A DNA stretch of 64,000 nucleotides from assembly GCA_002707525.1 (NCBI GenBank), contig PAND01000010.1, forward strand, positions 6,638 through 70,637, read 5' to 3'. The notes beneath the pieces were generated by a model, which saw only the letters and a list, made by a program, of their open reading frames with translations, made no database searches and was not told where the DNA came from. Shown piece after piece: positions 1 through 64,000 of the stretch. A program made the translations under genes and the position numbers. Each line of letters begins with the position of its first letter. Within the stretch, counting starts at the first letter, position 1. The DNA is from Flavobacteriales bacterium. Lineage in GTDB: Bacteria; Bacteroidota; Bacteroidia; Flavobacteriales; Schleiferiaceae.

Positions 1-2099
1 GGTGCTGTAAATACTACACATTGTGTGTAGAAATTAGGTCCCTTTACCCAAACGCTTTGATCCGCCGAACTACAACTATTGCGGACTTCCCAAATGTATT
101 TTGTATTGGGATCTAATCCAGTAATGGTGGTTTGATTCGTATTGAGGCTTAAAACAGTCCAAGAAGATGAATTATCCTTTTTATAACGCAATTCATGATT
201 TAAGGCTCCTGCAGTTGACCATCTCAAATCAACAGTGTTGCTTGTTACAGATTCAACGCGTAAGTATTTTGGTCTTGGGCATGAAGGTGCAGATTCAACT
301 GAAATATCATCAACACTAAAGGGCTGCTCAAATCCGATAGTTTTGAGCTTGTAGCTGAATATTACACGAATTGTATCTGAAATTCCATAATTTAAGGGAA
401 CAACCATTTCTTTCCATGCTGCACTTTGGGAACCTTGAAACGCACCTGAAGTATCAAAAACGGCTGTTATCCCTCCTCCTAAGGTTTGAACTTTTGTAGT
501 TAATGTTCCAAATGCTGTAACTTTTGAAAAAGCATGTATCCAAAATTTTAATTCTGGATTCGTCAGTGAGTCAAGTGCTATCCATGGCGTGGTGAATGAC
601 CAATCAGCCGGTGCAGAATTTCCTGTTGCGTTAGCCGCTAAATAATTGCCGGGACCACTAGGGGAATGATCTGTATTTGGCCCTGCATCTTGATTATATG
701 GCGTTCTAGACACTCGCCAATAAAAACTAAGGTTACCTGAATCAAGAAAACAATCGCCAAAATCACCTTGGTCGAACCAACTAAAAGGTACGACCCAATC
801 GCTGCTTTCAAAGTCTTCATTCCAAGGAGCCAAGAAGGCACCACAATCTGTCTCAATGGTTATAAATTCTGACCATTCAGAAACATTTCCGGAACTACAT
901 ATGCCTCTAACTCTAAAAGTATATGAGCTGTTTGGTGCCAAGGAGGTAAGGCTGAATTGATTCGCCGAAACTATGGTTGTTGGACTCCCAATAGGAGCTG
1001 TTGTTGATTGTCCCCATTGTACTTCATAGGAAGGTACATTTGTGGGCTCCCATGTAATTTGTGCATTACTTACACCAATTGAAGTGAGTTCAACTTTAAT
1101 AGGTTTATCACAGGTCATCGTGTCTTCGTAAACACTAAAGTCATCAATACTTATGCGAGAATCAATACCTGAATACAAGCTGCCAAACTCCCTAACAGCA
1201 GTAAACTTAAATGATACAGTATCCCCGGCGTAACTAAAAATGTCATAATAAACTTGATGCCAAGGGCTGGCAGGATTTACAAAAGCACCTGTATTTGGAT
1301 AAAGTGTATCAATGGCTGTCCATGGACCAGCAGTATCTGTTGAAATGGAAAATTCTAAGCGACGGATATCCTCTCCAAGTAGGTGATACCAAAAAGCAAC
1401 TTGAGGGGTTTGATCGTCATCTAAAGATATGTTAGGGGTAATTAGCTCAGTGGTTGAGTCTAAAGTAGAAACAAAAGGAGAGGACCAACTCCCAATGAAA
1501 CCTTGCCCACCATTTGTATGATCCCCAGAAGGTCCTCCATAATTTTGTATTGAACCAGGAAAAGGAGCTTTTACCCATTGATAACTAACCCCAGACCTGG
1601 TCCAACAGGAGTTGATAGACCCTATATCAAATTGAGATGTCGGGGCAACCCATCCACCATTGGGACCGGAAAATGACTCTACATATGGACTAGTAAATAA
1701 ACAAGGTGCGGTTCCTGTTGAAGAACACTGAGTTGTGAACTGGGGAGTCACAGTTGACATTTGATTCCCAGCAGGGGAGGTGTATAGCACTGCACCGGTA
1801 GATAAATCTTCTATTTTAAAGGAGCATTCGCCTTGAAAGGGGCCACCTCCCTGCCAACTGAGTGAAATGGTTTCCCCCAATCCAATACCGATAGTATAAG
1901 AAATTGAGGAGCCGCTATTTAGAGTGAGATTTGAAGGAGCAAAACCAGCAACTTGCACATTCATTGAATTACCATTCCAACCGTCACCATATGAATCCAA
2001 TAACGTCAATTCATATTGACATTGCCCAAACATATTGAGGCTTGCAACTATTGAAGCAAATAAAAAGCTCTTGTTGATTAGTGTGGTAATTGTTTTCAT
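1..2099 (-). CDS. Secreted multidomain protein with MAM-like and fibronectin III modules (3' end outside window)
   Basis: The frame opens with ATG at 2099 and stays open for 699 codons to base 1, so the C-terminus lies outside the window. Residues 1-26 form a signal peptide ending at FGQ. A segment with the DSYGDGWNG motif follows, a module common in secreted Bacteroidota proteins. Two large beta-rich modules then each end in a MAM-type signature (SIDDFSV near residue 320, SVDDISV near 600). Each is followed by a fibronectin type III-like segment with NSSYTFRVRG and NTKYIWEVRN cores. This layout fits a large cell-surface or secreted protein, probably a T9SS cargo, but the sorting domain would be in the missing part. 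Substrate and function cannot be told; adhesion or glycan binding is only a guess. Confidence 0.8.
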   Translation of the reverse strand, partial: MKTITTLINKSFLFASIVASLNMFGQCQYELTLLDSYGDGWNGNSMNVQVAGFAPSNLTLNSGSSISYTIGIGLGETISLSWQGGGPFQGECSFKIEDLSTGAVLYTSPAGNQMSTVTPQFTTQCSSTGTAPCLFTSPYVESFSGPNGGWVAPTSQFDIGSINSCWTRSGVSYQWVKAPFPGSIQNYGGPSGDHTNGGQGFIGSWSSPFVSTLDSTTELITPNISLDDDQTPQVAFWYHLLGEDIRRLEFSISTDTAGPWTAIDTLYPNTGAFVNPASPWHQVYYDIFSYAGDTVSFKFTAVREFGSLYSGIDSRISIDDFSVYEDTMTCDKPIKVELTSIGVSNAQITWEPTNVPSYEVQWGQSTTAPIGSPTTIVSANQFSLTSLAPNSSYTFRVRGICSSGNVSEWSEFITIETDCGAFLAPWNEDFESSDWVVPFSWFDQGDFGDCFLDSGNLSFYWRVSRTPYNQDAGPNTDHSPSGPGNYLAANATGNSAPADWSFTTPWIALDSLTNPELKFWIHAFSKVTAFGTLTTKVQTLGGGITAVFDTSGAFQGSQSAAWKEMVVPLNYGISDTIRVIFSYKLKTIGFEQPFSVDDISVESAPSCPRPKYLRVESVTSNTVDLRWSTAGALNHELRYKKDNSSSWTVLSLNTNQTTITGLDPNTKYIWEVRNSCSSADQSVWVKGPNFYTQCVVFTA

Positions 2100-2238
2100 A
2101 AAAGTTGTTTAACGTATCAGGCAAAAGATTAAACAAATAAAGTAAAAAAAACAAAATAAATCATTAACATATGATAATTCATAGGTGCATTCACAATTGT
2201 GCAAGAACAACTCAAGCATTGAAATGCATCTACCGTTC

Positions 2239-2826
2239 TTACTCCAATTTAGCCTTGAGGCGGCTTAAGCTTTGAGGTGAGATACCCAAGAAGGATGCGA
2301 TATGATTATTTTGGGCGTATTCTACAACTTTAGGATAATCTAGAATAAATTTCAAATAACGTTCTTCAGCACTTAATTCAAGCTGTGATTGAATTCTTGC
2401 ACTTAGACTTACAAGGTGTTTTTCAAGATTCCCTTTCTGAAAGGTCTCTATGGTGGGGAATCTTTTGTAAATCCATTCAAGATCAGACCAATTCATTTCG
2501 ATTACATGAGCATTCGCAATACACTCTATGTTCAGTGAAGCAGCTTTTTTAGAGAAATAGGCACGATAATCACTGATCCACCAATTCGCAGTTGCGAATT
2601 GGATGGTATGTTCTTTCCCAGATTGGTCAGTTAGGTAGGATCTTAAACAACCGTCCATGATGAAATAGGCTTTTTTAACTAGCTCTCCAGAATTTAAAAT
2701 AACATCTCCTTTTTTTAATTGCTTTGAAACTGAAATAGATAACAGGGAATCTTCCAATCCGATTGGAATTTCTATTGATTTAGAAATCCATTGCATTAAG
2801 TTCTCAATGATGCTAGACTCAGTCAT
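2239..2826 (-). CDS. Crp/Fnr family transcriptional regulator
   Basis: This 195-residue protein has an N-terminal cyclic-nucleotide-binding-like beta-roll, about residues 20-130 (LKKGDVILNSGE, then AYFIMDGCLRSYL). A short C-terminal helix-turn-helix follows (IASFLGISPQSLSRLK, about 175-192). Bacteroidota carry many such proteins, and their effector is usually unknown; the usual cAMP-contact arginine is not evident, so cAMP binding should not be assumed. It begins with ATG at 2826. It lies alone between a secreted protein and a divergent symporter, which could be its target, but no operator is obvious in the 204-base gap. Confidence 0.85.
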   Translation of the reverse strand: MTESSIIENLMQWISKSIEIPIGLEDSLLSISVSKQLKKGDVILNSGELVKKAYFIMDGCLRSYLTDQSGKEHTIQFATANWWISDYRAYFSKKAASLNIECIANAHVIEMNWSDLEWIYKRFPTIETFQKGNLEKHLVSLSARIQSQLELSAEERYLKFILDYPKVVEYAQNNHIASFLGISPQSLSRLKAKLE

Positions 2827-3030
2827 TAGGGAATTTTAAACATTACATGAATGAAGATAATTTTCCTGAAGAGAATTTCTACCTTGAATTAGCATGTGTA
2901 ATAGTCAAATGAGTAAAAGAATGAAGAACGATTTTGGCGTTAACAAATGTTAAGTGACAAATCAAAATAGAATAAGATTGTATCATTCCTATTAATTCTT
3001 GATATATTGGAAAGTCTATCAATCACCACC

Positions 3031-4401
3031 ATGGAACAACAACCAATATTAGTTATTTCAGTACTCATTTCTTTTACAGTTCTTGGCGTGATTCTTGGGA
3101 GAATGACCTCAACCAAATCTGTTGATGATTTTGCGTTAGGAGGAAGGAATTTAGGTTTTTTTTCATCCCTCATGACGTTGAGTGGGACATTTGTTAGCGC
3201 GGTTACATTAATGGTGTATACTTCGTTTGTATACATATACGGCATAAGCGCTGCTTGGATATTTGTTGGCTACACCTTGGGCTTCTTATTCTTTATACCT
3301 TTTGCCTTGAAATTGTACCGCCTGTCCTTAGAGCATAATTTCTTTACGTTGACAGATTATTTTGTATTCAGGTATGGAAGAAGGACTGCTAGATGGGTGA
3401 TTGGCGTCATTTTTATTTGGTATGTAGGTTTACTATCAACGCAACTTTTAGTGGGCTCTAATTTACTGAATGAAATGGGTGGCATTCCGGTGAGTTGGGC
3501 AAAGCTAGGTATGTTGGTTACTGTATTAGTTTATTTGCTCGTAGGTGGATTTGGATCTGTAGTAAAGACAGATATTTTTCAATTCTTGGTCATTTTCTTG
3601 GTGCTGATTTTAGTTACAATGACCTTAAATAGAGGAGGGGATGTTCCACCAGAAATGTATAATCCATTCAACGCTGGTCCTGTCAATATTATCGCCTTTT
3701 TATTGCTAGGTATTTTAACACCATTTGCTACTCAAGATTATTGGCAAAAGGTATTTAGCATGAAAAATGAAAGAGTGGTTAAACAGAGTTTTAGCGTTGG
3801 TGCCGGTATAAATATTCTTTTAACTGTGGCACTTACCTATGTTGGCTTGATAGCGCGCAGTTCTTTCCCAATAAATGGTTCTGTGGCCAATGAGCATGCG
3901 GAAATGATGGTGCTTCGTACATTCACAGAATTAGTCCCGCCTGAATTTCAGATAGTTGTTATGATTGCATTTTTTGCAGCTATACTTTCTACCTCTGATA
4001 CGTATTTGTTTTTATTGAGTTTGAATGTCACTAATGATTTATTCCCTAGAAAAGAAGAAAGCGCTGCGAATGGAATAGGTCGAATTAGATACGCCTTAGT
4101 CGCTGTTGGATTAATGGCATTATTAATTGCCTTGTTCTTTCAGAGAATAGAGGATATCGTGGTAACATTTAAAGCACTTGGTATTGGTATAGCTCCAGTA
4201 ATCTTTTACGACTGGGCAGGAAAGCATGATAAGAAAAGTGTTGTATTATCCTTGCTCATTATGGCCCTTGTAAGTTTGAGTGTTAGTGTTTACATGATGG
4301 GGACTGCCGGCGAGATCAATCCAGCAATAGCCTTTGTAAGCATAGGGACTTCAGCTCTTACGTATGGTATCTCTTATTCATTAAGAAGACAAAAGAAATA
4401 G
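3031..4401 (+). CDS. Sodium:solute symporter family protein
   Basis: This 456-residue polytopic membrane protein has about 12-13 hydrophobic segments and belongs to the SSS/SSF family, which couples sodium entry to uptake of a sugar, amino acid, nucleoside or carboxylate. The family pattern is clear: the first helix is followed by SVDDFALGGRNLG, then a GTFVSA segment, and a core helix with STSDTYLFLLSLN near residue 325. I start it at ATG 3031 rather than the in-frame TTG at 3007, because the ATG leads directly into the first membrane helix. A weak promoter-like pair, TTG-N22-TATATTGG, precedes it. The substrate cannot be deduced, and the gene appears monocistronic. Confidence 0.88.
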   Translation: MEQQPILVISVLISFTVLGVILGRMTSTKSVDDFALGGRNLGFFSSLMTLSGTFVSAVTLMVYTSFVYIYGISAAWIFVGYTLGFLFFIPFALKLYRLSLEHNFFTLTDYFVFRYGRRTARWVIGVIFIWYVGLLSTQLLVGSNLLNEMGGIPVSWAKLGMLVTVLVYLLVGGFGSVVKTDIFQFLVIFLVLILVTMTLNRGGDVPPEMYNPFNAGPVNIIAFLLLGILTPFATQDYWQKVFSMKNERVVKQSFSVGAGINILLTVALTYVGLIARSSFPINGSVANEHAEMMVLRTFTELVPPEFQIVVMIAFFAAILSTSDTYLFLLSLNVTNDLFPRKEESAANGIGRIRYALVAVGLMALLIALFFQRIEDIVVTFKALGIGIAPVIFYDWAGKHDKKSVVLSLLIMALVSLSVSVYMMGTAGEINPAIAFVSIGTSALTYGISYSLRRQKK

Positions 4402-4490
4402 GAGTACCTACTTACGAGTCTATTTAACAGATTCTATGCATAAAGAAACACATCTATTGGCGTTTACATGTGCACCATCACGTTCATCTT

Positions 4491-6392
4491 CTAAAACTTG
4501 ACAACCTTTTCAACTTTGGTAAAACCAGAGTCACCAGTCAAACGAACTATATATGCTCCTTGGGCTAATCCGTTCATGTCAATGAGAAGTTCAGCAGGTC
4601 CAACAGGCAGTTTTCTACCTGTTAAATGTTGAACAAATTGGCCTTTTGAGTTATAGAGTTCGGCTCGAATAGTCTGTTCGGTTTCTAAATTAAATTGAAC
4701 AGTTAGGAGTCTGCCGTCTACAATCGGGTTAGGGTACAATAATCCGCCATTAGGGTGAAGTGTAACAAGAGTGTCTTGACTAAATACCTGTGCTATATAT
4801 GTTCTGTTTTGTTGGGGACCATCGCCATAAAAACCGGACATCCATACTTCAGAAGGTTTAAGCCTACCTTCTGAGTCATACATATTTTGAATTGCGAAAT
4901 AATCACCCCAACGTTCATAGCTATCACTATGCCTGTCTACGTAAGTCGTTCCGGACTTGAGGTCAATAGGTTCGGAAAATGTTGTGTCATTGCCTAGCTG
5001 TACAGCTCCTACACCTGGATGACCAGCGGTAGAAGTATAATTGAATCCAATTAAGCATTGAATTTGACTGGTATGAATGCCTGTCCAAGCGATATTTGGA
5101 TAGCCATAATCTCGCTCTGGGTGATGAACAATCCTGCCTCTTATTTTGGCGTTATGGCTGGACGCATTAGAAATAAAACCGTGGTATATTCCTGCATTAT
5201 CATTGTTTCCATGCGCTGTAGTGCTAACGAATTGAATCCAATCGTCTTTTTGAATGGCTCCAAGAACGCGACCATCATTCGTTTGTAACCCTTTTGATGC
5301 ATCAGAGGTATCTGTATCTTCTTGCTTGCCATTTGGAGGAACTCCATAAGGAATATTTGAAACTAGGGCTGTCGTATTGATTGTGGTATCATTAGGGTTT
5401 TCTTGCAACTCAATGAGAAAGATTGTATCATTTTTAAGATCAAAATTTCTATTGGACAAAAAATACAATTTGTCGGCAATATTATTATAACCTCGAACTG
5501 CATGAAGATTCCTCGTAAATTTTCCCTGATGGCTAATTTGAGTATAGACTGTAGCGTTTATATCTCCTCCAGAATACCCGCTATATTTATCTAAGTGCCA
5601 AATCACAGAACCGTCAAATCCCACTTGCCAACTCACACCCGGAATTATTAAGTTGGCAGTAATTACAAGTCCATTTTTGCTCAAGGAGATTGCTGGAAAA
5701 TCGGTCCATCTGTTGTTATTTAATGGGTTTCCAGTCAACCGATACACATGCCAAGGATCAGCAGGATTATTAGTTGAACTAAAACAAACTATTATTCTGC
5801 TATTTGCGGCATCATTATCCTTTAAAAAGACTAAAATAAATCTGTCTTGAATTGGGTCGTAAGTGAGTTTTGGGTCGTAATAATTTTCAAAGGAGTTCCC
5901 TCCAGCCATTTGACGCAAACTGGTTATTCCAATGGGCCCGGGCATGATTAGTTCACCAGAATGTATATCCATAGCCCAAAATGTTGAATTCACAGCTGCA
6001 CATAGAATCCCATCTTTACTTATAGCCATGGCGTTATCATTTGGAATACCCCCTGTATAATCATAAGGGCTACCTGAAGGTGTTAATCTAAAGAGTGATG
6101 TTCCAAAACCTTTTAGTGGTTGTGGGGTGCTAAGAGTTTTAGAAGAATTTGTAGTTGTAGGGAAATTTATGAAGTTCTGTTTTTTCTTTTGCTTGGCAAG
6201 AAAATCTTGATAGCTGTTACCGCCAGGTTTCGGTGCACCTGTAGGGTAGATGAATGCTGAAGCTTTATTGGTGTCTTGAGCCAAATCAATTGTGCCAACA
6301 AAATCTGCTCTAATTCTTTGAGAATTAAAAGAAGTGTTTTGTGCACAGAGGTGGCTACCAATAAAAACCAGAACAACAAATATTCTTCTCAT
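4491..6392 (-). CDS. T9SS-sorted secreted protein, probable beta-propeller
   Basis: This 633-residue protein has a signal peptide at residues 1-18 (ends LCAQ) and a long beta-rich middle whose repeated strands (DPIQDRFILVF, ISLSKNGLVIT) suggest a propeller-like fold. About 80 C-terminal residues form a type A T9SS sorting domain starting at LYPNPIVDGR and ending KVEKVVKF. Such proteins cross the outer membrane through T9SS and are released or attached to the surface. No catalytic motif is recognised. The ATG at 6392 shares its A with the TGA stop of the upstream carboxylase gene (TGATG), which suggests translational coupling; an in-frame TTG three bases earlier is less likely. It is the last gene of the parA-led run. 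Confidence 0.85.
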   Translation of the reverse strand: MRRIFVVLVFIGSHLCAQNTSFNSQRIRADFVGTIDLAQDTNKASAFIYPTGAPKPGGNSYQDFLAKQKKKQNFINFPTTTNSSKTLSTPQPLKGFGTSLFRLTPSGSPYDYTGGIPNDNAMAISKDGILCAAVNSTFWAMDIHSGELIMPGPIGITSLRQMAGGNSFENYYDPKLTYDPIQDRFILVFLKDNDAANSRIIVCFSSTNNPADPWHVYRLTGNPLNNNRWTDFPAISLSKNGLVITANLIIPGVSWQVGFDGSVIWHLDKYSGYSGGDINATVYTQISHQGKFTRNLHAVRGYNNIADKLYFLSNRNFDLKNDTIFLIELQENPNDTTINTTALVSNIPYGVPPNGKQEDTDTSDASKGLQTNDGRVLGAIQKDDWIQFVSTTAHGNNDNAGIYHGFISNASSHNAKIRGRIVHHPERDYGYPNIAWTGIHTSQIQCLIGFNYTSTAGHPGVGAVQLGNDTTFSEPIDLKSGTTYVDRHSDSYERWGDYFAIQNMYDSEGRLKPSEVWMSGFYGDGPQQNRTYIAQVFSQDTLVTLHPNGGLLYPNPIVDGRLLTVQFNLETEQTIRAELYNSKGQFVQHLTGRKLPVGPAELLIDMNGLAQGAYIVRLTGDSGFTKVEKVVKF

Positions 6393-8017
6393 CAAACTTG
6401 AATTATACCGGGATTATAAACTCTTTGTTCAGGATTGTTATTGGCCATTTCCAACCCATAACTCAACCAAGCACGGGTTTCAGCAGGGTCAATAATCGCA
6501 TCAACCCACATTCTAGCCGCGGCGTAATACGGGCTTGTTTGTTTTTCATAGCGTTCTTCAATGGTTTTTTTGAGTGCATCCATATCTTCACTATTCAATT
6601 CTTTACCACTTTTTTTGATTCGTGCTGTCTCTATTTGTAGTAAGACTTTGGCCGCTTGTGCGCCGCCCATTACGGCTAATTTAGCATTAGGCCATGCCAC
6701 AATCAATCGCGGGTCATAAGCGGTACCGTTCATAGCATAATTACCCGCTCCATAGCTATTACCTACTATCACAGTAAATTTAGGAACAACACTGTTAGCA
6801 ACGGTATTGACCAATTTTGCACCATCCTTTATGATCCCGCCGTGCTCACTTTTACTTCCAACCATAAAGCCGGTAACGTCCTGAAGAAATACTAGGGGAA
6901 TCTTCTTTTGGTTACAATTTGCTACAAACCGGGCTGCTTTATCAGCGCTATCGCTGTAAATAACACCGCCAAATTGCATCTCCCCATTCGCATTCTTGGT
7001 AACCTTTCTATTATTAGCTACTATACCAACTGCCCAACCGTCTATCCTTGCGTATCCGCAAATTATGGTTTTACCGTAAGTAGCTTTGTATTCTTTCCAA
7101 CTTTCAGCATCCACAAGACATTCGATTATTAGCTTTGAATCAAAGGGTTTGCCGTCGTGGGGAATATGCCCATAGACCTCTTTAGTAGGCCTCTGCGGGT
7201 CTTTAGGATGTATCTTACTGTAGCCGGCCTTTGTACGGGCTCCCATTTTGTCAACGAGTTCTTGGATAGTTTCTAGAGCTTCCGCGTCATCCTCACATTT
7301 ATAATCTGTAACGCCACTCAAATCGCAATGTGTATCTGCTCCACCTAATGTTTCATTATCAATATCCTCACCAATGGCTGCCTTAACTAAGTAGCTTCCT
7401 GCTAGAAATATGCTGCCGCTGCCTTTGACTATAAGGCTTTCATCGCTCATAATTGGGAGATAAGCGCCTCCTGCCACGCAACTTCCCATAATGGCTGAAA
7501 TCTGAGGGATATTCATACCGCTCATAACAGCATTATTTCTAAAAATTCTACCAAAGTGGTCTCGATCGGGAAAAATTTCATCTTGTAATGGTAAGAAAAC
7601 CCCTGCACTATCCACTAAATAGATAATTGGTGTGTGATTTTCTAGAGCTATCTGTTGCGCTCTCAAGTTTTTCTTTCCAGTGATGGGAAACCATGCTCCC
7701 GCTTTTACGGAAGCGTCATTTGCAACTATAATACACTGACGACCACGTATATAAGCAAGAACAATGACCACTCCGCCAGCAGGACATCCGCCGTATTCCT
7801 CGTACATGTCTTCTCCTGCAAATGATCCTATCTCTAGACAGGGTTTCTTCTTATCAACTAAGAAGTTTATTCGTTCCCTTGCAGTCATTTTCCCAGAATC
7901 GCGCTGCTTCTGGAGTTTCTTTTCGCCTCCGCCTTTTTCAATTTTAGCGTGTCTGCGAGCCATTTCACTTACCAAAAGCTTTAGCTCATCTTCGTTTTTA
8001 TTGAATGCCAGATTCAT
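6392..8017 (-). CDS. Acyl-CoA carboxylase, carboxyltransferase (beta) subunit
   Basis: This 541-residue protein is a biotin-dependent carboxyltransferase, which moves CO2 from carboxybiotin to an acyl-CoA. The crotonase-fold N-half carries VDSAGVFLPLQ and GSCVAGGAYLP, and the C-half has QDVTGFMVG and GNSYGAGNYAM, which form the CoA and biotin pockets. The DEIFPDRDHFGRIF stretch resembles 3-methylcrotonyl-CoA carboxylase beta (leucine breakdown) more than propionyl-CoA carboxylase, but substrate choice is an inference. No alpha (biotin carboxylase/carrier) subunit gene occurs in the window, so the partner must be encoded elsewhere. It sits 13 bases after wbqC and is coupled to the T9SS protein downstream. 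Confidence 0.9.
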   Translation of the reverse strand: MNLAFNKNEDELKLLVSEMARRHAKIEKGGGEKKLQKQRDSGKMTARERINFLVDKKKPCLEIGSFAGEDMYEEYGGCPAGGVVIVLAYIRGRQCIIVANDASVKAGAWFPITGKKNLRAQQIALENHTPIIYLVDSAGVFLPLQDEIFPDRDHFGRIFRNNAVMSGMNIPQISAIMGSCVAGGAYLPIMSDESLIVKGSGSIFLAGSYLVKAAIGEDIDNETLGGADTHCDLSGVTDYKCEDDAEALETIQELVDKMGARTKAGYSKIHPKDPQRPTKEVYGHIPHDGKPFDSKLIIECLVDAESWKEYKATYGKTIICGYARIDGWAVGIVANNRKVTKNANGEMQFGGVIYSDSADKAARFVANCNQKKIPLVFLQDVTGFMVGSKSEHGGIIKDGAKLVNTVANSVVPKFTVIVGNSYGAGNYAMNGTAYDPRLIVAWPNAKLAVMGGAQAAKVLLQIETARIKKSGKELNSEDMDALKKTIEERYEKQTSPYYAAARMWVDAIIDPAETRAWLSYGLEMANNNPEQRVYNPGIIQV

Positions 8018-8030
8018 GGTGGTAATGGGT

Positions 8031-8639
8031 TTATTTCTGTTTAAGGTTTATCTCTTGAAAGTAGTCCCAAGAACTACGCCCTAAGTTAAAGAACACATCT
8101 AAAGCACTCAAGTTACTCATGAATCCATTTTTTTCTTCAAAAACCTGAAGATATGGAGCAGATTCAAATCCTAAATTTTCTTTGGGATGCAGGTGGCGCC
8201 TATCAGTGCAGCTCGCGCTAATTTCATACCTAGAAGTAAGATGAATTTCATTGGGTAATTCTAGCCAATGAAAAAAAAGATGAATAGTAGCCATATTAAG
8301 CATCCAAAGGGAAGAATAGTCTTTTTGCAGAAGAACAGCAACATCTGGAAATAAAACTTCAAAAAAGGGACTGTTCGAATAAGCAGTTTCAATAGACTTT
8401 AGGTGCTTACTAGCCCATGAATCTTGATAAGATATAGGCGTCTTTAAAATACTTTTAATACTGCGGTCCACCGGGACACTGAGTGTTTGTCTACCATTGG
8501 GCCCTGCAACCTCCATTCGGGAACGGTAGCTTTGTTTCTGGAAATTTTCGTGCGATTCTAAATACAATTCCTGGCTTTGTACGGCATACGCAACCCAAAT
8601 GACAGGTGGAAAATATGCAGTAGAGAGCAGCGTTTGCAT
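8031..8639 (-). CDS. WbqC-like family protein
   Basis: The 202-residue protein begins TLLSTAYFPPVIWV and has the WbqC-family pattern: an early tyrosine-rich start, then ENFQKQSYRSRMEVAGPNG and LSVPVDRS. WbqC proteins were first noted in O-antigen clusters, but Bacteroidota carry a copy next to lepB and dapB, and its role there is unsettled. There is no signal peptide or membrane helix, so it is probably cytoplasmic. It starts two bases after lepB stops, which implies co-transcription. Confidence 0.8.
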   Translation of the reverse strand: MQTLLSTAYFPPVIWVAYAVQSQELYLESHENFQKQSYRSRMEVAGPNGRQTLSVPVDRSIKSILKTPISYQDSWASKHLKSIETAYSNSPFFEVLFPDVAVLLQKDYSSLWMLNMATIHLFFHWLELPNEIHLTSRYEISASCTDRRHLHPKENLGFESAPYLQVFEEKNGFMSNLSALDVFFNLGRSSWDYFQEINLKQK

Positions 8640-8641
8640 GA

Positions 8642-10246
8642 CTATTTTTTTCGCTTTCTTACCAACTGTACGATTTGATAAATGCCTATTGCTGCGATGA
8701 AATACCAGAAATAGCTCCTCCGTTTTCCTTCGCCATTTACTGTAGTGAACACTCTATTCATACGGATTTTTTCCATTCCCTTTCCGTGCTTATCGTAACT
8801 CATCCAAATAAAAACAGGCTTTCCCACTATATGATCCTGTGGTACATAGCCCCATTTTCGTGCATCTAAACTATTATGACGATTGTCTCCCATCATCCAA
8901 TAGTAGTTCTTTTCGAAAGTGTACTTAGTGACTTGCTCATCATCAATAAACACGTCCCCCTCCCTTGTAATTCGCAAGTCATGACCTTCATATTCGCCAA
9001 TAACTCTGCGGTAGGCATGCACATTCTTTGGCGTTAGTTCAACCGTTGATCCCGCCGCAGGGATATAAATGGGCCCAAAATTATCCCAAGTGTCGTTATA
9101 AGGACGCTCACCATGGCCGGTATCTGGGTTTGGAAATAATATCTCTTGTGCCTGTCCCTCCTCAATTTGAAGCAGACCAGCGGGCTTTGTAGTGTCAGCA
9201 GGAGTACCCGGTCTGTTTGCAATGACAGGCCAAATCTTTACTACGTTCGGGAGAGCGAGTATCTGATCAATGTGTTGTTGCTGCAAAAACATGATATAAT
9301 CTGTCTGCGTTCTTTGGTAAACATCTTGGTCAGTTGGGTAGCGTCGCTGCTGATCATCTGTGAGATAATTGATATCAAAGTCCTTTTTGAGTCTAGAACG
9401 ACTAAACCCTTGACCATTCGTTTGAATGTAGTACAGGAATTGAGGAAAACTTCTATCTGGAAATTGCATAGCATTTCCGTTAACAAAAACCTTGGTATCA
9501 ATGACCTCCAAACTATCACCAGGTGCACCAACACAACGTTTGACGTAATTTTCTTTCTTATCTACCGGCATATTATCCATTGGATAGTTAAAAACTACCG
9601 GATCACCTGCTTTTACCGGAGAAAATGCGGGCAAACGCAAATAGGGGATTTGAGGCCAACTTAAATAGGAGGGGATCCCTGCAAAAGGAACTTTATTATG
9701 AACCAATGGCAGTGAGAGCGGCGTCATTGGAATACGAACTCCGTAATGCATTTTGGATACAAATAGAAAATCGCCCACCATGAGGCTTTTCTCCATGGAG
9801 CTCGTTGGTATGGTGTAGGCCTCAAATGTAGTGGACCGAATAACCGTTGCTACTACTATTGCAAAGAATATACTATTAATCCCTTCTCCTAAATTCTTCT
9901 TGATGAACTTGTCATCTCGGCCCCATAACTTCAATTTTTCTTGGTAATTCAAGTAACCTAGATAGAATCCAAAGCTTGCCATTACTGCTGCGGTTTGCCA
10001 GGTTTTTCTAAATTTAAAAACATGAAGCAATTCGTAAATCATGATGATCCCCATCACTACGCCAACCACAGGAATACAGTAAAGGATTATCCAGAAACGC
10101 GGCCTTTGTGCAATTTTGACCAATACATATGCATTGTATACGGGTATAAAAGCTTCCCAAGCTTTGCGTTCTGCCGCAACGTAAAATTTCCAACTAATAG
10201 CTCCAAACCAAAGAGCTTGAAGTAATGTAAAAATGATGAATTCCAT
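8642..10246 (-). CDS. lepB: Signal peptidase I
   Basis: This inner-membrane protease removes signal peptides from exported proteins. The 534-residue sequence has two or three N-terminal membrane helices (about 1-110), then box B with the nucleophile serine in SSMEKSLMVGDF (about 149-160). The box D lysine lies in ENYVKRCVGAPGD (about 232-244), and the late box E is MMGDNRHNSLDARKWG (about 449-464). A C-terminal hydrophobic helix (YFWYFIAAIGIY) is followed by a basic tail. It is far longer than E. coli LepB (324 aa) because of a large insertion between the catalytic Lys and box E, as usual in Bacteroidota. It lies between dapB and wbqC. Confidence 0.95.
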   Translation of the reverse strand: MEFIIFTLLQALWFGAISWKFYVAAERKAWEAFIPVYNAYVLVKIAQRPRFWIILYCIPVVGVVMGIIMIYELLHVFKFRKTWQTAAVMASFGFYLGYLNYQEKLKLWGRDDKFIKKNLGEGINSIFFAIVVATVIRSTTFEAYTIPTSSMEKSLMVGDFLFVSKMHYGVRIPMTPLSLPLVHNKVPFAGIPSYLSWPQIPYLRLPAFSPVKAGDPVVFNYPMDNMPVDKKENYVKRCVGAPGDSLEVIDTKVFVNGNAMQFPDRSFPQFLYYIQTNGQGFSRSRLKKDFDINYLTDDQQRRYPTDQDVYQRTQTDYIMFLQQQHIDQILALPNVVKIWPVIANRPGTPADTTKPAGLLQIEEGQAQEILFPNPDTGHGERPYNDTWDNFGPIYIPAAGSTVELTPKNVHAYRRVIGEYEGHDLRITREGDVFIDDEQVTKYTFEKNYYWMMGDNRHNSLDARKWGYVPQDHIVGKPVFIWMSYDKHGKGMEKIRMNRVFTTVNGEGKRRSYFWYFIAAIGIYQIVQLVRKRKK

Positions 10247-10302
10247 AGGGTGAAAGTAGGTTTTTCTATTTGGTTGGTGTGTTATAGCATTGTGAAAATG
10301 GA

Positions 10303-11004
10303 TTAGAATTCCAATACATCTTTCATATCAAAAATTCCAGTTTTGCCAATTACCCACTCGCTGGCAAGAATGGCTCCTAAAGCAAATCCTTCTCTATTTT
10401 TTGCATGGTGTTCTAGGCTGATTCGGTCAATATCGCTTTCGTAAGTGACGGTGTGTGTGCCAAAGTAAGGGTCAATCCGATCTTCTGTAATCTTGATTTT
10501 TCCCTCAATATCATTTTGAGACCACCCAGAATATTCAGGGTGCACTCTTATGATATCTTCTGCACTTCCAATAGCGGTGCCGGAGGGTGCATCTTTTTTG
10601 CTTGTGTGATGAATTTCATGAATTCTAGGGGTGTAGGTCTTGTGTTTAGACATGAGTGTTGCAAGTTTTTCGTTCATCTGAAAAAACAAGTTTACCCCTA
10701 GAGAGAAATTTGATGCATATAGAAATCCCACATTGTTTTTTAACGCTGCAGCGTCTGCTTGTTCTTTTTGCTTTAACCAACCTGTTGTGCCGCTTACTAC
10801 CGGTATACCAAGACTAAGAATAGACTTGATATTTCCAAGAGCCGCTTGAGGCTGAGTAAATTCAATGGCAACGTCAGATGTTGCTATTGCCTGAAGGTCT
10901 AGTTCTTCACCGTTATTGATATAGACTATACTATGTCCCTTTGATTTGGCCATTTTTTCAATGGTTTTCCCCATTTTTCCGTAGCCAATAATTGAAATTT
11001 TCAT
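10303..11004 (-). CDS. dapB: 4-hydroxy-tetrahydrodipicolinate reductase
   Basis: DapB reduces 4-hydroxy-tetrahydrodipicolinate with NAD(P)H, a step towards meso-diaminopimelate and lysine. The 233-residue protein has an N-terminal nucleotide-binding motif IIGYGKMGKTIE, the VVSGTTGW segment, and the substrate-binding EIHHTSKKDAPSGTA signature (about 128-142). At 233 residues it is short against the 273 of E. coli, as in other Bacteroidota. Its ATG overlaps the TGA of the preceding DUF5683 gene (ATGA), a translational-coupling arrangement. Confidence 0.95.
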   Translation of the reverse strand: MKISIIGYGKMGKTIEKMAKSKGHSIVYINNGEELDLQAIATSDVAIEFTQPQAALGNIKSILSLGIPVVSGTTGWLKQKEQADAAALKNNVGFLYASNFSLGVNLFFQMNEKLATLMSKHKTYTPRIHEIHHTSKKDAPSGTAIGSAEDIIRVHPEYSGWSQNDIEGKIKITEDRIDPYFGTHTVTYESDIDRISLEHHAKNREGFALGAILASEWVIGKTGIFDMKDVLEF

Positions 11005-11606
11005 GGTAGGCTTAGGGTTAATTTTACTGCCGGTATACCTCCAGTAAGCATTTTTGAGTAAGAAGGGATGATTGAAGGAGCAATACTCAAGTCATCATTT
11101 ACATTAAAATCGTACAGATGTGCATCAATGTTTGCATCTAAAATGCTAAGGATATAGACACCAACAATACCAAAGAAGGCATATTCTCTTTGTGTTCGGA
11201 GCGCATCCATATAACCAATGGCTTCATTTGCAACGCCGCTCGCAGTCGATTGATAGAAAGGAGACGGCACGTCAATAAATAATTCTGGTGCATAATTTTC
11301 TAAATCAGTCAGCGTGGTCAGGGCAGGCTGGTCAACGATTAATTCAAGAATGCCTTTATAGGTCTTAAAATCGTTATCAAGGTCAACATAATAATAGCCG
11401 GCTCCACCAATAACTCCCCAAACAATAGGGATTTTCCAATATTTTTTATTGTACGCTTGCCCAACACCGGGTATTAAAGCTAAAGTTGTAGCGGTTTTTA
11501 TATTGTGTTGCGCTGCCTCACTGTGAGAATGATTACTTATGATTTCTTGAGCACTAGCTGCCTGATGTGCTGCCAGAACATAAAGAGCAAATAGCCACTT
11601 AGTCAT
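11001..11606 (-). CDS. DUF5683 domain protein
   Basis: This 201-residue protein has a signal peptide (about 1-19, ends ASAQ). Its DUF5683 hallmark is an early membrane-associated segment LIPGVGQAYNKKYWKIPIVWG, and a later hydrophobic helix is ILSILDANIDAHLYDF. Function is unknown; the gene is nearly always between parB and dapB in Flavobacteriia, and it overlaps both neighbours here (8 bases with parB, 4 with dapB). It probably lies in the envelope. The conserved linkage suggests shared expression and gives no proof of a role in segregation. Confidence 0.82.
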   Translation of the reverse strand: MTKWLFALYVLAAHQAASAQEIISNHSHSEAAQHNIKTATTLALIPGVGQAYNKKYWKIPIVWGVIGGAGYYYVDLDNDFKTYKGILELIVDQPALTTLTDLENYAPELFIDVPSPFYQSTASGVANEAIGYMDALRTQREYAFFGIVGVYILSILDANIDAHLYDFNVNDDLSIAPSIIPSYSKMLTGGIPAVKLTLSLP

Positions 11607-12522
11607 TAAGCTTCATAATTATCTTCTCCAATTCGCTTTCACTCGTAAAATCTATTTGAATTTTCCCTTTTCCTGAATCGCCCATGGATATGGAGACCTT
11701 TGAATGGAAGAAGTCTTTCAATTGTTGTTCTAATTTTTTTAATTCTTGTGGCTTATGAACTCTTTGTTTGCCTTGAGCAGGGGACTTTAGCGCTCGTACA
11801 AGTTCTTCAACTTTACGCACACTCAATCCATCTTTAAGCGTTTTATAGTATACTTTGATTTGATCTTCTTCAGAAGGAAGGTTTAACAGGGCACGTGCAT
11901 GCCCCATGGAAAAGACTACGCTAGAACTTCCCTGGCTGCTTTCGTCTAAATTTTCATTTTTGTGAAGTTCTCTTAATTCCGCTTGAATCAGCGCAGGTAA
12001 TTTTAGAAGTCTAAGAAAGTTTGTGATGGTTGAACGCCCTTTACCAAGCCTCTTAGATACTTGGTCCTGTGTTAGGCCTAATTCATCCATCATTCGCTTG
12101 CAGGAAAAAGCTATTTCTATAGGATCTAAATCTTCACGTTGCAGATTTTCAACGATTGCTAATTCTAAGAGTTGTCTATCATCAGCAAGACGGATGTAAG
12201 CAGGTATTTCTTTTAGACCAGCTTTCTTAGACGCTCTGAAGCGACGTTCACCACTAATTAATTCAAACGTCATTCCATTTTTGCGAACGGTAATAGGCTG
12301 AATAATTCCTACTTCAGAAATGCTTTGGATTAATTCAACAAGAGCGTCGTCATTAAAGTTTCTTCTAGGTTGGAATGGATTGGTAGAAATACGATCAAGA
12401 GGAATGTTAGCAACAGTTCCAACGAGCTTTTGAGCTCCTTTGTCTCTAATACTGTTGACCTTTGCAGCCTCATCTCCGAGTATAGTCCCAACACCTTTAC
12501 CCATTGCGCGTTGTTTCGCCAT
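11599..12522 (-). CDS. parB: Chromosome partitioning protein ParB
   Basis: ParB is a CTP-dependent clamp that loads at parS sites and spreads along DNA to guide origin segregation. The 307-residue protein has the N-terminal domain with box I (NPFQPRRNF, about 47-55) and the CTP-binding box II GERRFRASKKAGL (about 91-103). A central helix-turn-helix follows (LTQDQVSKRLGKGRSTITNFLRL, about 150-172), then a C-terminal dimerisation part. It follows parA with a three-base gap. I did not find a canonical parS inverted repeat in the window by eye. Confidence 0.95.
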   Translation of the reverse strand: MAKQRAMGKGVGTILGDEAAKVNSIRDKGAQKLVGTVANIPLDRISTNPFQPRRNFNDDALVELIQSISEVGIIQPITVRKNGMTFELISGERRFRASKKAGLKEIPAYIRLADDRQLLELAIVENLQREDLDPIEIAFSCKRMMDELGLTQDQVSKRLGKGRSTITNFLRLLKLPALIQAELRELHKNENLDESSQGSSSVVFSMGHARALLNLPSEEDQIKVYYKTLKDGLSVRKVEELVRALKSPAQGKQRVHKPQELKKLEQQLKDFFHSKVSISMGDSGKGKIQIDFTSESELEKIIMKLND

Positions 12523-12525
12523 GTG

Positions 12526-13290
12526 CTAGTCTCCTTTTGCGATTAATTCCTTTGCTAAAGTTAGGTAATTCTCTGCGCCTTTACTTCCTGCGTCATAAGC
12601 GATAATGTTTTCACCATGTGAAGGCGCTTCGCTTAATTTTACATTTCTATGAATTATAGTTTCGAAAACCAAGCCTTCAAAATGTTGACGTACCTCTTCA
12701 GCAACTTGATTAGACAAACGCAGACGTGAATCAAACATAGTAAGAAGTAATCCTTGAATGTTTAAAGACTCATTGTGCAATTCTTGCACTTTTTTGATGG
12801 TATTCAATAATTTAGCCAACCCCTCTAGGGCATAATATTCGCATTGTATAGGCACAAGAACACCGTCTGAGGCTGTAAGTGCATTAAGCGTTATAAGACC
12901 CAATGAAGGCGCACAATCAATGATAATGTAATCGTATGAATCTTTTACTGACTCCAAAGCGTTGGATAAAAAGAATTCACGCTTAGGTTGGTCGATTATT
13001 TCAAGTTCTACCGCAACAAGATCAAGCTGGGAGGGAACTATATCAACATTGGGTGTGCTTGTGGCAACAATCAACTCCTCCGCCGGTTTTGCACCCTCTA
13101 TTAATTCGTACGTTCCAATTGATGCATTATCATGACTTAACCCTAACCCGCTTGTAGCATTGGCTTGTGGATCTGCGTCAATAAGTAACACTTTTTTTTC
13201 TAATGCGCCCAAGGCAGCACTTAAGTTAACAGCCGTTGTAGTTTTACCTACACCACCTTTTTGGTTTGCAACTGCAATTATTTTACCCAT
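12526..13290 (-). CDS. parA: Chromosome partitioning ATPase ParA
   Basis: ParA is a deviant-Walker ATPase that forms a nucleoid-bound gradient and pulls ParB-loaded origins. The 254-residue protein opens MGKIIAVANQKGGVGKTT, which holds the deviant Walker A with its signature lysine, and has DADPQANATSG and DCAPSLGLITLNAL further on. I place the start at ATG 13290. The in-frame TTG at 13317 would overlap the promoter -7 box at 13315-13322 and add nine poorly conserved residues. It heads the long run that continues with parB and onward to the T9SS protein. Confidence 0.96.
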   Translation of the reverse strand: MGKIIAVANQKGGVGKTTTAVNLSAALGALEKKVLLIDADPQANATSGLGLSHDNASIGTYELIEGAKPAEELIVATSTPNVDIVPSQLDLVAVELEIIDQPKREFFLSNALESVKDSYDYIIIDCAPSLGLITLNALTASDGVLVPIQCEYYALEGLAKLLNTIKKVQELHNESLNIQGLLLTMFDSRLRLSNQVAEEVRQHFEGLVFETIIHRNVKLSEAPSHGENIIAYDAGSKGAENYLTLAKELIAKGD

Positions 13291-13314
13291 GAATTCATTC
13301 TTTTGTGCGACTTT

Positions 13315-13322
13315 CAAATGTA
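13315..13322 (-). promoter_or_regulatory. Likely parA promoter -7 box
   Basis: On the minus strand this is TACATTTG, an exact match to the Bacteroidota -7 consensus TAnnTTTG. A TTG lies 14 bases further upstream, closer than the usual 17-23, so the -33 element is uncertain. Transcription would start about 18 bases before the ATG at 13290. Confidence 0.4.
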
Positions 13323-13383
13323 AGAGAACGAGAGGGCAAAAACTAAAAAAGAAATTAACAAAGCGGTAAGGGGTAAATACCCT

Positions 13384-15141
13384 TTAGGATACATCTAATT
13401 GTAATGCGATAAGTTCTGAATAATGACCTCCAGCATCCTCTAGTTCTGCATGATTCCCTTTCTCAATTATGCTTCCATTTTCCAGACAAATGATTTGGTC
13501 GCAGTGTTTTACACTACTAACCCTATGTGCAATAATCAACGAAGAGATGGAAGAGGTGGCCTGCTTGATATTGCCTAAAATCAACTCTTCAGTTTCTGTA
13601 TCAACAGCGCTAAGGCAATCATCAAAGATCATTAGTTTTGGTTTTTTTGCCAAAGCCCGTGCAATACTAATTCTCTGTTTCTGACCGCCACTGAGTGTGA
13701 CGCCTCTTTCACCTACTTGAGTTTCGTAGGCATTTGGGAATTCAATAATGTTTTCATGAACCCCGGCAGCAATAGCAGCATGTTGAATATTCTTAGCTTC
13801 TGTCTTGTTTAAACCAAAGGAAATGTTCCTAGAAATACTGTCGCTAAAAAGAAATGCCTCCTGTGGTACCCAGCCTAAGAATGATTTTAAGGTAGGTAAA
13901 TGCCATTGCTTAAGATCAATTCCATCTATTAAGATTTCCCCACTATTAGGGTCGTATTGTCTTACAATCAATGACGTGATGGTACTTTTTCCAGCACCTG
14001 TTTTTCCCAGAATACCCAAGCTTTTGCCAGAAGCCAATGTAAAACTTACATTTTTAAGTGCCTCTATACCACTGTTGGGATAGGTAAAACTAACGTTTCG
14101 AAATTCAATGTTTCCCTTGAAACTATCTGGAATATATTCTCCCGATTTAAAATCAGGTTCTATGCTTAAAAATTCATTGAGGCGCTCCATGGACGCTGCT
14201 GCACTTTGAACAAGGCTTGTCACCCATCCAATTGACGCGATTGGCCAGGTTAAGAGGTTAACATAATAGATGAACTCTGTAATGTTTCCTGCCGTAATCT
14301 CACCGGCAAAATATAATTGACCACCAACGAAGATGGTTAGAAGAGTACTTATTCCCACCATGAGAATCATGATTGGCTGGAACGTTGCATTTACTCTAAA
14401 GAGCTCTTCATTAACTGATCTATATTTCAATGCTTCCTCCTTGAACTGGTTGCCAAACCAATTGAGTTTATGGTACGATTTTATAACACGCATTCCTGAA
14501 AAACTTTCCTGTGAGAAAGTACTAAGAGCGCTCAATTGCTGCTGAACAGCCAATGATTTTACATTGATCAAATTTGCCACTTTATAGATTAAAAAGGCAA
14601 GTAATGGGAGAGGAGCAAGTGTTAATAATGTGAGCTTTGGGCTTACACTAATCATGATTGAAATAACGAAAATGATGGTAAATCCCGTATTTAAAGCATA
14701 CATAATGGCAGGGCCAACATACATCCTCACCTTACCAACATCTTCTGAGATTCTATTCATCAAATCTCCCGTATTGTTTTGCTTGAAAAACCGTTGCGTA
14801 AGTCTCTGGTACTGATCAAATACAATATTTTTAAGGTCATATTCTATGTGTCGTGACATAACAACAATAGTCTGTCTCATGAAATACATAAAGATGCCCT
14901 GTAGTATTGCCGATGCAATAATGTACAAACCGTACTTGATTAATTCCCAGCGGACTAATTCATTTTGAACTTGGCCAGATTTGTAGTTCTCTATGACTTC
15001 TGCGATGGTATCAAAAGAATTTCTGATCAGAAGTGCTGGAAACAGCTTAAATACAACAGAGATGATGACAAACAGCGCACCCACACCTAAAAGCCCCTTG
15101 TACTTAATTAAGTATTTATTAAGATATTTTAATGCCTGCAT
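13384..15141 (-). CDS. ABC transporter, fused permease and ATPase (exporter type)
   Basis: This 585-residue half-transporter has six membrane helices over about residues 15-310. An ATPase domain follows, with Walker A LGKTGAGKSTI (about 369-379), the Q-loop WVPQEAF, signature VTLSGGQKQR (about 476-485), Walker B LMIFDDCLS and the switch histidine IIAHRVSS. It works as a dimer in the inner membrane. The architecture matches MsbA and multidrug exporters; in Bacteroidota such a copy is common and its substrate (lipid or drug) cannot be told here. It reads in the same direction as parA but ends 93 bases before it, and that gap holds the parA promoter. Confidence 0.92.
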   Translation of the reverse strand: MQALKYLNKYLIKYKGLLGVGALFVIISVVFKLFPALLIRNSFDTIAEVIENYKSGQVQNELVRWELIKYGLYIIASAILQGIFMYFMRQTIVVMSRHIEYDLKNIVFDQYQRLTQRFFKQNNTGDLMNRISEDVGKVRMYVGPAIMYALNTGFTIIFVISIMISVSPKLTLLTLAPLPLLAFLIYKVANLINVKSLAVQQQLSALSTFSQESFSGMRVIKSYHKLNWFGNQFKEEALKYRSVNEELFRVNATFQPIMILMVGISTLLTIFVGGQLYFAGEITAGNITEFIYYVNLLTWPIASIGWVTSLVQSAAASMERLNEFLSIEPDFKSGEYIPDSFKGNIEFRNVSFTYPNSGIEALKNVSFTLASGKSLGILGKTGAGKSTITSLIVRQYDPNSGEILIDGIDLKQWHLPTLKSFLGWVPQEAFLFSDSISRNISFGLNKTEAKNIQHAAIAAGVHENIIEFPNAYETQVGERGVTLSGGQKQRISIARALAKKPKLMIFDDCLSAVDTETEELILGNIKQATSSISSLIIAHRVSSVKHCDQIICLENGSIIEKGNHAELEDAGGHYSELIALQLDVS

Positions 15142-15206
15142 AGTTCGTTTTAGGTGGTATCCGCTGTATATTTGGCGTAAGTTAAAGCTCTTTGCATGCG
15201 GTTAGA

Positions 15207-15214
15207 CAAAAATA
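15207..15214 (-). promoter_or_regulatory. Likely -7 box for the ABC transporter gene
   Basis: The minus strand reads TATTTTTG, matching TAnnTTTG, about 66 bases before the ATG at 15141. No convincing -33 TTG is seen at the usual spacing. Confidence 0.3.
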
Positions 15215-15278
15215 ACACCTCTTTACTGAAATCAGTTCAGTTCATTTGCCGCAGTATGCTAAATACCCTAACTATTTT

Positions 15279-16214
15279 ATGATCACTAGACGTCACATCC
15301 GCATAAAAGTGTTGCATCATTTGTATGCTCATGCTGCAGATTCAGAATTAAGTGCAGCAGCTCTTTTGAAAAAACTCAATAAGAGCCTTGAGGAAGTCCA
15401 TCATCTTTTTGTTTGGGACATTTCTGCCTTGTTAAGGATATATACGATTGCCATTGATCGATTAGAAAAAGTTCAAATAAGAAATGTTTCTAATACAGAC
15501 TTGGAATTAAGATTAGAAGCGTTTAAAGCCATACCATTTTTCAATTTAATTAATGAGCATCATCGCTTAATTGCCTTCCAAAAAGGCGTTCATCCTGATT
15601 GGAGCCCATACAATTCCCACTTCTTGACCATTTGTGACGAACTATTTCATTCGGAAGAGTTCGATAGATTTCTTGAAGCAAAGGATGACTTTACCATTCA
15701 AAAGCGCCTTGTCAAATATATTTACCAGCGTCATATAGCCGAAAATGAATTTTTGCATGATATATATGAAGATATGCATGTTGGTTGGGGAGATGATCTT
15801 GACGCAGCTCAAATGATGAGTGGTAAAGTAATCACTAGTTGGAATGATCAAGGAGATGTAATAATCCCAAGTCTATACAAGGACAAGAGCGATGAAGCTT
15901 TTGGAGTATTGTTAATGCGCAAATATTTTGAATTTGCACAGGATAGTCAGGTTAGAATAGAAGCGAAGAGTAAGAATTGGGAAAGTGATCGTATTGCCAG
16001 ATTAGATCGCGTTCTCATGAAATTATGTATTGCAGAATGGCGAGGAATGGAAGAAATTCCAGTGAAAGTGAGTATGAATGAATACCTTGATTTGGCAAAA
16101 GAATACAGTACACCTAAAAGTTCTTCCTTTATCAATGGGATTCTTGACAAAATCGTCACTAATTTGCAAGATGAAGGTTTATTGAATAAGGTAGGCCGAG
16201 GAATAATAGAATAA
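15279..16214 (+). CDS. nusB: Transcription antitermination protein NusB (long form)
   Basis: NusB with S10 binds boxA RNA and supports antitermination of rRNA operons. This 311-residue protein is twice the length of E. coli NusB (139 aa). It opens MITRRHIRIKVLHHLYAHA, and the conserved NusB core is in the second half (ALLRIY, LMRKYFEF, LDRVLMKLCIAEW, near 265). The N-terminal extension is typical of Bacteroidota. I start it at ATG 15279 rather than TTG 15246, as the family start is MxxRRxxR. It leads nusB-DUF1573-yajC-ybbR-coaE, an order common in this phylum. Confidence 0.9.
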   Translation: MITRRHIRIKVLHHLYAHAADSELSAAALLKKLNKSLEEVHHLFVWDISALLRIYTIAIDRLEKVQIRNVSNTDLELRLEAFKAIPFFNLINEHHRLIAFQKGVHPDWSPYNSHFLTICDELFHSEEFDRFLEAKDDFTIQKRLVKYIYQRHIAENEFLHDIYEDMHVGWGDDLDAAQMMSGKVITSWNDQGDVIIPSLYKDKSDEAFGVLLMRKYFEFAQDSQVRIEAKSKNWESDRIARLDRVLMKLCIAEWRGMEEIPVKVSMNEYLDLAKEYSTPKSSSFINGILDKIVTNLQDEGLLNKVGRGIIE

Positions 16215-16224
16215 ATTATATACA

Positions 16225-16668
16225 ATGAAAAAAGTAGTTTTACTTGCCACAGGCATTTTTGTGTTTACCGCATGCAACGATGCTGCAGCTAGAATTGAGT
16301 CATCATCAGAGAGCACAACCACTCAAGCACCTGATGAAATGATGGAATCATTACCATCAATTGCCTTTGAGTCTGATTTCCATGATTTTGGTGAAATTTC
16401 AGAAGGTTCAGTGGCACAACATATTTTTACGTTCAAAAATGAAGGTGAAGGCCCATTAATTATATCTAACGCACAAGGATCATGTGGTTGTACGGTTCCG
16501 GATTGGCCTCGTAATCCTATAGCCCCAGGTGAAAGTGGCGAGATCAAGGTTAGTTTTAACTCAAAAGGTCGTGCAGGAAAACAAGATAAGCGAGTGACTC
16601 TAACCACCAATGCCGTCCCTCAAACTAAGGTTCTTAATATCACGTCAACCGTAATCGCAGAAAAATAA
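16225..16668 (+). CDS. DUF1573 domain lipoprotein
   Basis: The 147-residue protein has a lipoprotein signal with lipobox VFTAC (Cys17), then an acidic/Ser-rich linker, and a DUF1573 domain from about residue 45: FESDFHDFGEISEG, then SCGCTVPDWPRNPIAPGE and NSKGRAGKQDK. This is an Ig-like beta-sandwich of unknown function, frequent in Bacteroidota. It is probably anchored to a membrane facing the periplasm. Its stop overlaps the yajC start (TAATG). Confidence 0.85.
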   Translation: MKKVVLLATGIFVFTACNDAAARIESSSESTTTQAPDEMMESLPSIAFESDFHDFGEISEGSVAQHIFTFKNEGEGPLIISNAQGSCGCTVPDWPRNPIAPGESGEIKVSFNSKGRAGKQDKRVTLTTNAVPQTKVLNITSTVIAEK

Positions 16669-16976
16669 TGTTGTATCAATTTTTACAAGTAAGTCCTGAA
16701 GGTGGTTTAGCATCTTTTTTACCTCTAATACTGATCGTGCTGGTCATGTATTTATTCTTCTTCCGTCCCCAGATGAAAAAACAGAAGGAAGAAGGCAAAT
16801 TTAGAGATGAAGTTAAAAAAGGAAACAGAGTGGTATTAACCTCTGGAATACACGGAAAGATTTTAGAAGTTGGCGACTCATACTTGGTTATTGAGGCTGA
16901 AAACTCTAGATTTAAGGTAGAGAAAAGTGCAGTAAGTAAAGAGCTTAGCGCACAATATCAAGCCAAAGAGAAATAA
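16668..16976 (+). CDS. yajC: Preprotein translocase subunit YajC
   Basis: YajC is a small inner-membrane partner of the SecDF accessory complex in Sec-dependent export. The 102-residue protein has one membrane helix (about 17-32) that ends in FFFRPQMKKQKEE, followed by a small cytoplasmic beta domain (VKKGNRVVLTSGIHGKILEV). The length and pattern are typical. It overlaps the DUF1573 gene by one base and is followed by a strong hairpin. Confidence 0.95.
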   Translation: MLYQFLQVSPEGGLASFLPLILIVLVMYLFFFRPQMKKQKEEGKFRDEVKKGNRVVLTSGIHGKILEVGDSYLVIEAENSRFKVEKSAVSKELSAQYQAKEK

Positions 16977-16980
16977 TGTA

Positions 16981-17003
16981 AACCGGCTTTAGCCGGTTTT
17001 TTA
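16981..17003 (+). terminator. Hairpin with T-run between yajC and ybbR
   Basis: Perfect 8-bp stem AACCGGCT/AGCCGGTT with a two-base apex spacer (which may open to four bases in RNA), followed by a run of six T from 16997 to 17002. This fits an intrinsic terminator. It lies only seven bases before the ybbR ATG, so it should end or attenuate read-through from nusB-DUF1573-yajC into ybbR-coaE. Confidence 0.65.
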
Positions 17004-17009
17004 TTGTCC

Positions 17010-17897
17010 ATGATTAGCAGGTTGAAACATAAAGAATTCCTTTTATTCATTTTGCTTTCGGCTATAATTTGGTTGCTCTTAACCATAGGCAAGACGGAGC
17101 GTTCGGAACCGTTAACCATGTATGCGGTGTCACCTTCTTCGCGTATTGGTGAATTCTATTTGCAAGATTCCATTGTTCCTTTTGAAGTAGAAGTCAGCGC
17201 TTCGGGAATCAATTCAATACGTTTTAACCAGCTTAGGGATTACAAGGTCCTTTTAGAGGAAATAGATTTCTCTCAAAAAGAACAAGGGCAATTGGAGGTA
17301 TCGTCTTCAAATCTTCTATTTAATTTAAATGCAATTTTTAAAGGGACCTTTAATTTTGCAGTGAAAAATGCACAAATCGTATTTCCTTGCGAGCATTTGG
17401 AGCGTAAAAAAGTAGTTGTAGAAATCCAAGGTCGGACTAATTTGACATTGCCCAAAGGTTATAAGTGGATAGAAGAAATTCGTTGTAAACCGGATAGTAT
17501 AGAGATTGTTGGTTCACTTGAGCATATATCCAAGGCAGCATTATGGGTTGAATTACCGGATTTCACCTGGATAGGAGAACATGCACTTAATTTGCCGTTA
17601 AATGGCATTGATAATAGGGTAAGTTCAATGGAATATACTAAGGTTGAAATCATCGGGACCACAGCATTATGGGTGGAGAGGCGTTTTACAAAATCCATTG
17701 TTGTTGATCAAAAAATGCACGATATTGAAATCTGGATTGCAGGTCCAAGTCAATACCTTGCTAATGAGAGTCTGGAAGAGCTCGTTCACCTTTCAACAAT
17801 CGAAAGTCCCAGATCAATAAAAATCGAAACGGAATTACTAAAGGATAAAATTTCATTACTTTCTATTCAGCCAAACTCCATAGATCGATTAGAATGA
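17010..17897 (+). CDS. YbbR-like domain protein
   Basis: The 295-residue protein has one N-terminal membrane helix (LLFILLSAIIWLLLTI, about 9-26) and then an extracytoplasmic beta-rich region resembling YbbR repeats (for example VVEIQGRTNLTLPKGY, near 133). YbbR domains are found with CdaA in Firmicutes, but there is no cyclase gene here. In Bacteroidota this protein is linked to coaE and yajC. ATG 17010 is chosen over the TTG at 17004. It overlaps coaE by four bases (ATGA). Confidence 0.72.
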   Translation: MISRLKHKEFLLFILLSAIIWLLLTIGKTERSEPLTMYAVSPSSRIGEFYLQDSIVPFEVEVSASGINSIRFNQLRDYKVLLEEIDFSQKEQGQLEVSSSNLLFNLNAIFKGTFNFAVKNAQIVFPCEHLERKKVVVEIQGRTNLTLPKGYKWIEEIRCKPDSIEIVGSLEHISKAALWVELPDFTWIGEHALNLPLNGIDNRVSSMEYTKVEIIGTTALWVERRFTKSIVVDQKMHDIEIWIAGPSQYLANESLEELVHLSTIESPRSIKIETELLKDKISLLSIQPNSIDRLE

Positions 17898-18481
17898 AAA
17901 CACCAAGAGTAATTTGTATCACTGGAGGCATAGGTTCTGGGAAGAGCACACTGTGTAAGTTGCTGGAATCAAGGGGTTATGCGGTATATTATAGTGACGA
18001 ACGCGCTAAGCAATTAATGAGTTCTCAAATGAGTTTGGTACGGTCAATTACTAATTTGTTTGGTGAATCAGCTTATGATAGTGGTATTTTGAATAGAGCC
18101 TATATATCCAGCTGTATCTTTAAACAAGAGTATTTAAAAGTTGAGCTAGAATCTTTAGTGCATCCTATTGTTAAAGAGGATTTCATTAATTGGTCTGCGG
18201 ATATTGGTGAACCAATTGTTTTTAAAGAGAGTGCTCTCGTCCTTGAAACAAATGACGATTCTTGTCATTTTGTTATAAGTATAATGGCTGAAGAAAGTTT
18301 ACGTATCAAAAGAGTAAAGCAACGAAGTCCAGCTTTAGACGAAACAAGAATTAAAGAAATAATCTTGAGTCAGCACCCTGACCACCTGCGTGAAAAACAT
18401 TCTCACCTTGTAATTGAGAATAACGGCACTTTGAATGAACTTGAATTACAGGTTGATTACCTCATGTCTAAAGTAATCTGA
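17894..18481 (+). CDS. coaE: Dephospho-CoA kinase
   Basis: CoaE phosphorylates the 3'-hydroxyl of dephospho-CoA, the last step of coenzyme A synthesis. The 195-residue protein has the P-loop ITGGIGSGKSTLCKLL (about 9-24), the YYSDERAKQL segment, and the HPIVKEDF and RVKQRSPALDE stretches of the CoA domain. Its last 25 bases overlap the 3' end of the convergent dihydrofolate-reductase-like gene. Confidence 0.93.
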   Translation: MKTPRVICITGGIGSGKSTLCKLLESRGYAVYYSDERAKQLMSSQMSLVRSITNLFGESAYDSGILNRAYISSCIFKQEYLKVELESLVHPIVKEDFINWSADIGEPIVFKESALVLETNDDSCHFVISIMAEESLRIKRVKQRSPALDETRIKEIILSQHPDHLREKHSHLVIENNGTLNELELQVDYLMSKVI

Positions 18482-18984
18482 ATCAGTCCGTTAGCGAAGG
18501 TCTGGGTGCCGATGTTTCGCCATTCAATACTGGACTTGTTTTCTCTAAATAAAGGTATACCCGCGCCTAGCGTAATGGGCAAGTACGTTAATATCATACG
18601 ATCAATGAGTTTTGATTCATGGATTCGAGCATTAGTAGCACCACCTCCAATAATCCATACATTTTTATTTTCCTTTTTTAAACGTTGAACTACGGATTCA
18701 TCCGATTCTGTGGTTATCTCAATGCCGTTGTTACTGAGATCAACCCCCTGTTCCTTGCTTATTACAATAGAATCTTTAGCGCCGTAGGGATATTTACCCT
18801 CAAAATTTATGATTTGTTTATAGGTATTGTATCCCATAACAACAACATCAATGCCCTCAAAGAATCCATTATACCCATAATCTTCATCTGGAAGGCGGTA
18901 TTTGGGATTTTCTAAAAAATCAACGCTACCTTCTTGGGTAGCAATGTAGCCATCTAGTGTTACTGCAGTATAAAGTGTTATCAT
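18457..18984 (-). CDS. Dihydrofolate reductase family (RibD C-terminal-like) protein
   Basis: This 175-residue protein belongs to the RibD_C/DHFR-like fold: MITLYTAVTLDGYIATQEGSV at the start, VVMGYNTYKQI (about 49-59), and VWIIGGGATN (about 109-118), the NADPH-binding pattern. It probably reduces a pterin or related heterocycle with NADPH, but it lacks evidence for true DHFR activity, and no folA or thyA neighbour exists. It overlaps coaE tail to tail. Confidence 0.8.
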   Translation of the reverse strand: MITLYTAVTLDGYIATQEGSVDFLENPKYRLPDEDYGYNGFFEGIDVVVMGYNTYKQIINFEGKYPYGAKDSIVISKEQGVDLSNNGIEITTESDESVVQRLKKENKNVWIIGGGATNARIHESKLIDRMILTYLPITLGAGIPLFRENKSSIEWRNIGTQTFANGLIQITLDMR

Positions 18985-19030
18985 AATTATAGGTTTTAGA
19001 TGATATCTAAATGAACAAATCCAGCATTAA

Positions 19031-20383
19031 CTAAAGCAATTCATTAGCAAGATTAGCTAATTCGCTACGCTCTCCTTTTTCAAGCGTGATATGCGCATAA
19101 ATCTCTTGCCCTTTCGCCTTATCTACCAGATAACTCAAACCATTTGATTGCTCATCCAAATAAGGAGTATCAATTTGTCCAACATCTCCGGTAAAAATAA
19201 ATTTAGCACCATCGCCTGCTCTCGTGATTATTGTTTTGACCTCATGAGGTGTAAGATTCTGACTTTCATCAACGATAAAGATAATATTAGCTAGAGATCG
19301 CCCACGAATGTAGGCTAATGGCGTGATAACTATTTTTTCCTTTTCTACCATTTCTTCGAGTTGTTTATACTCCTTGTCACGGTCGCTAAATGTATTCTTG
19401 ATCAGTTTCAAGTTATCCCACAAAGGCTGCATATATGGGTTTATTTTTTCTTTGGCATCACCAGGAAGATAGCCTAAGTCTTTGTTTGACAACGGGACAA
19501 TTGGTCTAGCAAGATAGACTTGTTTAAAGTCCCTACGTTGTTCTAATGAGGCAGCAAGTGCGATGAGTGTTTTACCCGTTCCTGCAACACCGGTGAGTGA
19601 GACCAATTTGATATTTGGGTTTAGGATTGCATCAATAGCAAACGCCTGTTCTGCATTTCTAGGTTTAATGCCATATACGGAACGTTTTTCTACATGATCC
19701 AAAGATCTATCTATTGCATTAAAGTAAGCCAAGCCACTAGAATTATCTGACTTTAAAACATAATAGGAATTAGGGAATGGTGTGAAAGAAGGGTTTCCTG
19801 AAACAACGTCATCTATATCCAAGGATTTTTGGGCATACAGTTTCGTTAATGTTTCTGCATTAAAGTTTTCTACAATGGATTTACCTTTAAACAAAGCATC
19901 CATGTCCTTGATTTTTCCTGTTAAATAGTCTTCACTTTTTAAATGAAGTGCCTTGGCTTTAAGCCTAAGATTAATGTCTTTGGTAACAAGAATGGTACTT
20001 CTTTCCGGCTCTATATCCTGAATATTTAATGCTGCATTGATGATACGATGATCCATTTTGCGACCCAAGACCTTTTCCGCATCTATTCCTTTATGGCTGG
20101 TATCCATTATTACACGGAGGTTTCCGTGAGTTGAGCCATTTAATGGGATCCAATTAGTAAAGTCTTTATTGCTAGTTATTCTGTCTAAAGTTCGTATGAA
20201 TTCTCTAGCCTCGTAATTTTTAGAATCGTGCCCTTTTTTGAACTCGTCTAGTTCTTCTAAAACAGAAATTGGTAAAACCACATCATGTTCTTCAAAACAA
20301 AAGATAGCATTATGGTCATAGAGTATTACCGAAGTATCAAGTACAAAAATTTTAGAGCTTGCGTTTTTAGAATTTTTGGGCAT
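19031..20383 (-). CDS. PIN-PhoH family ATPase (PhoH2-like)
   Basis: The 450-residue protein joins an N-terminal PIN nuclease domain (KIFVLDTSVILYDH, LPISVLEELDEFKKG, LVTKDINLRLKAKAL) to a C-terminal PhoH ATPase. The ATPase has Walker A LTGVAGTGKTLIAL (about 261-274) and Walker B FIVDESQNL. PhoH2 proteins of this architecture act as RNA helicase/RNase in some bacteria; the role here is unknown. Acidic residues of the PIN active site (first Asp, a central Glu, TKD) are visible, so nuclease activity is plausible. It is isolated, with 150 bases before pckA ends. Confidence 0.9.
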   Translation of the reverse strand: MPKNSKNASSKIFVLDTSVILYDHNAIFCFEEHDVVLPISVLEELDEFKKGHDSKNYEAREFIRTLDRITSNKDFTNWIPLNGSTHGNLRVIMDTSHKGIDAEKVLGRKMDHRIINAALNIQDIEPERSTILVTKDINLRLKAKALHLKSEDYLTGKIKDMDALFKGKSIVENFNAETLTKLYAQKSLDIDDVVSGNPSFTPFPNSYYVLKSDNSSGLAYFNAIDRSLDHVEKRSVYGIKPRNAEQAFAIDAILNPNIKLVSLTGVAGTGKTLIALAASLEQRRDFKQVYLARPIVPLSNKDLGYLPGDAKEKINPYMQPLWDNLKLIKNTFSDRDKEYKQLEEMVEKEKIVITPLAYIRGRSLANIIFIVDESQNLTPHEVKTIITRAGDGAKFIFTGDVGQIDTPYLDEQSNGLSYLVDKAKGQEIYAHITLEKGERSELANLANELL

Positions 20384-20482
20384 GTACTATGTTTTAGATC
20401 ACTTTTAAATTATTGAATTCTTGCGCACTACTTTGTGATTTAAGGAGATTTAGGCGCTGAGTTATCAACCATTTATAACAAG

Positions 20483-20510
20483 TATGGGCGGCCCCAGAGG
20501 GCCGCCCATA
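20483..20510 (-). terminator. GC-rich perfect hairpin downstream of pckA
   Basis: A perfect 12-bp inverted repeat, TATGGGCGGCCC with its complement, flanks a four-base loop. It begins 23 bases after the pckA stop. It is much richer in GC than its surroundings, as expected for a terminator or 3'-end stabiliser, but neither side has a T-run, so a classic intrinsic terminator is not fully met. Confidence 0.5.
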
Positions 20511-20533
20511 CAGACACATCTAACACTTGGAGT

Positions 20534-22138
20534 TTATTTGACTCCAAGCAATACACGAGGCGCTGCCTCTAGTATTTCTTTTGTGGCTTCATCCTCGAAT
20601 TGTCTAAAGTTATTCGTGAATTTCTTTGCCAATGCATTAGCCATTTCATCATATGATTTAGAATCTGCCCAAGTGGACTTAGGGTTCAATAAATGATCTG
20701 GTATATCAGGACATGATGTGGGCATATGTAATCCGAAAATTTCATGCTCTTTGTAAGTGGTTTTATCAAGCTCACCTGTCATTGCGGCTTTGATCATTCT
20801 TCGAGTATACTTCAAAGACATACGGTTTCCGATTCCATAAGGACCCCCAGTCCACCCGGTATTAACCAACCATACATTCACATCTGCTTCCTTCATTTTA
20901 TGAGCAAGCATATTCGCATAGTAAGTTGGGTGAAGAGGCATAAATGGTGCACCAAAACAGGCGGAAAAAACTGCTTTTGGTTCTGTAACGCCCTCTTCTG
21001 TGCCTGCAACTTTAGCCGTGTAACCACTTATAAAATGATAAGCAGCTTGGCTTGGAGTTAATTTAGAAATAGGAGGAAGTGTACCGTATGCGTCTGCAGT
21101 CAAGAAGAAAATATTTTTGGGATTATTGGCCAAAGAACCGGGCTGGATATTTGATATGTGATTAATAGGATAACTTACGCGCGTGTTTTGCGTAATAGTC
21201 GAGTCCTCAAACTTGACACTACCGTTACTATTGAGAATCACATTCTCAAGAATTGCGTGTGGCCTGATAGCATTGAATATATCTGGTTCCTTATCACGGC
21301 TTAAATCAATAACCTTGGCATAACAGCCGCCCTCAAAATTAAAAATAGTATTATCTGCGCACCAGCCGTGTTCGTCATCACCAATGAGTTTACGTTCAGG
21401 ATCAGCGCTCAAAGTTGTTTTTCCCGTACCAGATAAACCAAAGAATATAGAGGTGTCTCCTTTATCTCCAACGTTGGCAGAGCAATGCATACTTAATACC
21501 TCCTTTTGATATGGTAAAATGAAATTCAGCGCAGAAAAAATACCTTTCTTTATTTCTCCAGTATATCCTGTGCCGCCTATGATAATGCATTTGTCAGAAA
21601 AATCTAGGATAGCAAAATTCCCCTGTCTTGTACCATCTAATTGAGGATTAGCCTCAAAGCCTGGTGCATTGATCACGGTCCACTCAGCTTCAAAGTTTGC
21701 TAATTCACTCTCTTCGGGTTGGATAAACATATTTCCGGCAAATTGATTTGACCAAGGAAATTCATTGATCACTCTTAGAGACAATTTATAGGAAGGATGT
21801 GATCCAGCATATGCATCCCTTACATAGACTTCCTTATGATTTAAATACGCACAGACCTTTGATTTTAGGGATTGAAATTGTTCCGAGGAAAACGGTTTAT
21901 TTATGGGTCCCCACCAAACGGAGTTTTTGGTTAATTCATCTTTTACAATGAACCGGTCCTCTGGACTACGTCCCGTAAATTTACCTGTATTGATGGCAAT
22001 TGCTCCATGTGAGGTGCGTACCGCCATTTTCTTATCTAGACTATGCTTTTCTAGAAGATCAGCATGAAGGTTACTAAATACTTCTTTTGCCTCAATGCCC
22101 AATGAGCTTAAGGCTTCTAGGTGGTTCTTAGAAGTCAT
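20534..22138 (-). CDS. pckA: Phosphoenolpyruvate carboxykinase (ATP)
   Basis: PckA converts oxaloacetate and ATP to PEP, CO2 and ADP at the start of gluconeogenesis. The 534-residue protein has the P-loop FGLSGTGKTTLSADPERKL (about 239-257), followed by GDDEHGW (kinase 2 loop), and the N-terminal GKFTGRSPEDRFIV (about 52-65). Key metal and substrate residues (His of HCSANVG, Asp of DDEH, Arg of NTRVSYP) are present, so it should be active. It stands alone with its own promoter element and a 3' hairpin. Confidence 0.97.
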   Translation of the reverse strand: MTSKNHLEALSSLGIEAKEVFSNLHADLLEKHSLDKKMAVRTSHGAIAINTGKFTGRSPEDRFIVKDELTKNSVWWGPINKPFSSEQFQSLKSKVCAYLNHKEVYVRDAYAGSHPSYKLSLRVINEFPWSNQFAGNMFIQPEESELANFEAEWTVINAPGFEANPQLDGTRQGNFAILDFSDKCIIIGGTGYTGEIKKGIFSALNFILPYQKEVLSMHCSANVGDKGDTSIFFGLSGTGKTTLSADPERKLIGDDEHGWCADNTIFNFEGGCYAKVIDLSRDKEPDIFNAIRPHAILENVILNSNGSVKFEDSTITQNTRVSYPINHISNIQPGSLANNPKNIFFLTADAYGTLPPISKLTPSQAAYHFISGYTAKVAGTEEGVTEPKAVFSACFGAPFMPLHPTYYANMLAHKMKEADVNVWLVNTGWTGGPYGIGNRMSLKYTRRMIKAAMTGELDKTTYKEHEIFGLHMPTSCPDIPDHLLNPKSTWADSKSYDEMANALAKKFTNNFRQFEDEATKEILEAAPRVLLGVK

Positions 22139-22170
22139 GAATTAGTGGTTCTTAGTTGTAATAGGTGCAA

Positions 22171-22178
22171 CAAAGTTA
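22171..22178 (-). promoter_or_regulatory. Likely pckA promoter -7 box
   Basis: The minus strand reads TAACTTTG, matching TAnnTTTG. A TTG lies nine bases upstream, too close for a normal -33 element. The start of transcription would fall about 26 bases before the pckA ATG at 22138. Confidence 0.4.
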
Positions 22179-22233
22179 CGCACTAAACAATATAAATGAA
22201 CTTTCTATTGATTATTTATCCCTTGGTTCAAAA

Positions 22234-22587
22234 TCATTTATTCACAGAAGGTACTATCAAACTCAACCAACCTGCTATTAAAAAGAGTCCTCCTACGGGT
22301 GTGATTGGTCCTAGAAAATGGAGATCTACACCCATAAAAGTATCAGTTGAGAGTAGGTAAATACTTCCAGAAAAAAGAAAAATACCAATGGACCATAACC
22401 AAACCGTTAAAGAGCTATGCGGATAGTTGCGTATTGCTAATAAGGCAAGAGTATGAATGATGTGATAAAAGACTGCTGTTTTAAAAGATTCTATGCTGCT
22501 CTTGTCTAAGTATAGAGCCAATGTATGAGCTCCTAGCGCACCCAAACCAACTGCCGAAGCGCCCAAACATGCGATTAGTTTATTCAT
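22234..22587 (-). CDS. DUF423 family membrane protein
   Basis: This 117-residue protein has four membrane helices and the DUF423 pattern: ASAVGLGALGAHTL near the N-terminus, KTAVFYHIIHTLALLA in the middle, and FLGPITPVGGLFLIAGWL near the end. Function is unknown across the family. I chose ATG 22587 because the residues encoded further upstream are basic and unlike the family, which starts right before the first helix. It is divergent from the saccharopine dehydrogenase-like gene. Confidence 0.85.
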   Translation of the reverse strand: MNKLIACLGASAVGLGALGAHTLALYLDKSSIESFKTAVFYHIIHTLALLAIRNYPHSSLTVWLWSIGIFLFSGSIYLLSTDTFMGVDLHFLGPITPVGGLFLIAGWLSLIVPSVNK

Positions 22588-22706
22588 AGAGGGAAGATAA
22601 TGAAGAGTATGTGTTAATACATGCTTTATAATTAATCTAAAGTTACTTACCAGTTTTATTTGAATCACCCTTCTCCTATGGTAAATTAGGGGAAAATCCA
22701 TTCACT

Positions 22707-24059
22707 ATGACTTCAGTTTTACTGATAGGAGCAGGGCTCAGCACGCAAAGTCTTGTACCATATTTAAAAAACCTAATTCGCTCACATGATATTTCCCTGA
22801 GAGTAGTGGATCAAGATGCCAGTCTTGCAGCATCTAGAGTTGGTGAGCCTATACGCAATTGTTCCCATGGTGCTCTAGACATAAGACAGCTTGACGCTCT
22901 TGAGAGTGAAGTGAGTAAATCAGATGTGACTATTAGTATGGTGCCAGCTCATATGCATTTGTCTATTGCCGAAGCTTGTTTAAAGCACAAGAGTCATTTG
23001 CTCACAGCGTCTTATTTAACAAGCGAAATGGAGGCGCTTGATGATGAGGCAAAGAAGAGTAACCTTGTATTTTTAAGTGAGTGCGGTTTAGATCCAGGTA
23101 TAGATCACATGAGTGCCATGCAATTGTTAAACAGCATAAGGGAAAAAGGGGGTACGATTAAACTCTTTGAAAGTTTTACTGGCGGACTACTGAGTCCTTC
23201 GTCTGAAGGATCTAATCCCTGGAGATATAAGTTTACATGGAACCCAAGAAATGTTGTTTTAGCCGGTCAAGGAGGCCCCGTTAAATTTATACAAGAAGGC
23301 AAGTACAAATACATACCTCCACATATGGTGTTTCGTAGAACGGAGTTTATGAGCGTGGAGGGCTATGGCCGGTTTGAAGGCTTAGCCAACAGAGATTCAT
23401 TAAAGTATAGAGATGCCTACGGATTGAATGATGTAGACACCCTGTACCGTGGAACATTAAGGAGACCAGGATATGCAAGAGCTTGGGATAGTTTTGTGAA
23501 ACTTGGAATGACGGACGATTCCTATGTAATTACTGGACTACGCAAAATGTCTTTTAGAGACTACACTAATCTATTTTTAGCCTATAATCCGCACGATAGC
23601 GTTGAGCTCAAAATAAAACACTATCTAAATATTCCACAAGATTCAGACATTTTTGACAAACTTGAATGGGCAGGTTTGTTCTCTAATGAGACCTTTGAGT
23701 TTGACGAAGCTACACCCGCACAATGCTTGGAATATATCTTGCGAAAGGTATGGACTATGCAACCTGATGATAAAGATTTAATTGTGATGTATCACAAAAT
23801 TGGTTGGCAGCAGGAAGGTCAAATGATGATGATTGAAAGTTCTATGGGAGTGGAGGGTAATAATGCTGAAAACACGGCAATGGCTGGCACAGTTGGTTTG
23901 CCTCTGGGTATAGCGGCAAGATTAGTCATTGAAGGTGGAATGCCAAAAGGAGTCTTACGCCCATTAACTAGGGATTGGTACGACCCGATTTTAGGAGAAT
24001 TAGCGCAAAAATTTGATGTAAAGTTTTCTGAAAAGAAGGTAGACTACGCGGGATACTAA
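22707..24059 (+). CDS. Saccharopine dehydrogenase family protein
   Basis: The 450-residue protein begins SVLLIGAGLSTQSLVPYL, a Rossmann NAD(P) site. SECGLDPGIDHMSAM (about 128-142) is the catalytic-domain signature of saccharopine reductase/dehydrogenase (LYS9-type), and the C-terminal GMPKGVLRPL segment fits the same family. The enzyme interconverts saccharopine with 2-aminoadipate semialdehyde plus glutamate in lysine breakdown, or a related reaction; the direction and substrate are inferred. The 3' end overlaps trmN6 by four bases tail to tail. Confidence 0.85.
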   Translation: MTSVLLIGAGLSTQSLVPYLKNLIRSHDISLRVVDQDASLAASRVGEPIRNCSHGALDIRQLDALESEVSKSDVTISMVPAHMHLSIAEACLKHKSHLLTASYLTSEMEALDDEAKKSNLVFLSECGLDPGIDHMSAMQLLNSIREKGGTIKLFESFTGGLLSPSSEGSNPWRYKFTWNPRNVVLAGQGGPVKFIQEGKYKYIPPHMVFRRTEFMSVEGYGRFEGLANRDSLKYRDAYGLNDVDTLYRGTLRRPGYARAWDSFVKLGMTDDSYVITGLRKMSFRDYTNLFLAYNPHDSVELKIKHYLNIPQDSDIFDKLEWAGLFSNETFEFDEATPAQCLEYILRKVWTMQPDDKDLIVMYHKIGWQQEGQMMMIESSMGVEGNNAENTAMAGTVGLPLGIAARLVIEGGMPKGVLRPLTRDWYDPILGELAQKFDVKFSEKKVDYAGY

Positions 24060-24781
24060 AGACTCTTATAAAATGGAGCGAGTAATTCCCTTGCTTCATG
24101 AGTATATTGTTGAGGAGAATCGTAGAGTACAAGCTCTTTTTTATCTGTTTCTTCTTTTTTCTCTTTGGTAAATTTAAGTATCAGCCTATTGGCTTCACGA
24201 TTCATTTTAGGCTTAATGAAATAAATATGTGACGGATGCATATTCTCTTCAATGGCAGCGTCAATCATGTTTTCTGCTCGTTCAGCTGGTAGGACACACC
24301 AAAAACTGCCGGAATCCTTTAATAATCTCGAAGTGTGCTCAATTAGTGAATTAAAGTCAAGAGTTAATGCGTGTCTTGCATTTGCAACACCACCGTCAGA
24401 TTTCGTTGGACCATTTTCAAAGTAGGGTGGATTTGAAATAATTAGGTCGTAATCGCTACCTGACTCAAATTCTTGGAGTGGTTCATGATAACATATCATC
24501 CTATTGGACCACGGACTCAACATAAAATTTTTAGAAGCTTGTTTGGCGCTCGGTCCGTGAATTTCAACGGCATCAATAAAGGCATCTTCAAACCGCTGCG
24601 CCATTTGCAACGCAATGACTCCACTGCCAGTCCCAATGTCAAGAATATGTTGAATTTTGTGAGGAGCTTCGTCTTCGCCTGCTAGCGCTCCCAAAAGACA
24701 TCCATCCGTATTCACTCGCATAGCGCAATTGTCATGCTCTACGGTGAATTGCTTCATTTGAAAAGGTCCTACGAATTTCAT
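24056..24781 (-). CDS. trmN6: tRNA1(Val) adenine-37 N6-methyltransferase
   Basis: This 241-residue SAM-dependent methyltransferase resembles YfiC/TrmN6, which makes m6A37 in tRNA-Val. It shows the SAM motif LDIGTGSGVIALQMA (about 48-62) and the catalytic NPPYF at about 119-123, the NPPY motif of N6-adenine methylases. The start KQFTVEHDNCAMRVNTDG is typical of the family. Its ATG overlaps the preceding gene's TGA (ATGA), so it belongs to the rpsP-rimM run. Closely related NPPY enzymes cannot be excluded. Confidence 0.87.
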   Translation of the reverse strand: MKFVGPFQMKQFTVEHDNCAMRVNTDGCLLGALAGEDEAPHKIQHILDIGTGSGVIALQMAQRFEDAFIDAVEIHGPSAKQASKNFMLSPWSNRMICYHEPLQEFESGSDYDLIISNPPYFENGPTKSDGGVANARHALTLDFNSLIEHTSRLLKDSGSFWCVLPAERAENMIDAAIEENMHPSHIYFIKPKMNREANRLILKFTKEKKEETDKKELVLYDSPQQYTHEARELLAPFYKSL

Positions 24782-25206
24782 GTTTCACCAATCAGTCCAA
24801 AAATCTTGGGACGCAAGGTGAAGAAATACACGATATTAACCAAAGCAAAAATGAAATAATAAAAATTGGAATCAACAAGCGTATAGGCTAATAAAATTAG
24901 GGTGCCGAGTTGAACCAATACCCATCTCCAAATGTGGATTTTAGTTAAGAGTTCAAGTTTTTCTAAGAGGTTGTCTGAAGTATTAATGTCTTTCATCCCA
25001 TTATTCCAAACAAATCTACCAAGAAGGACCAATACAAAAGCGATTCCTGGAATAGCGTAAGTGTTTCCTTCAAAAGGTAAAAGAAAAATTTTCGCAGTTT
25101 CGCTTCCTACATATAAAACCACCGAAGTAAGCACAAGTTGAATCATTAAAAGGGCACTGAAAATCAAATGTAAGTACCTAGGATCGTATGGTTTCTGTTC
25201 GTTCAT
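24778..25206 (-). CDS. Small four-helix membrane protein, function unknown
   Basis: The 142-residue protein has four hydrophobic segments, in two pairs (about 14-36 and 49-68, then 90-110 and 113-130), separated by a charged helix with NTSDNLLEKLELLTKIHIW. I do not recognise a domain name, though the layout is common for uncharacterised Bacteroidota inner-membrane proteins. It starts eight bases after rimM and overlaps trmN6, so it is part of that operon. Nothing in it suggests a catalytic role. Confidence 0.7.
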   Translation of the reverse strand: MNEQKPYDPRYLHLIFSALLMIQLVLTSVVLYVGSETAKIFLLPFEGNTYAIPGIAFVLVLLGRFVWNNGMKDINTSDNLLEKLELLTKIHIWRWVLVQLGTLILLAYTLVDSNFYYFIFALVNIVYFFTLRPKIFGLIGET

Positions 25207-25214
25207 CTCTATGA

Positions 25215-25721
25215 TTAAAGATCTAAAAGACCTTCGGGCAATTCAAGATAAACTTTTTTATTCTGATGGTCAATTTCTTTAATAAAAGCTTCCACTGCTG
25301 GGACAAGATTTTCTCTTTCTCCTTTAATCAAAAAAAGACTTTGCGCTGTGTTTTCGATTACATCCACTATGCTTCCAATAACCTCACCTTTTGATATTGC
25401 TTTAAAACCTATGATGGCCTTATCATAAAACCCTTCCGCTACTGAAGGAAGCATTTCTTTTGGTAAATAGGCACTAGAACCTACCAAACTAGTTGCCTGT
25501 TCGGAGTTTATGTCTTCGAGTGTTACAATGAGTTTCTTCCCGTTAAGCTTGCCACGTTGACTAAAAAAAAAAGGAATCAGTTCTTGGTTAATTTCCAAGA
25601 ATACTGATTCCAAATGCTTAAAGTATTGTGGGGTAGAGGAGTCAATGAACAACACCATTGAACCTTTGTAACCATGGAGTTTTGTGATTTTACCAAGTAA
25701 AAAGCACTGCTCCTTTTGCAC
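25215..25721 (-). CDS. rimM: Ribosome maturation factor RimM
   Basis: RimM binds S19 and helps assemble the 30S head domain. The 168-residue protein has the N-terminal beta-barrel (CFLLGKITKLHGYKGSMVL, about 6-24) and a PRC-barrel near the C-terminus (GEVIGSIVDVIENTAQSLFLI). It follows rpsP with a two-base gap and no ATG is available at the right place, so it begins with GTG at 25721. The rpsP-rimM order is nearly universal. Confidence 0.92.
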   Translation of the reverse strand: MQKEQCFLLGKITKLHGYKGSMVLFIDSSTPQYFKHLESVFLEINQELIPFFFSQRGKLNGKKLIVTLEDINSEQATSLVGSSAYLPKEMLPSVAEGFYDKAIIGFKAISKGEVIGSIVDVIENTAQSLFLIKGERENLVPAVEAFIKEIDHQNKKVYLELPEGLLDL

Positions 25722-25723
25722 AA

Positions 25724-26389
25724 TTACTCTTTTGTTTTTTCGGTAGCCTCAGCGGGTGCTTCTTCTGTTGCAGCTTCGGCAGGTGCTTCTTCTGTTACAG
25801 CTTCGGCAGGTGCTTCTTCTGTTACAGCTTCGGCAGGTGCTTCTTCTGTTGCAGCTTCGGCAGGTACTTCTTCTGTTGCAGCTTCAGCGTGTGCTTCTTC
25901 TGTTGCAGCTTCAGCAGGTGCTTCCTCAACTGGAGCCATAGCCGCTGCGATTGCAGCTTCACGTGCTTTATTTACCTCTGTTTCAGCAGAAAGACGTGCG
26001 CTTTTTTCCGCATCTTTCTTAGCATCTATAGCTTTAACATTGGCACCGATTTTAGACTCTTTGTCATTAAGCCAAGAGTCATATTTTGCATCAGCTTGCT
26101 CTTGAGTTAGAGCACCTTTACGTACTCCTTCAAGCAAGTGCTTTTTCATCATTACGCCACGATAGGATAGAATGGAACGAGCCGTATCTGTTGGCTGAGC
26201 GCCTTTCATAACCCATGATAGAGCGGAATCAAAGTTTAAGTCAATTGTAGCAGGATTAGTGTTGGGATTGTAAGTACCTAATTTCTCTATGAAGCGCCCA
26301 TCACGTTTTGAACGTGCATCCGCGACAACTATTGAATATATTGGTCTTGCTTTACGACCACCTCTTTGCAAACGAATCTTTGTTGCCAT
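25724..26389 (-). CDS. rpsP: 30S ribosomal protein S16 with acidic repeat tail
   Basis: S16 binds 16S rRNA during 30S assembly. The first 80 or so residues are ordinary S16 (ATKIRLQRGGRKARPIYSIVVADAR). They are followed by about 140 extra residues: a charged helix, then Ala/Glu/Pro-rich repeats of nine residues (EEAPAEAAT and variants), giving 221 aa against about 82 in E. coli. Bacteroidota S16 proteins often carry such Ala/Glu tails, but this one is long and exactly repeated. Its promoter -7 box lies at 26445-26452. The gene heads rpsP-rimM-membrane protein-trmN6. Confidence 0.95.
   Translation of the reverse strand: MATKIRLQRGGRKARPIYSIVVADARSKRDGRFIEKLGTYNPNTNPATIDLNFDSALSWVMKGAQPTDTARSILSYRGVMMKKHLLEGVRKGALTQEQADAKYDSWLNDKESKIGANVKAIDAKKDAEKSARLSAETEVNKAREAAIAAAMAPVEEAPAEAATEEAHAEAATEEVPAEAATEEAPAEAVTEEAPAEAVTEEAPAEAATEEAPAEATEKTKE
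25755..25928. repeat. 27-bp tandem repeat inside rpsP
   Basis: Six to seven imperfect copies of a 27-base unit (GGTGCTTCTTCTGTTGCAGC... on the plus strand) encode the nine-residue repeat EEAPAEAAT of the S16 tail. Units differ at few bases, so copy number may vary between strains through slippage. The unit is a multiple of three, so gain or loss keeps frame. Confidence 0.9.
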
Positions 26390-26406
26390 AATTAATTGTT
26401 TTAAAA

Positions 26407-26452
26407 GGGTCCGAAACCCCGTTAATTAATAAATAATTGAGCGGCAAAAGTA
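26407..26452 (-). promoter_or_regulatory. rpsP -7 box and short leader hairpin
   Basis: TACTTTTG on the minus strand (26445-26452) matches TAnnTTTG. Downstream, within the 5' leader, GGGT-TTCGG-ACCC (26407-26419) could form a small hairpin followed by TTTT. This could be a weak attenuator, or the remains of a terminator for the upstream GHMP kinase gene. The stem is only four to five pairs, so I hold this loosely. Confidence 0.3.
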
Positions 26453-26484
26453 AACAATTTATTGAAGTGGATATAAAATTTACA

Positions 26485-27468
26485 TCAACTTTCAATATGT
26501 ATGATTTTTGAGCCTTCTTCCTCCATTCTAAATTTAAAAGGAGAGGCACCCAAACTAATCATAGCGTCATCTAAACTTTCATGCTTATCTGCATTTGCAT
26601 AAAAAAGCATAAAGCCGCCTCCGCCAGCTCCTAGCAGCTTTCCTCCGCGTGCGCCTATATTCATGGCGGCATCATAAAGCGTATTAATTCTAGGTGTTGT
26701 GATTCCCTTGGCTAAACTTTGTTTAAGTAACCAATTTTCGTGAAGAATATCCCCGAATGCATTCAAGTCTCCTAGGGTCAATACTTCTTTTAGCTTGTAG
26801 ACTAAATCTACCATTTTCTCTAACGCTTGGAATTTATCTGTTTGAGCGGTGTTTTTATTCTGTTCGGCAAGAATTTTACTTGCACTGCGCTGATTTCCTA
26901 TGTAGTATAATTTCAGATTACGATTTAAGGTATCTCTAGTTTTCAAATTGATTAAAACAGGGTCTATTTTTACGGTTCCATCTGAGTTAAACTCGATCAC
27001 GTTTAGTCCTCCATAGGCCGCAGCATATTGATCTTGTTTGCCAATAGGTTCCTGCAAGAGATCAATTTCAATCCTACAAGCACCAGCTCCTAATCCTTCT
27101 TTGGATACTGTCTTATTCGTATAAGCACTCAAGTTATGTAACAAGCCTACAGTGAAACTTGAACTACTTCCCATTCCTGTCCCACCGGGTATATCCGCTA
27201 TTGAGCTGACTTCAATTCCATTCAAATTAAAATCTTTAAGAACCGTCTTGAGAATGGGATGATTTAGCTCATTAACATCACTAACAGTTTCGGTTTGAGA
27301 ATATTTACATCGTATTTTATCTCTCTCGAAAAACTCGTGAGTGCTGATATACATGTATTTATCAATGGTTGTGCTTAAAACAGCACCCTTTCTTAGACTA
27401 AAGAAACTCTCTAAATCGCTTCCGCCTCCTACAAATGAAATCCTGAATGGGGTTTTGGTGATAATCAT
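26485..27468 (-). CDS. GHMP family sugar kinase (heptose-7-phosphate kinase-like)
   Basis: This 327-residue kinase has the three GHMP motifs: TPFRISFVGGGSDLESFF at the start, IPGGTGMGSSSSFTVGLL (about 94-111, phosphate loop), and KLLGAGGGGFMLFY (about 277-290). The sugar-binding N-terminus resembles D-glycero-D-manno-heptose 7-phosphate kinase (HddA) used in making activated heptose for polysaccharides. Substrate remains an inference; other sugar kinases of this fold are possible. It precedes rpsP on the same strand with a 95-base gap. Confidence 0.82.
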   Translation of the reverse strand: MIITKTPFRISFVGGGSDLESFFSLRKGAVLSTTIDKYMYISTHEFFERDKIRCKYSQTETVSDVNELNHPILKTVLKDFNLNGIEVSSIADIPGGTGMGSSSSFTVGLLHNLSAYTNKTVSKEGLGAGACRIEIDLLQEPIGKQDQYAAAYGGLNVIEFNSDGTVKIDPVLINLKTRDTLNRNLKLYYIGNQRSASKILAEQNKNTAQTDKFQALEKMVDLVYKLKEVLTLGDLNAFGDILHENWLLKQSLAKGITTPRINTLYDAAMNIGARGGKLLGAGGGGFMLFYANADKHESLDDAMISLGASPFKFRMEEEGSKIIHIES

Positions 27469-27488
27469 GGTACTAAAGTAATGGATTG

Positions 27489-27509
27489 TTGAAAACCTAA
27501 AGTTTTCAA
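27489..27509. repeat. Inverted repeat in divergent intergenic region
   Basis: TTGAAAAC and GTTTTCAA are perfect 8-bp arms around a five-base spacer, placed between the GHMP kinase gene (-) and the PID-CTERM-like gene (+). It could be an operator for either gene. It has no T-run, and the AT-rich stem would be a weak hairpin. Confidence 0.5.
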
Positions 27510-27574
27510 AGCAGGAAAATATTCTTCAGCCTACTACGTAATTTAGGTATATAATCTCAAAAACTTATTTATCA

Positions 27575-27757
27575 ATGAAAAGAAATCTCATTATTGTAAC
27601 GCTGGTTAGTTCTTCATTATTCCTGCATGCTCAACGCAGAATAATTCATGTTCCTGCTCCTCAGCCGCCAACTGTCCCTATTGATGGTGGTTTGACGGTA
27701 TTGCTTCTAGGGGGAGGACTTCTTGCTAAAAGAATTGTTAAACAACCAAACCAATAA
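27575..27757 (+). CDS. PID-CTERM-like small secreted/membrane protein
   Basis: This 60-residue protein has a signal peptide (about 1-19, ends LHAQ), a short Pro-rich linker (VPAPQPPTVP), then PIDGGLTVLLLGGGLLAKRI, a hydrophobic segment with a basic end. PIDGG followed by a hydrophobic helix and a Lys/Arg tail is what I know as the PID-CTERM pattern of Bacteroidota, thought to be a sorting signal; no exosortase-like gene is seen in the window. It heads a tightly spaced four-gene cluster, three bases before the next gene. The mature peptide would be mostly this tripartite tail, with very little else. Confidence 0.65.
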   Translation: MKRNLIIVTLVSSSLFLHAQRRIIHVPAPQPPTVPIDGGLTVLLLGGGLLAKRIVKQPNQ

Positions 27758-27760
27758 ATT

Positions 27761-28135
27761 ATGTATAACTCGTTAGAGCTCATTCAAAGTAAGAGCACCT
27801 TTCAAATTCAAAAATATGGTGCATCAATCATGATTCAAAGCAGGGGGGTTCAAAACTCTGTTATCAACGAATTGAATGCCTGTTGGCTTGATATTACTTC
27901 CGTGATGATTGATTATCACGAACAGGAAATACTTAAGGATCAAATCAAAGTTTTAGAGCGATTTTCTTGGAATATCGCAAAATTTACGGCTTTAATACCC
28001 CACTTGCCGGAGGATATAGTGGTCTTTCCCCCTAAAGAAGAGATGAGTAAGCAAAGCAATGTGTTTTACTTCAAATTAATGAGGGAATGTTCACGTAAAA
28101 GCGGCCAATTCAAATATTTAAAGCAACTCGATTAA
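27761..28135 (+). CDS. Small helical protein, function unknown
   Basis: The 124-residue protein is predicted by eye to be largely helical (ELNACWLDITSVMIDYHEQE, then IKVLERFSWNIAKFTALI), with a Pro-containing break (VFPPKEE). It has no signal peptide or membrane helix, so it should be cytoplasmic. I recognise no family. It is framed by the PID-CTERM-like gene (3 bases before) and another helical protein (11 bases after), so they are probably co-expressed. It could be a regulatory or adaptor subunit for the DUF58 protein; that is a guess from position only. Confidence 0.6.
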   Translation: MYNSLELIQSKSTFQIQKYGASIMIQSRGVQNSVINELNACWLDITSVMIDYHEQEILKDQIKVLERFSWNIAKFTALIPHLPEDIVVFPPKEEMSKQSNVFYFKLMRECSRKSGQFKYLKQLD

Positions 28136-28146
28136 TTAGTTACTAA

Positions 28147-28560
28147 ATGAAGACAACCATAAGCCAACCGCTATACCAGGAAGCTATGTCCATTAATCGT
28201 TCTATTCAGAGATTGACTAAAGGATATCATAGCAACGGCACATTCAACCTTGCATTTAAGGTAAAAGATGATATCATTAATCTATGCAATGAACTTGATC
28301 AGGGCGTTGCTGCACGGTATGAACATACTTTTGAAAATTACTACAGTAAGGCTATACAATCAGCTAATGAATTACTTGAGCATATAAGAATCGCAAATTC
28401 AGCTAGAATGCTTAAAGGTGGTTTTCCATCTGAACTCATAGAACGCGTGAAATTGCTACAAATGAAGCTTATATTAGTGCTGGAATTATTCAAGACTGAG
28501 GTTCCTTTAGATTACATCACATTATCTAGCTGGGCTCGGCAAAAAATTTCAATGAGTTAA
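28147..28560 (+). CDS. Four-helix-bundle-like small protein
   Basis: This 137-residue protein shows amphipathic helices and few loops. Its start (LYQEAMSINRSIQRLTKGY, about 9-27) and the later SANELLEHIRIANSARML recall the four-helix-bundle family (23S rRNA intervening-sequence protein or Avd-like), but the match is only at the level of helix pattern and is not certain. There is no reverse transcriptase or template repeat nearby, so a diversity-generating element is not supported. Its TAA overlaps the ATG of the DUF58 gene. Confidence 0.55.
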   Translation: MKTTISQPLYQEAMSINRSIQRLTKGYHSNGTFNLAFKVKDDIINLCNELDQGVAARYEHTFENYYSKAIQSANELLEHIRIANSARMLKGGFPSELIERVKLLQMKLILVLELFKTEVPLDYITLSSWARQKISMS

Positions 28561-29411
28561 TGAATAAAGAGGAAATAATAGGTTTGACTTGGTGGGCGCG
28601 ACAGCGCGTAAGAGGTTTTATGACAGGATTGCATAAAAGCCCTGATTTCGGCTTTAGCCTAGATTTCGCTCAGCACCGAGAATATGTTCCTGGTGATTCA
28701 CCAAAATTCATTGATTGGACCGTATTAGCTAGACAAGATAAATTCCTCACCAAGCAATTTGAAGCTGAAAGTAATTTACGAGCGTACTTCTTATTAGATT
28801 CAAGTTCCTCTATGTATGGCGAGAATGGCGAGCGCTGGGATTATGCAGTAAAGCAGATTGCTCTTGCCGCTGCTTTGCTCTCAAAACAAAGAGATGCCCT
28901 TGGACTACTTGATGTGCGGGAGGACGACTTGTTCTTTTTTCAAGCTAAAAATACAGATGAGGCAGTTGAGCAGCTGTTATATCATATTGCGGAGCGCACG
29001 GGCAATGCTCTAAACAATGGAGACTTAGGTGGAGCTATTTCTAGGTTGTTGTCCGAAATAGCTCCACGTAGCGAAGTACTTTTCTTGACGGATCCATATC
29101 ATGAAAATTTGGAATCAATTTGCGAAAGGCTTGGAGCATTTGTGGATGCCGGTCATTATGTTAAAATTCTTTTACTTGTTTCAAAGGAACGCGAATTAAA
29201 GCCGTCTTATTATGCGGGTGAATTCGTTCGGGATTCTGAAAATGGAATGAAAACGGTTTTATCTGCACAAGAATCCAAGTCTCTTAATCAATACATAGAG
29301 GAACAGATTAACACTGTTAAAAACAGTGCTGCATCTTATGGCATAAAGTCTAATGTTCTTTTTTTAGAGGATGATCCGCTTTTGAGTTTTAGTAAGATGC
29401 TTGAGCCTTAG
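28560..29411 (+). CDS. DUF58 / von Willebrand-A-like protein
   Basis: The 283-residue protein is a DUF58 family member. HREYVPGDSPKFIDWTVLAR (about 40-59) is the family signature (REYxxGDxxxxIDW), followed by a VWA-like metal-site start LLDSSSSMYG (about 79-88). DUF58 proteins usually work with a MoxR AAA ATPase in the cytoplasm and next to Bat membrane proteins, and none of these is encoded close by. It ends a cluster with the PID-CTERM-like and two helical proteins, so it may use different partners. No signal peptide is seen. Confidence 0.82.
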   Translation: MNKEEIIGLTWWARQRVRGFMTGLHKSPDFGFSLDFAQHREYVPGDSPKFIDWTVLARQDKFLTKQFEAESNLRAYFLLDSSSSMYGENGERWDYAVKQIALAAALLSKQRDALGLLDVREDDLFFFQAKNTDEAVEQLLYHIAERTGNALNNGDLGGAISRLLSEIAPRSEVLFLTDPYHENLESICERLGAFVDAGHYVKILLLVSKERELKPSYYAGEFVRDSENGMKTVLSAQESKSLNQYIEEQINTVKNSAASYGIKSNVLFLEDDPLLSFSKMLEP

Positions 29412-29425
29412 TGAAATGTATACCC

Positions 29426-30286
29426 TCAATGGGAAGGTTTAGTCAATTCTTTAGAAGAAACAAGGTACTTGTGACATCCAGATAATTGTTGAGACATAAT
29501 ATATGCAGTATATAGTTGCTGAAGTCCCCTAAGTAAAACGACTATAATTAGTATTGAATCAAAGTCAGCACCGATTCCAAGGCTATTATTTACAAATAAG
29601 GAAAGAACCAAGGATGAAATAATAACTACCTCTCGTAAGTTTTTATTGGTCGCATCCCATCGAGCAGCATTAATCCTGAAAGAAGAAAGTGTATTCAGCT
29701 CTTCATTGCCTAATGAGTCCATACTATTTGCTAAATCACTTGAGTTGGCATGCCAAAAGTCTTGTTTGATTTTTATTCTAGATAATATAAGTACCCAAAT
29801 TCCAATGATCAATAAGGTTATTACTCCAAATTTTGGTGATAAGCATATTCCTATCACTGTGAAAACTATTCCTGGTAATAATTGACTCCAGCCAACAAAT
29901 AGAAAATTAATGGACTGTACACTTTTTCCAAAGTTCACTTTATGCAGTTGTCTTGATTCTTTGGATTGAATTTGACGAAAAGTAGTCATCAATTCTATTC
30001 TAGTCTTGGCATTTAAGAATTGAGCCTGACGCCCTACAAGAAATCGGATTAAAAGAATTATCCCTAATACAATTGAAAAATAGAGTAGGGATAGTTCTAA
30101 CCATGCAATAGTTACACTTTGATATCCCAAAAAAAGACTCCTAATTAGGGGCAATGAGATAAGGATGGGCATAGTTTCTAGCACACCAGAAATGCCTGTA
30201 ATAAGTAGTAACATTCTCAAACTATATGAAGTCTGCTGGCTACTATAAAACGCACAAGCTAATTTGATGGAATTTGTTTTATTCAT
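29426..30286 (-). CDS. Orphan ABC-exporter-like transmembrane domain
   Basis: This 286-residue protein has five or six membrane helices with the spacing of an ABC exporter transmembrane domain (ISGVLETMPILISLPLIRSL near the start, then ILIIVVLLRGLQQLYTAY near residue 245). It stops where the linker to the ATPase would begin (KYLVSSKEL). No ATP-binding domain is encoded at its 3' end, where a DUF58 gene faces it 14 bases away. The first four bases overlap ribB (ATGA). It could be a truncated exporter, a TMD that uses an ATPase in trans, or a repurposed membrane protein. Confidence 0.65.
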   Translation of the reverse strand: MNKTNSIKLACAFYSSQQTSYSLRMLLLITGISGVLETMPILISLPLIRSLFLGYQSVTIAWLELSLLYFSIVLGIILLIRFLVGRQAQFLNAKTRIELMTTFRQIQSKESRQLHKVNFGKSVQSINFLFVGWSQLLPGIVFTVIGICLSPKFGVITLLIIGIWVLILSRIKIKQDFWHANSSDLANSMDSLGNEELNTLSSFRINAARWDATNKNLREVVIISSLVLSLFVNNSLGIGADFDSILIIVVLLRGLQQLYTAYIMSQQLSGCHKYLVSSKELTKPSH

Positions 30287-31392
30287 TCGAGTGCGGAATT
30301 CTTTACTATTTCAAGTCCGTAGCCGGCAACCCCAACTCTTTTGATAGGATTATTAGTGATTAAATCAATTTTTTTAATACCCAATTGATGAATGATCTGT
30401 GCGCCAATTCCAAAGTCCTTAGCATCCTTCATTGATCCTAAGCTAATGAGCGAGCCATCCTTTTTGAATTGACGAATTCTGTTTATAATTTTATTCGAAC
30501 TTCTCTCTTGATTCATGTAAATAATGGCACCATTTCCTCGTTTTGAAATGGTAGAGAGTGCTCTGCGGAAATTACTCGCTTCATTAGAAGTTAATGCGTG
30601 AAACACATCATTTGCTATGCCTGCGCTTTGAATGCGCACCGGTATAATTTCATCACTCTTCCATTCTCCTTTGGTGAGCGCTATGTGCACTTGTTCATTG
30701 GTTTTCTGCTCAAATGCATGCAAAGTAAATTTTCCAAATGGAGTGTCAATTTCAGCCTTCTCTGCAAGCTCCACCAAACTTTCTTTTTCCATTCTGAATG
30801 CCACCAGATCTTCTATGCTGATGATTTTCAAGGCATGCTTGACTGCTATTTTTTTAAGTTGGGGTAGACGAGCCATAGTTCCGTCTTCGTTCATAATTTC
30901 CACTATAACTCCAGCAGGTGCTTTTCCTGCCAATCTAGCCAAGTCTACTGCAGCTTCTGTATGCCCTACACGCCGTAAAACTCCTCCGGGTTTTGCTATT
31001 AAGGGAAAAATATGGCCTGGTCTTGCAAGCTGTTCAGGTTTGATTTTAGGATCAACTAATGCTTTAACTGTCATGTATCTGTCATAAGCTGATATACCTG
31101 TGGTGCATCCTTCACCGATTCTATCTATACTTACGGTAAACGCGGTCTTATTGGGATCTGTATTAGTTTGTACCATTGGTGGTAAATCTAATTCTTCGGA
31201 ACGCTTGGGGAGAATTGGAGTGCAAATAAGCCCTCTTCCTTCCTTTGCCATAAAGTTGATCATCTCGGGAGTTACGCACTCGGCAGCAGCAACAAAATCA
31301 CCCTCGTTTTCGCGATTCTCATCATCTACCACTATGACTACTTTGCCATTAGCAATATCTGTTAGTGCCTCCTCTATTGTATTAAGACTCAT
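30283..31392 (-). CDS. ribB: 3,4-dihydroxy-2-butanone-4-phosphate synthase with degenerate GTP cyclohydrolase II domain
   Basis: RibB turns ribulose 5-phosphate into 3,4-dihydroxy-2-butanone 4-phosphate for riboflavin. In the 369-residue product the first 200 residues are a full synthase: VVDDENRENEGD (about 21-32), TTGISAYDR, and RPGHIFPL (about 124-131). The C-terminal half has the GTP cyclohydrolase II layout, but the zinc-binding cysteines are absent: the expected RVHSEC..GD..GS..CDC reads RIQSAG..NDVFHAL near residue 254. So the second activity is probably lost and must come from another gene. ATG 31392 is used; the in-frame TTG at 31419 lies inside the upstream gene, which ends in TAATG. 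Confidence 0.92.
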   Translation of the reverse strand: MSLNTIEEALTDIANGKVVIVVDDENRENEGDFVAAAECVTPEMINFMAKEGRGLICTPILPKRSEELDLPPMVQTNTDPNKTAFTVSIDRIGEGCTTGISAYDRYMTVKALVDPKIKPEQLARPGHIFPLIAKPGGVLRRVGHTEAAVDLARLAGKAPAGVIVEIMNEDGTMARLPQLKKIAVKHALKIISIEDLVAFRMEKESLVELAEKAEIDTPFGKFTLHAFEQKTNEQVHIALTKGEWKSDEIIPVRIQSAGIANDVFHALTSNEASNFRRALSTISKRGNGAIIYMNQERSSNKIINRIRQFKKDGSLISLGSMKDAKDFGIGAQIIHQLGIKKIDLITNNPIKRVGVAGYGLEIVKNSALE

Positions 31393-32528
31393 TATTGATT
31401 TCTTTTGGTTGGTTGCCAAACGCTTGATTTTACGCCTCTTAGGTATTTAAAGTGACCAATAAGCATTGCCAAATTCATGGCGCAAAAATACGCAACACGT
31501 CCGTGTATCTTCCTTTTCACTAAAAGAAACTGAAGTAAACAAAAAACTAACGCCGCAATACCTAAAAGTCTTGTGATTGGATTCAACAACAAAGAGAGTA
31601 TCAATACGATCAAAATATGAGGGGTAATCCAACGCAAAATCTTGTGAAACAGGAAGGTATAACCAATGGGCCAAAAATTCTTGATTAGCTCACCTCGAAA
31701 TCTTTTTAGATTTTGAAAGTTACCCAGGGCTATTCTAATTTTTCTTTTGAATTCTTCTGAAAGAGAGGTGCTCACCTCCTCCAATCCAACCGCATTAGGG
31801 TTAAAGACGATTTGATATTGCTTCTCCAATAATTTCATTGTTTGGAAGAAGTCTTCCATAAAAGTAGCAGGAGGTATCACAGACCAAAGATGTTTACGAA
31901 TTGCATAGAGTCCGCCCTCCATTCCCAAACAAAAACCAAAATGTTGACTTTCGCTTAATCGTATCATATTTTCCATTTTGAGATAATCACTCTCTGCAAT
32001 TGCTGTATTATTCTTGTATTGACCATGATATTGAAGCGCACCAGCAACAGCTCCAATACGGTTGTCCGTAAAAGAATGCACTAACTCATCTATTGTGGAT
32101 GGCGTGAATATAATATTGGCATCTGTTGCAATAATGATATCGGCATCTGCCTGTTCAACAAGAATATTCATAATACCCGATTTGCCTGTTCTTTCTTCTA
32201 CTCGAACAAGATTAATATTATGATGTGATTGTTGGAGTTCTTGAATGATTTCATCTGTACCGTCGTCGCTTAAATCACTACCAATCCAAATTTGAATCTT
32301 TTCAGCTGCGTAGTTTGATTCTACTATGCTTTTTATTTTAGATGTAATAACATCTCGTTCATTATAAGCAGCAAAGATTACAGCAACTAAAGGAGTAAAA
32401 CCTTTGTTTTTTTCTATCTGTTTACGTTTATCTAGCCGCGCATATCTAATAGCCGGGTATACAATATAGGTCGCACCAATTAGTACTATGCAAATTAATG
32501 AAATGGTAATACCAATTATTTGGGCCAT
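31392..32528 (-). CDS. Glycosyltransferase family 2-like membrane protein
   Basis: This 378-residue enzyme has an N-terminal membrane helix (about 4-26), a GT-A domain (VAVIFAAYNERDVI, about 48-61; then IIIATDANIIF with the DxD-like site), and the EDFFQTMKLLEKQ helix. Membrane segments at about 315-355 end the protein. The layout is that of processive or polyisoprenol-linked family 2 transferases that extend polysaccharide at the inner membrane. Donor and acceptor are unknown. It overlaps the GT4-like gene by 13 bases and ribB by one. Confidence 0.87.
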   Translation of the reverse strand: MAQIIGITISLICIVLIGATYIVYPAIRYARLDKRKQIEKNKGFTPLVAVIFAAYNERDVITSKIKSIVESNYAAEKIQIWIGSDLSDDGTDEIIQELQQSHHNINLVRVEERTGKSGIMNILVEQADADIIIATDANIIFTPSTIDELVHSFTDNRIGAVAGALQYHGQYKNNTAIAESDYLKMENMIRLSESQHFGFCLGMEGGLYAIRKHLWSVIPPATFMEDFFQTMKLLEKQYQIVFNPNAVGLEEVSTSLSEEFKRKIRIALGNFQNLKRFRGELIKNFWPIGYTFLFHKILRWITPHILIVLILSLLLNPITRLLGIAALVFCLLQFLLVKRKIHGRVAYFCAMNLAMLIGHFKYLRGVKSSVWQPTKRNQ

Positions 32529-33694
32529 GCTTTCTGAATTGATGCCAAAGCATTTTGTGGACTGAACCTCTTGTTGATATCTGTGTAGAGCTCTCTGGCT
32601 ATTTGAACAGCCTTATCAGAATTCGTAGTCAGGGCTACAATTTCGTGAGCCAACTCTTCTGGAATGTCGCTCAATGGGATTTTTGAATTTTGTTTTTCGT
32701 AAATACCTTCTGCACCTATGGCGGTAGATATAGTAGGTATTCCAAGGCTACCATTCTCCAGGAGTTTGATGCGCACACCTGAACCACTTAATAAAGGAAT
32801 GATACTAACACCGTGACTTTTTGAAAAAGTCTCTGCACTTGCGACTTTACCGTGAATATGAAGGTTATGTGCTTTAAGCGCCATGATCTTATTTGGAGTA
32901 TTATTGCCTGCCACATGAAATTCTATACTTGGGTCTAGTTTGTTCACAACAGGCCAAACATCTTTAAGAAACCATTGTAATGACTCTAAATTAGGCATCC
33001 AATCCAGTGCACCCAAAAAAAAGCATCGTTTAGGTACAATGTCAATATTCATTTCTTGCCTTTTAATGCTTACGGGTACGAAAAAAGTATTGCTATTAAA
33101 AGATTTGAACCAATACATGTCAATAGAAGATATGCTCCATACGGAGTGCACTAGTATAGCTAGTTTCTGTTCAAATTTTTTCAGTCTATTGGTTTGTATT
33201 CTGAGGTAAAACTTTTTTATGGGAGTAGCAATATGTTTAATGCTTCGTTCCCAAATCACATGTTCTAGATTGTGTGCGCGCAAAACAACTTTTTTACCCT
33301 TAATCATGGCCAATGGTAAGTAATGGCCCATGAAAGCACCTTCTATAACGACCAAATCAAAGTGGCCGTTCTCAAATTCTTCAAGCCATTTTTGCATGGA
33401 TAAGACGAAAAACCGTATCGTATGAAATGGTTGTCTAGTGAATAGAAGGTTTGAAAGAGCATTAAATGGGGTTGGGGACGTATCTTCTTCAAAGGTCCTT
33501 AGAGTAATGTGCTCATTGATTGAATCTGGAAAATCATCTAAACGTTTTCTATGCTTAAGCGTATTTATGGCGCCATAGGTGATTTCGTGGCCACCCAATT
33601 CTATGAGATTTTCAAGTAAGCGAGCCATGGCAATTGAGCTTCCATCCTTGGAAGGGTAGGGTACTTTATTGCTAAGAATCAGAATTCTAGGCAT
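32516..33694 (-). CDS. Glycosyltransferase, GT4-like
   Basis: The 392-residue protein is a GT-B glycosyltransferase. The N-domain has RILILSNKVPYPSKDGSSIAM (about 3-23) and ARLLENLIELGGHEIT, and the C-domain has a nucleotide-sugar pocket around VSIIPLLSGSGVRIKLLENGSLGIPTI (about 304-330). GT4-type enzymes usually retain the donor stereochemistry and act at the cytoplasmic face. With the next gene it forms a glycosyltransferase pair inserted between the LptF/G-like permease and ribB. Target could be O-antigen, capsule or a glycolipid. Confidence 0.87.
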   Translation of the reverse strand: MPRILILSNKVPYPSKDGSSIAMARLLENLIELGGHEITYGAINTLKHRKRLDDFPDSINEHITLRTFEEDTSPTPFNALSNLLFTRQPFHTIRFFVLSMQKWLEEFENGHFDLVVIEGAFMGHYLPLAMIKGKKVVLRAHNLEHVIWERSIKHIATPIKKFYLRIQTNRLKKFEQKLAILVHSVWSISSIDMYWFKSFNSNTFFVPVSIKRQEMNIDIVPKRCFFLGALDWMPNLESLQWFLKDVWPVVNKLDPSIEFHVAGNNTPNKIMALKAHNLHIHGKVASAETFSKSHGVSIIPLLSGSGVRIKLLENGSLGIPTISTAIGAEGIYEKQNSKIPLSDIPEELAHEIVALTTNSDKAVQIARELYTDINKRFSPQNALASIQKAWPK

Positions 33695-35108
33695 TCGTCT
33701 CTTGTTTATTCAACTTTGAGGTCAATTTATTGAACCATTCTCCTGAAAGTAATGATCGGTCTGTTGATGCGCTGTACGTTAATAAGAGAGCAACAGGAGC
33801 AAGGATCAAGGAAGGCAGCCAGCTTGCTAAAGTTACATCCATGAGCATTTCACGTCCCATTTTCTCAAAGGTTGTATTCAAAATGTGAAAAATCAAAAAA
33901 GCTACCGTAGATATAACCAAAGGCAGCCCTATTCCACCTTTTCTTATTATACTTCCAAGCGGCGCACCAATGAAGAACATTATTAATACTGAAACGCCCA
34001 AAGCATATTTCTTGTAGTATTCAATCCAATGACGCATGTATTGTTCTTCTCGCCATTCCATTTCTCGTTTTTGTTGCCGAATGTACTCGAGATTACTCCT
34101 GGCCTTGCGAATGGCTCCTTGAGAGGCCCTAACTCGCATCCCACTATGAAGGTTCTTTATTAAATTCTTACTGAGAATAGCGGCATCACCTGTTGTACCG
34201 TCTATAAAGTTAAACTTATACTTTCCTTGTAGACTTTTTTCAAAATGCGCTTGTCGTTTTTTAATTTGCTTTTCAATGGTATCAGTAGTTGCCAATAACT
34301 GTTCAGTATTGAGCATCATAAAATCCCTACGTCTAGTTTTATATAGGTCTTCATTTGAAAACCCATCCAATGGAAAACGAATAAATGCGGTATCAAAAGA
34401 GCTACGAGCCCATGGCATCTTAAGTCGTTCTTCACGATCTTTTTTAACAATGTCTTCATAGGTTGCACCGTCATGAAGTTCTATTTCTAAATATCGACTT
34501 TCAGCTACTGTTCTCATGTTGCCAGAAGCAGCAGTAAGAACTTTATGATTACCCTTTTTAGTTTCCTTGTGGTCATAAATGTAAATGTCCGTCAACAGTT
34601 GTTCCTCATCCCCCTGTTTTTGTCCAATCTTTAAACTGTAGCCGTCAAATCCATTATAGAAAATACCGGGGGTAATGTGAAATGCAGGTTTACTTTTAGT
34701 GATATTGATTAATAAACTCTGCCCTTTCAAATTTGCTACAGGTATGACGTTATTATAAAAAAAGAATGCTCCGAAAGCAATGAAAATATTTAAAACGACA
34801 AGAGATCTAATTCCTCTAAAGAGTGAAATGCCAGAGCTTTTCATGGCGGCCATTTCATAATGTTCGCCAAAATTTCCAAATGTGAGAAGAGAGGCGAATA
34901 AAATACTTACCGGCAAGGCAAAGGGAACAACGCTAGCAGCCCAATAAAACATTAATTGTATAATGGTGTACCACTCAATTCCTTTTCCGGCTAGATCATC
35001 TATGTACTTCCAAACCATTTGCATGAGAAAAAAGAACACCATAATACCCACTGTTGGAATGAGAGGCTTGATGAAACTTTTTAGTACATACTTATCTAGC
35101 TTGTTCAT
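33687..35108 (-). CDS. LptF/LptG family permease
   Basis: The 473-residue protein is a YjgP/YjgQ-type permease with six membrane helices, three near the N-terminus and three at the end, around a long periplasmic beta-jellyroll. Family marks are MNKLDKYVLKSFIKPLIPTV at the start and APLGSIIRKGGIGLPLVIS near the C-terminus. LptF and LptG with LptB2 lift lipopolysaccharide out of the inner membrane. Whether this is F or G, or acts as a single-subunit permease, cannot be told. It lies 3 bases after the lolA-like gene. Confidence 0.9.
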   Translation of the reverse strand: MNKLDKYVLKSFIKPLIPTVGIMVFFFLMQMVWKYIDDLAGKGIEWYTIIQLMFYWAASVVPFALPVSILFASLLTFGNFGEHYEMAAMKSSGISLFRGIRSLVVLNIFIAFGAFFFYNNVIPVANLKGQSLLINITKSKPAFHITPGIFYNGFDGYSLKIGQKQGDEEQLLTDIYIYDHKETKKGNHKVLTAASGNMRTVAESRYLEIELHDGATYEDIVKKDREERLKMPWARSSFDTAFIRFPLDGFSNEDLYKTRRRDFMMLNTEQLLATTDTIEKQIKKRQAHFEKSLQGKYKFNFIDGTTGDAAILSKNLIKNLHSGMRVRASQGAIRKARSNLEYIRQQKREMEWREEQYMRHWIEYYKKYALGVSVLIMFFIGAPLGSIIRKGGIGLPLVISTVAFLIFHILNTTFEKMGREMLMDVTLASWLPSLILAPVALLLTYSASTDRSLLSGEWFNKLTSKLNKQETNA

Positions 35109-35111
35109 GTA

Positions 35112-35732
35112 TTAAAGGCGATAGAACCCTAAAAACTCTTGCGCATTGATATTGAATAACTCTATGTTTAATGAAGCATTTACTTCATACGTATCCACAG
35201 AAAAAATATTGTTTGAACCGTTGTTGCCAAATTGAGTGTAGTTGTCTAACAACATGGTTTTCATGTTTACACCAATGAGTATCTCTTTTATATCCTCACT
35301 GCTAACGGGTTTAAGACGTATATATTGCACCACCTTGCCTTGTTCTGTAGCCCGTCCAGCCATTTTATAACTGTACCCGTTTTGGTATGTTTTCAAAATA
35401 TCCGCTGGACTTAAGCTGACCTCATCATCAGTAGCAGTAACCTCAATTTCTTCATCCTCCGGATAAATGAGGTAGGCTTTGCTTCCATCTGAAAGAAATT
35501 CAAAAGCATCAGTCTTCACTCTTACCTTTTCTCCAATAGAAAACAATTCACCCTTAGAACTTCTTTTTTTAATACCCCCGTTACTAGGTACTTCCATTGT
35601 ATTGGTGAACCATATGTGCTGCGATTCCAAAGCAAGCGTACTTTCATAGACCTGATTTAATAGCTTCTTGGCTTCTTCATGACTTTGACTAATCAACATG
35701 AAGGGCATAAATAGTAGGGCAAATATTCTCAT
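35112..35732 (-). CDS. Outer-membrane lipoprotein carrier LolA-like
   Basis: The 206-residue protein has a signal peptide (about 1-18, ends MLISQS) and the LolA-type beta-barrel: GELFSIGEKVRVKTD, LSDGSKAYLIYPEDEE, then GYSYKMAGRATEQ. LolA carries lipoproteins from LolCDE to the outer membrane. Sequence identity looks low, as usual in Bacteroidota, so the call rests on fold features and on the ftsK-lolA neighbourhood. ATG 35732 is better than TTG 35741, since it opens straight into the signal sequence. The window shows no lolB. Confidence 0.8.
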   Translation of the reverse strand: MRIFALLFMPFMLISQSHEEAKKLLNQVYESTLALESQHIWFTNTMEVPSNGGIKKRSSKGELFSIGEKVRVKTDAFEFLSDGSKAYLIYPEDEEIEVTATDDEVSLSPADILKTYQNGYSYKMAGRATEQGKVVQYIRLKPVSSEDIKEILIGVNMKTMLLDNYTQFGNNGSNNIFSVDTYEVNASLNIELFNINAQEFLGFYRL

Positions 35733-35742
35733 GAGTCGCAAT

Positions 35743-38172
35743 TTACGTATCTCCTTTCAATTTCTGTTCCAATGCAATATCATCCACTACTAAAACTTGC
35801 CTAGCCTTTGATCCTTCAAAAGGTCCAAGTATGCCTGCAGCTTCTAATTGGTCTACAATGCGCCCTGCTCTGTTGTATCCAAGTTTCAGTTTTCTTTGAA
35901 TCATTGACGTGGAGCCTTGTTGTGAGGCTACCACTAATCTAGCGGCATCTTCGAAAAGTACATCACGATCTTGAGGGTCAATTTCTCCTACACCGCTACT
36001 TTCCTCACCAACATATTCTGGAAGTTGATAGGCCGTAGGGTATGCTTGCTGATTCCCTATGAAATCACAAATCTCTTCAACTTCTGGCGTGTCAACAAAG
36101 GCACATTGCAAACGAACGAGGTCTGAACCTTGAGAGAAAAGCATATCGCCTTTGCCTATAAGTTGATCTGCACCTCCTGCATCTAATATGGTTCTTGAAT
36201 CAATTTTTGAAGTTACCCTAAAGGCAGCTCTCGCAGGGAAATTAGCCTTGATGATACCTGTGATAACATTTACCGAAGGACGCTGAGTGGCCACAATGAG
36301 GTGAATTCCGATTGCTCTTGCCAACTGTGCAAGTCGTGCAATGGGCATTTCCACTTCTTTGCCTGCCGTCATGATTAAATCTGCAAATTCATCAATAACT
36401 AAAACTATATAGGGTAGGAAGCGATGCCCTTCCTCTGGGTTGAGTCTGCGTGCAATGAATTTAGCGTTGTATTCTTTAATATTTCTGACCATGGCACCTT
36501 TTAGAAGCTCATAACGGTTGTCCATTTCAATACATAAACTATTTAATGTATTGACCACCTTCGTTGTATCTGTGATAATCGCTTCATCAGAATCCGGCAA
36601 TACAGCTAGGTAATGCCTTTCAATTTTATTGTATAATGTCAATTCAACCTTCTTAGGGTCAACAAGAACAAATTTTAATTGAGAAGGGTGCTTCTTGTAT
36701 AGAAGTGAGGTAAGGATTGCATTTAAACCCACTGATTTCCCTTGACCTGTGGCACCGGCCATTAAGAGGTGTGGCATCTTTGCAAGATCAAATACAAAAT
36801 TTTCATTGGTGATAGTTCTACCCATCGCCACGGGCAATTCCATTTTAGCCTGCTGAAATCGCTTGCTGGAGATAACTTGTTTCATACTCACCATCTGTGG
36901 ACTCGCATTTGGAACTTCAATGCCTATGGTTCCTTTTCCAGGGATTGGTGCTATTATTCTAATACCTAAGGCTGCTAAACTTAAGGCGATATCATCCTCT
37001 AAATTTTTTATTTTTGAGATTCGTATTCCTGCAGCTGGAACAATTTCATATAAGGTTACAGTAGGACCTATAGTGGCTTTAATCTCCTTGATTTCAATGT
37101 TATAATTGCGAAGAGTATCAACAATATTATTCTTATTCTTTTCAATTTCCTCTTTGTCAAATGTGATTTGTCCATCACCATATTGCTCTAACAATTCAAT
37201 TCCCGGTAATCGGAATCTACTCAAATCTAACGTGGGATCGTATTCACCAAAATCCTTGACTTTTTGGTTGAGCTCTTTTTTGGTAGCCTCTTCGTCTTGA
37301 TGAACCTCTACTTTTACTTCAAAATCTTCCTCTTTAGATACATCATTGGATACCAATATTTTTGATGCCTCTAATTCTTCCTGCTGCATCACCTCTTTTA
37401 CTGGGATCTCAGTGGTTAATTCGGATTCATCATTAGATTCAATATCTTCTTCTGTTTCGCTATTAGAAAAAGTGAGTACTGTTTTAGCTTCAGGTTCTGT
37501 AGATTCATTCTGCATTAGGCGCTCTGAATCGTCCGTTTCACCATTATTGATTGAGCGTTTTCTTGAAGGAACACGCAGCCTATTAATTTTAAAAGTTACA
37601 ATCAAGTAGAGCGCTGTAATTCCAAGCAGAAGCAGGTAAATACCCAAAGAACCCAGCTTGACAACCAAATAGTTAGAAAAGTAATACGCAGTAATACCAC
37701 CAAGAACAGTTGGATGTGCAGGTACAAGCGTAGATATGAATACACTAAGGATGAATATAATTATTAGAGTATGATTTAATAAGCTAACTGGTTTTAATCT
37801 TCTGAATTCAAATGCTATCCTCAAGCCTAGGGCAAAAATGTAAAAAGCAAATAAAATGCCGCTTATACCAAAACCTCTTAGCATGAATAACCATCCAATC
37901 CTATGTCCTAAAGTTCCAAGTAGATTAGCGGCTGTTAACTTTTCAAGTGCTACATCTTCAGAAGTGTTGAGGCTAAAATCCTCTGTCCAATTCCATAGAA
38001 AGCTGATTTCTGCAAAAAAAATGAAAGCACTCATGAATAGAAGCATCACTCCAAAAAATATTTTTGCAGTGGGGTCATTAAAAACTTCCTTTGTTTGGAA
38101 AAAAAAATGCTTGACTACACCAACAAACTTTTGAGTTGATTTCTTCTTGGAAGCTTCTTTTTTTGTTGCCAT
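35743..38172 (-). CDS. ftsK: DNA translocase FtsK/SpoIIIE
   Basis: FtsK pumps DNA through the closing septum and activates dimer resolution at dif. The 809-residue protein has four to five membrane helices (about 30-200), an acidic linker (about 220-310), and the alpha/beta motor with Walker A GATGQGKSVGLNAIL (about 469-483) and Walker B YIVLVIDEFADLI. A C-terminal winged-helix gamma domain follows (QRKLKLGYNRAGRIVDQL). I use ATG 38172: it has a TAnnTTTG box 21-28 bases upstream, whereas the GTG at 38229 lies beyond that promoter. It heads the run toward lolA and lptF. Confidence 0.95.
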   Translation of the reverse strand: MATKKEASKKKSTQKFVGVVKHFFFQTKEVFNDPTAKIFFGVMLLFMSAFIFFAEISFLWNWTEDFSLNTSEDVALEKLTAANLLGTLGHRIGWLFMLRGFGISGILFAFYIFALGLRIAFEFRRLKPVSLLNHTLIIIFILSVFISTLVPAHPTVLGGITAYYFSNYLVVKLGSLGIYLLLLGITALYLIVTFKINRLRVPSRKRSINNGETDDSERLMQNESTEPEAKTVLTFSNSETEEDIESNDESELTTEIPVKEVMQQEELEASKILVSNDVSKEEDFEVKVEVHQDEEATKKELNQKVKDFGEYDPTLDLSRFRLPGIELLEQYGDGQITFDKEEIEKNKNNIVDTLRNYNIEIKEIKATIGPTVTLYEIVPAAGIRISKIKNLEDDIALSLAALGIRIIAPIPGKGTIGIEVPNASPQMVSMKQVISSKRFQQAKMELPVAMGRTITNENFVFDLAKMPHLLMAGATGQGKSVGLNAILTSLLYKKHPSQLKFVLVDPKKVELTLYNKIERHYLAVLPDSDEAIITDTTKVVNTLNSLCIEMDNRYELLKGAMVRNIKEYNAKFIARRLNPEEGHRFLPYIVLVIDEFADLIMTAGKEVEMPIARLAQLARAIGIHLIVATQRPSVNVITGIIKANFPARAAFRVTSKIDSRTILDAGGADQLIGKGDMLFSQGSDLVRLQCAFVDTPEVEEICDFIGNQQAYPTAYQLPEYVGEESSGVGEIDPQDRDVLFEDAARLVVASQQGSTSMIQRKLKLGYNRAGRIVDQLEAAGILGPFEGSKARQVLVVDDIALEQKLKGDT

Positions 38173-38192
38173 AGTCGTATTGCTAGTACTAT

Positions 38193-38200
38193 CAAAAATA
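38193..38200 (-). promoter_or_regulatory. Likely ftsK promoter -7 box
   Basis: The minus strand reads TATTTTTG (TAnnTTTG). TTT lies 18 bases upstream, one mismatch from the -33 TTG. Transcription would begin about 13 bases before the ATG at 38172. Confidence 0.45.
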
Positions 38201-38257
38201 GTTCGTTGCAGGTTAGTAAAAGCGCTCACTTAAATGGCGTTATCAACACATTTAATC

Positions 38258-38265
38258 TATTTTTG
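38258..38265 (+). promoter_or_regulatory. Likely promoter -7 box for the deiminase gene
   Basis: TATTTTTG on the plus strand matches TAnnTTTG, with a start about 13 bases before the ATG at 38285. Its place argues against translation beginning at the ATG 38234. It pairs back to back with the ftsK box. Confidence 0.4.
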
Positions 38266-38284
38266 TAATCCATTAATTCACAGC

Positions 38285-39199
38285 ATGCAAATAAACCCAA
38301 AGGTCAAAACGGAATACGGTAGGCTCCATACTGTTGTAGTTGGAGTGGCACGTGATATGGGAGGAATACCATCCGTAGAAGATTGTTATGATGCAAGAAG
38401 CAGGGAGAGCGTTTTGTTAGAAACGTTTCCAACGCAGGAAGATTGTATTGATCAGGTAACAAGATTGGTTGAACGGCTTAAGTCATTAGGAGTAGATGTG
38501 CTTAGGCCTTCGGTGCTGGACAAGACGAATCAGATTTTCACTAGAGATATAGGATTTGTGATTGATAATCAGTTCATTCTGCCGAATATTATTGAGGACA
38601 GGCAAGAAGAACTCGGCGCTATTGAATTCTTATTGAATGCCATACCTTCTTCTAACATTATCATGCTGCCAATTGATTGCTTTGCGGAAGGAGGAGATAT
38701 CATCCTGCACAATACGCATGTTTTTGTTGGGGTTAGTAATAATGAAACCTTTGAGACATACCAGACTGCTCGTACTAATAGTATTGGATTTGACTACTTA
38801 CAAGATGAATTTCCTGCATTGAAGTTCAAGGCTTTTGAGTTGTTCAAAGACGACACAAATCCTCGCAAGGGTTCATTGCATCTAGATTGCGCATTTCAGC
38901 CAATAGGTGATGCATTGTTATTTGCGCCTCACTTATTCAAAAAAACCGGTGATATAGCATGGATTGAAAACTACTTTGGTAAAGAGAATATTTTTTATTG
39001 CACCAAGGATGAAGCGTATGAATTACACACAAATGTGTTAAGTATAGGCCCAAAAGAAGTTTTGGTCAGTTCGGATGCCATTCGATTGCAAGATTGGTTG
39101 CGTGATAGAGGGTATACAGTGCATGCAATTGTCTACAACGAAGTGGCTAAAATGGGTGGATTGTTGCGTTGCAGCACCATGCCTTTAATAAGAGAATAA
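38285..39199 (+). CDS. Dimethylarginine dimethylaminohydrolase/arginine-deiminase family protein
   Basis: The 304-residue protein belongs to the guanidino-modifying (amidinotransferase/deiminase) fold. The substrate acidic motif is FAEGGDIILH (about 127-136), the catalytic His is in GSLHLDCAF (about 195-203), and the Cys is in GGLLRCSTMP near the end. It should hydrolyse arginine or a methylated or modified form; exact substrate is unknown. ATG 38285 is preferred because a -7 box overlaps the upstream ATG 38234 region and the family starts close to this Met. It abuts the next gene with no gap. Confidence 0.84.
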   Translation: MQINPKVKTEYGRLHTVVVGVARDMGGIPSVEDCYDARSRESVLLETFPTQEDCIDQVTRLVERLKSLGVDVLRPSVLDKTNQIFTRDIGFVIDNQFILPNIIEDRQEELGAIEFLLNAIPSSNIIMLPIDCFAEGGDIILHNTHVFVGVSNNETFETYQTARTNSIGFDYLQDEFPALKFKAFELFKDDTNPRKGSLHLDCAFQPIGDALLFAPHLFKKTGDIAWIENYFGKENIFYCTKDEAYELHTNVLSIGPKEVLVSSDAIRLQDWLRDRGYTVHAIVYNEVAKMGGLLRCSTMPLIRE

Positions 39200-40147
39200 A
39201 TGACCAAAAATGCTACTAACGCCATTTTAATGATTCGTCCCATTCGATTTGGAATGAATGCGCAGACGGCAGTGGATAATTTTTACCAGCATATTGAGGC
39301 TGCAGGCGAGGAAGGCGAAGACAACAAAAAGGCTCAGGCGGAATTTGACGTTTTTGTAGTCAAATTGCGACATGCTGGAGTGCATGTAGTTGAATTACAA
39401 GACAGCGAAGACCCTCATACGCCGGACAGTGTATTTCCAAACAATTGGATAAGCATGCATGAAGATGGCACAGTAGTGCTTTACCCAATGAAAGCAGAAA
39501 ATAGACGCTTTGAACGTCGTAGCGATATTGGGCAAATTCTACAAGACGAAGGATTTACAATAAAAGAAGTTTATGACATCTCCCATGCTGAAGATCAACA
39601 AAGGTTTTTAGAAGGAACGGGGTGTATCATCTTTGATCACGACCAGAAGATTGCGTACATGGCACGCAGTCAACGGGCTGATGACCAATTGTTTGAAGAT
39701 TTATGTCAAAGGTTAGGGTACGATTCAGTAGTCTTTGGTGCATTTCAAGACACGCCTAATGGAAGACATCCTATTTATCACACGAACGTATTGATGTGCA
39801 TGACAGATAAGTATGCGGTCCTTTGCGCAGATGCCATTGATAATGTAGAGGAGCGAAAACTTGTAATAGACAAAATAAAGAATAGTGGTAAGGAATTGCT
39901 ATTCATATCAGAGGCGCAAAAGCATCAGTTTGGTGGAAACATGCTGTTAGTAGAGGGTCAAAACAAATCGTTGAATTTAGTCATGAGTACAAGTGCATTT
40001 GATTCATTAACGGAAAAACAACTCGATTTCATTTATAGTTATCATAACATTATACATACGGATTTGAAGACGATTGAAACTCTAGGCGGGGGAAGTGCTC
40101 GATGCATGCTCGCTGAGATATATTTGCCAAACAAGAGTCGCGCATGA
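39200..40147 (+). CDS. ctlX: Citrulline-utilization hydrolase CtlX-like
   Basis: The 315-residue protein is also of the amidinotransferase/deiminase fold and has the CtlX pattern: MIRPIRFGMNAQTAVDNFYQ (about 11-30), DSVFPNNWISMHEDG, EGTGCIIFD, HTNVLMC with the catalytic His, and LGGGSARCMLAE with the Cys near the C-terminus. CtlX in Francisella is linked to citrulline use; the Bacteroidota role is not settled. It starts right after the first deiminase and overlaps argS by four bases (ATGA), so arginine-related enzymes and arginyl-tRNA synthetase are co-expressed. Confidence 0.82.
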   Translation: MTKNATNAILMIRPIRFGMNAQTAVDNFYQHIEAAGEEGEDNKKAQAEFDVFVVKLRHAGVHVVELQDSEDPHTPDSVFPNNWISMHEDGTVVLYPMKAENRRFERRSDIGQILQDEGFTIKEVYDISHAEDQQRFLEGTGCIIFDHDQKIAYMARSQRADDQLFEDLCQRLGYDSVVFGAFQDTPNGRHPIYHTNVLMCMTDKYAVLCADAIDNVEERKLVIDKIKNSGKELLFISEAQKHQFGGNMLLVEGQNKSLNLVMSTSAFDSLTEKQLDFIYSYHNIIHTDLKTIETLGGGSARCMLAEIYLPNKSRA

Positions 40148-41895
40148 ATTTGGAACAACATATTGAAGCTGTTATTCAGGAATTGTACGGAGTTAAATTC
40201 TCTGTGGAATTACAGGAAACAAGAAAAGAATTTGAGGGTGATCTCACTTTGGTAGTTTTTCCTATAGTTAGGGAGGCGAAAAAGGCACCAGAAATAGTTG
40301 CAAACGAGATTGGCGCAGCCCTGCTGTCTAATGAAGTTGTACAGTCGTTTAATGTGGTCAAGGGATTTTTGAATCTAGGTTTAGACAAGACAGGTTATGT
40401 TTCTGATTTAAAAGATTTTATAAATTCAAAATTAGGACTCCCTGTTCCAAAAAGCAAGGGCAAATACATTGTAGAATACAGTTCTCCCAACACAAACAAA
40501 CCGCTTCATTTAGGTCACATTAGGAATAACCTTCTAGGTTATTCTGTGAGCCAAATTTTAAAGGCTAGCGGGATAGATGTGGTTAAAGTTCAAATTATCA
40601 ATGATCGTGGAATTCATATTTGTAAATCCATGTTAGCTTGGCAAGAAGAAGGTAATGGCGAAACACCACAAAGCGCAGGTTTGAAAGGCGACCATCTTGT
40701 GGGTAAGTATTACGTGAAGTTTGATCAACGTTATAAAGCTGAGATTAAGGATTTAATGACGTCTGGTGTAGCAGAAGAATTGGCTAAAAAGCAGGCTCCT
40801 TCTATTATTAAAGCTCAAGAGATGCTATTAAAGTGGGAGCAAGGCGATACTGACGTTGTTGATTTGTGGAAAACCATGAATAGTTGGGTCTACGAAGGTT
40901 TTAATGCCACATATAGTAAATTGGGAGTTGATTTTGATAAAAACTATTACGAGAGTAACACCTATGTTTTAGGTAAAGACGATGTAGCAAAAGGCTTGGA
41001 AAAAGGAGTCTTTTATCAGAAAGAAGACAGTTCGGTCTGGATCAATCTAGAAGATGATGGATTAGACCATAAACTCGTGTTGAGAAGTGATGGAACTTCT
41101 GTGTACATGACTCAAGATATTGGAACAGCAATCCAGCGCTTCAAGGATTTTGACGCAAAAGGAATGACCTATGTTGTTGGTAATGAGCAAGATTACCATT
41201 TTAAAGTCCTTTTCCTCATTTTAAAGCGATTAGGTTATTCTTGGGCTGACGGTCTCCATCATTTAAGTTACGGTATGGTGGATTTGCCAACAGGTAAAAT
41301 GAAATCAAGAGAGGGAACAGTAGTAGATGCAGACGACCTCATTGATAGTATGATTGCAGACGCAGCCTCTATTTCAATGGAGTTAGGCAAAATTGATGGA
41401 TTTAGTGAGGAAGAGCAAATGAACTTATTTAATACATTAGGTTTAGGTGCTTTAAAGTATTTCATTTTAAAAGTTGATCCTAAAAAACGGATGCTTTTTA
41501 ATCCTGCGGATAGCATTGATTTTAATGGAAATACGGGGCCATTCATACAGTACACTTACGCTAGGATACAGAGTTTACAGCGTAAAGCGAATAATGTAGT
41601 TGATGTAGACTGGTTAGATGTCATTCCAAATGAAGAAGAAACCACGCTCATAAAGGCTCTTTTAGAATTTCCCGATACTATTGAAAAATCAGCGAGAAAC
41701 TTAAGTCCAGCGCGTTTAGCCAATTACGCATATGAATTGGTGAAAAAGTACAATGTTTTTTACCACAACAACAGTATCCTTCATGCCAATGAAGAAAAAA
41801 CCATTGCCTTCCGATTGACGTTAAGTAAAACAGTTGGAGAGGTCATTAAAGAATCAATGAATTGCTTGGGCATCCAAGTACCTAATAGAATGTAA
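40144..41895 (+). CDS. argS: Arginine--tRNA ligase
   Basis: ArgS charges tRNA-Arg. The 583-residue class I synthetase has an N-terminal tRNA-recognition Add-1 domain, then SSPNTNKPLHLGHIRNNLLG (about 113-132) holding the HIGH-like site HLGH, and a KMSKS-like GKMKSREGT (about 386-394). A helical anticodon-binding domain (DALR) closes the protein. The KMSKS variant is normal for ArgS. It follows ctlX with a four-base overlap. Confidence 0.97.
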   Translation: MNLEQHIEAVIQELYGVKFSVELQETRKEFEGDLTLVVFPIVREAKKAPEIVANEIGAALLSNEVVQSFNVVKGFLNLGLDKTGYVSDLKDFINSKLGLPVPKSKGKYIVEYSSPNTNKPLHLGHIRNNLLGYSVSQILKASGIDVVKVQIINDRGIHICKSMLAWQEEGNGETPQSAGLKGDHLVGKYYVKFDQRYKAEIKDLMTSGVAEELAKKQAPSIIKAQEMLLKWEQGDTDVVDLWKTMNSWVYEGFNATYSKLGVDFDKNYYESNTYVLGKDDVAKGLEKGVFYQKEDSSVWINLEDDGLDHKLVLRSDGTSVYMTQDIGTAIQRFKDFDAKGMTYVVGNEQDYHFKVLFLILKRLGYSWADGLHHLSYGMVDLPTGKMKSREGTVVDADDLIDSMIADAASISMELGKIDGFSEEEQMNLFNTLGLGALKYFILKVDPKKRMLFNPADSIDFNGNTGPFIQYTYARIQSLQRKANNVVDVDWLDVIPNEEETTLIKALLEFPDTIEKSARNLSPARLANYAYELVKKYNVFYHNNSILHANEEKTIAFRLTLSKTVGEVIKESMNCLGIQVPNRM

Positions 41896-41897
41896 TT

Positions 41898-43355
41898 ATG
41901 AGTAAACAAATTCGGGTTTTAGAGCCCGCCTCCGTATGGAATCACTTCGCAGACTTGAACGCGGTTCCGAGACCTTCTAAAAAAGAAGAACGTGTCATTC
42001 AATTTATGGTAGACTTTGGAAATAGTTTGGGTCTACCCACTGAAGTAGATCATATAGGCAATGTGTTTATTAGAAAAGAGGCCACTGCAGGCATGGGGGA
42101 GAGAACTCCAATAGTTCTTCAAGCACACTTGGATATGGTTCACCAAAAAAATAATGATACTGATTTTAACTTTGATACCCAAGGCATTGACATGTATGTT
42201 GACGGCGACTGGGTGAAGGCTAGAGGAACAACATTGGGAGCAGATAATGGTATGGGCGTTGCTTATATTATGGCTTTATTGAGCTCTAAGGACATACCTC
42301 ATCCTGCTATTGATGCACTCTTCACGATTGATGAGGAAACCGGTATGACCGGTGCCCTAGAACTTAAGGGAGGTATGCTTCACGGTAAAATCCTGCTGAA
42401 CATAGATACCGAAGACGATGATGAACTCACCATTGGTTGCGCGGGAGGAATAGATATCAACGCTACAAGAGAAGTGGCCATGGAAGTAGCACCTGCAGAT
42501 TATACTGGATTTAAAATCATACTTCGTGGCCTAAGTGGAGGGCACAGCGGAATGGATATTCACAAAGGCCTTGGTAATGCCAATAAGCTTATGAATCGTA
42601 TTTTAGACCGAGTAGGTCATGATGTTCGATTGGCGCACTTAGATGGAGGTGGATTAAGAAATGCTATACCAAGGGAAAGCATGGCTATAGTAGCTGTTCC
42701 TAATGTTCTAGTCGCAGATTTTAAGCAAACTCTGTCAATTATTCATGATGAGTTAGCCTCTGAATATGGCACTACGGATCCCAATATAGAGCTTGTCTGT
42801 AACCCAGTACAAGAGCCGCTACGAGTGGTGCAAAATGAGCTGAAGGAGTCGCTAATCACTGCGATTTACGCGAATCCAAACGGTATTTATCGCATGTCGC
42901 CTGATATTGAAGGCTTAGTTCAAACTTCAAATAATACCGCCCGTGTGTTATTAGAGGATGGTCAACTAACTGTCCTTTGCTTAACGAGAAGTTCTGTAGA
43001 AAGTGAAAAAATGGATTTGGCACGTGCTATTGCACGAAATTTTGAATCCATTGGTTGTTCAGTAGAATGTACTGGTAATTACCCCGGTTGGACCCCAAAT
43101 CCTAAAAGTGCCATTCTTACTACAATGAGCGGATTATATAGGGATTTATACAAGGAAGAACCAAGAGTAAATGCCTGTCATGCAGGTTTAGAATGTGGGA
43201 TCTTAGGAACAAATTACCCAGAAATGGAATTGATTTCATTTGGACCTAACATCCGTGGGGCGCACAGTCCCGATGAGAAATGTCAAATTTCTTCCGTTCA
43301 GAAAAGCTGGGAGTTTTTCCTTGCTACATTAGAAAATATTCCAAACGTAGTGTAA
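41898..43355 (+). CDS. pepD: Aminoacyl-histidine dipeptidase
   Basis: The 485-residue M20 metallopeptidase matches PepD, which cleaves Xaa-His dipeptides and other small peptides. Metal residues lie in LQAHLDMVHQ (about 74-83), ADNGMGVAY (about 114-122) and TIDEETGMTGAL (about 144-155), and a later IRGAHSPDEKCQI. The lid dimerisation domain is in the middle. It is cytoplasmic, with no signal peptide. It sits 2 bases after argS and 1 base before ffh. Confidence 0.9.
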   Translation: MSKQIRVLEPASVWNHFADLNAVPRPSKKEERVIQFMVDFGNSLGLPTEVDHIGNVFIRKEATAGMGERTPIVLQAHLDMVHQKNNDTDFNFDTQGIDMYVDGDWVKARGTTLGADNGMGVAYIMALLSSKDIPHPAIDALFTIDEETGMTGALELKGGMLHGKILLNIDTEDDDELTIGCAGGIDINATREVAMEVAPADYTGFKIILRGLSGGHSGMDIHKGLGNANKLMNRILDRVGHDVRLAHLDGGGLRNAIPRESMAIVAVPNVLVADFKQTLSIIHDELASEYGTTDPNIELVCNPVQEPLRVVQNELKESLITAIYANPNGIYRMSPDIEGLVQTSNNTARVLLEDGQLTVLCLTRSSVESEKMDLARAIARNFESIGCSVECTGNYPGWTPNPKSAILTTMSGLYRDLYKEEPRVNACHAGLECGILGTNYPEMELISFGPNIRGAHSPDEKCQISSVQKSWEFFLATLENIPNVV

Positions 43356-43356
43356 C

Positions 43357-44688
43357 ATGTTCGATAATTTAAGTGATCGTCTTGAAGGGGCGTTTAAAGT
43401 TTTACAAGGAAATCATAAGATTACCGAATTAAATATTGCCGATAGCGTCAAGCAGATTCGTCGTGCACTTGTTGAAGCTGATGTAAGTTTTAAAATAGCC
43501 AAGCAATTTACCAACGACGTTAAGGAAAAGGCGCTAGGTTCAGGTGTTTTGACTGCTGTAAAGCCTGGTCAGGCCATGGTTAAAATTGTTCGTGATGAAA
43601 TGGCCGAGCTTATGGGAGGACAGGCTGAAGGGATAAATTTGGCCGGAAAACCTTCTGTAATTTTGATGGCTGGGCTTCAAGGTTCTGGTAAGACCACGCA
43701 TAGTGCTAAACTGGCTCATTTTCTTCAGAATAAAAAAACTAAAAAACCTCTTTTAGTAGCCTGTGATGTCTATAGACCAGCTGCCATAAATCAATTACAC
43801 GTATTGGGTGAGCAATTGGGGATAGATGTTTTCTCAGAAGAAGGGAATAAAGATCCTGTAAATATTGCCACCAATGCCTTATCACATGCAAAGAATAACG
43901 GCCATAATGTAGTTATTGTAGATACTGCTGGACGATTAGCTGTTGATCAAGAAATGATGGCAGAAATCGGAAATATCCACAAAGCCATATCGCCTTCAGA
44001 AACGTTATTTGTTGTAGACTCCATGACAGGTCAAGATGCTGTACATACAGCAAAGGCATTTAACGATGTCTTGAATTTTGATGGGGTCATCTTGACCAAG
44101 CTAGACGGTGATACTCGCGGTGGTGCTGCTTTGACCATCAAGAGTGTTGTCAACAAACCCATTAAGTTTATAGGTACGGGCGAAAAGATGGAAGCGCTAG
44201 ATGTGTTCCATCCTGACCGCATGGCCGATCGTATACTTGGCATGGGGGATGTTGTTTCATTGGTTGAGCGTGCACAAGAGCAATTTGACGAGCAAGAAGC
44301 GCGTATGATGAATAAGAAAATTGCAACCGATTCATTCGGTTTCGATGATTTTATGAGTCAAATTCAGCAAATCAAGAAAATGGGGAACATGAAGGACCTC
44401 ATGGGTATGATTCCTGGAATGGGCAAAGCACTTAAGGACACAGATATTGATGATGATGCCTTTAAGCATATTGAAGCAATGATCAATAGTATGACTCTTG
44501 GGGAACGCCAACAGCCGGACATAATAAACGGCTCTCGAAGAAAGAGAATTGCTTCGGGTTCTGGTCGCACAGTACAGGATGTAAATAATCTTTTGAAACA
44601 ATTTACGGACATGCGTAAAATGATGAAAATGATGCAGAGTGGCGGCGGTCGCCGCGGTATGATGAATATGATGCGAGGAATGCGTTAA
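43357..44688 (+). CDS. ffh: Signal recognition particle protein Ffh
   Basis: Ffh binds 4.5S RNA and signal sequences of nascent proteins and delivers them to FtsY. The 443-residue protein has the N helices, a GTPase G domain with LMAGLQGSGKTTHSAKLA (about 102-119), VDTAGRLAVD and TKLDGDTRGG, and an M domain (from about 300). That M domain carries the RNA-binding SGSGRTVQDVNNLLKQF (about 397-413) and the Met-rich finger, ending MMNMMRGMR. Pfam-like features are complete. Confidence 0.96.
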   Translation: MFDNLSDRLEGAFKVLQGNHKITELNIADSVKQIRRALVEADVSFKIAKQFTNDVKEKALGSGVLTAVKPGQAMVKIVRDEMAELMGGQAEGINLAGKPSVILMAGLQGSGKTTHSAKLAHFLQNKKTKKPLLVACDVYRPAAINQLHVLGEQLGIDVFSEEGNKDPVNIATNALSHAKNNGHNVVIVDTAGRLAVDQEMMAEIGNIHKAISPSETLFVVDSMTGQDAVHTAKAFNDVLNFDGVILTKLDGDTRGGAALTIKSVVNKPIKFIGTGEKMEALDVFHPDRMADRILGMGDVVSLVERAQEQFDEQEARMMNKKIATDSFGFDDFMSQIQQIKKMGNMKDLMGMIPGMGKALKDTDIDDDAFKHIEAMINSMTLGERQQPDIINGSRRKRIASGSGRTVQDVNNLLKQFTDMRKMMKMMQSGGGRRGMMNMMRGMR

Positions 44689-44698
44689 AAATGTTTAT

Positions 44699-45571
44699 AT
44701 GATCGTTTTAGATGGAAAGTTGACTTCAGCAGAAATCAGGGCTGAATTAGCCCAAAAGGTAAAGTCATTAAAAACTCAAGGAAAAAAAGTGCCTCATATT
44801 GCAGCCATTTTGGTAGGAGAGGACGGCGCTTCCAAAACGTATGTGAATGCAAAAGTGCGAGACTGCGAAGAGGTTGGATATGGATCAACGTTGATAAAGT
44901 TACCAGAGGAAACAACGGAATATGAACTGCTGAAAGCCATTAGTAAACTCAATAAAGATGAAGATGTAGATGGATATATAGTTCAATTACCATTACCTAA
45001 TCATATAGACGAGACAAAAGTATTATTGGCTATTGATCCCAAAAAAGACATTGACGGGTTTCATCCGGAAAATGTAGGTAAAATGACCTTGAATTTACCC
45101 ACCTATATTCCGGCTACGCCTCAAGGTATTGTTGAGATATTGCGACGATACAAGGTTCCAACAGAGGGAAAAGATTGTGTTGTTATTGGGAGAAGTCAGA
45201 TTGTAGGTTCGCCTATGTCTATTCTTTTAAGTCAACATAATTATCCGGGTAATTGCACAGTGACCTTATGTCATTCAAAAACTAAAAATTTGAAGGATGT
45301 ATGCAGAAAAGCAGATATTATTGTTGCTGCCTTAGGTCAGCCAAGCTTCGTTACTGAGGATATGGTTAAAGAAGGTGCCTGTGTCATTGATGTAGGAATC
45401 ACGAGGGTTGCTGATGCTACTAAAAAGAGTGGTTTTAGACTATTAGGAGATGTAGATTACGAATCTGTCGCACCCAAATGTAGCTTTATCACGCCCGTAC
45501 CAGGTGGCGTTGGTCCCATGACTCGCGCTGCATTAATGTTAAATACCATGAAGGTCATTGAATTATCTTAA
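44699..45571 (+). CDS. folD: Methylenetetrahydrofolate dehydrogenase/cyclohydrolase
   Basis: FolD interconverts methylene-, methenyl- and formyl-tetrahydrofolate, feeding purines and the formyl group used by Fmt, which is also in the window. The 290-residue protein carries the family motifs YVNAKVRDCEEVG (with catalytic Lys, about 49-61), VQLPLPNHID, PATPQGIVEIL and the NADP site VVIGRSQIVGSPM (about 161-173). PVPGGVGPMT near the end completes the set. It follows ffh by 10 bases. Confidence 0.96.
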   Translation: MIVLDGKLTSAEIRAELAQKVKSLKTQGKKVPHIAAILVGEDGASKTYVNAKVRDCEEVGYGSTLIKLPEETTEYELLKAISKLNKDEDVDGYIVQLPLPNHIDETKVLLAIDPKKDIDGFHPENVGKMTLNLPTYIPATPQGIVEILRRYKVPTEGKDCVVIGRSQIVGSPMSILLSQHNYPGNCTVTLCHSKTKNLKDVCRKADIIVAALGQPSFVTEDMVKEGACVIDVGITRVADATKKSGFRLLGDVDYESVAPKCSFITPVPGGVGPMTRAALMLNTMKVIELS

Positions 45572-45574
45572 GTT

Positions 45575-46222
45575 TTGAAAGACATTACTGCATCAAAAAG
45601 TTATAGTAGCGAGGAAGTTCGAAATGGCTTTGTAGTTCCACTAATGGAAGAATTCTATACTATTCAAGGAGAGGGGTTTCATACGGGCTTATCTGCTTAT
45701 TTTGTTCGAATTGGAGGTTGTGATGTAGGTTGTCATTGGTGTGATGTGAAAGAGAGTTGGAATCCGGATACGCACTCGCCTACGCCTATTTCTAAAATTG
45801 TTGACAATGCGTCCAAGTATAGTGATACTATTGTAGTAACTGGTGGTGAACCACTTACTTGGGACATGACACCATTGGTAAATAGTCTGCAGCAAAAGGG
45901 AATGAAAGTCCACGTGGAGACTAGTGGTGCTTATCCATTAACTGGAAATTGGGATTGGATTTGCCTAAGTCCTAAGAAAACGGCCCCGCCAAAGTCAGAA
46001 TATTACGCTAGTGCACATGAACTTAAAGTCATAGTGCATAATCAAAATGATTTCAAGTGGGCAGAACAGCATGCCGTTAAGGTGGGTAAAAAATGTCAAC
46101 TGTTTCTTCAGCCTGAGTGGAGTAAGCGTGAAGAAATGATGCCTCTAATTGTGGATTATGTCATGAAGCATCCTCATTGGCGCGTGAGCCTTCAAACGCA
46201 TAAGTATTTAAATATCCCATAG
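45575..46222 (+). CDS. queE: 7-carboxy-7-deazaguanine synthase
   Basis: QueE is a radical SAM enzyme that contracts carboxy-tetrahydropterin to CDG on the way to queuosine. The 215-residue protein has EEFYTIQGEGFHTG (about 25-38) and the iron-sulfur cysteines in GGCDVGCHWCDVKESW (Cx3Cx2C, about 48-63), then VVTGGEPL. Start: TTG at 45575 is favoured because this phylum's QueE has about 25 residues before the EEFYTIQGEG core; ATG 45644 would begin at that core. The rest of the pathway (queC, queD, queF) is absent here. Confidence 0.9.
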   Translation: MKDITASKSYSSEEVRNGFVVPLMEEFYTIQGEGFHTGLSAYFVRIGGCDVGCHWCDVKESWNPDTHSPTPISKIVDNASKYSDTIVVTGGEPLTWDMTPLVNSLQQKGMKVHVETSGAYPLTGNWDWICLSPKKTAPPKSEYYASAHELKVIVHNQNDFKWAEQHAVKVGKKCQLFLQPEWSKREEMMPLIVDYVMKHPHWRVSLQTHKYLNIP

Positions 46223-46224
46223 GC

Positions 46225-47169
46225 ATGGCGGTAATTTCAGATAGTAATGAGGCAGTGCGATTATTGAAGAATGGCGGTATTGTTGCGCTGCCAACTGAAA
46301 CGGTGTATGGTTTGGGTGCAAATGCCCTAGACGAGCATGCTGTTGCCAAGGTTTTCAAAGTTAAAAACAGACCATCATTTGATCCTCTAATTGTTCATGT
46401 AGCTAGCATAGAACAAGCAAAACTAATTGCGGAAGTTACGGATGAAGCTGAGGCATTATTCAGAAGATTCAGTCCTGGTCCATTGACGCTCATTCTTCAA
46501 AAAAAACAGATTGTACCGGACTTGACTACTTCGGGTCACATGACGGTAGGAGTCCGTATTCCGAATCATCCCATTGTATTAGAGGTAATCAGAAATAGTG
46601 GACTTTGTATTGCGGCTCCCAGTGCTAATCCCTTTGGTTATACTTCACCAACTAATGCCGCCCACGTATTTGATCAATTCGGTGACGGCATAGATGCGGT
46701 TTTAGACGGAGGTCCTTGTGAGGTTGGTATTGAAAGTACCATATTGGAGATGAGTGAGACTCCAAAGATTCTTAGGTTAGGAGGATTATCTATTGAGAGC
46801 ATAGAGGATGTTATTGGAAAGGTAATAATTGAAAGTAGTTCATCTGATCCTAAAGCACCCGGAATGCTCAGTTCACATTATAATCCTGGAGTGAATGTTC
46901 GACTGTTTGAGTCCTTGAATGAGATGCTCTCTCAATACAAAGTTGTTAATAAGTCATCAATTGGCTTATTAATAATGGGAAAGGGGCCTTGCGGAGATAA
47001 TATGTATAATTTGAGTACTTCTAATGATGATGTAGAGGCTGCATCTAGGCTCTTTACTGGTCTACATCAATTGAAAGCAAAAGGTTTTAGAGAAATATGG
47101 GCGCACTCGGTACCTGAAAACGGACTTGGTAGAGCTATTAATGATCGCTTGAAAAGAGCTGCTCATTAA
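46225..47169 (+). CDS. L-threonylcarbamoyladenylate synthase (Sua5 type)
   Basis: The 314-residue enzyme makes threonylcarbamoyl-AMP from Thr, bicarbonate and ATP, the first step of t6A37 on ANN-reading tRNAs. The YrdC-like domain (about 1-200) has ALPTETVYGLGANAL (about 21-35), KNRPSFDPLIVHV and SANPFGYTSPTN. A linker leads to a Sua5 C-terminal domain, so it is the long form rather than TsaC. TsaD, which uses the product, is encoded at 62085-63104. Gene start is two bases after queE stops. Confidence 0.94.
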   Translation: MAVISDSNEAVRLLKNGGIVALPTETVYGLGANALDEHAVAKVFKVKNRPSFDPLIVHVASIEQAKLIAEVTDEAEALFRRFSPGPLTLILQKKQIVPDLTTSGHMTVGVRIPNHPIVLEVIRNSGLCIAAPSANPFGYTSPTNAAHVFDQFGDGIDAVLDGGPCEVGIESTILEMSETPKILRLGGLSIESIEDVIGKVIIESSSSDPKAPGMLSSHYNPGVNVRLFESLNEMLSQYKVVNKSSIGLLIMGKGPCGDNMYNLSTSNDDVEAASRLFTGLHQLKAKGFREIWAHSVPENGLGRAINDRLKRAAH

Positions 47170-47173
47170 TCTT

Positions 47174-47194
47174 TTGGATTAAGACGTAATCCAA
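47174..47194. repeat. Inverted repeat after the sua5-type gene
   Basis: TTGGATTA and TAATCCAA form perfect 8-bp arms with a five-base loop AGACG, starting five bases after the sua5-type stop. It is followed by CCCCTTTTC, only a short T-run. It could be a weak terminator or an operator in front of the receptor gene 36 bases further on. Confidence 0.55.
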
Positions 47195-47230
47195 CCCCTT
47201 TTCAATATTTGTTTTGCTAATTTGAACATT

Positions 47231-49990
47231 ATGAACAAACTACTGCTTGCTCTTCTATTTTTATTGTCCGCAAACCTTAATGCTCAAATACGAGGTGTTG
47301 TACTCGATGATAAAAAAGAACCTATCATTGGAGCATCGGTCCGTATGATCATTAATGGAAAAGAATCAAATGTTGGTACAGTAACTGATATTGACGGACA
47401 GTGGTCCTTGAATATATTTAATTATCCAGTTCTAGTTGAAGTCAATTCGTTGGGATTTGCATCAGAAAATGTGCTTATCCGCGATGATGTTCCAGTACGA
47501 ATTCTTCTTAAACCGGATAGAAATATATTGAAAGAGGTCAATATTGTTCAGCAACGCCTGAGTGAACAGCAGGAAAAAAGTGCATTGACAGTAGAGAGCA
47601 TGGATGCCCTCGCTATCAAGGAAAGTCCGAGTGTTAGTTTCTATGATCATCTAGGAACTTTGAAAGGAGTGGATTTGACTTCTGCAAGTATTGGATTCAA
47701 AATCATTAATACACGAGGCTTCAACAGCACGTCTCCTGTTAGATCGCTTCAACTCATTGATGGAGTAGATAATCAGAGTCCTGGATTGAATTTTTCATTG
47801 GGTAATTTTTTAGGAGCCCCTGATTTGGATATTGTGTCTGTGGACGTAATTGCCGGAGCAAGTACTGCATTTTACGGCCCTTCTGCTTTTAATGGAGTGA
47901 TTTCCATGACCACCAAAGATCCGTTTAACTTCACGGGTATAAGTTCAAGCCTGAAAGTTGGAGAGCGTAACCTAACTGAAGTTAGCGTGCGATGGGCGGA
48001 TAAGGTAAATGAGAAATTCGCATATAAAATCAATCTTTTTGCATTAAAAGCCGACGACTGGGAAGCAGGAAATTTGACAGCTACTGACATAAGTGCGGAC
48101 AATGAATTAAACCCAGGAGGATATGATGCTGTTAACCGTTATGGTGATGAAGAATATTGGGATGCAGGTGGCGATGTCAAAGGGTACCCCGGGCTAGGTA
48201 GGTTCTATCGACCAGGCATAGAAGAGCGTCATTTAGTGGATTATGATACCGAAAACATTAAGCTCACGACTGCGCTGCATTATAAATTCAACGATCGAAT
48301 TCGTGGAATTTACGCTATGAATTTCGGAGCGGGTACCACGGTGTATCAAGGAGACAACCGGTACAGCTTGAAGGATATATTATTTTTACAAAATAGAATA
48401 GAATTAAGAGAGGAAACTGGTAAATGGTTTTTACGCGCGTATTCAACACATGAAGATGCAGGCAATAGCTATGATGCTTATTTTACAGCGCTGCGTATGC
48501 AAGACAGTATTGTTCCTAATCAATTTTACAGCAATCAATATCGAACAATGTGGTACATCTTTAATCGTCCACAAGTGAGAGCTTTGCCCGATTACCCATC
48601 GAACACCTTGAGTAATTCGGACTTTGAAGCTGAAATGCAAAATGTAATTGCCAACAATAGGGATTTCTTCAATCAACTTCACGACACTACGAATGCTATT
48701 GTTATGAATTTTATGGAAGCGATATATGGTTATTCTGTAGTCAATTATTTGAAACCAGGTACTACAGAATTTGAACAGCTCAAAGGGCACATCACTTCTT
48801 CGCTTTTCACTGAAGGAGGTAGTAGGTTCTATGATAAGAGTGCTTTATACCATAGCCAAGGCGAACGCAGCTTTAATACCAGCGCGGGACAATTCCGAAT
48901 CGGGGGTAATGTACGCATCTATACACCCAATAGTGCTGGAACCATTTTTAGTGATACGAGTGGCGTAGTTATTCGTAATTACGAAGGCGGTATTTATGGA
49001 GGATGGGAACAGTTTTATCTAGATGAAAAACTAAAAACTAGTATTACGGCGCGTTTAGATAAGAATCAAAACTTTCAACCGTTGCTTAGTCCTGCAGCTT
49101 CTGTGGTATATAAAGCAAATGAAAATCACACGCTACGTTTTAGTTTAAGCAGTGCTATTCGAAACCCTACTTTAGCAGATCAATACCTGTATTACAATGT
49201 GGGACGTGCCGTTCTATTAGGAAATTTGAACGGATTTGATTCTTTAGTTACCATTGATAACATTGTAGATTATTTAGGAAAGCCAGGTGCAGAGCGTCTT
49301 ACCCACGATTTTGGATATTTTGATATTGATGCGATTCGTCCTGAACGTGTAAGAACGGCTGAAGTTGGCTGGAGGGCTACTCTTTTTAATCGAGTTTTTG
49401 TAGATGCCAATTACTATTACAGTAACTACAATGACTTTATTGGTTACGTAATTGGTGCAAAGATTGTAGAAGGCACAACTGCCATTGATAGACTCAAGGA
49501 GGTACAGGTTTATCGTATTGCGGCCAATGCTACTGAGCAAGTAACCACACAAGGATTTTCCATTGGACTGAATACATTCTTGGGTGACTACCATAGTTTA
49601 TCAGGGAATTACAGTTGGAATAAACTAACATCCGATGTGAATGATCCCATAGTGCCAGCCTTCAATACCCCTGAACATAAATTTAATATAGGTTGGAATT
49701 TGCGGAATTATGCCATTAATAATAAGGAGATGCTCCTAGGAGCCGGTGTAAACTATAAGTGGGTAGAAGGGTTCTTATTTGAAGGATCACCGCAATTTAC
49801 AGGAAGTATATCTTCTTACGGTCTTCTTGATGCTCAATGTTCTTTAACAAAGGAATATTTAATCAATAAGACAGAGACTACCATTACGTATAAGATAGGA
49901 TCTAGTAATGCACTAAATAATCAAGTTTATCAAGTATTTGGAGGGCCTTTAGTTGGGAGGTTGGCCTATCTGAGTATTCAAATTAATTAA
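47231..49990 (+). CDS. TonB-dependent receptor with N-terminal carboxypeptidase-regulatory-like domain
   Basis: The 919-residue outer-membrane protein has a signal peptide (about 1-18, ends LNAQ), a CarboxypepD_reg-like domain (IRGVVLDDKKEPIIGASVRM, about 19-95), a plug (KIINTRGFNSTSPVRSLQLIDGVD, about 155-180) and a long beta-barrel to the C-terminus. It should import a bulky ligand with TonB energy. No SusD partner is adjacent, so it is not a classic SusCD pair; the ligand is unknown. ATG 47231 is used because the TTG nine bases earlier would only add residues before the signal peptide. Confidence 0.9.
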   Translation: MNKLLLALLFLLSANLNAQIRGVVLDDKKEPIIGASVRMIINGKESNVGTVTDIDGQWSLNIFNYPVLVEVNSLGFASENVLIRDDVPVRILLKPDRNILKEVNIVQQRLSEQQEKSALTVESMDALAIKESPSVSFYDHLGTLKGVDLTSASIGFKIINTRGFNSTSPVRSLQLIDGVDNQSPGLNFSLGNFLGAPDLDIVSVDVIAGASTAFYGPSAFNGVISMTTKDPFNFTGISSSLKVGERNLTEVSVRWADKVNEKFAYKINLFALKADDWEAGNLTATDISADNELNPGGYDAVNRYGDEEYWDAGGDVKGYPGLGRFYRPGIEERHLVDYDTENIKLTTALHYKFNDRIRGIYAMNFGAGTTVYQGDNRYSLKDILFLQNRIELREETGKWFLRAYSTHEDAGNSYDAYFTALRMQDSIVPNQFYSNQYRTMWYIFNRPQVRALPDYPSNTLSNSDFEAEMQNVIANNRDFFNQLHDTTNAIVMNFMEAIYGYSVVNYLKPGTTEFEQLKGHITSSLFTEGGSRFYDKSALYHSQGERSFNTSAGQFRIGGNVRIYTPNSAGTIFSDTSGVVIRNYEGGIYGGWEQFYLDEKLKTSITARLDKNQNFQPLLSPAASVVYKANENHTLRFSLSSAIRNPTLADQYLYYNVGRAVLLGNLNGFDSLVTIDNIVDYLGKPGAERLTHDFGYFDIDAIRPERVRTAEVGWRATLFNRVFVDANYYYSNYNDFIGYVIGAKIVEGTTAIDRLKEVQVYRIAANATEQVTTQGFSIGLNTFLGDYHSLSGNYSWNKLTSDVNDPIVPAFNTPEHKFNIGWNLRNYAINNKEMLLGAGVNYKWVEGFLFEGSPQFTGSISSYGLLDAQCSLTKEYLINKTETTITYKIGSSNALNNQVYQVFGGPLVGRLAYLSIQIN

Positions 49991-50005
49991 CCCCCCTACA
50001 AAACC

Positions 50006-51598
50006 ATGCTTATGAAAAAGAATTTACTTTTTATTTGCGCACTATTGATTTCAACTTCGGTTTTCGCTCAGCGTTATACTACAGAAATTTTTAGTGAGTC
50101 AGATATCGTGAAACAAAGCGATGTCGCCTATGGATTGAACTACAATCCATATATTGATTCTGCTCTTTTGGGCGGAACGAATATTCAGCCTCTCTTCGCT
50201 GATTTCTACATGCCTTCTCCTGCGGTTGATTCCGCAATTGACCGCCCTGTGGTTATTATTTGGCATACAGGTTCCTTCATTCCAAAAGGTTTGAATGGTT
50301 CTCCATTAGGAACTAAGGAAGACAGTGCCGTAGTTGAAATGTGTACCCGTTTTGCTAAGATGGGATACGTTGCAATTGCAGCTTCCTACCGATTAGGTTG
50401 GTTGGCGAACAGCACCAATCTGGATTTACGTCGCGGAACCAACCTGCTTGCAGTGTATTATTCCATTCAGGATGCAAAGTCATTGGTTCGTTACTTGAAC
50501 TTGACTCAAATGGGTACTAACCCTTTTGGAATTAATGCTTCTAACACCATCATGGTAGGTCAAGGATCAGGTGGCTACATTACTTTTGCATATGCTACCA
50601 TTGATAAGCACTCGGAAGTCACCGTTCCTAGCAAGTTCCAGTACCAAGATACCATTGGTATGTTTGGCGGCATGGTCAATGTTGGTGATCCATATGTAGA
50701 CACTTCAATTGTGGGAGATATAAGTGGATACGGAGGACAAATCACGGTTACCGGTCAGAATGCGGCTGGTCTTCCAACAATGGATTATACGCAGCCCGGA
50801 CGTAATTATGTGAATCATCAAGGTATGCCAGATGATGTGCTAATGGTTGTCAATATGGGTGGCGCATTAGGAGACGGAAATTGGCTCGAGCAAGGAGATG
50901 TACCTATGTTAAGCATTCATAGTAAGTTTGATTTCTTTGCACCTTATGATACTGGTATGGTGTTCGTTCCGATCGGACAACAATTCTATCCAGTGGTAAG
51001 TGTTACAGGTTCTTACGGTGCTATTAAAGCAGCTAATGGATTCGGTAACAATGATGTTTTCTTAAATGCAAATTACACTGATGCTGTTTGGGTTGACGAA
51101 CAAAGTACGAATCCGACTGGTGAAGAATGTATTTATACGGTGGAGATTCCACCTGCGAATGCCGTTACGCCATGGGTAGTCAACACGGCTCCATGGAATT
51201 GGTACGATCCAAACGATCCGTTTGCATCTCAGAACCCAGCAAACCCGAATGATGAAACAAAGTCTCAAGCTTGGATTGATACAGTAATGTCATTTATTGT
51301 ACCAAGAATGGCAACCGTTTTACAAGCAGAGGGTGTTCCAGCGGGTATTGAAGAGTTTGAATTGGACATGAAAGTATATCCAAATCCATCTTCAAACGGT
51401 GCTATGATGATTGAGACAGCAAATAGAATTGCAATTCAAGAGTTGATGATTTATGATATCACTGGTAGAGTAGTGGTGTATCAACAAGATTTGGATTCAA
51501 AGACAGAACTTGATCTATCTGATTGGTCTTCTGGTGTATATATCCTTAAGATAAAAACAGAACAAGGTGCTGCAGTACGAAGAATTACAGTAAAGTAA
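50006..51598 (+). CDS. T9SS-sorted alpha/beta-hydrolase-like protein
   Basis: The 530-residue protein has a signal peptide (about 1-22, ends VFAQ), an alpha/beta-hydrolase-like region with IIWHTGSFIPKG (about 84-95, position of the oxyanion loop) and IMVGQGSGGYITFAY (about 182-196, position of the nucleophile elbow). A T9SS type A sorting domain lies at the C-terminus (KVYPNPSSNGAMM ... SSGVYILKI). The elbow reads G-Q-G-S-G-G, so a canonical GxSxG is absent (see findings). It follows the receptor by 15 bases and is probably co-expressed, then a strong terminator. Confidence 0.85.
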   Translation: MLMKKNLLFICALLISTSVFAQRYTTEIFSESDIVKQSDVAYGLNYNPYIDSALLGGTNIQPLFADFYMPSPAVDSAIDRPVVIIWHTGSFIPKGLNGSPLGTKEDSAVVEMCTRFAKMGYVAIAASYRLGWLANSTNLDLRRGTNLLAVYYSIQDAKSLVRYLNLTQMGTNPFGINASNTIMVGQGSGGYITFAYATIDKHSEVTVPSKFQYQDTIGMFGGMVNVGDPYVDTSIVGDISGYGGQITVTGQNAAGLPTMDYTQPGRNYVNHQGMPDDVLMVVNMGGALGDGNWLEQGDVPMLSIHSKFDFFAPYDTGMVFVPIGQQFYPVVSVTGSYGAIKAANGFGNNDVFLNANYTDAVWVDEQSTNPTGEECIYTVEIPPANAVTPWVVNTAPWNWYDPNDPFASQNPANPNDETKSQAWIDTVMSFIVPRMATVLQAEGVPAGIEEFELDMKVYPNPSSNGAMMIETANRIAIQELMIYDITGRVVVYQQDLDSKTELDLSDWSSGVYILKIKTEQGAAVRRITVK

Positions 51599-51618
51599 GC
51601 TCACCATAGCTTTTAGTT

Positions 51619-51648
51619 ATCCCCGCCTTACAGGCGGGGATTTTTTTT
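51619..51648 (+). terminator. Intrinsic terminator after the T9SS hydrolase-like gene
   Basis: A perfect 10-bp GC-rich stem, ATCCCCGCCT with its complement, surrounds a three-base loop and is followed by eight T. It lies 20 bases after the stop codon and closes the receptor/hydrolase unit. Confidence 0.92.
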
Positions 51649-51652
51649 GCCC

Positions 51653-51660
51653 TAATTTTG
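51653..51660 (+). promoter_or_regulatory. Likely promoter -7 box for the aminotransferase gene
   Basis: TAATTTTG matches TAnnTTTG, 19 bases before the ATG at 51680, placed directly after the terminator T-run. No good -33 TTG at the usual spacing. Confidence 0.35.
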
Positions 51661-51679
51661 ACTCTTAACAGCAAAAATT

Positions 51680-52528
51680 ATGATTAATTATAACGGAACC
51701 ATAATCTCTTATGATGATCTTCCTGTTGAAGATGTAAAACGCGCAACCTTCTATGGCGATTCTCTATTTGAGACGATGAGGATGCGAGATAATAAGTTAT
51801 TGTTTATTGAAGATCATTATTTTAGGCTAATGTCTAGTATGCGTATTTTACGAATGCCTATACCAATGGATTTTACGCCTGAATTTTTTGTTGATGAAGC
51901 GAATAAATTGGCAGAGGAAGTTGCAATTACTGATGGACGACTAAGGCTTCAAGTGGTGAGGAAATCAGATGGTCGTTACACACCGATTCGGAACAATCAA
52001 TGCAAATGGTGGATGGAACTTGAACCATTGGATGTAACAGATTATGTATGGAGTGACCAAGGTCTAAAGGTTGAACTGTTCAAAGACCATTATATTCAGG
52101 CAGGATTGCTCTCAACTATAAAGTCTTCGAATAGCTTACCGTATATTTTAGCAGGTATTTTTGGAAAGGAAAATGGTTACGATGCCATGTTGATGCTAAA
52201 TGATCGCAAAATGTTAGTAGAAGCTCATTCGGCAAATGTATTTATTCTTAAGGATAATCAATTAAAAACTGCGCCGCTAGAAGACGGGGCACTTCGAGGA
52301 GTGTTTCGCAAAAACTTGATTGCGTGGGCAAAGGAGATAGGTCTTGAAATTAAAGAAGAAAGTATTAATCCTTTTGAATTGCAGAAAGCAGATGAAATAT
52401 GGCTTACGAATACTATCATTGGTGTTCAGTGGGTAGAAAATTATAGAAAACGTACCTATGGTGGAACTAAGGCAAAAGAACTCGTAGAGTTGCTGCAGCG
52501 TAAGTTGAATGTTTTAGGATCACTTTAA
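51680..52528 (+). CDS. Class IV aminotransferase (4-amino-4-deoxychorismate lyase or branched-chain type)
   Basis: The 282-residue PLP enzyme shows the class IV fold: YDDLPVEDVKRATFYGDSLFETM (about 10-32), the PLP lysine in TIKSSNSLPY (about 152-161), and ADEIWLTNTIIGVQWV near the C-terminus. The early GDSLFETM pattern is seen in 4-amino-4-deoxychorismate lyase (PabC) as well as in branched-chain aminotransferases; I favour a PabC-like role, but no pabA or pabB is nearby. It overlaps yqgE by four bases tail to tail. Confidence 0.82.
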   Translation: MINYNGTIISYDDLPVEDVKRATFYGDSLFETMRMRDNKLLFIEDHYFRLMSSMRILRMPIPMDFTPEFFVDEANKLAEEVAITDGRLRLQVVRKSDGRYTPIRNNQCKWWMELEPLDVTDYVWSDQGLKVELFKDHYIQAGLLSTIKSSNSLPYILAGIFGKENGYDAMLMLNDRKMLVEAHSANVFILKDNQLKTAPLEDGALRGVFRKNLIAWAKEIGLEIKEESINPFELQKADEIWLTNTIIGVQWVENYRKRTYGGTKAKELVELLQRKLNVLGSL

Positions 52529-53088
52529 TTCAGCATAGGGTCCGAAGGAGAATTAGCCCAAATAGCATATTTCCCTCCCTTATTTTTCATGTATTCACGC
52601 CAAGCATTAGTTGAAAGACTCAAAGGGTCATGCACATTAGGCGAATCTACGAGTAACCACGTATTGTGCTCTAATTCTTCAACGAGTTGACCCTCTGACC
52701 AACCACTATATCCAAGAAAAAACTTTGGTTTTAAAATGGCTCCCTCCTCAAGGTTGTGATGAATGCAGTGCGTTTTAAAAATTTCGAAATCACCTCCTAA
52801 GTACAGCTTATTCCCAACATGCAAAGCACCAGGAATATTCTCAAAGCTGTGCAAATAAAACAGTGCGTCCTGCTCCACGGGACCACCATAATAAATAGGT
52901 TCCCTGCCAGGAAAGCCGTCTAAAAAATCTTGAACAATCATAGAAGATTTTTTATTTAAAGCGAATCCCAAAGAACCTTCACTATCGTGAGCAGTTAGAT
53001 ATACAATACTTTGTTCAAAAAAACCGTCATCAATAAGTGGCTTGGATACAAGAATGCATCCCTTTTTGGGGGTTATGTTGTGCTGCAT
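52525..53088 (-). CDS. YqgE/AlgH family protein
   Basis: The 187-residue protein matches UPF0301/YqgE: GCILVSKPLIDDGFFEQSIVYLT (about 10-32), GSLGFALNKKS, YYGGPVEQDALFYLHS (about 71-86), and FLGYSGWSEGQLVEELEHNTWLL (about 123-145). Function is unknown despite wide conservation. It is divergent from pdxH with only 17 bases between the start codons, so their promoters must overlap coding sequence. Confidence 0.93.
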   Translation of the reverse strand: MQHNITPKKGCILVSKPLIDDGFFEQSIVYLTAHDSEGSLGFALNKKSSMIVQDFLDGFPGREPIYYGGPVEQDALFYLHSFENIPGALHVGNKLYLGGDFEIFKTHCIHHNLEEGAILKPKFFLGYSGWSEGQLVEELEHNTWLLVDSPNVHDPLSLSTNAWREYMKNKGGKYAIWANSPSDPMLN

Positions 53089-53105
53089 TATACTAATTTA
53101 GCATT

Positions 53106-53741
53106 ATGGATTTACATAACATAAGAGAGTCGTACAATTTTGATTCCCTTGATCAACTCAAGGCTAATCGTAATCCAATGATTCAATTTAACAGTTGGTT
53201 TACTCAATATAAATCCTTAGGGATTAAAGATTACAATGCCATGGCAATTTCAACTGTAAAAAATAATGAGCCAGAAAGTCGAATAGTACTCTTAAAAGAG
53301 ATTCGGAACAATGGTCTAGTGTTTTATTCCAATTATGAAAGCAACAAAGGTCAGTCCTTAGCGAAAAATCCTAATATTTCTGTTTTGTTTTTTTGGAGAG
53401 AACAGGAACGGCAGGTCAGGATTAAGGGAGTGGTCCGTAAGATTGATACTCAAGATAGTGAGGCCTATTTTGAAAAGCGACCCTATTTAAGTCAAATAGG
53501 TGCAGCAGCCTCCAACCAAAGCAGGCCTATAGAATCAAGGTCAGCATTAGAGATTAAGTTTCAAAAATTTCAAACTAAATTTCCAGAAGGAACTCAAGTT
53601 CCTATGCCTGAGGAGTGGGGGGGATATCTTATAGAGCCTTTCGAGTTTGAATTTTGGCAAGGAAGAGAAGGACGTCTTCACGATAGACTCATTTACACTT
53701 CTAATTCAGATGATTGGAATATTCATCGTATTCAACCTTAA
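53106..53741 (+). CDS. pdxH: Pyridoxamine 5'-phosphate oxidase
   Basis: PdxH oxidises pyridoxine or pyridoxamine 5'-phosphate to PLP using FMN. The 211-residue protein has ESRIVLLKEI and FYSNYESNKGQSL (about 78-90, FMN contacts), then ASNQSRPIESRSALE. The C-terminal family signature is in EFEFWQGREGRLHDRL (about 181-196). The full motif set suggests activity. It is followed by a bidirectional hairpin shared with HU. Confidence 0.96.
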   Translation: MDLHNIRESYNFDSLDQLKANRNPMIQFNSWFTQYKSLGIKDYNAMAISTVKNNEPESRIVLLKEIRNNGLVFYSNYESNKGQSLAKNPNISVLFFWREQERQVRIKGVVRKIDTQDSEAYFEKRPYLSQIGAAASNQSRPIESRSALEIKFQKFQTKFPEGTQVPMPEEWGGYLIEPFEFEFWQGREGRLHDRLIYTSNSDDWNIHRIQP

Positions 53742-53764
53742 GATTAACCAAGTGTATTACAATA

Positions 53765-53796
53765 AAAAAAGCCTTCTCGTTAAAGAAGGCTTTTTT
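53765..53796. terminator. Bidirectional terminator between pdxH and HU
   Basis: AAAAAAGCCTTC and its complement pair over 12 bases around an eight-base loop, with A-run on the left and T-run on the right, so it can act on both strands. It ends pdxH (+) and the HU gene (-), which converge here. Confidence 0.9.
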
Positions 53797-53816
53797 AATT
53801 ATAGTTCAATTAAGGA

Positions 53817-54086
53817 CTATAGCTTACCATTTAGATCAGCTCCAGCCTTAAATTTGGCTACTTTTTTAGCAGCGATTTTAATTACCGCACCAGTTTGTGG
53901 GTTACGACCGTCACGAGCTGCGCGCTGTGAAACAGAAAATGAACCGAATCCTACAAGAGATACACGGCCACCTGATGAAAGAGTAGAACCTACATTACCA
54001 GTAAAAGAATCTAAAGCTGATTTAGCTTGAGCTTTAGAGATGCCAGCGTCTGCTGCCATTGCGTCGATTAATTGTGCTTTGTTCAT
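53817..54086 (-). CDS. hup: HU family DNA-binding protein
   Basis: HU dimers bend and compact DNA. The 89-residue protein has the N-terminal helices ([20 protein letters not shown]), the GFGSFSV strand (about 47-53), and the beta-arm with [12 protein letters not shown] (about 55-66), where the intercalating Pro is present. The length is normal. It is a single-gene unit with an unusually clear promoter and a shared terminator. Confidence 0.97.
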
Positions 54087-54125
54087 TACAATTAGTTTTT
54101 ATTAATTATTAATACGAATGCTTAT

Positions 54126-54155
54126 CAAATATAGAAGAAAAATCCATCTATCCAA
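54126..54155 (-). promoter_or_regulatory. Strong Bacteroidota-type promoter of the HU gene
   Basis: On the minus strand TTG (54155-54153) is separated by 19 bases from TATATTTG (54133-54126), an exact fit to the phylum's -33 TTG and -7 TAnnTTTG with ideal spacing. Transcription would start near 54119, leaving a leader of about 33 bases before the ATG at 54086. Confidence 0.7.
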
Positions 54156-54223
54156 GTGTTTACGGGGCTTCCGAGTTAAAAAGTTTAATAAAAATTGTTA
54201 ATAACTCAAAAATATCTCATTTG

Positions 54224-54239
54224 TGAGTATTTATACTCA
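54224..54239. repeat. Palindrome between fmt and the HU promoter
   Basis: TGAGTAT-TT-ATACTCA is a perfect 16-base palindrome with seven-base arms, three bases past the fmt stop and about 70 bases upstream of the HU -33 box. The two-base spacer makes a stable RNA hairpin unlikely, so a dimeric protein-binding site is more probable. Confidence 0.5.
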
Positions 54240-54242
54240 TGT

Positions 54243-55169
54243 TTAAAGGGGTAAAATTGCCACTTTAACGCCATTTATGAAAGATTTAGACTGCATTTTC
54301 TTTTTTCCGTTTGGCTGAATTTCCAAGATTTCTATACTTCCTTTGGGATAATCTAGAAATAGTTGTTTCTCGCGAACACATAAAACTGGTATTTCTGAGG
54401 GATTTTGCGTTTCAGTTAACGCGGCAACAAGGAATTTGTACTGTGCAAAATGGGCTTTAGGGCTGGGGTTTAGACCTAGTATTTGTTGAACCAATTCTTT
54501 TGGTTGTTTAGAAAAGTCCAATCTGGTATTATCCTTATTTAACTTTGGAGCATGACTCGCTAGATTCTCGTTTTGAGGAGTAGACTTTAATGTTCCATCA
54601 ATAAGGCCTTCAGTAGTTCTGATAACTATTTCAGGACCTAAGCCCATTAATTCTTCATATAATATCCCTGCAGTAGAATCTGGCTTGATAGGGTGTTCAA
54701 TTTGCATAAGTGTACCCCCAGTGTCAATTTTTTGATCTAATAAAAATGTGGTTAAGCCCGATGTAAAGTCACCATTAATGATGGCCCAATGAATGGGTGC
54801 AGCACCTCTATATTTAGGTAAGAGCGAACCATGAAGATTGAACGTCCCTAGTCGCGGCATTGCCCAAACGGCTTTAGGTAGCATTCTAAAGGCAACTACA
54901 ATAAATAAGTCCGCTTTTAATGATTTTAGCTCTGAAATAAAGGATTCACTTTTTAAGTTTAGCGGTTGTAGAATATTTAAATTGTTCGCTACAGCACACT
55001 GTTTAACTGCACTTTCTTTGATTTTCTGCCCTCGGCCTGCTGGCTTATCTGAAACTGTTACAACGCCAGCTATGTCATAGCCCTTCTTGATAAGAGCCTC
55101 TAACGGTGGTACCGCAAAATCTGGAGTACCCATATAAACAATACGCGGATTCTTATTTTCTAAGTGCAT
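54243..55169 (-). CDS. fmt: Methionyl-tRNA formyltransferase
   Basis: Fmt formylates initiator Met-tRNA with 10-formyl-tetrahydrofolate. The 308-residue protein begins with RIVYMGTPDFAVPPLEALI (about 9-27) and has the catalytic HGSLLPKYRGAAPIHWAI (about 112-129), including His and the SLLPKYRG site, plus TTFLLDQKIDTG. A C-terminal OB-like domain completes it. It overlaps recQ by 17 bases and is probably co-transcribed with it. Confidence 0.95.
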   Translation of the reverse strand: MHLENKNPRIVYMGTPDFAVPPLEALIKKGYDIAGVVTVSDKPAGRGQKIKESAVKQCAVANNLNILQPLNLKSESFISELKSLKADLFIVVAFRMLPKAVWAMPRLGTFNLHGSLLPKYRGAAPIHWAIINGDFTSGLTTFLLDQKIDTGGTLMQIEHPIKPDSTAGILYEELMGLGPEIVIRTTEGLIDGTLKSTPQNENLASHAPKLNKDNTRLDFSKQPKELVQQILGLNPSPKAHFAQYKFLVAALTETQNPSEIPVLCVREKQLFLDYPKGSIEILEIQPNGKKKMQSKSFINGVKVAILPL

Positions 55170-56946
55170 CTGGGTTGCAATTTAAATCAAACCAAATATC
55201 ATCAAATGAATGACCTTTGGATAGCATTTTTTTTATGACTTCTTCGTCTGGATAATGGTTCAAGGTGCAATTACTACAAGTATTGCAATTGATTTGATTT
55301 TCCTGACCAAAATAGCAAGCAATTTGTCGGTTTAAGCAATCTTCATTCTGAAGCACATCCAACATGGCGTCGGTTCGCTCTCTCTTAGATGTAATATAGG
55401 CATTTACAAAACTCTCAGGAAACCGCATATGCTTATTAAGAGGCCGGGGCTCTGCGAAGACAATGGTACTATATAATTTTTCAGGTGTAAAAGTAATAAG
55501 GCCTTTGGCGTTTAATGAGGTAAGTATGTCATCAAATTCCTTAGGACGTACTTGAGCCATTGCAGCGAATCGTTTGCGATCTATTCGTTGATGATGTTCA
55601 ACAGCATTTGGATACATCCTGTAGAGAGCAATTAAGATTTCTTTCCAATCGGAACGCAGGTCCTTCCATTGCGAAGGGTTAGAATGAAATTGTATACGAG
55701 GCACGCTTTGCTCGCTTTCTATGAATTGCCAGAGTTTTCTGTGCTGTATAAGCTTGATATATGTGAGAAGATTGGGAATAGAAAGATTCATTTTATCTGC
55801 TAATTCTACTAAGGAAAATTCTAATCTCAATCCCAGTCCAGCCCCAACTGCAATTTGATGTTTACTGCAGAATGCGCGGTAAAAATCCTCAACACCCTTG
55901 ATATTTGGTAATTCGTCAAGGCTCTGGTTGAGTCGTTCAAAATCGTGCTGGTTGAATAATAAATACGTTTTGCTGTTCTTGCCATTTCGACCGGCTCGAC
56001 CGATTTCTTGATAATATCCTTCTAGCGTATCTGGTACATCCCAATGAATTACCCAGCTTACATCGCCTTTGTCTATACCCATCCCAAAAGCGGTGGTCGC
56101 TACCATAATATTGGTTTGGTTGGTCATCCAGTCCTCTTGATTCTTCGCCTTGATTTCACCATCTACTCCAGCATGATAGTAGCAACTTTTGAATCCTTCG
56201 ATATTAAGTAAATTACTTAATTGTTCGCAGGTTCTTCTTGTTTTTGCGTATATGATTCCAGTTCCTTCGAGCTTCTTTAGGAGCCTTAATATCTGCCTCT
56301 CTTTATTTGGAGTGAATTTTTTATGTAGGATAAGGTTTTCCCTTAAGACAGAACCTTCGAATACCTCTGCATCAGGAATCCTCAATTCATTGATAAGATC
56401 TTTCTTTACCCTTTTGGTTGCTGTGGCCGTAAGGGCAATCGTTGGGATTTCAGGGAGTAATTCTTTAATCTTTTGGATATTCAAATAAGACGGTCTAAAA
56501 TCAAATCCCCATTGAGAAATACAATGTGCTTCATCAACTGCGAGTAGAGAAATATCAGCATTGGCTATATATTCCCTGAATAATGCATTACCAAGCCGTT
56601 CAGGCGCTATAAAAGCAAACTTGTACTTGCCATAGCGTAAGTTTCGAAAAGCCTCGTCTAGCTTACGAACTGGATAAGAACCTTTAAAGTGATAACTTTT
56701 GATGCCTCTACTTAATAGACCCTTGTGTTGATCTTCCATTAATGCAACAAGAGGGCTAATAACTAAAGTAGTACCAGGATAAAGAAGACCTGGTACTTGA
56801 TAACAAATAGACTTTCCGCCGCCGGTAGGCAGCATACCTAGGGTGTCTTTACCTAAGAGAACAGATTGAATAATCGCTCCTTGAAGGCCACGAAAATCAT
56901 CATACCCCCAAAACTCTTTTAAAACAGCTTTTGCTTTTTTTATCAT
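55153..56946 (-). CDS. recQ: ATP-dependent DNA helicase RecQ family
   Basis: The 597-residue helicase has motif 0 (FRGLQGAII), Walker A MLPTGGGKSICYQVPG (about 38-53), DEAH in LAVDEAHCISQWGFDF (about 135-150), and motif VI QEIGRAGRNGK. A zinc site with cysteines CLNRQ..., CYFG, CNTCSNC (about 548-575) follows, after a winged-helix-like stretch. There is no HRDC domain at the end, so it is shorter than E. coli RecQ at 609 and lacks one accessory domain. RecQ unwinds DNA at stalled forks and in recombination. It overlaps the neighbouring ATPase gene by four bases (ATGA). Confidence 0.93.
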   Translation of the reverse strand: MIKKAKAVLKEFWGYDDFRGLQGAIIQSVLLGKDTLGMLPTGGGKSICYQVPGLLYPGTTLVISPLVALMEDQHKGLLSRGIKSYHFKGSYPVRKLDEAFRNLRYGKYKFAFIAPERLGNALFREYIANADISLLAVDEAHCISQWGFDFRPSYLNIQKIKELLPEIPTIALTATATKRVKKDLINELRIPDAEVFEGSVLRENLILHKKFTPNKERQILRLLKKLEGTGIIYAKTRRTCEQLSNLLNIEGFKSCYYHAGVDGEIKAKNQEDWMTNQTNIMVATTAFGMGIDKGDVSWVIHWDVPDTLEGYYQEIGRAGRNGKNSKTYLLFNQHDFERLNQSLDELPNIKGVEDFYRAFCSKHQIAVGAGLGLRLEFSLVELADKMNLSIPNLLTYIKLIQHRKLWQFIESEQSVPRIQFHSNPSQWKDLRSDWKEILIALYRMYPNAVEHHQRIDRKRFAAMAQVRPKEFDDILTSLNAKGLITFTPEKLYSTIVFAEPRPLNKHMRFPESFVNAYITSKRERTDAMLDVLQNEDCLNRQIACYFGQENQINCNTCSNCTLNHYPDEEVIKKMLSKGHSFDDIWFDLNCNPDALRK

Positions 56947-57470
56947 AGCCTTTCTAAAATGAAGGCAACGCGATCTTTTACAGGTATTTTAGGTACAATT
57001 ATCAGTTCATAATCCATTTCCTCATACGCTTCAATAATGAATTTCTCCACTTCTACACAATCTTCCAAGGTTTCCATTCGCTCGCTATCTAAGGCGTGAA
57101 TTTCTGGCCATACCGGAAGGAGAAACACTTTATCAAATCTGCGATTCTTCATATCTCTCGTCCAACTTTCCGTAGGTTCTACGTTGCCTTTAATAAGATA
57201 GGCATAGGAATCTAAAATAGTGCGATCGTAAAAGTTTTTAGTTTCTAACAAGGCACTGTCGTACTGCTCATTGCGCAAGTCCCAAACTACTTGAGTAAAA
57301 GCCATAAGATCCTTCCATGGCAAAATATCGGTACCATTCTCCAAACTATTGCTTATGATTTCACGAGCTTGTTCGTGAAATACGGTATGTCCTAAGCCCT
57401 CTAATAGTTGACTTACAGTCGTTTTTCCTGTGGCGGGGGCACCCCCTAATACAATTCTGGGCGTTTTCAA
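56943..57470 (-). CDS. P-loop ATPase/kinase-like protein (AAA_28-like)
   Basis: The 175-residue protein starts MKTPRIVLGGAPATGKTTV if it begins with TTG at 57470. It holds a clear Walker A (GGAPATGKTT), then FHEQAREIISNS and FYDRTILDSYAYL (about 97-109). The pattern is like NadR-type or AAA_28 small-molecule kinases, which phosphorylate nucleosides or other small ligands; the substrate is unknown. An ATG at 57566 gives 207 residues but would overlap the opposite gene's first 55 bases; the TTG fits the family better. Its stop overlaps recQ (ATGA). Confidence 0.75.
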   Translation of the reverse strand: MKTPRIVLGGAPATGKTTVSQLLEGLGHTVFHEQAREIISNSLENGTDILPWKDLMAFTQVVWDLRNEQYDSALLETKNFYDRTILDSYAYLIKGNVEPTESWTRDMKNRRFDKVFLLPVWPEIHALDSERMETLEDCVEVEKFIIEAYEEMDYELIIVPKIPVKDRVAFILERL

Positions 57471-57511
57471 TGGGGATGAGATATCTTCGTAGAACTTCAA
57501 ATGTACTTCTA

Positions 57512-59437
57512 ATGGTTCGATTTTATCAACTAGTATTTGCACTACTTTTTCTGAGCTTATCCACATTTGGCCAGTCCAGATCTGCCATAAATGCTTTTCA
57601 AAAAGCGCAAGATGCCTTTCGTTCGGGGGAAGAATCTAAAGGTTGGAAGTATTTAGAGAAAAGTATGAAGAAAGGTGAGGGTGCATATTATCAGCCTTTT
57701 ATCTATGCAGGTGATTTAAGTTTTCAAAAGGGTCAATACGTTCAGTCTATCAACTATTATGACCAAGCCATAGAAATATCCCCGGTGTCAACTATTTACC
57801 TTAAAAAAAGTATGGCATGCAAGTATTCAAACCAATGGGACTTGGGTATAGAGTCGCTCAGGCAGTATTTAACGAATGCTCGATTTGTGGGGCAGCGGCG
57901 TAAAGAAGCGGAACAAATGCTCCTGGACTTGATATTCACCAAGGATTCGTATAAACGATTTACCTCTGATACGTTTAACTACAACATTCAAAAATTGAGT
58001 TTTTCAACGGAGCAGTTGGAATATTTTCCAACGATTTCAGGGGGAGATGATCATTTGGTTTACACCCATAGGCATATTCTCGGAACCAAACCTTCAGATG
58101 AAAATCTTTTTGAAGGTGCACTTGATGGTATTACTGAATCAGGAGAGCCGCTAGGAGGTTACCTGAATTCATCCCTTAATGAGGGGGCATCAAGTGTGAG
58201 TGCAGATGGTCAGTTTATGGTACTAACTGTTTGTAATCGTCAAGGAGGCGCTGGGAGCTGTGATTTATACTACAGTCATTGGAATTCAGATTTTGGGTGG
58301 GAGAGGCCTGAGCCACTTCCGGGTGAAATTAATACAGGCCGCTGGGAAAGTCAGCCTAGCCTTGGTCCCGACGGACGCACTATATATTTTGTACGGGGAC
58401 GTAATTCAAAATCAAAGGATAAGGATATTTTTCTGTCCGTTAAGGATTCAGAAGGAAATTGGTCAAAGGGGACAAAATTACCAGCGAATATTAACAGTCC
58501 AGCAAGTGAAAGTTGTCCGTTTATTCATTTTGATGGTCTAACCCTATACTTTCTTTCCGAGCGCAGTCCATCTTTAGGTGCATCTGATTTTTTTAAATCT
58601 GTCCGTGTCAATGATACTACTTGGTCCAAACCAGTCAATATGGGGTTCCCCTTGAATAGTTATGGTGAAGAGTTTAGTTTAGTAATTGATAAGAGCGGAA
58701 CATTTGGTTATTTATCCTCAGAAAGAGGAAGCGCTCTTGTGACAAAACAGCAAAGCATGTATGCGTTAGATTTATATAGGTTTGATTTACCGGAGCACTT
58801 ACAACCAGAAAAACGTTTTAATTACGATCTCTTAGTGGTAGATAGTATTACGGAAAAACCTATTGGGAGTGCGAGAGTACAATTGTACAACGATAATGGT
58901 GTTCAATTCTTTGCAGGCGAAAGTCATAAAAACTCAGGAATCGTACGATTAATGTCAGATGGTTCTTTTATTCGAATTACAGCATACAAGAAAGGGTATA
59001 TGCCTTATTCTAGTAGGATATCCACAACAGTAATGACTGCTCGTCCTATGCATGGACAGGAGTTTGCTGCACGAATTAAAATGACTCCTATTGAGATTGG
59101 TAAAAGCTTTTGCTTGAGGAACGTTTTATTTGATTTAGATAAGAGTTCATTATTACCAGAGAGTGAAAAGGAGTTAAAGTCGTTATTGATCACGCTAACG
59201 GACAACCCCAATCTAAAAGCAACTATTATTGGGCATACAGACAATCAAGGCTCCAGAAAATACAATCAAGCTTTGAGTGAAGCCCGTGCTCAAGCCGTGT
59301 TAAATTGGCTTGTAGATCACGGCATAAAAGCCCTTAGATTATCTTTTGAAGGACGCGGTATGGATGAGCCCGTAGCAGAAAATGAGACGGAATGGGGTAG
59401 AGGTCTCAACAGGCGTACAGAGGTTCAACTCCGCTAA
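57512..59437 (+). CDS. PorE-like OmpA family protein (TPR, PD40 propeller, CRD, OmpA)
   Basis: The 641-residue protein has a signal peptide (about 1-21, ends TFGQ) with no lipobox Cys. It then shows TPR-like helices (about 25-140), a WD40-like PD40 propeller (about 165-430, with SVSADGQFMV, SLGPDGRTIYFV, PFIHFDGLTLYFL), a carboxypeptidase-regulatory-like beta segment, and a C-terminal OmpA peptidoglycan-binding domain with IIGHTDNQGSRKYNQALSEAR. This domain order matches PorE of the T9SS in Porphyromonas, which binds peptidoglycan and the secretion complex. Whether it serves T9SS here is inferred. It converges with rarA, overlapping by four bases. Confidence 0.82.
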   Translation: MVRFYQLVFALLFLSLSTFGQSRSAINAFQKAQDAFRSGEESKGWKYLEKSMKKGEGAYYQPFIYAGDLSFQKGQYVQSINYYDQAIEISPVSTIYLKKSMACKYSNQWDLGIESLRQYLTNARFVGQRRKEAEQMLLDLIFTKDSYKRFTSDTFNYNIQKLSFSTEQLEYFPTISGGDDHLVYTHRHILGTKPSDENLFEGALDGITESGEPLGGYLNSSLNEGASSVSADGQFMVLTVCNRQGGAGSCDLYYSHWNSDFGWERPEPLPGEINTGRWESQPSLGPDGRTIYFVRGRNSKSKDKDIFLSVKDSEGNWSKGTKLPANINSPASESCPFIHFDGLTLYFLSERSPSLGASDFFKSVRVNDTTWSKPVNMGFPLNSYGEEFSLVIDKSGTFGYLSSERGSALVTKQQSMYALDLYRFDLPEHLQPEKRFNYDLLVVDSITEKPIGSARVQLYNDNGVQFFAGESHKNSGIVRLMSDGSFIRITAYKKGYMPYSSRISTTVMTARPMHGQEFAARIKMTPIEIGKSFCLRNVLFDLDKSSLLPESEKELKSLLITLTDNPNLKATIIGHTDNQGSRKYNQALSEARAQAVLNWLVDHGIKALRLSFEGRGMDEPVAENETEWGRGLNRRTEVQLR

Positions 59438-60699
59438 ATCCCATATTTATCTTTCCAAATTTCCTTTTGATGAGCGCTAATCTGCTTTTCCTTAGAATTG
59501 TGGGATGGTGTCCAAAAAGTAGTGCCTTGAATATCTTTTGGTAGGTATTCTTGTACTACAAACCCTTCCGAATAATCGTGAGGATAGATATAGTTTTTAC
59601 CGTGTCCTAATTCTTTAGCCAAGGCGCTCGAAGGGGTTCGCAAATGGTCCGGTACTTCCAAGTTGCCTGTATTTTGAACCAGTTTTTGTGCTTTGCCAAT
59701 AGCTAAATAAGCACTGTTTGATTTTGGTGATGTAGCCAAATAAATAGTGCATTGGCTCAGGATAATTCTGCTTTCTGGCCAACCGACGCGTTCAACAGCA
59801 CTAAAGGTTTCGTTCGCGAGCATTAACGCATTTGGATTGGCAAGGCCAATATCTTCAGCGGCTGAAATAATCAAGCGCCGTGCAATGAACTTTACGTCTT
59901 CGCCACCCTCAATCATTCGAGCTAGATAGTATGTGGCTGCATGAGGGTCAGATCCTCGAATAGACTTTATGAAGGCGGAAATCACATTATAATGTTCATC
60001 ACCGCCCTTGTCGTATCGAATTTGTGCATTACTGAGAACATCTTCTGCAAATTGCTCATCTATCTCCTGTCCGGTTTTTCCATGTTGAAAACATAGCTCA
60101 ACAAGATTGTACAACTTTCTTGCGTCTCCCATACTTTGCCTAATGAGAAAATCATGAGCTGTAATCACCAGATTCTTTTTTACGGCATATTCTGTAGCAT
60201 TCGCCAAATCAATCATTTTGGCTAGGTCATCTTTGGAATGAGTATTCAAGACGTAGACTTGCATTCTAGAAAGTAAGGCTGCATTTATTTCAAAGGATGG
60301 ATTTTCAGTAGTAGCACCAATTAATGATATCCAACCGCGCTCTACGGCATGAAGTAAACTATCTTGCTGCCCTTTGTTAAACCTGTGAATTTCATCTATA
60401 AACAATAGAGGTCGATTGTTGTCAAAGAGACTTTTCCTTTCAGCTTTAGCAAGTATTTCTCGCACATCTTTCACACCTGCATTAACCGCGCTGAGCTGGT
60501 AGAGGGGTGCATCAAGTTCTTTGGCCAATAGCAAGGCTAAAGTAGTCTTACCCACCCCAGGCGGCCCCCAAAGTATAATAGAAGGTAATCTGCCTAAACT
60601 TAGACTCTTCCTTAATGCGCCATTTTGACCTATTAAGTGTTCTTGGCCTAAATATTGGTTCAGAGATTGTGGTCGAAGCTGTTCTGCAAGCGGTTTCAT
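59434..60699 (-). CDS. rarA: Replication-associated recombination protein RarA (MgsA)
   Basis: RarA is an AAA+ clamp-loader-like ATPase that acts at stalled forks. The 421-residue protein has Walker A LWGPPGVGKTTLALLL (about 44-59), Walker B LLFIDEIHRFNKGQQD (about 98-113), ATTENPSFEIN (sensor 1), and the C-terminal tetramerisation region with DPHAATYYLARMIEGGEDVKFI and GYAYPHD-like YIYPHDYSEGF. It is divergent from the rhomboid gene by 26 bases. Confidence 0.94.
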   Translation of the reverse strand: MKPLAEQLRPQSLNQYLGQEHLIGQNGALRKSLSLGRLPSIILWGPPGVGKTTLALLLAKELDAPLYQLSAVNAGVKDVREILAKAERKSLFDNNRPLLFIDEIHRFNKGQQDSLLHAVERGWISLIGATTENPSFEINAALLSRMQVYVLNTHSKDDLAKMIDLANATEYAVKKNLVITAHDFLIRQSMGDARKLYNLVELCFQHGKTGQEIDEQFAEDVLSNAQIRYDKGGDEHYNVISAFIKSIRGSDPHAATYYLARMIEGGEDVKFIARRLIISAAEDIGLANPNALMLANETFSAVERVGWPESRIILSQCTIYLATSPKSNSAYLAIGKAQKLVQNTGNLEVPDHLRTPSSALAKELGHGKNYIYPHDYSEGFVVQEYLPKDIQGTTFWTPSHNSKEKQISAHQKEIWKDKYGI

Positions 60700-60725
60700 T
60701 ATTCGAAAGTAACTATCTTTTCGCT

Positions 60726-61475
60726 ATGTCCGATTGGAGAAAATATGGAATTCATAAGGGATTGTTCCTTTGGCCTTTTCTTTGGATAACGGTGGCATGG
60801 TTAGTTTTTACATTTGAGGTAGCTACGGGACACTCGCTGAGTAAATTTGGTCTATTTCCGGGGAGTTGGAAGAATTGGTATGGTCCGTTAACATTTCCTT
60901 GGTTGCACGGTGATTTGAATCACATCACAAGCAACACAATCAGCTTATTCTTTGTGGGGATTTTGATTCGATACAGTTTTCCGAAAGTTTTTGATAAAGT
61001 ATGGCTTGTAAGCTTACTACTACCAGGTATCATCCTTTGGTTTATAGGAAGGCCAAGTATACACATTGGCGCAAGTGCATGGTTATATGCGCTGGTTAGT
61101 TTTGTGTTTTTTAGTGGTGTATTGCGCTTACACGTGCGCCTTCTGGCGCAAAGCATGCTAATGGTGTTTTTATACGGCAGCTTTGTTTGGGGAGTGCTAC
61201 CACACGATCCTTCCATTAGCTATGAAGGGCATCTAAGCGGTGCAATAGTAGGGTTTTTATTGGCCATTCTTTTTCGCAAAGAAGAACCTATAGAACCTTT
61301 AAAAAATAGTCAGCCAATAGCAGAGGATGATGTTCCGTGGGATGACTGGAAGCATCCATTTGAGCGCGAATTAACTTATGAAGAGATTAACCCAACTGCT
61401 GGTAAACCGTTGCAACAGCCACAAGTCCGGCCGTTTCGGTACGAAGACGGCTCGAGCCCAGATGAATTGGCTTAG
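60726..61475 (+). CDS. Rhomboid family intramembrane serine protease
   Basis: The 249-residue inner-membrane protein has six helices. The rhomboid signature HGDLNHITSN (residues 61-70, HxxxxHxxxN) is present, then catalytic Ser117 in HIGASAWLY and His169 in YEGHLSG, so the Ser-His dyad is complete. Rhomboids cut membrane proteins within the bilayer; the target is unknown. I use ATG 60726, since the upstream in-frame extension overlaps rarA. The last 89 bases are shared on the opposite strand with rsmE, giving a polar tail. Confidence 0.88.
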   Translation: MSDWRKYGIHKGLFLWPFLWITVAWLVFTFEVATGHSLSKFGLFPGSWKNWYGPLTFPWLHGDLNHITSNTISLFFVGILIRYSFPKVFDKVWLVSLLLPGIILWFIGRPSIHIGASAWLYALVSFVFFSGVLRLHVRLLAQSMLMVFLYGSFVWGVLPHDPSISYEGHLSGAIVGFLLAILFRKEEPIEPLKNSQPIAEDDVPWDDWKHPFERELTYEEINPTAGKPLQQPQVRPFRYEDGSSPDELA

Positions 61476-62085
61476 CACCAATCTGTTTTGCTAAAGCAAT
61501 TTCGCTAGGGGAAAAATCACCTTCTGGACCAATGAGTATGGTGGTTGCCAGTCCCTTTGTTAATTGTTTAATAAGAGAAGATTTTTGACCGTCCTCCTCA
61601 CAATGTGCAATAAGCATATTAGAATGGTCCGTAGAACAAAATGTTTGGAAAGGAATAGCCTCCGAAATCACGGTCAACGTGCCTTTCATGCTTTGTTTGG
61701 TAGCGCTTAAAGCGATTTTTTCTAAACGCTGTGTCTTAACAACCTTGCGTTCACTGCGCTCACAAATAAGGGGAACAATACGCTTAATGCCCATTTCAAC
61801 AGCCTTCTCAACAAAACTTTCAAATCTATCCATGTTTTTGGTAGGTGCTATGGCCACGGTGAGCTCATAAGGTACGCTCCCAAAATTAGATTCCACTTTA
61901 GTAAAAGAACCATAAACATTTGATTTAGAAGCAAATGATAACTTTCCTAAATACAAGTTTCCGTCACCACAAATGAAGTGAATAGAATCACCCACAGTTT
62001 TTCTCAGCACTTTGACACAGTGCTGAACTTCAGCTTTATCTAAATAGAATTCTAATCCTTTTATGTGTCCTAAAAAGAGCTGCAT
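61387..62085 (-). CDS. rsmE: 16S rRNA (uracil1498-N3)-methyltransferase
   Basis: RsmE methylates N3 of U1498 in 16S rRNA from SAM. The 232-residue protein shows the N-terminal PUA-like half (HCVKVLRKTVGDSIHFI, about 22-38) and the SPOUT methylase knot: IAPTKNMDRFESFVEKAVEMG, LIGPEGDFSPSE (about 190-201) and GSSRLRTETAGLVA near the end. It shares its start with the tsaD stop (TAATG) and its 3' end overlaps the rhomboid coding region. Confidence 0.95.
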   Translation of the reverse strand: MQLFLGHIKGLEFYLDKAEVQHCVKVLRKTVGDSIHFICGDGNLYLGKLSFASKSNVYGSFTKVESNFGSVPYELTVAIAPTKNMDRFESFVEKAVEMGIKRIVPLICERSERKVVKTQRLEKIALSATKQSMKGTLTVISEAIPFQTFCSTDHSNMLIAHCEEDGQKSSLIKQLTKGLATTILIGPEGDFSPSEIALAKQIGAKPIHLGSSRLRTETAGLVAVATVYQQLG

Positions 62086-63104
62086 TAAAATAATATTTTA
62101 GCTGATGCTGTTACTTCTAGACTTGCATATTCACCCTTTCTATAATTATAGTATCCAGCAATACCAATCATAGCTGCATTATCAGTAGTATACTCTAATG
62201 GCGGAACGTAGGTGTTTAATCGCTTTTGGATACCAAGATTGTGCACACGTCTTCTTAAGGCAGAATTAGCACTCACGCCACCAGCTAAGGCCACATTGGA
62301 GATCCCCGTATCTTTTATAGCTTTTTCCAACTTGTCAAAGAGTACATCTAATAACGCAAGTTGATAGCTTGCGCAGATATCTGCTTTATGTTTATCAATA
62401 AAGTCTGGCGTTTCCTTAACATGCTTTTGAAGGGCATAAAGAAAACTTGTTTTCATACCAGAAAAACTATAGTCGTAGTTCGCCACGTTCGAACGATTAA
62501 ATCGCATAAACGTATCATCACCGTTTTTAGCCAATCGGTCAATGTGAGGTCCGCCTGGATAGGGTAGTCCTAGGATTTTAGCCGCCTTATCAAAAGCTTC
62601 ACCAACAGCATCATCTATGGTTTCACCCAATACCTCCATGTTCTTGGGTGCATCAACTCGTACTAATTGTGTGTGTCCTCCACTAACTGTAAGGCAAAGA
62701 AAAGGATAAGCTATAGGCGTTGTATGAGCGCCTTCAATCGCATGTGCTAGAATATGCGCATGCATATGATGGACAGGAATTAACGGAATATCAAGGGTTA
62801 ATGCTAAACTCTTGGCAAAAGAAGTTCCCACCATTAATGAACCCATTAATCCAGGCCCATTGGTAAAAGCAATTGCATCTAGTTGTGAAGGTTCGATATT
62901 TGCTACCTTTAACGCACGATCTACCACTGGAACAATGTTTTGTTGGTGCGCTCGTGAGGCCAATTCAGGAACTACACCACCATAGGCAGTATGAACCGCT
63001 TGAGAAGCAATTTCATTGGACAACACTTTTTTTCCCAGCAAAACTGCCGCGGATGTATCGTCACAGCTGCTCTCAATTGCTAATATGTAAGGTTGGTTGT
63101 CCAT
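62085..63104 (-). CDS. tsaD: tRNA threonylcarbamoyladenosine transferase TsaD
   Basis: TsaD transfers the threonylcarbamoyl group to A37 of tRNA. The 339-residue protein starts DNQPYILAIESSCDDTSAAV, has the metal-binding HHMHAHILAH (about 111-120), LCLTVSGGHTQLV and GGVSANSALR (about 264-273), plus a NAAMIG C-terminal motif. ATG 63104 matches the family start; an in-frame GTG at 63191 would add 29 residues overlapping tamB. A TAnnTTTG box at 63113-63120 would give an almost leaderless mRNA. Confidence 0.96.
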   Translation of the reverse strand: MDNQPYILAIESSCDDTSAAVLLGKKVLSNEIASQAVHTAYGGVVPELASRAHQQNIVPVVDRALKVANIEPSQLDAIAFTNGPGLMGSLMVGTSFAKSLALTLDIPLIPVHHMHAHILAHAIEGAHTTPIAYPFLCLTVSGGHTQLVRVDAPKNMEVLGETIDDAVGEAFDKAAKILGLPYPGGPHIDRLAKNGDDTFMRFNRSNVANYDYSFSGMKTSFLYALQKHVKETPDFIDKHKADICASYQLALLDVLFDKLEKAIKDTGISNVALAGGVSANSALRRRVHNLGIQKRLNTYVPPLEYTTDNAAMIGIAGYYNYRKGEYASLEVTASAKILF

Positions 63105-64000
63105 GAACGAGTCAAAAGTAAAGCAAAATGGTCTTGTAAGAACCTTAAGGCGCTTAGCAGTTTCCCTGCTTGTCTCAGTGCTCGTATTCACTTTAGCAAT
63201 TACAACCTTTCTTAATTCAGCATTCTTCCAAAAGAAGTTTTATAGCAGCTTTATTGCACCGGCAATAGAAGAGCAGGGGCTTAAAATTGATTTTAACGGC
63301 TTTAACTACGCATTTCCTGCAAGTTTTAGTCTTCCAAGTACAGTGATTTATTTTCACGATACGGCAGTGGTACGTTTAGGAAGGATAGAGGTTAGAGACA
63401 TCATTTGGTCCACTAACTTGGGTATTGATGCTATTGAGTTGGATACCATAGAAGTCTTAGAACCAGTTGATGGTCCTTTGATGAGAAATATGGTACGTTC
63501 AGTTTTGGATACCTCTTCAAATGGTGAATCGGGTTTATTTGCTTTGGATATAGCTACCATGAATTTTAAAGGTATATCCATTCCATTTGAGGATAGTACC
63601 AAAGGCTTTGTAGCATTCTATTTAAACCAATTAAATCTTGATGACGCTGTTGCGGCAGATTCATTGTTCTCCATAGTTAAGTATGAGGGTTATGAAATAA
63701 ATATGTTCTCCAATCAAATGGGTTATCGGGAGAATGGAAATTATGAGTTTGATTTTTTGGCCGAAAGTCCAGAGTTAATTTCTATCCAAGGTCTTCTCAA
63801 GGGATCTGACACCGTTACTGATTGGAATGGAAAGATAAGTATCCCTGATGATCCCAATCTTGTTGACCGTCTTGATGAAAAGTTTTGGAATATTTTTCAG
63901 AATGCTTCATTCGACTACCAACTATCTGCAGATTCAGCAGGGTTTATGGGATGGTTAATAGGCGGTAATGAAGCTTATGAAATACGCACAAAGTATAAAC
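63103..64000 (+). CDS. tamB: Translocation and assembly module TamB-like (3' end outside window)
   Basis: The ATG at 63103 opens a frame that stays open for 299 codons to base 64000. One N-terminal membrane helix (LAVSLLVSVLVFTLAIT, about 18-34) is followed by beta-rich sequence with AFPASFSLPSTVIYFHDTAVVRLG and many DxxLF-like strands. The position next to tsaD and the AsmA/TamB-like start fit TamB, a long periplasmic protein that moves lipids to the outer membrane and helps beta-barrel insertion. The conserved DUF490 C-terminus is not visible, so the call is partly from context. Confidence 0.72.
   Translation, partial: MNESKVKQNGLVRTLRRLAVSLLVSVLVFTLAITTFLNSAFFQKKFYSSFIAPAIEEQGLKIDFNGFNYAFPASFSLPSTVIYFHDTAVVRLGRIEVRDIIWSTNLGIDAIELDTIEVLEPVDGPLMRNMVRSVLDTSSNGESGLFALDIATMNFKGISIPFEDSTKGFVAFYLNQLNLDDAVAADSLFSIVKYEGYEINMFSNQMGYRENGNYEFDFLAESPELISIQGLLKGSDTVTDWNGKISIPDDPNLVDRLDEKFWNIFQNASFDYQLSADSAGFMGWLIGGNEAYEIRTKYK
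63113..63120 (-). promoter_or_regulatory. Likely tsaD promoter -7 box inside tamB
   Basis: The minus strand reads TACTTTTG (TAnnTTTG), with TTC, one base off TTG, 19 bases further upstream. It is inside the first codons of the divergent tamB frame and about nine bases from the tsaD ATG. Confidence 0.45.

Follow-up and report, generated by a model that had tools for sequence, protein, structure and literature searches.

How does a DUF58 protein operate at a locus that holds no MoxR or Bat gene, and what do the two small helical proteins encoded directly ahead of it contribute? Both questions are raised by a compact cluster in the window, by which we mean the whole 64,000-nucleotide stretch of Flavobacteriales (Schleiferiaceae) DNA that was analyzed. 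The cluster's four open reading frames, P1 to P4, were confirmed, all on the + strand at positions 27575-29411. P1 (27575..27757) encodes a putative 60-residue secreted peptide, P2 (27761..28135) and P3 (28147..28560) encode proteins of 124 and 137 residues, and P4 (28560..29411) encodes the DUF58 protein of 283 residues. The spacing, 3 bases between P1 and P2, 11 between P2 and P3 and a 1-base overlap of P3 and P4 (TAATG), agrees with the preliminary description of the locus, which had suggested a possible envelope-linked module, not yet described, with the small proteins standing in for MoxR or serving as adaptors.

Comparisons among close relatives gave dN/dS values of 0.06-0.17 for P1, 0.04-0.12 for P2, 0.00-0.06 for P3 and 0.03-0.07 for P4, all well below 1, which indicates that the four genes are real and under purifying selection; no structured RNA was found at the cluster locus. 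Two neighbors on the - strand lie outside the module, a divergent gene for a GHMP-type sugar kinase (26485..27468) that is kept beside the block in the genus, and rpsP (S16; 25724..26389), a syntenic anchor common to outgroups. The S16 protein carries a long acidic repetitive C-terminal tail with EEAPAEAATEEA-type repeats. On the other side, a gene for a 286-residue protein (29426-30286), which resembles an ABC-transporter membrane domain without the ATPase domain, converges with P4 from the opposite strand, with 14 bases between its stop codon and the end of P4. Most relatives have two genes (~689 and ~510 residues) between P4 and this membrane-protein gene, the former with a lipoprotein-like product and the latter with a product bearing a signal peptide; this pair is absent at 29411-29426 of the window and also in genomes G012 and G003.

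Of the 25 genomes examined from one genus (uncultured Schleiferiaceae/Cryomorphaceae-type Flavobacteriales), 18 carry the P2-P3-P4 block at the same locus, with spacings from about -4 to +34 bases and with fixed order and orientation, rpsP and the GHMP kinase gene on one side and P2-P3-P4 diverging from them; in genome G019 contig ends interrupt the block. P2 and P3 occur in the same 18 genomes, remnants of P3 persist in three more, and across the genus neither gene was ever seen intact without the other, which suggests that P2 and P3 work together. The pair was confined to a single genus, both among the 31 genera of relatives and among the 90 of an order-wide sample. When 84,980 species genomes were scanned for the pattern, only 18 loci came up, all in genomes whose titles call them MAGs of Bacteroidetes, Flavobacteriales, Cryomorphaceae or Schleiferiaceae. 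The gene block is compact and conserved within the genus. A literature search of titles and abstracts found no description of a P2-P3-DUF58 block, and nothing on PID-CTERM; as had been supposed, the arrangement appears to be undescribed, although each of its parts is of a known kind or similar to one.

P4 matches DUF58 (PF01882) at 5.8e-23 (81.7 bits against a gathering score of 23.4), falls in the 'GLHKSP' subfamily and is orthologous to the DUF58 protein encoded after dnaE-trxA in other Flavobacteriales. The VWA-like metal site ascribed to it is there in part: DxSxS (80-84) and D178 are retained, but the MIDAS threonine is missing, leaving incomplete the set (DxSxS, T, D) that marks a MoxR-associated VWA protein. 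Outgroup orthologs have Thr or Ser at this position; of the 19 genus members compared, 18 have Gly (as the window does), Ala, Glu or Lys instead, and in the P4 tree the genus sits on a long stem. Since nearly all genus members lack the threonine, target binding by P4 may be altered, and the protein may now act in a different way.

The absence of MoxR and Bat genes held for the cluster locus but not for the genome, which encodes two full MoxR genes and a complete Bat operon. MoxR1 heads a MoxR-DUF58-BatD-BatA-BatB operon on contig C11; the preliminary description had named such an operon, holding the true partner, as what would refute its module, and this refutation is borne out in part. The operon has its own DUF58, and the likely partner of P4 is the second gene, MoxR2. 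MoxR2 is solitary, on contig C1 behind three PpiC/SurA-type genes. The PpiC-PpiC-SurA-MoxR2 linkage (contig C1 of genome G000, about 108506-113576) is common to other Flavobacteriales; in each of six outgroups examined MoxR2 also lies behind SurA/PpiC genes, with one or two PpiC-type genes not recognized in two of them. Because of this linkage, the gene neighborhood suggests that MoxR2 is tied to outer-membrane protein biogenesis.

MoxR2 and P4-type DUF58 occur together. Among 60 genomes, with classes read from tables by the gap in E-values (P4-type, < 1e-20; MoxR2, < 1e-100, or clear fragments in G014), 48 had both, 9 neither, 3 MoxR2 only and 0 P4 only (p=1.5e-8). With kinship handled by collapsing to genera only, 24 of the 31 genera tested had both, 7 neither and 0 were discordant (Fisher p=3.8e-7). 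The MoxR2-only genomes are G001 and G018, which are 72-74% complete, and G037, which is in 270 contigs and whose congener G052 has both genes. Of the seven genera that lack the pair, five retain a MoxR1-type gene and a DUF58. Given that the genus-level co-occurrence is without exception, MoxR2 is likely the partner of P4, and we infer that the two proteins pair physically; very probably the ATPase partner of P4 is encoded elsewhere in the same genome. With this pairing, what had looked like an exception to the MoxR/VWA rule disappears.

P2 and P3 had been described as small all-helical proteins of unknown family. AlphaFold models, built as single chains from genus alignments, agree with the first part, predicting a four-helix bundle for P2 (mean pLDDT 92.3) and a four-helix bundle with an extra C-terminal helix (123-136) for P3 (mean pLDDT 83.4). 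The second part no longer stands for P3, which matches PF05635 (S23 / 23S rRNA IVP) at 1.8e-6. The window protein scores 28.5 bits against a gathering score of 33.8, 17 of the 18 P3 orthologs match the family (best 5.5e-9), and those of genomes G007 and G009 exceed the cut-off of 33.8 (36.4 and 35.9 bits); by these profile matches P3 is most likely a divergent PF05635 member. For P2, profile searches found no family match, in Pfam including PF05635, and a comparison of the P2 and P3 profiles detected no homology (hhalign probability 0.2%), which rules them out as recognizable sequence paralogs. The two also evolve differently, with identities within the genus of 20-82% for fast-evolving P2 and 63-96% for strongly conserved P3.

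Sequence searches gave no significant solved relative for either protein. By structure, the best solved match to both models was 2gsc, with 2rld, annotated as S23 family, also high and Avd further down. Foldseek E-values are modest and four-helix bundles match easily, and read in that light P3 aligned to 2gsc with probability 1.00, TM 0.65/0.75, rmsd 2.6, 20% identity and E 1e-3, and P2 with probability 1.00, TM 0.60/0.63, rmsd 4.6 and an E of 0.085. Both proteins apparently have the S23/Avd-family fold, which P3 matches well and P2 more weakly. S23-fold proteins are widespread and of unclear function; in this one lineage they gain a fixed genomic neighbor, P4.

The pair is not kept everywhere in the genus. 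P4 is intact in G003, G004, G014, G015 and G011, where P2-P3 are gone or broken; remnants of the P3 end lie ahead of P4, and in G011 P3 is frameshifted. In G004 a remnant of the P3 tail is fused in frame to P4. The five genomes fall in four places in the P4 tree, and well-supported branches force at least 4 changes. Since P4 was kept through repeated loss of P2-P3, it does not need them, and the best reading of the pair is a lineage-specific, dispensable accessory inserted upstream of P4.

P1 has a signal peptide, a Pro-rich linker, a PIDGG motif, a hydrophobic segment and basic residues. The window copy scores 25.2-25.6 bits against the PID_CTERM profile NF046080, just under the cut-off of 26, and its match is confined to the first 18 of the profile's 25 positions; the orthologs in G007 and G009 exceed the cut-off (32.5-32.9 bits). 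P1 was found in only 4 genus genomes, those two, G012 and the window's own, and would be an addition specific to a subclade, encoding a small exported peptide of PID-CTERM-like type. The only basis for the envelope link proposed for the module is P1, which these four genomes carry.

The origin of the arrangement can be approached through the outgroups. In other Flavobacteriales the P4 ortholog follows a dnaE-like gene and a 105-residue trxA-like gene (which, by length and recognition of the proteins, we take to be dnaE and trxA), without MoxR, and in the best-preserved cases dnaE-trxA-DUF58 lies beside rpsP. The window's genome has its dnaE ortholog (56% identity) on contig C1, where neither trxA nor DUF58 follows it. 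The most economical explanation is that in the ancestor of the genus dnaE-trxA left, DUF58 stayed near rpsP, and the S23/Avd-fold genes P2 and P3 took the upstream place.

Taken together, we consider it somewhat more probable than its alternatives combined that MoxR2 has P4 as its VWA-type partner, encoded at an unlinked locus, with P2-P3 an accessory S23/Avd-fold pair that may act on the P4 machine, and P1 a subclade addition. P4 would then be the half that binds targets in a MoxR AAA+ chaperone whose ATPase is encoded on another contig, and the two genes would form an unlinked chaperone across much of Flavobacteriales. P2, P3 and P4 are probably carried on one transcript. Because P2 and P3 are kept or lost together, they most likely assemble with each other, as an S23-type helical-bundle oligomer, and they would most likely serve as a dispensable regulator or scaffold on co-translated P4 and hence on the MoxR2 machine. 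Such action on P4 is our leading but weak guess, and the odds of an unrelated accessory job are almost as high.

That other job, which we hold to be a serious possibility at roughly one chance in three, would make P2-P3 an independent pair, either a nucleic-acid-binding S23/Avd-like oligomer or a conflict or defense unit, sharing the DUF58 transcript by chance. The S23/Avd fold, the restriction to a single genus, the repeated co-loss with P4 kept, and the combination of a fast-evolving P2 with a strongly constrained P3 are all consistent with it. On the other hand, the position directly ahead of P4 is constant in 18 genomes at near-zero spacing, the charge of P2 and P3 is not strongly basic, and signs of mobility are lacking. 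Mobile or phage cargo was ruled out, given that no relative of P3 was found on phage, plasmid or viral contigs and that the locus is fixed. A known defense system was likewise rejected, PADLOC giving no match for P2 or P3 and, for the DUF58 protein, only a weak match to BrxA (E 0.021).

A more specific form of action on P4, which we regard as a doubtful one-in-five proposition, is that a P2-P3 hetero-oligomer of S23/Avd type is a lineage-specific adaptor or regulator of the MoxR2-DUF58 chaperone, with a P3 helix imitating the P4 N-terminus. The C-terminal helix of P3, DYITLSSWARQKI (residues 122-134), resembles the N-terminal EIIGLTWWARQRV of P4 (residues 5-17; window 28510-28610), the same register being seen across most of the genus. 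The likeness was noticed post hoc, with p 0.0015-0.007 in the window's clade and 0.1-0.5 elsewhere, and is only suggestive. If the proposal is true, S23-fold proteins gain a role in an AAA+/VWA machine, for which we know of no precedent.

Replacement of MoxR by the small proteins, to which the lack of MoxR in the cluster had pointed, is now very improbable. MoxR1 and MoxR2 are both present in the genome, P2 and P3 are helical bundles with no AAA+ match, and the envelope part suffers from the absence of P1 from most of the genus. MoxR2 is retained in all genus genomes; P2-P3 were co-lost at least four times with P4 and MoxR2 kept in all five genomes, and therefore they are no substitute for MoxR, and DUF58 does not require them. 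Slighter still is the chance that P2-P3 belong, as Avd-like components, to a diversity-generating retroelement, since Avd structures do occur among the fold matches but S23 proteins match better, and no reverse transcriptase (RVT_1) was detected in the ~91%-complete genome.

Compared with known systems, P1 shares with PID-CTERM its signal peptide, PIDGG and hydrophobic stretch, and differs in the partial, borderline match of the window copy. P2 and P3 share a general four-helix fold with Avd, and resemble the S23 / 23S rRNA IVP proteins (PF05635, TIGR02436; 2gsc, 2rld) by sequence and fold in the case of P3 and, more tentatively, by fold only in that of P2. They differ from the latter in being two diverged bundles in tandem, encoded outside any rRNA intervening sequence, P3 with its additional helix.

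In the NorQ/NorD system the VWA protein is modeled as plugging the MoxR ring, with its MIDAS binding the target, and NorD needs the MIDAS threonine (PMC9976466). Relative to the MoxR/VWA pairs RavA-ViaA, NorQ-NorD and Bat MoxR-DUF58, the pair described here differs in that the MoxR2 and P4 genes are unlinked, in the genus and in the outgroups examined, in that P4 of nearly all of the genus lacks that threonine, and, with respect to the Bat operon, in that no Bat membrane proteins are encoded at the P4 locus. In the sampled Flavobacteriales a second MoxR and a second DUF58 are thus unlinked and yet co-inherited, and MoxR2-P4 offers a concrete, testable chaperone pair, one side of it tied to SurA/PpiC genes. 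The likeness to the established pairs lies in P4, a DUF58 protein that keeps DxSxS and the conserved Asp, and in MoxR2 being found alongside P4-type DUF58 in every genus that has it.
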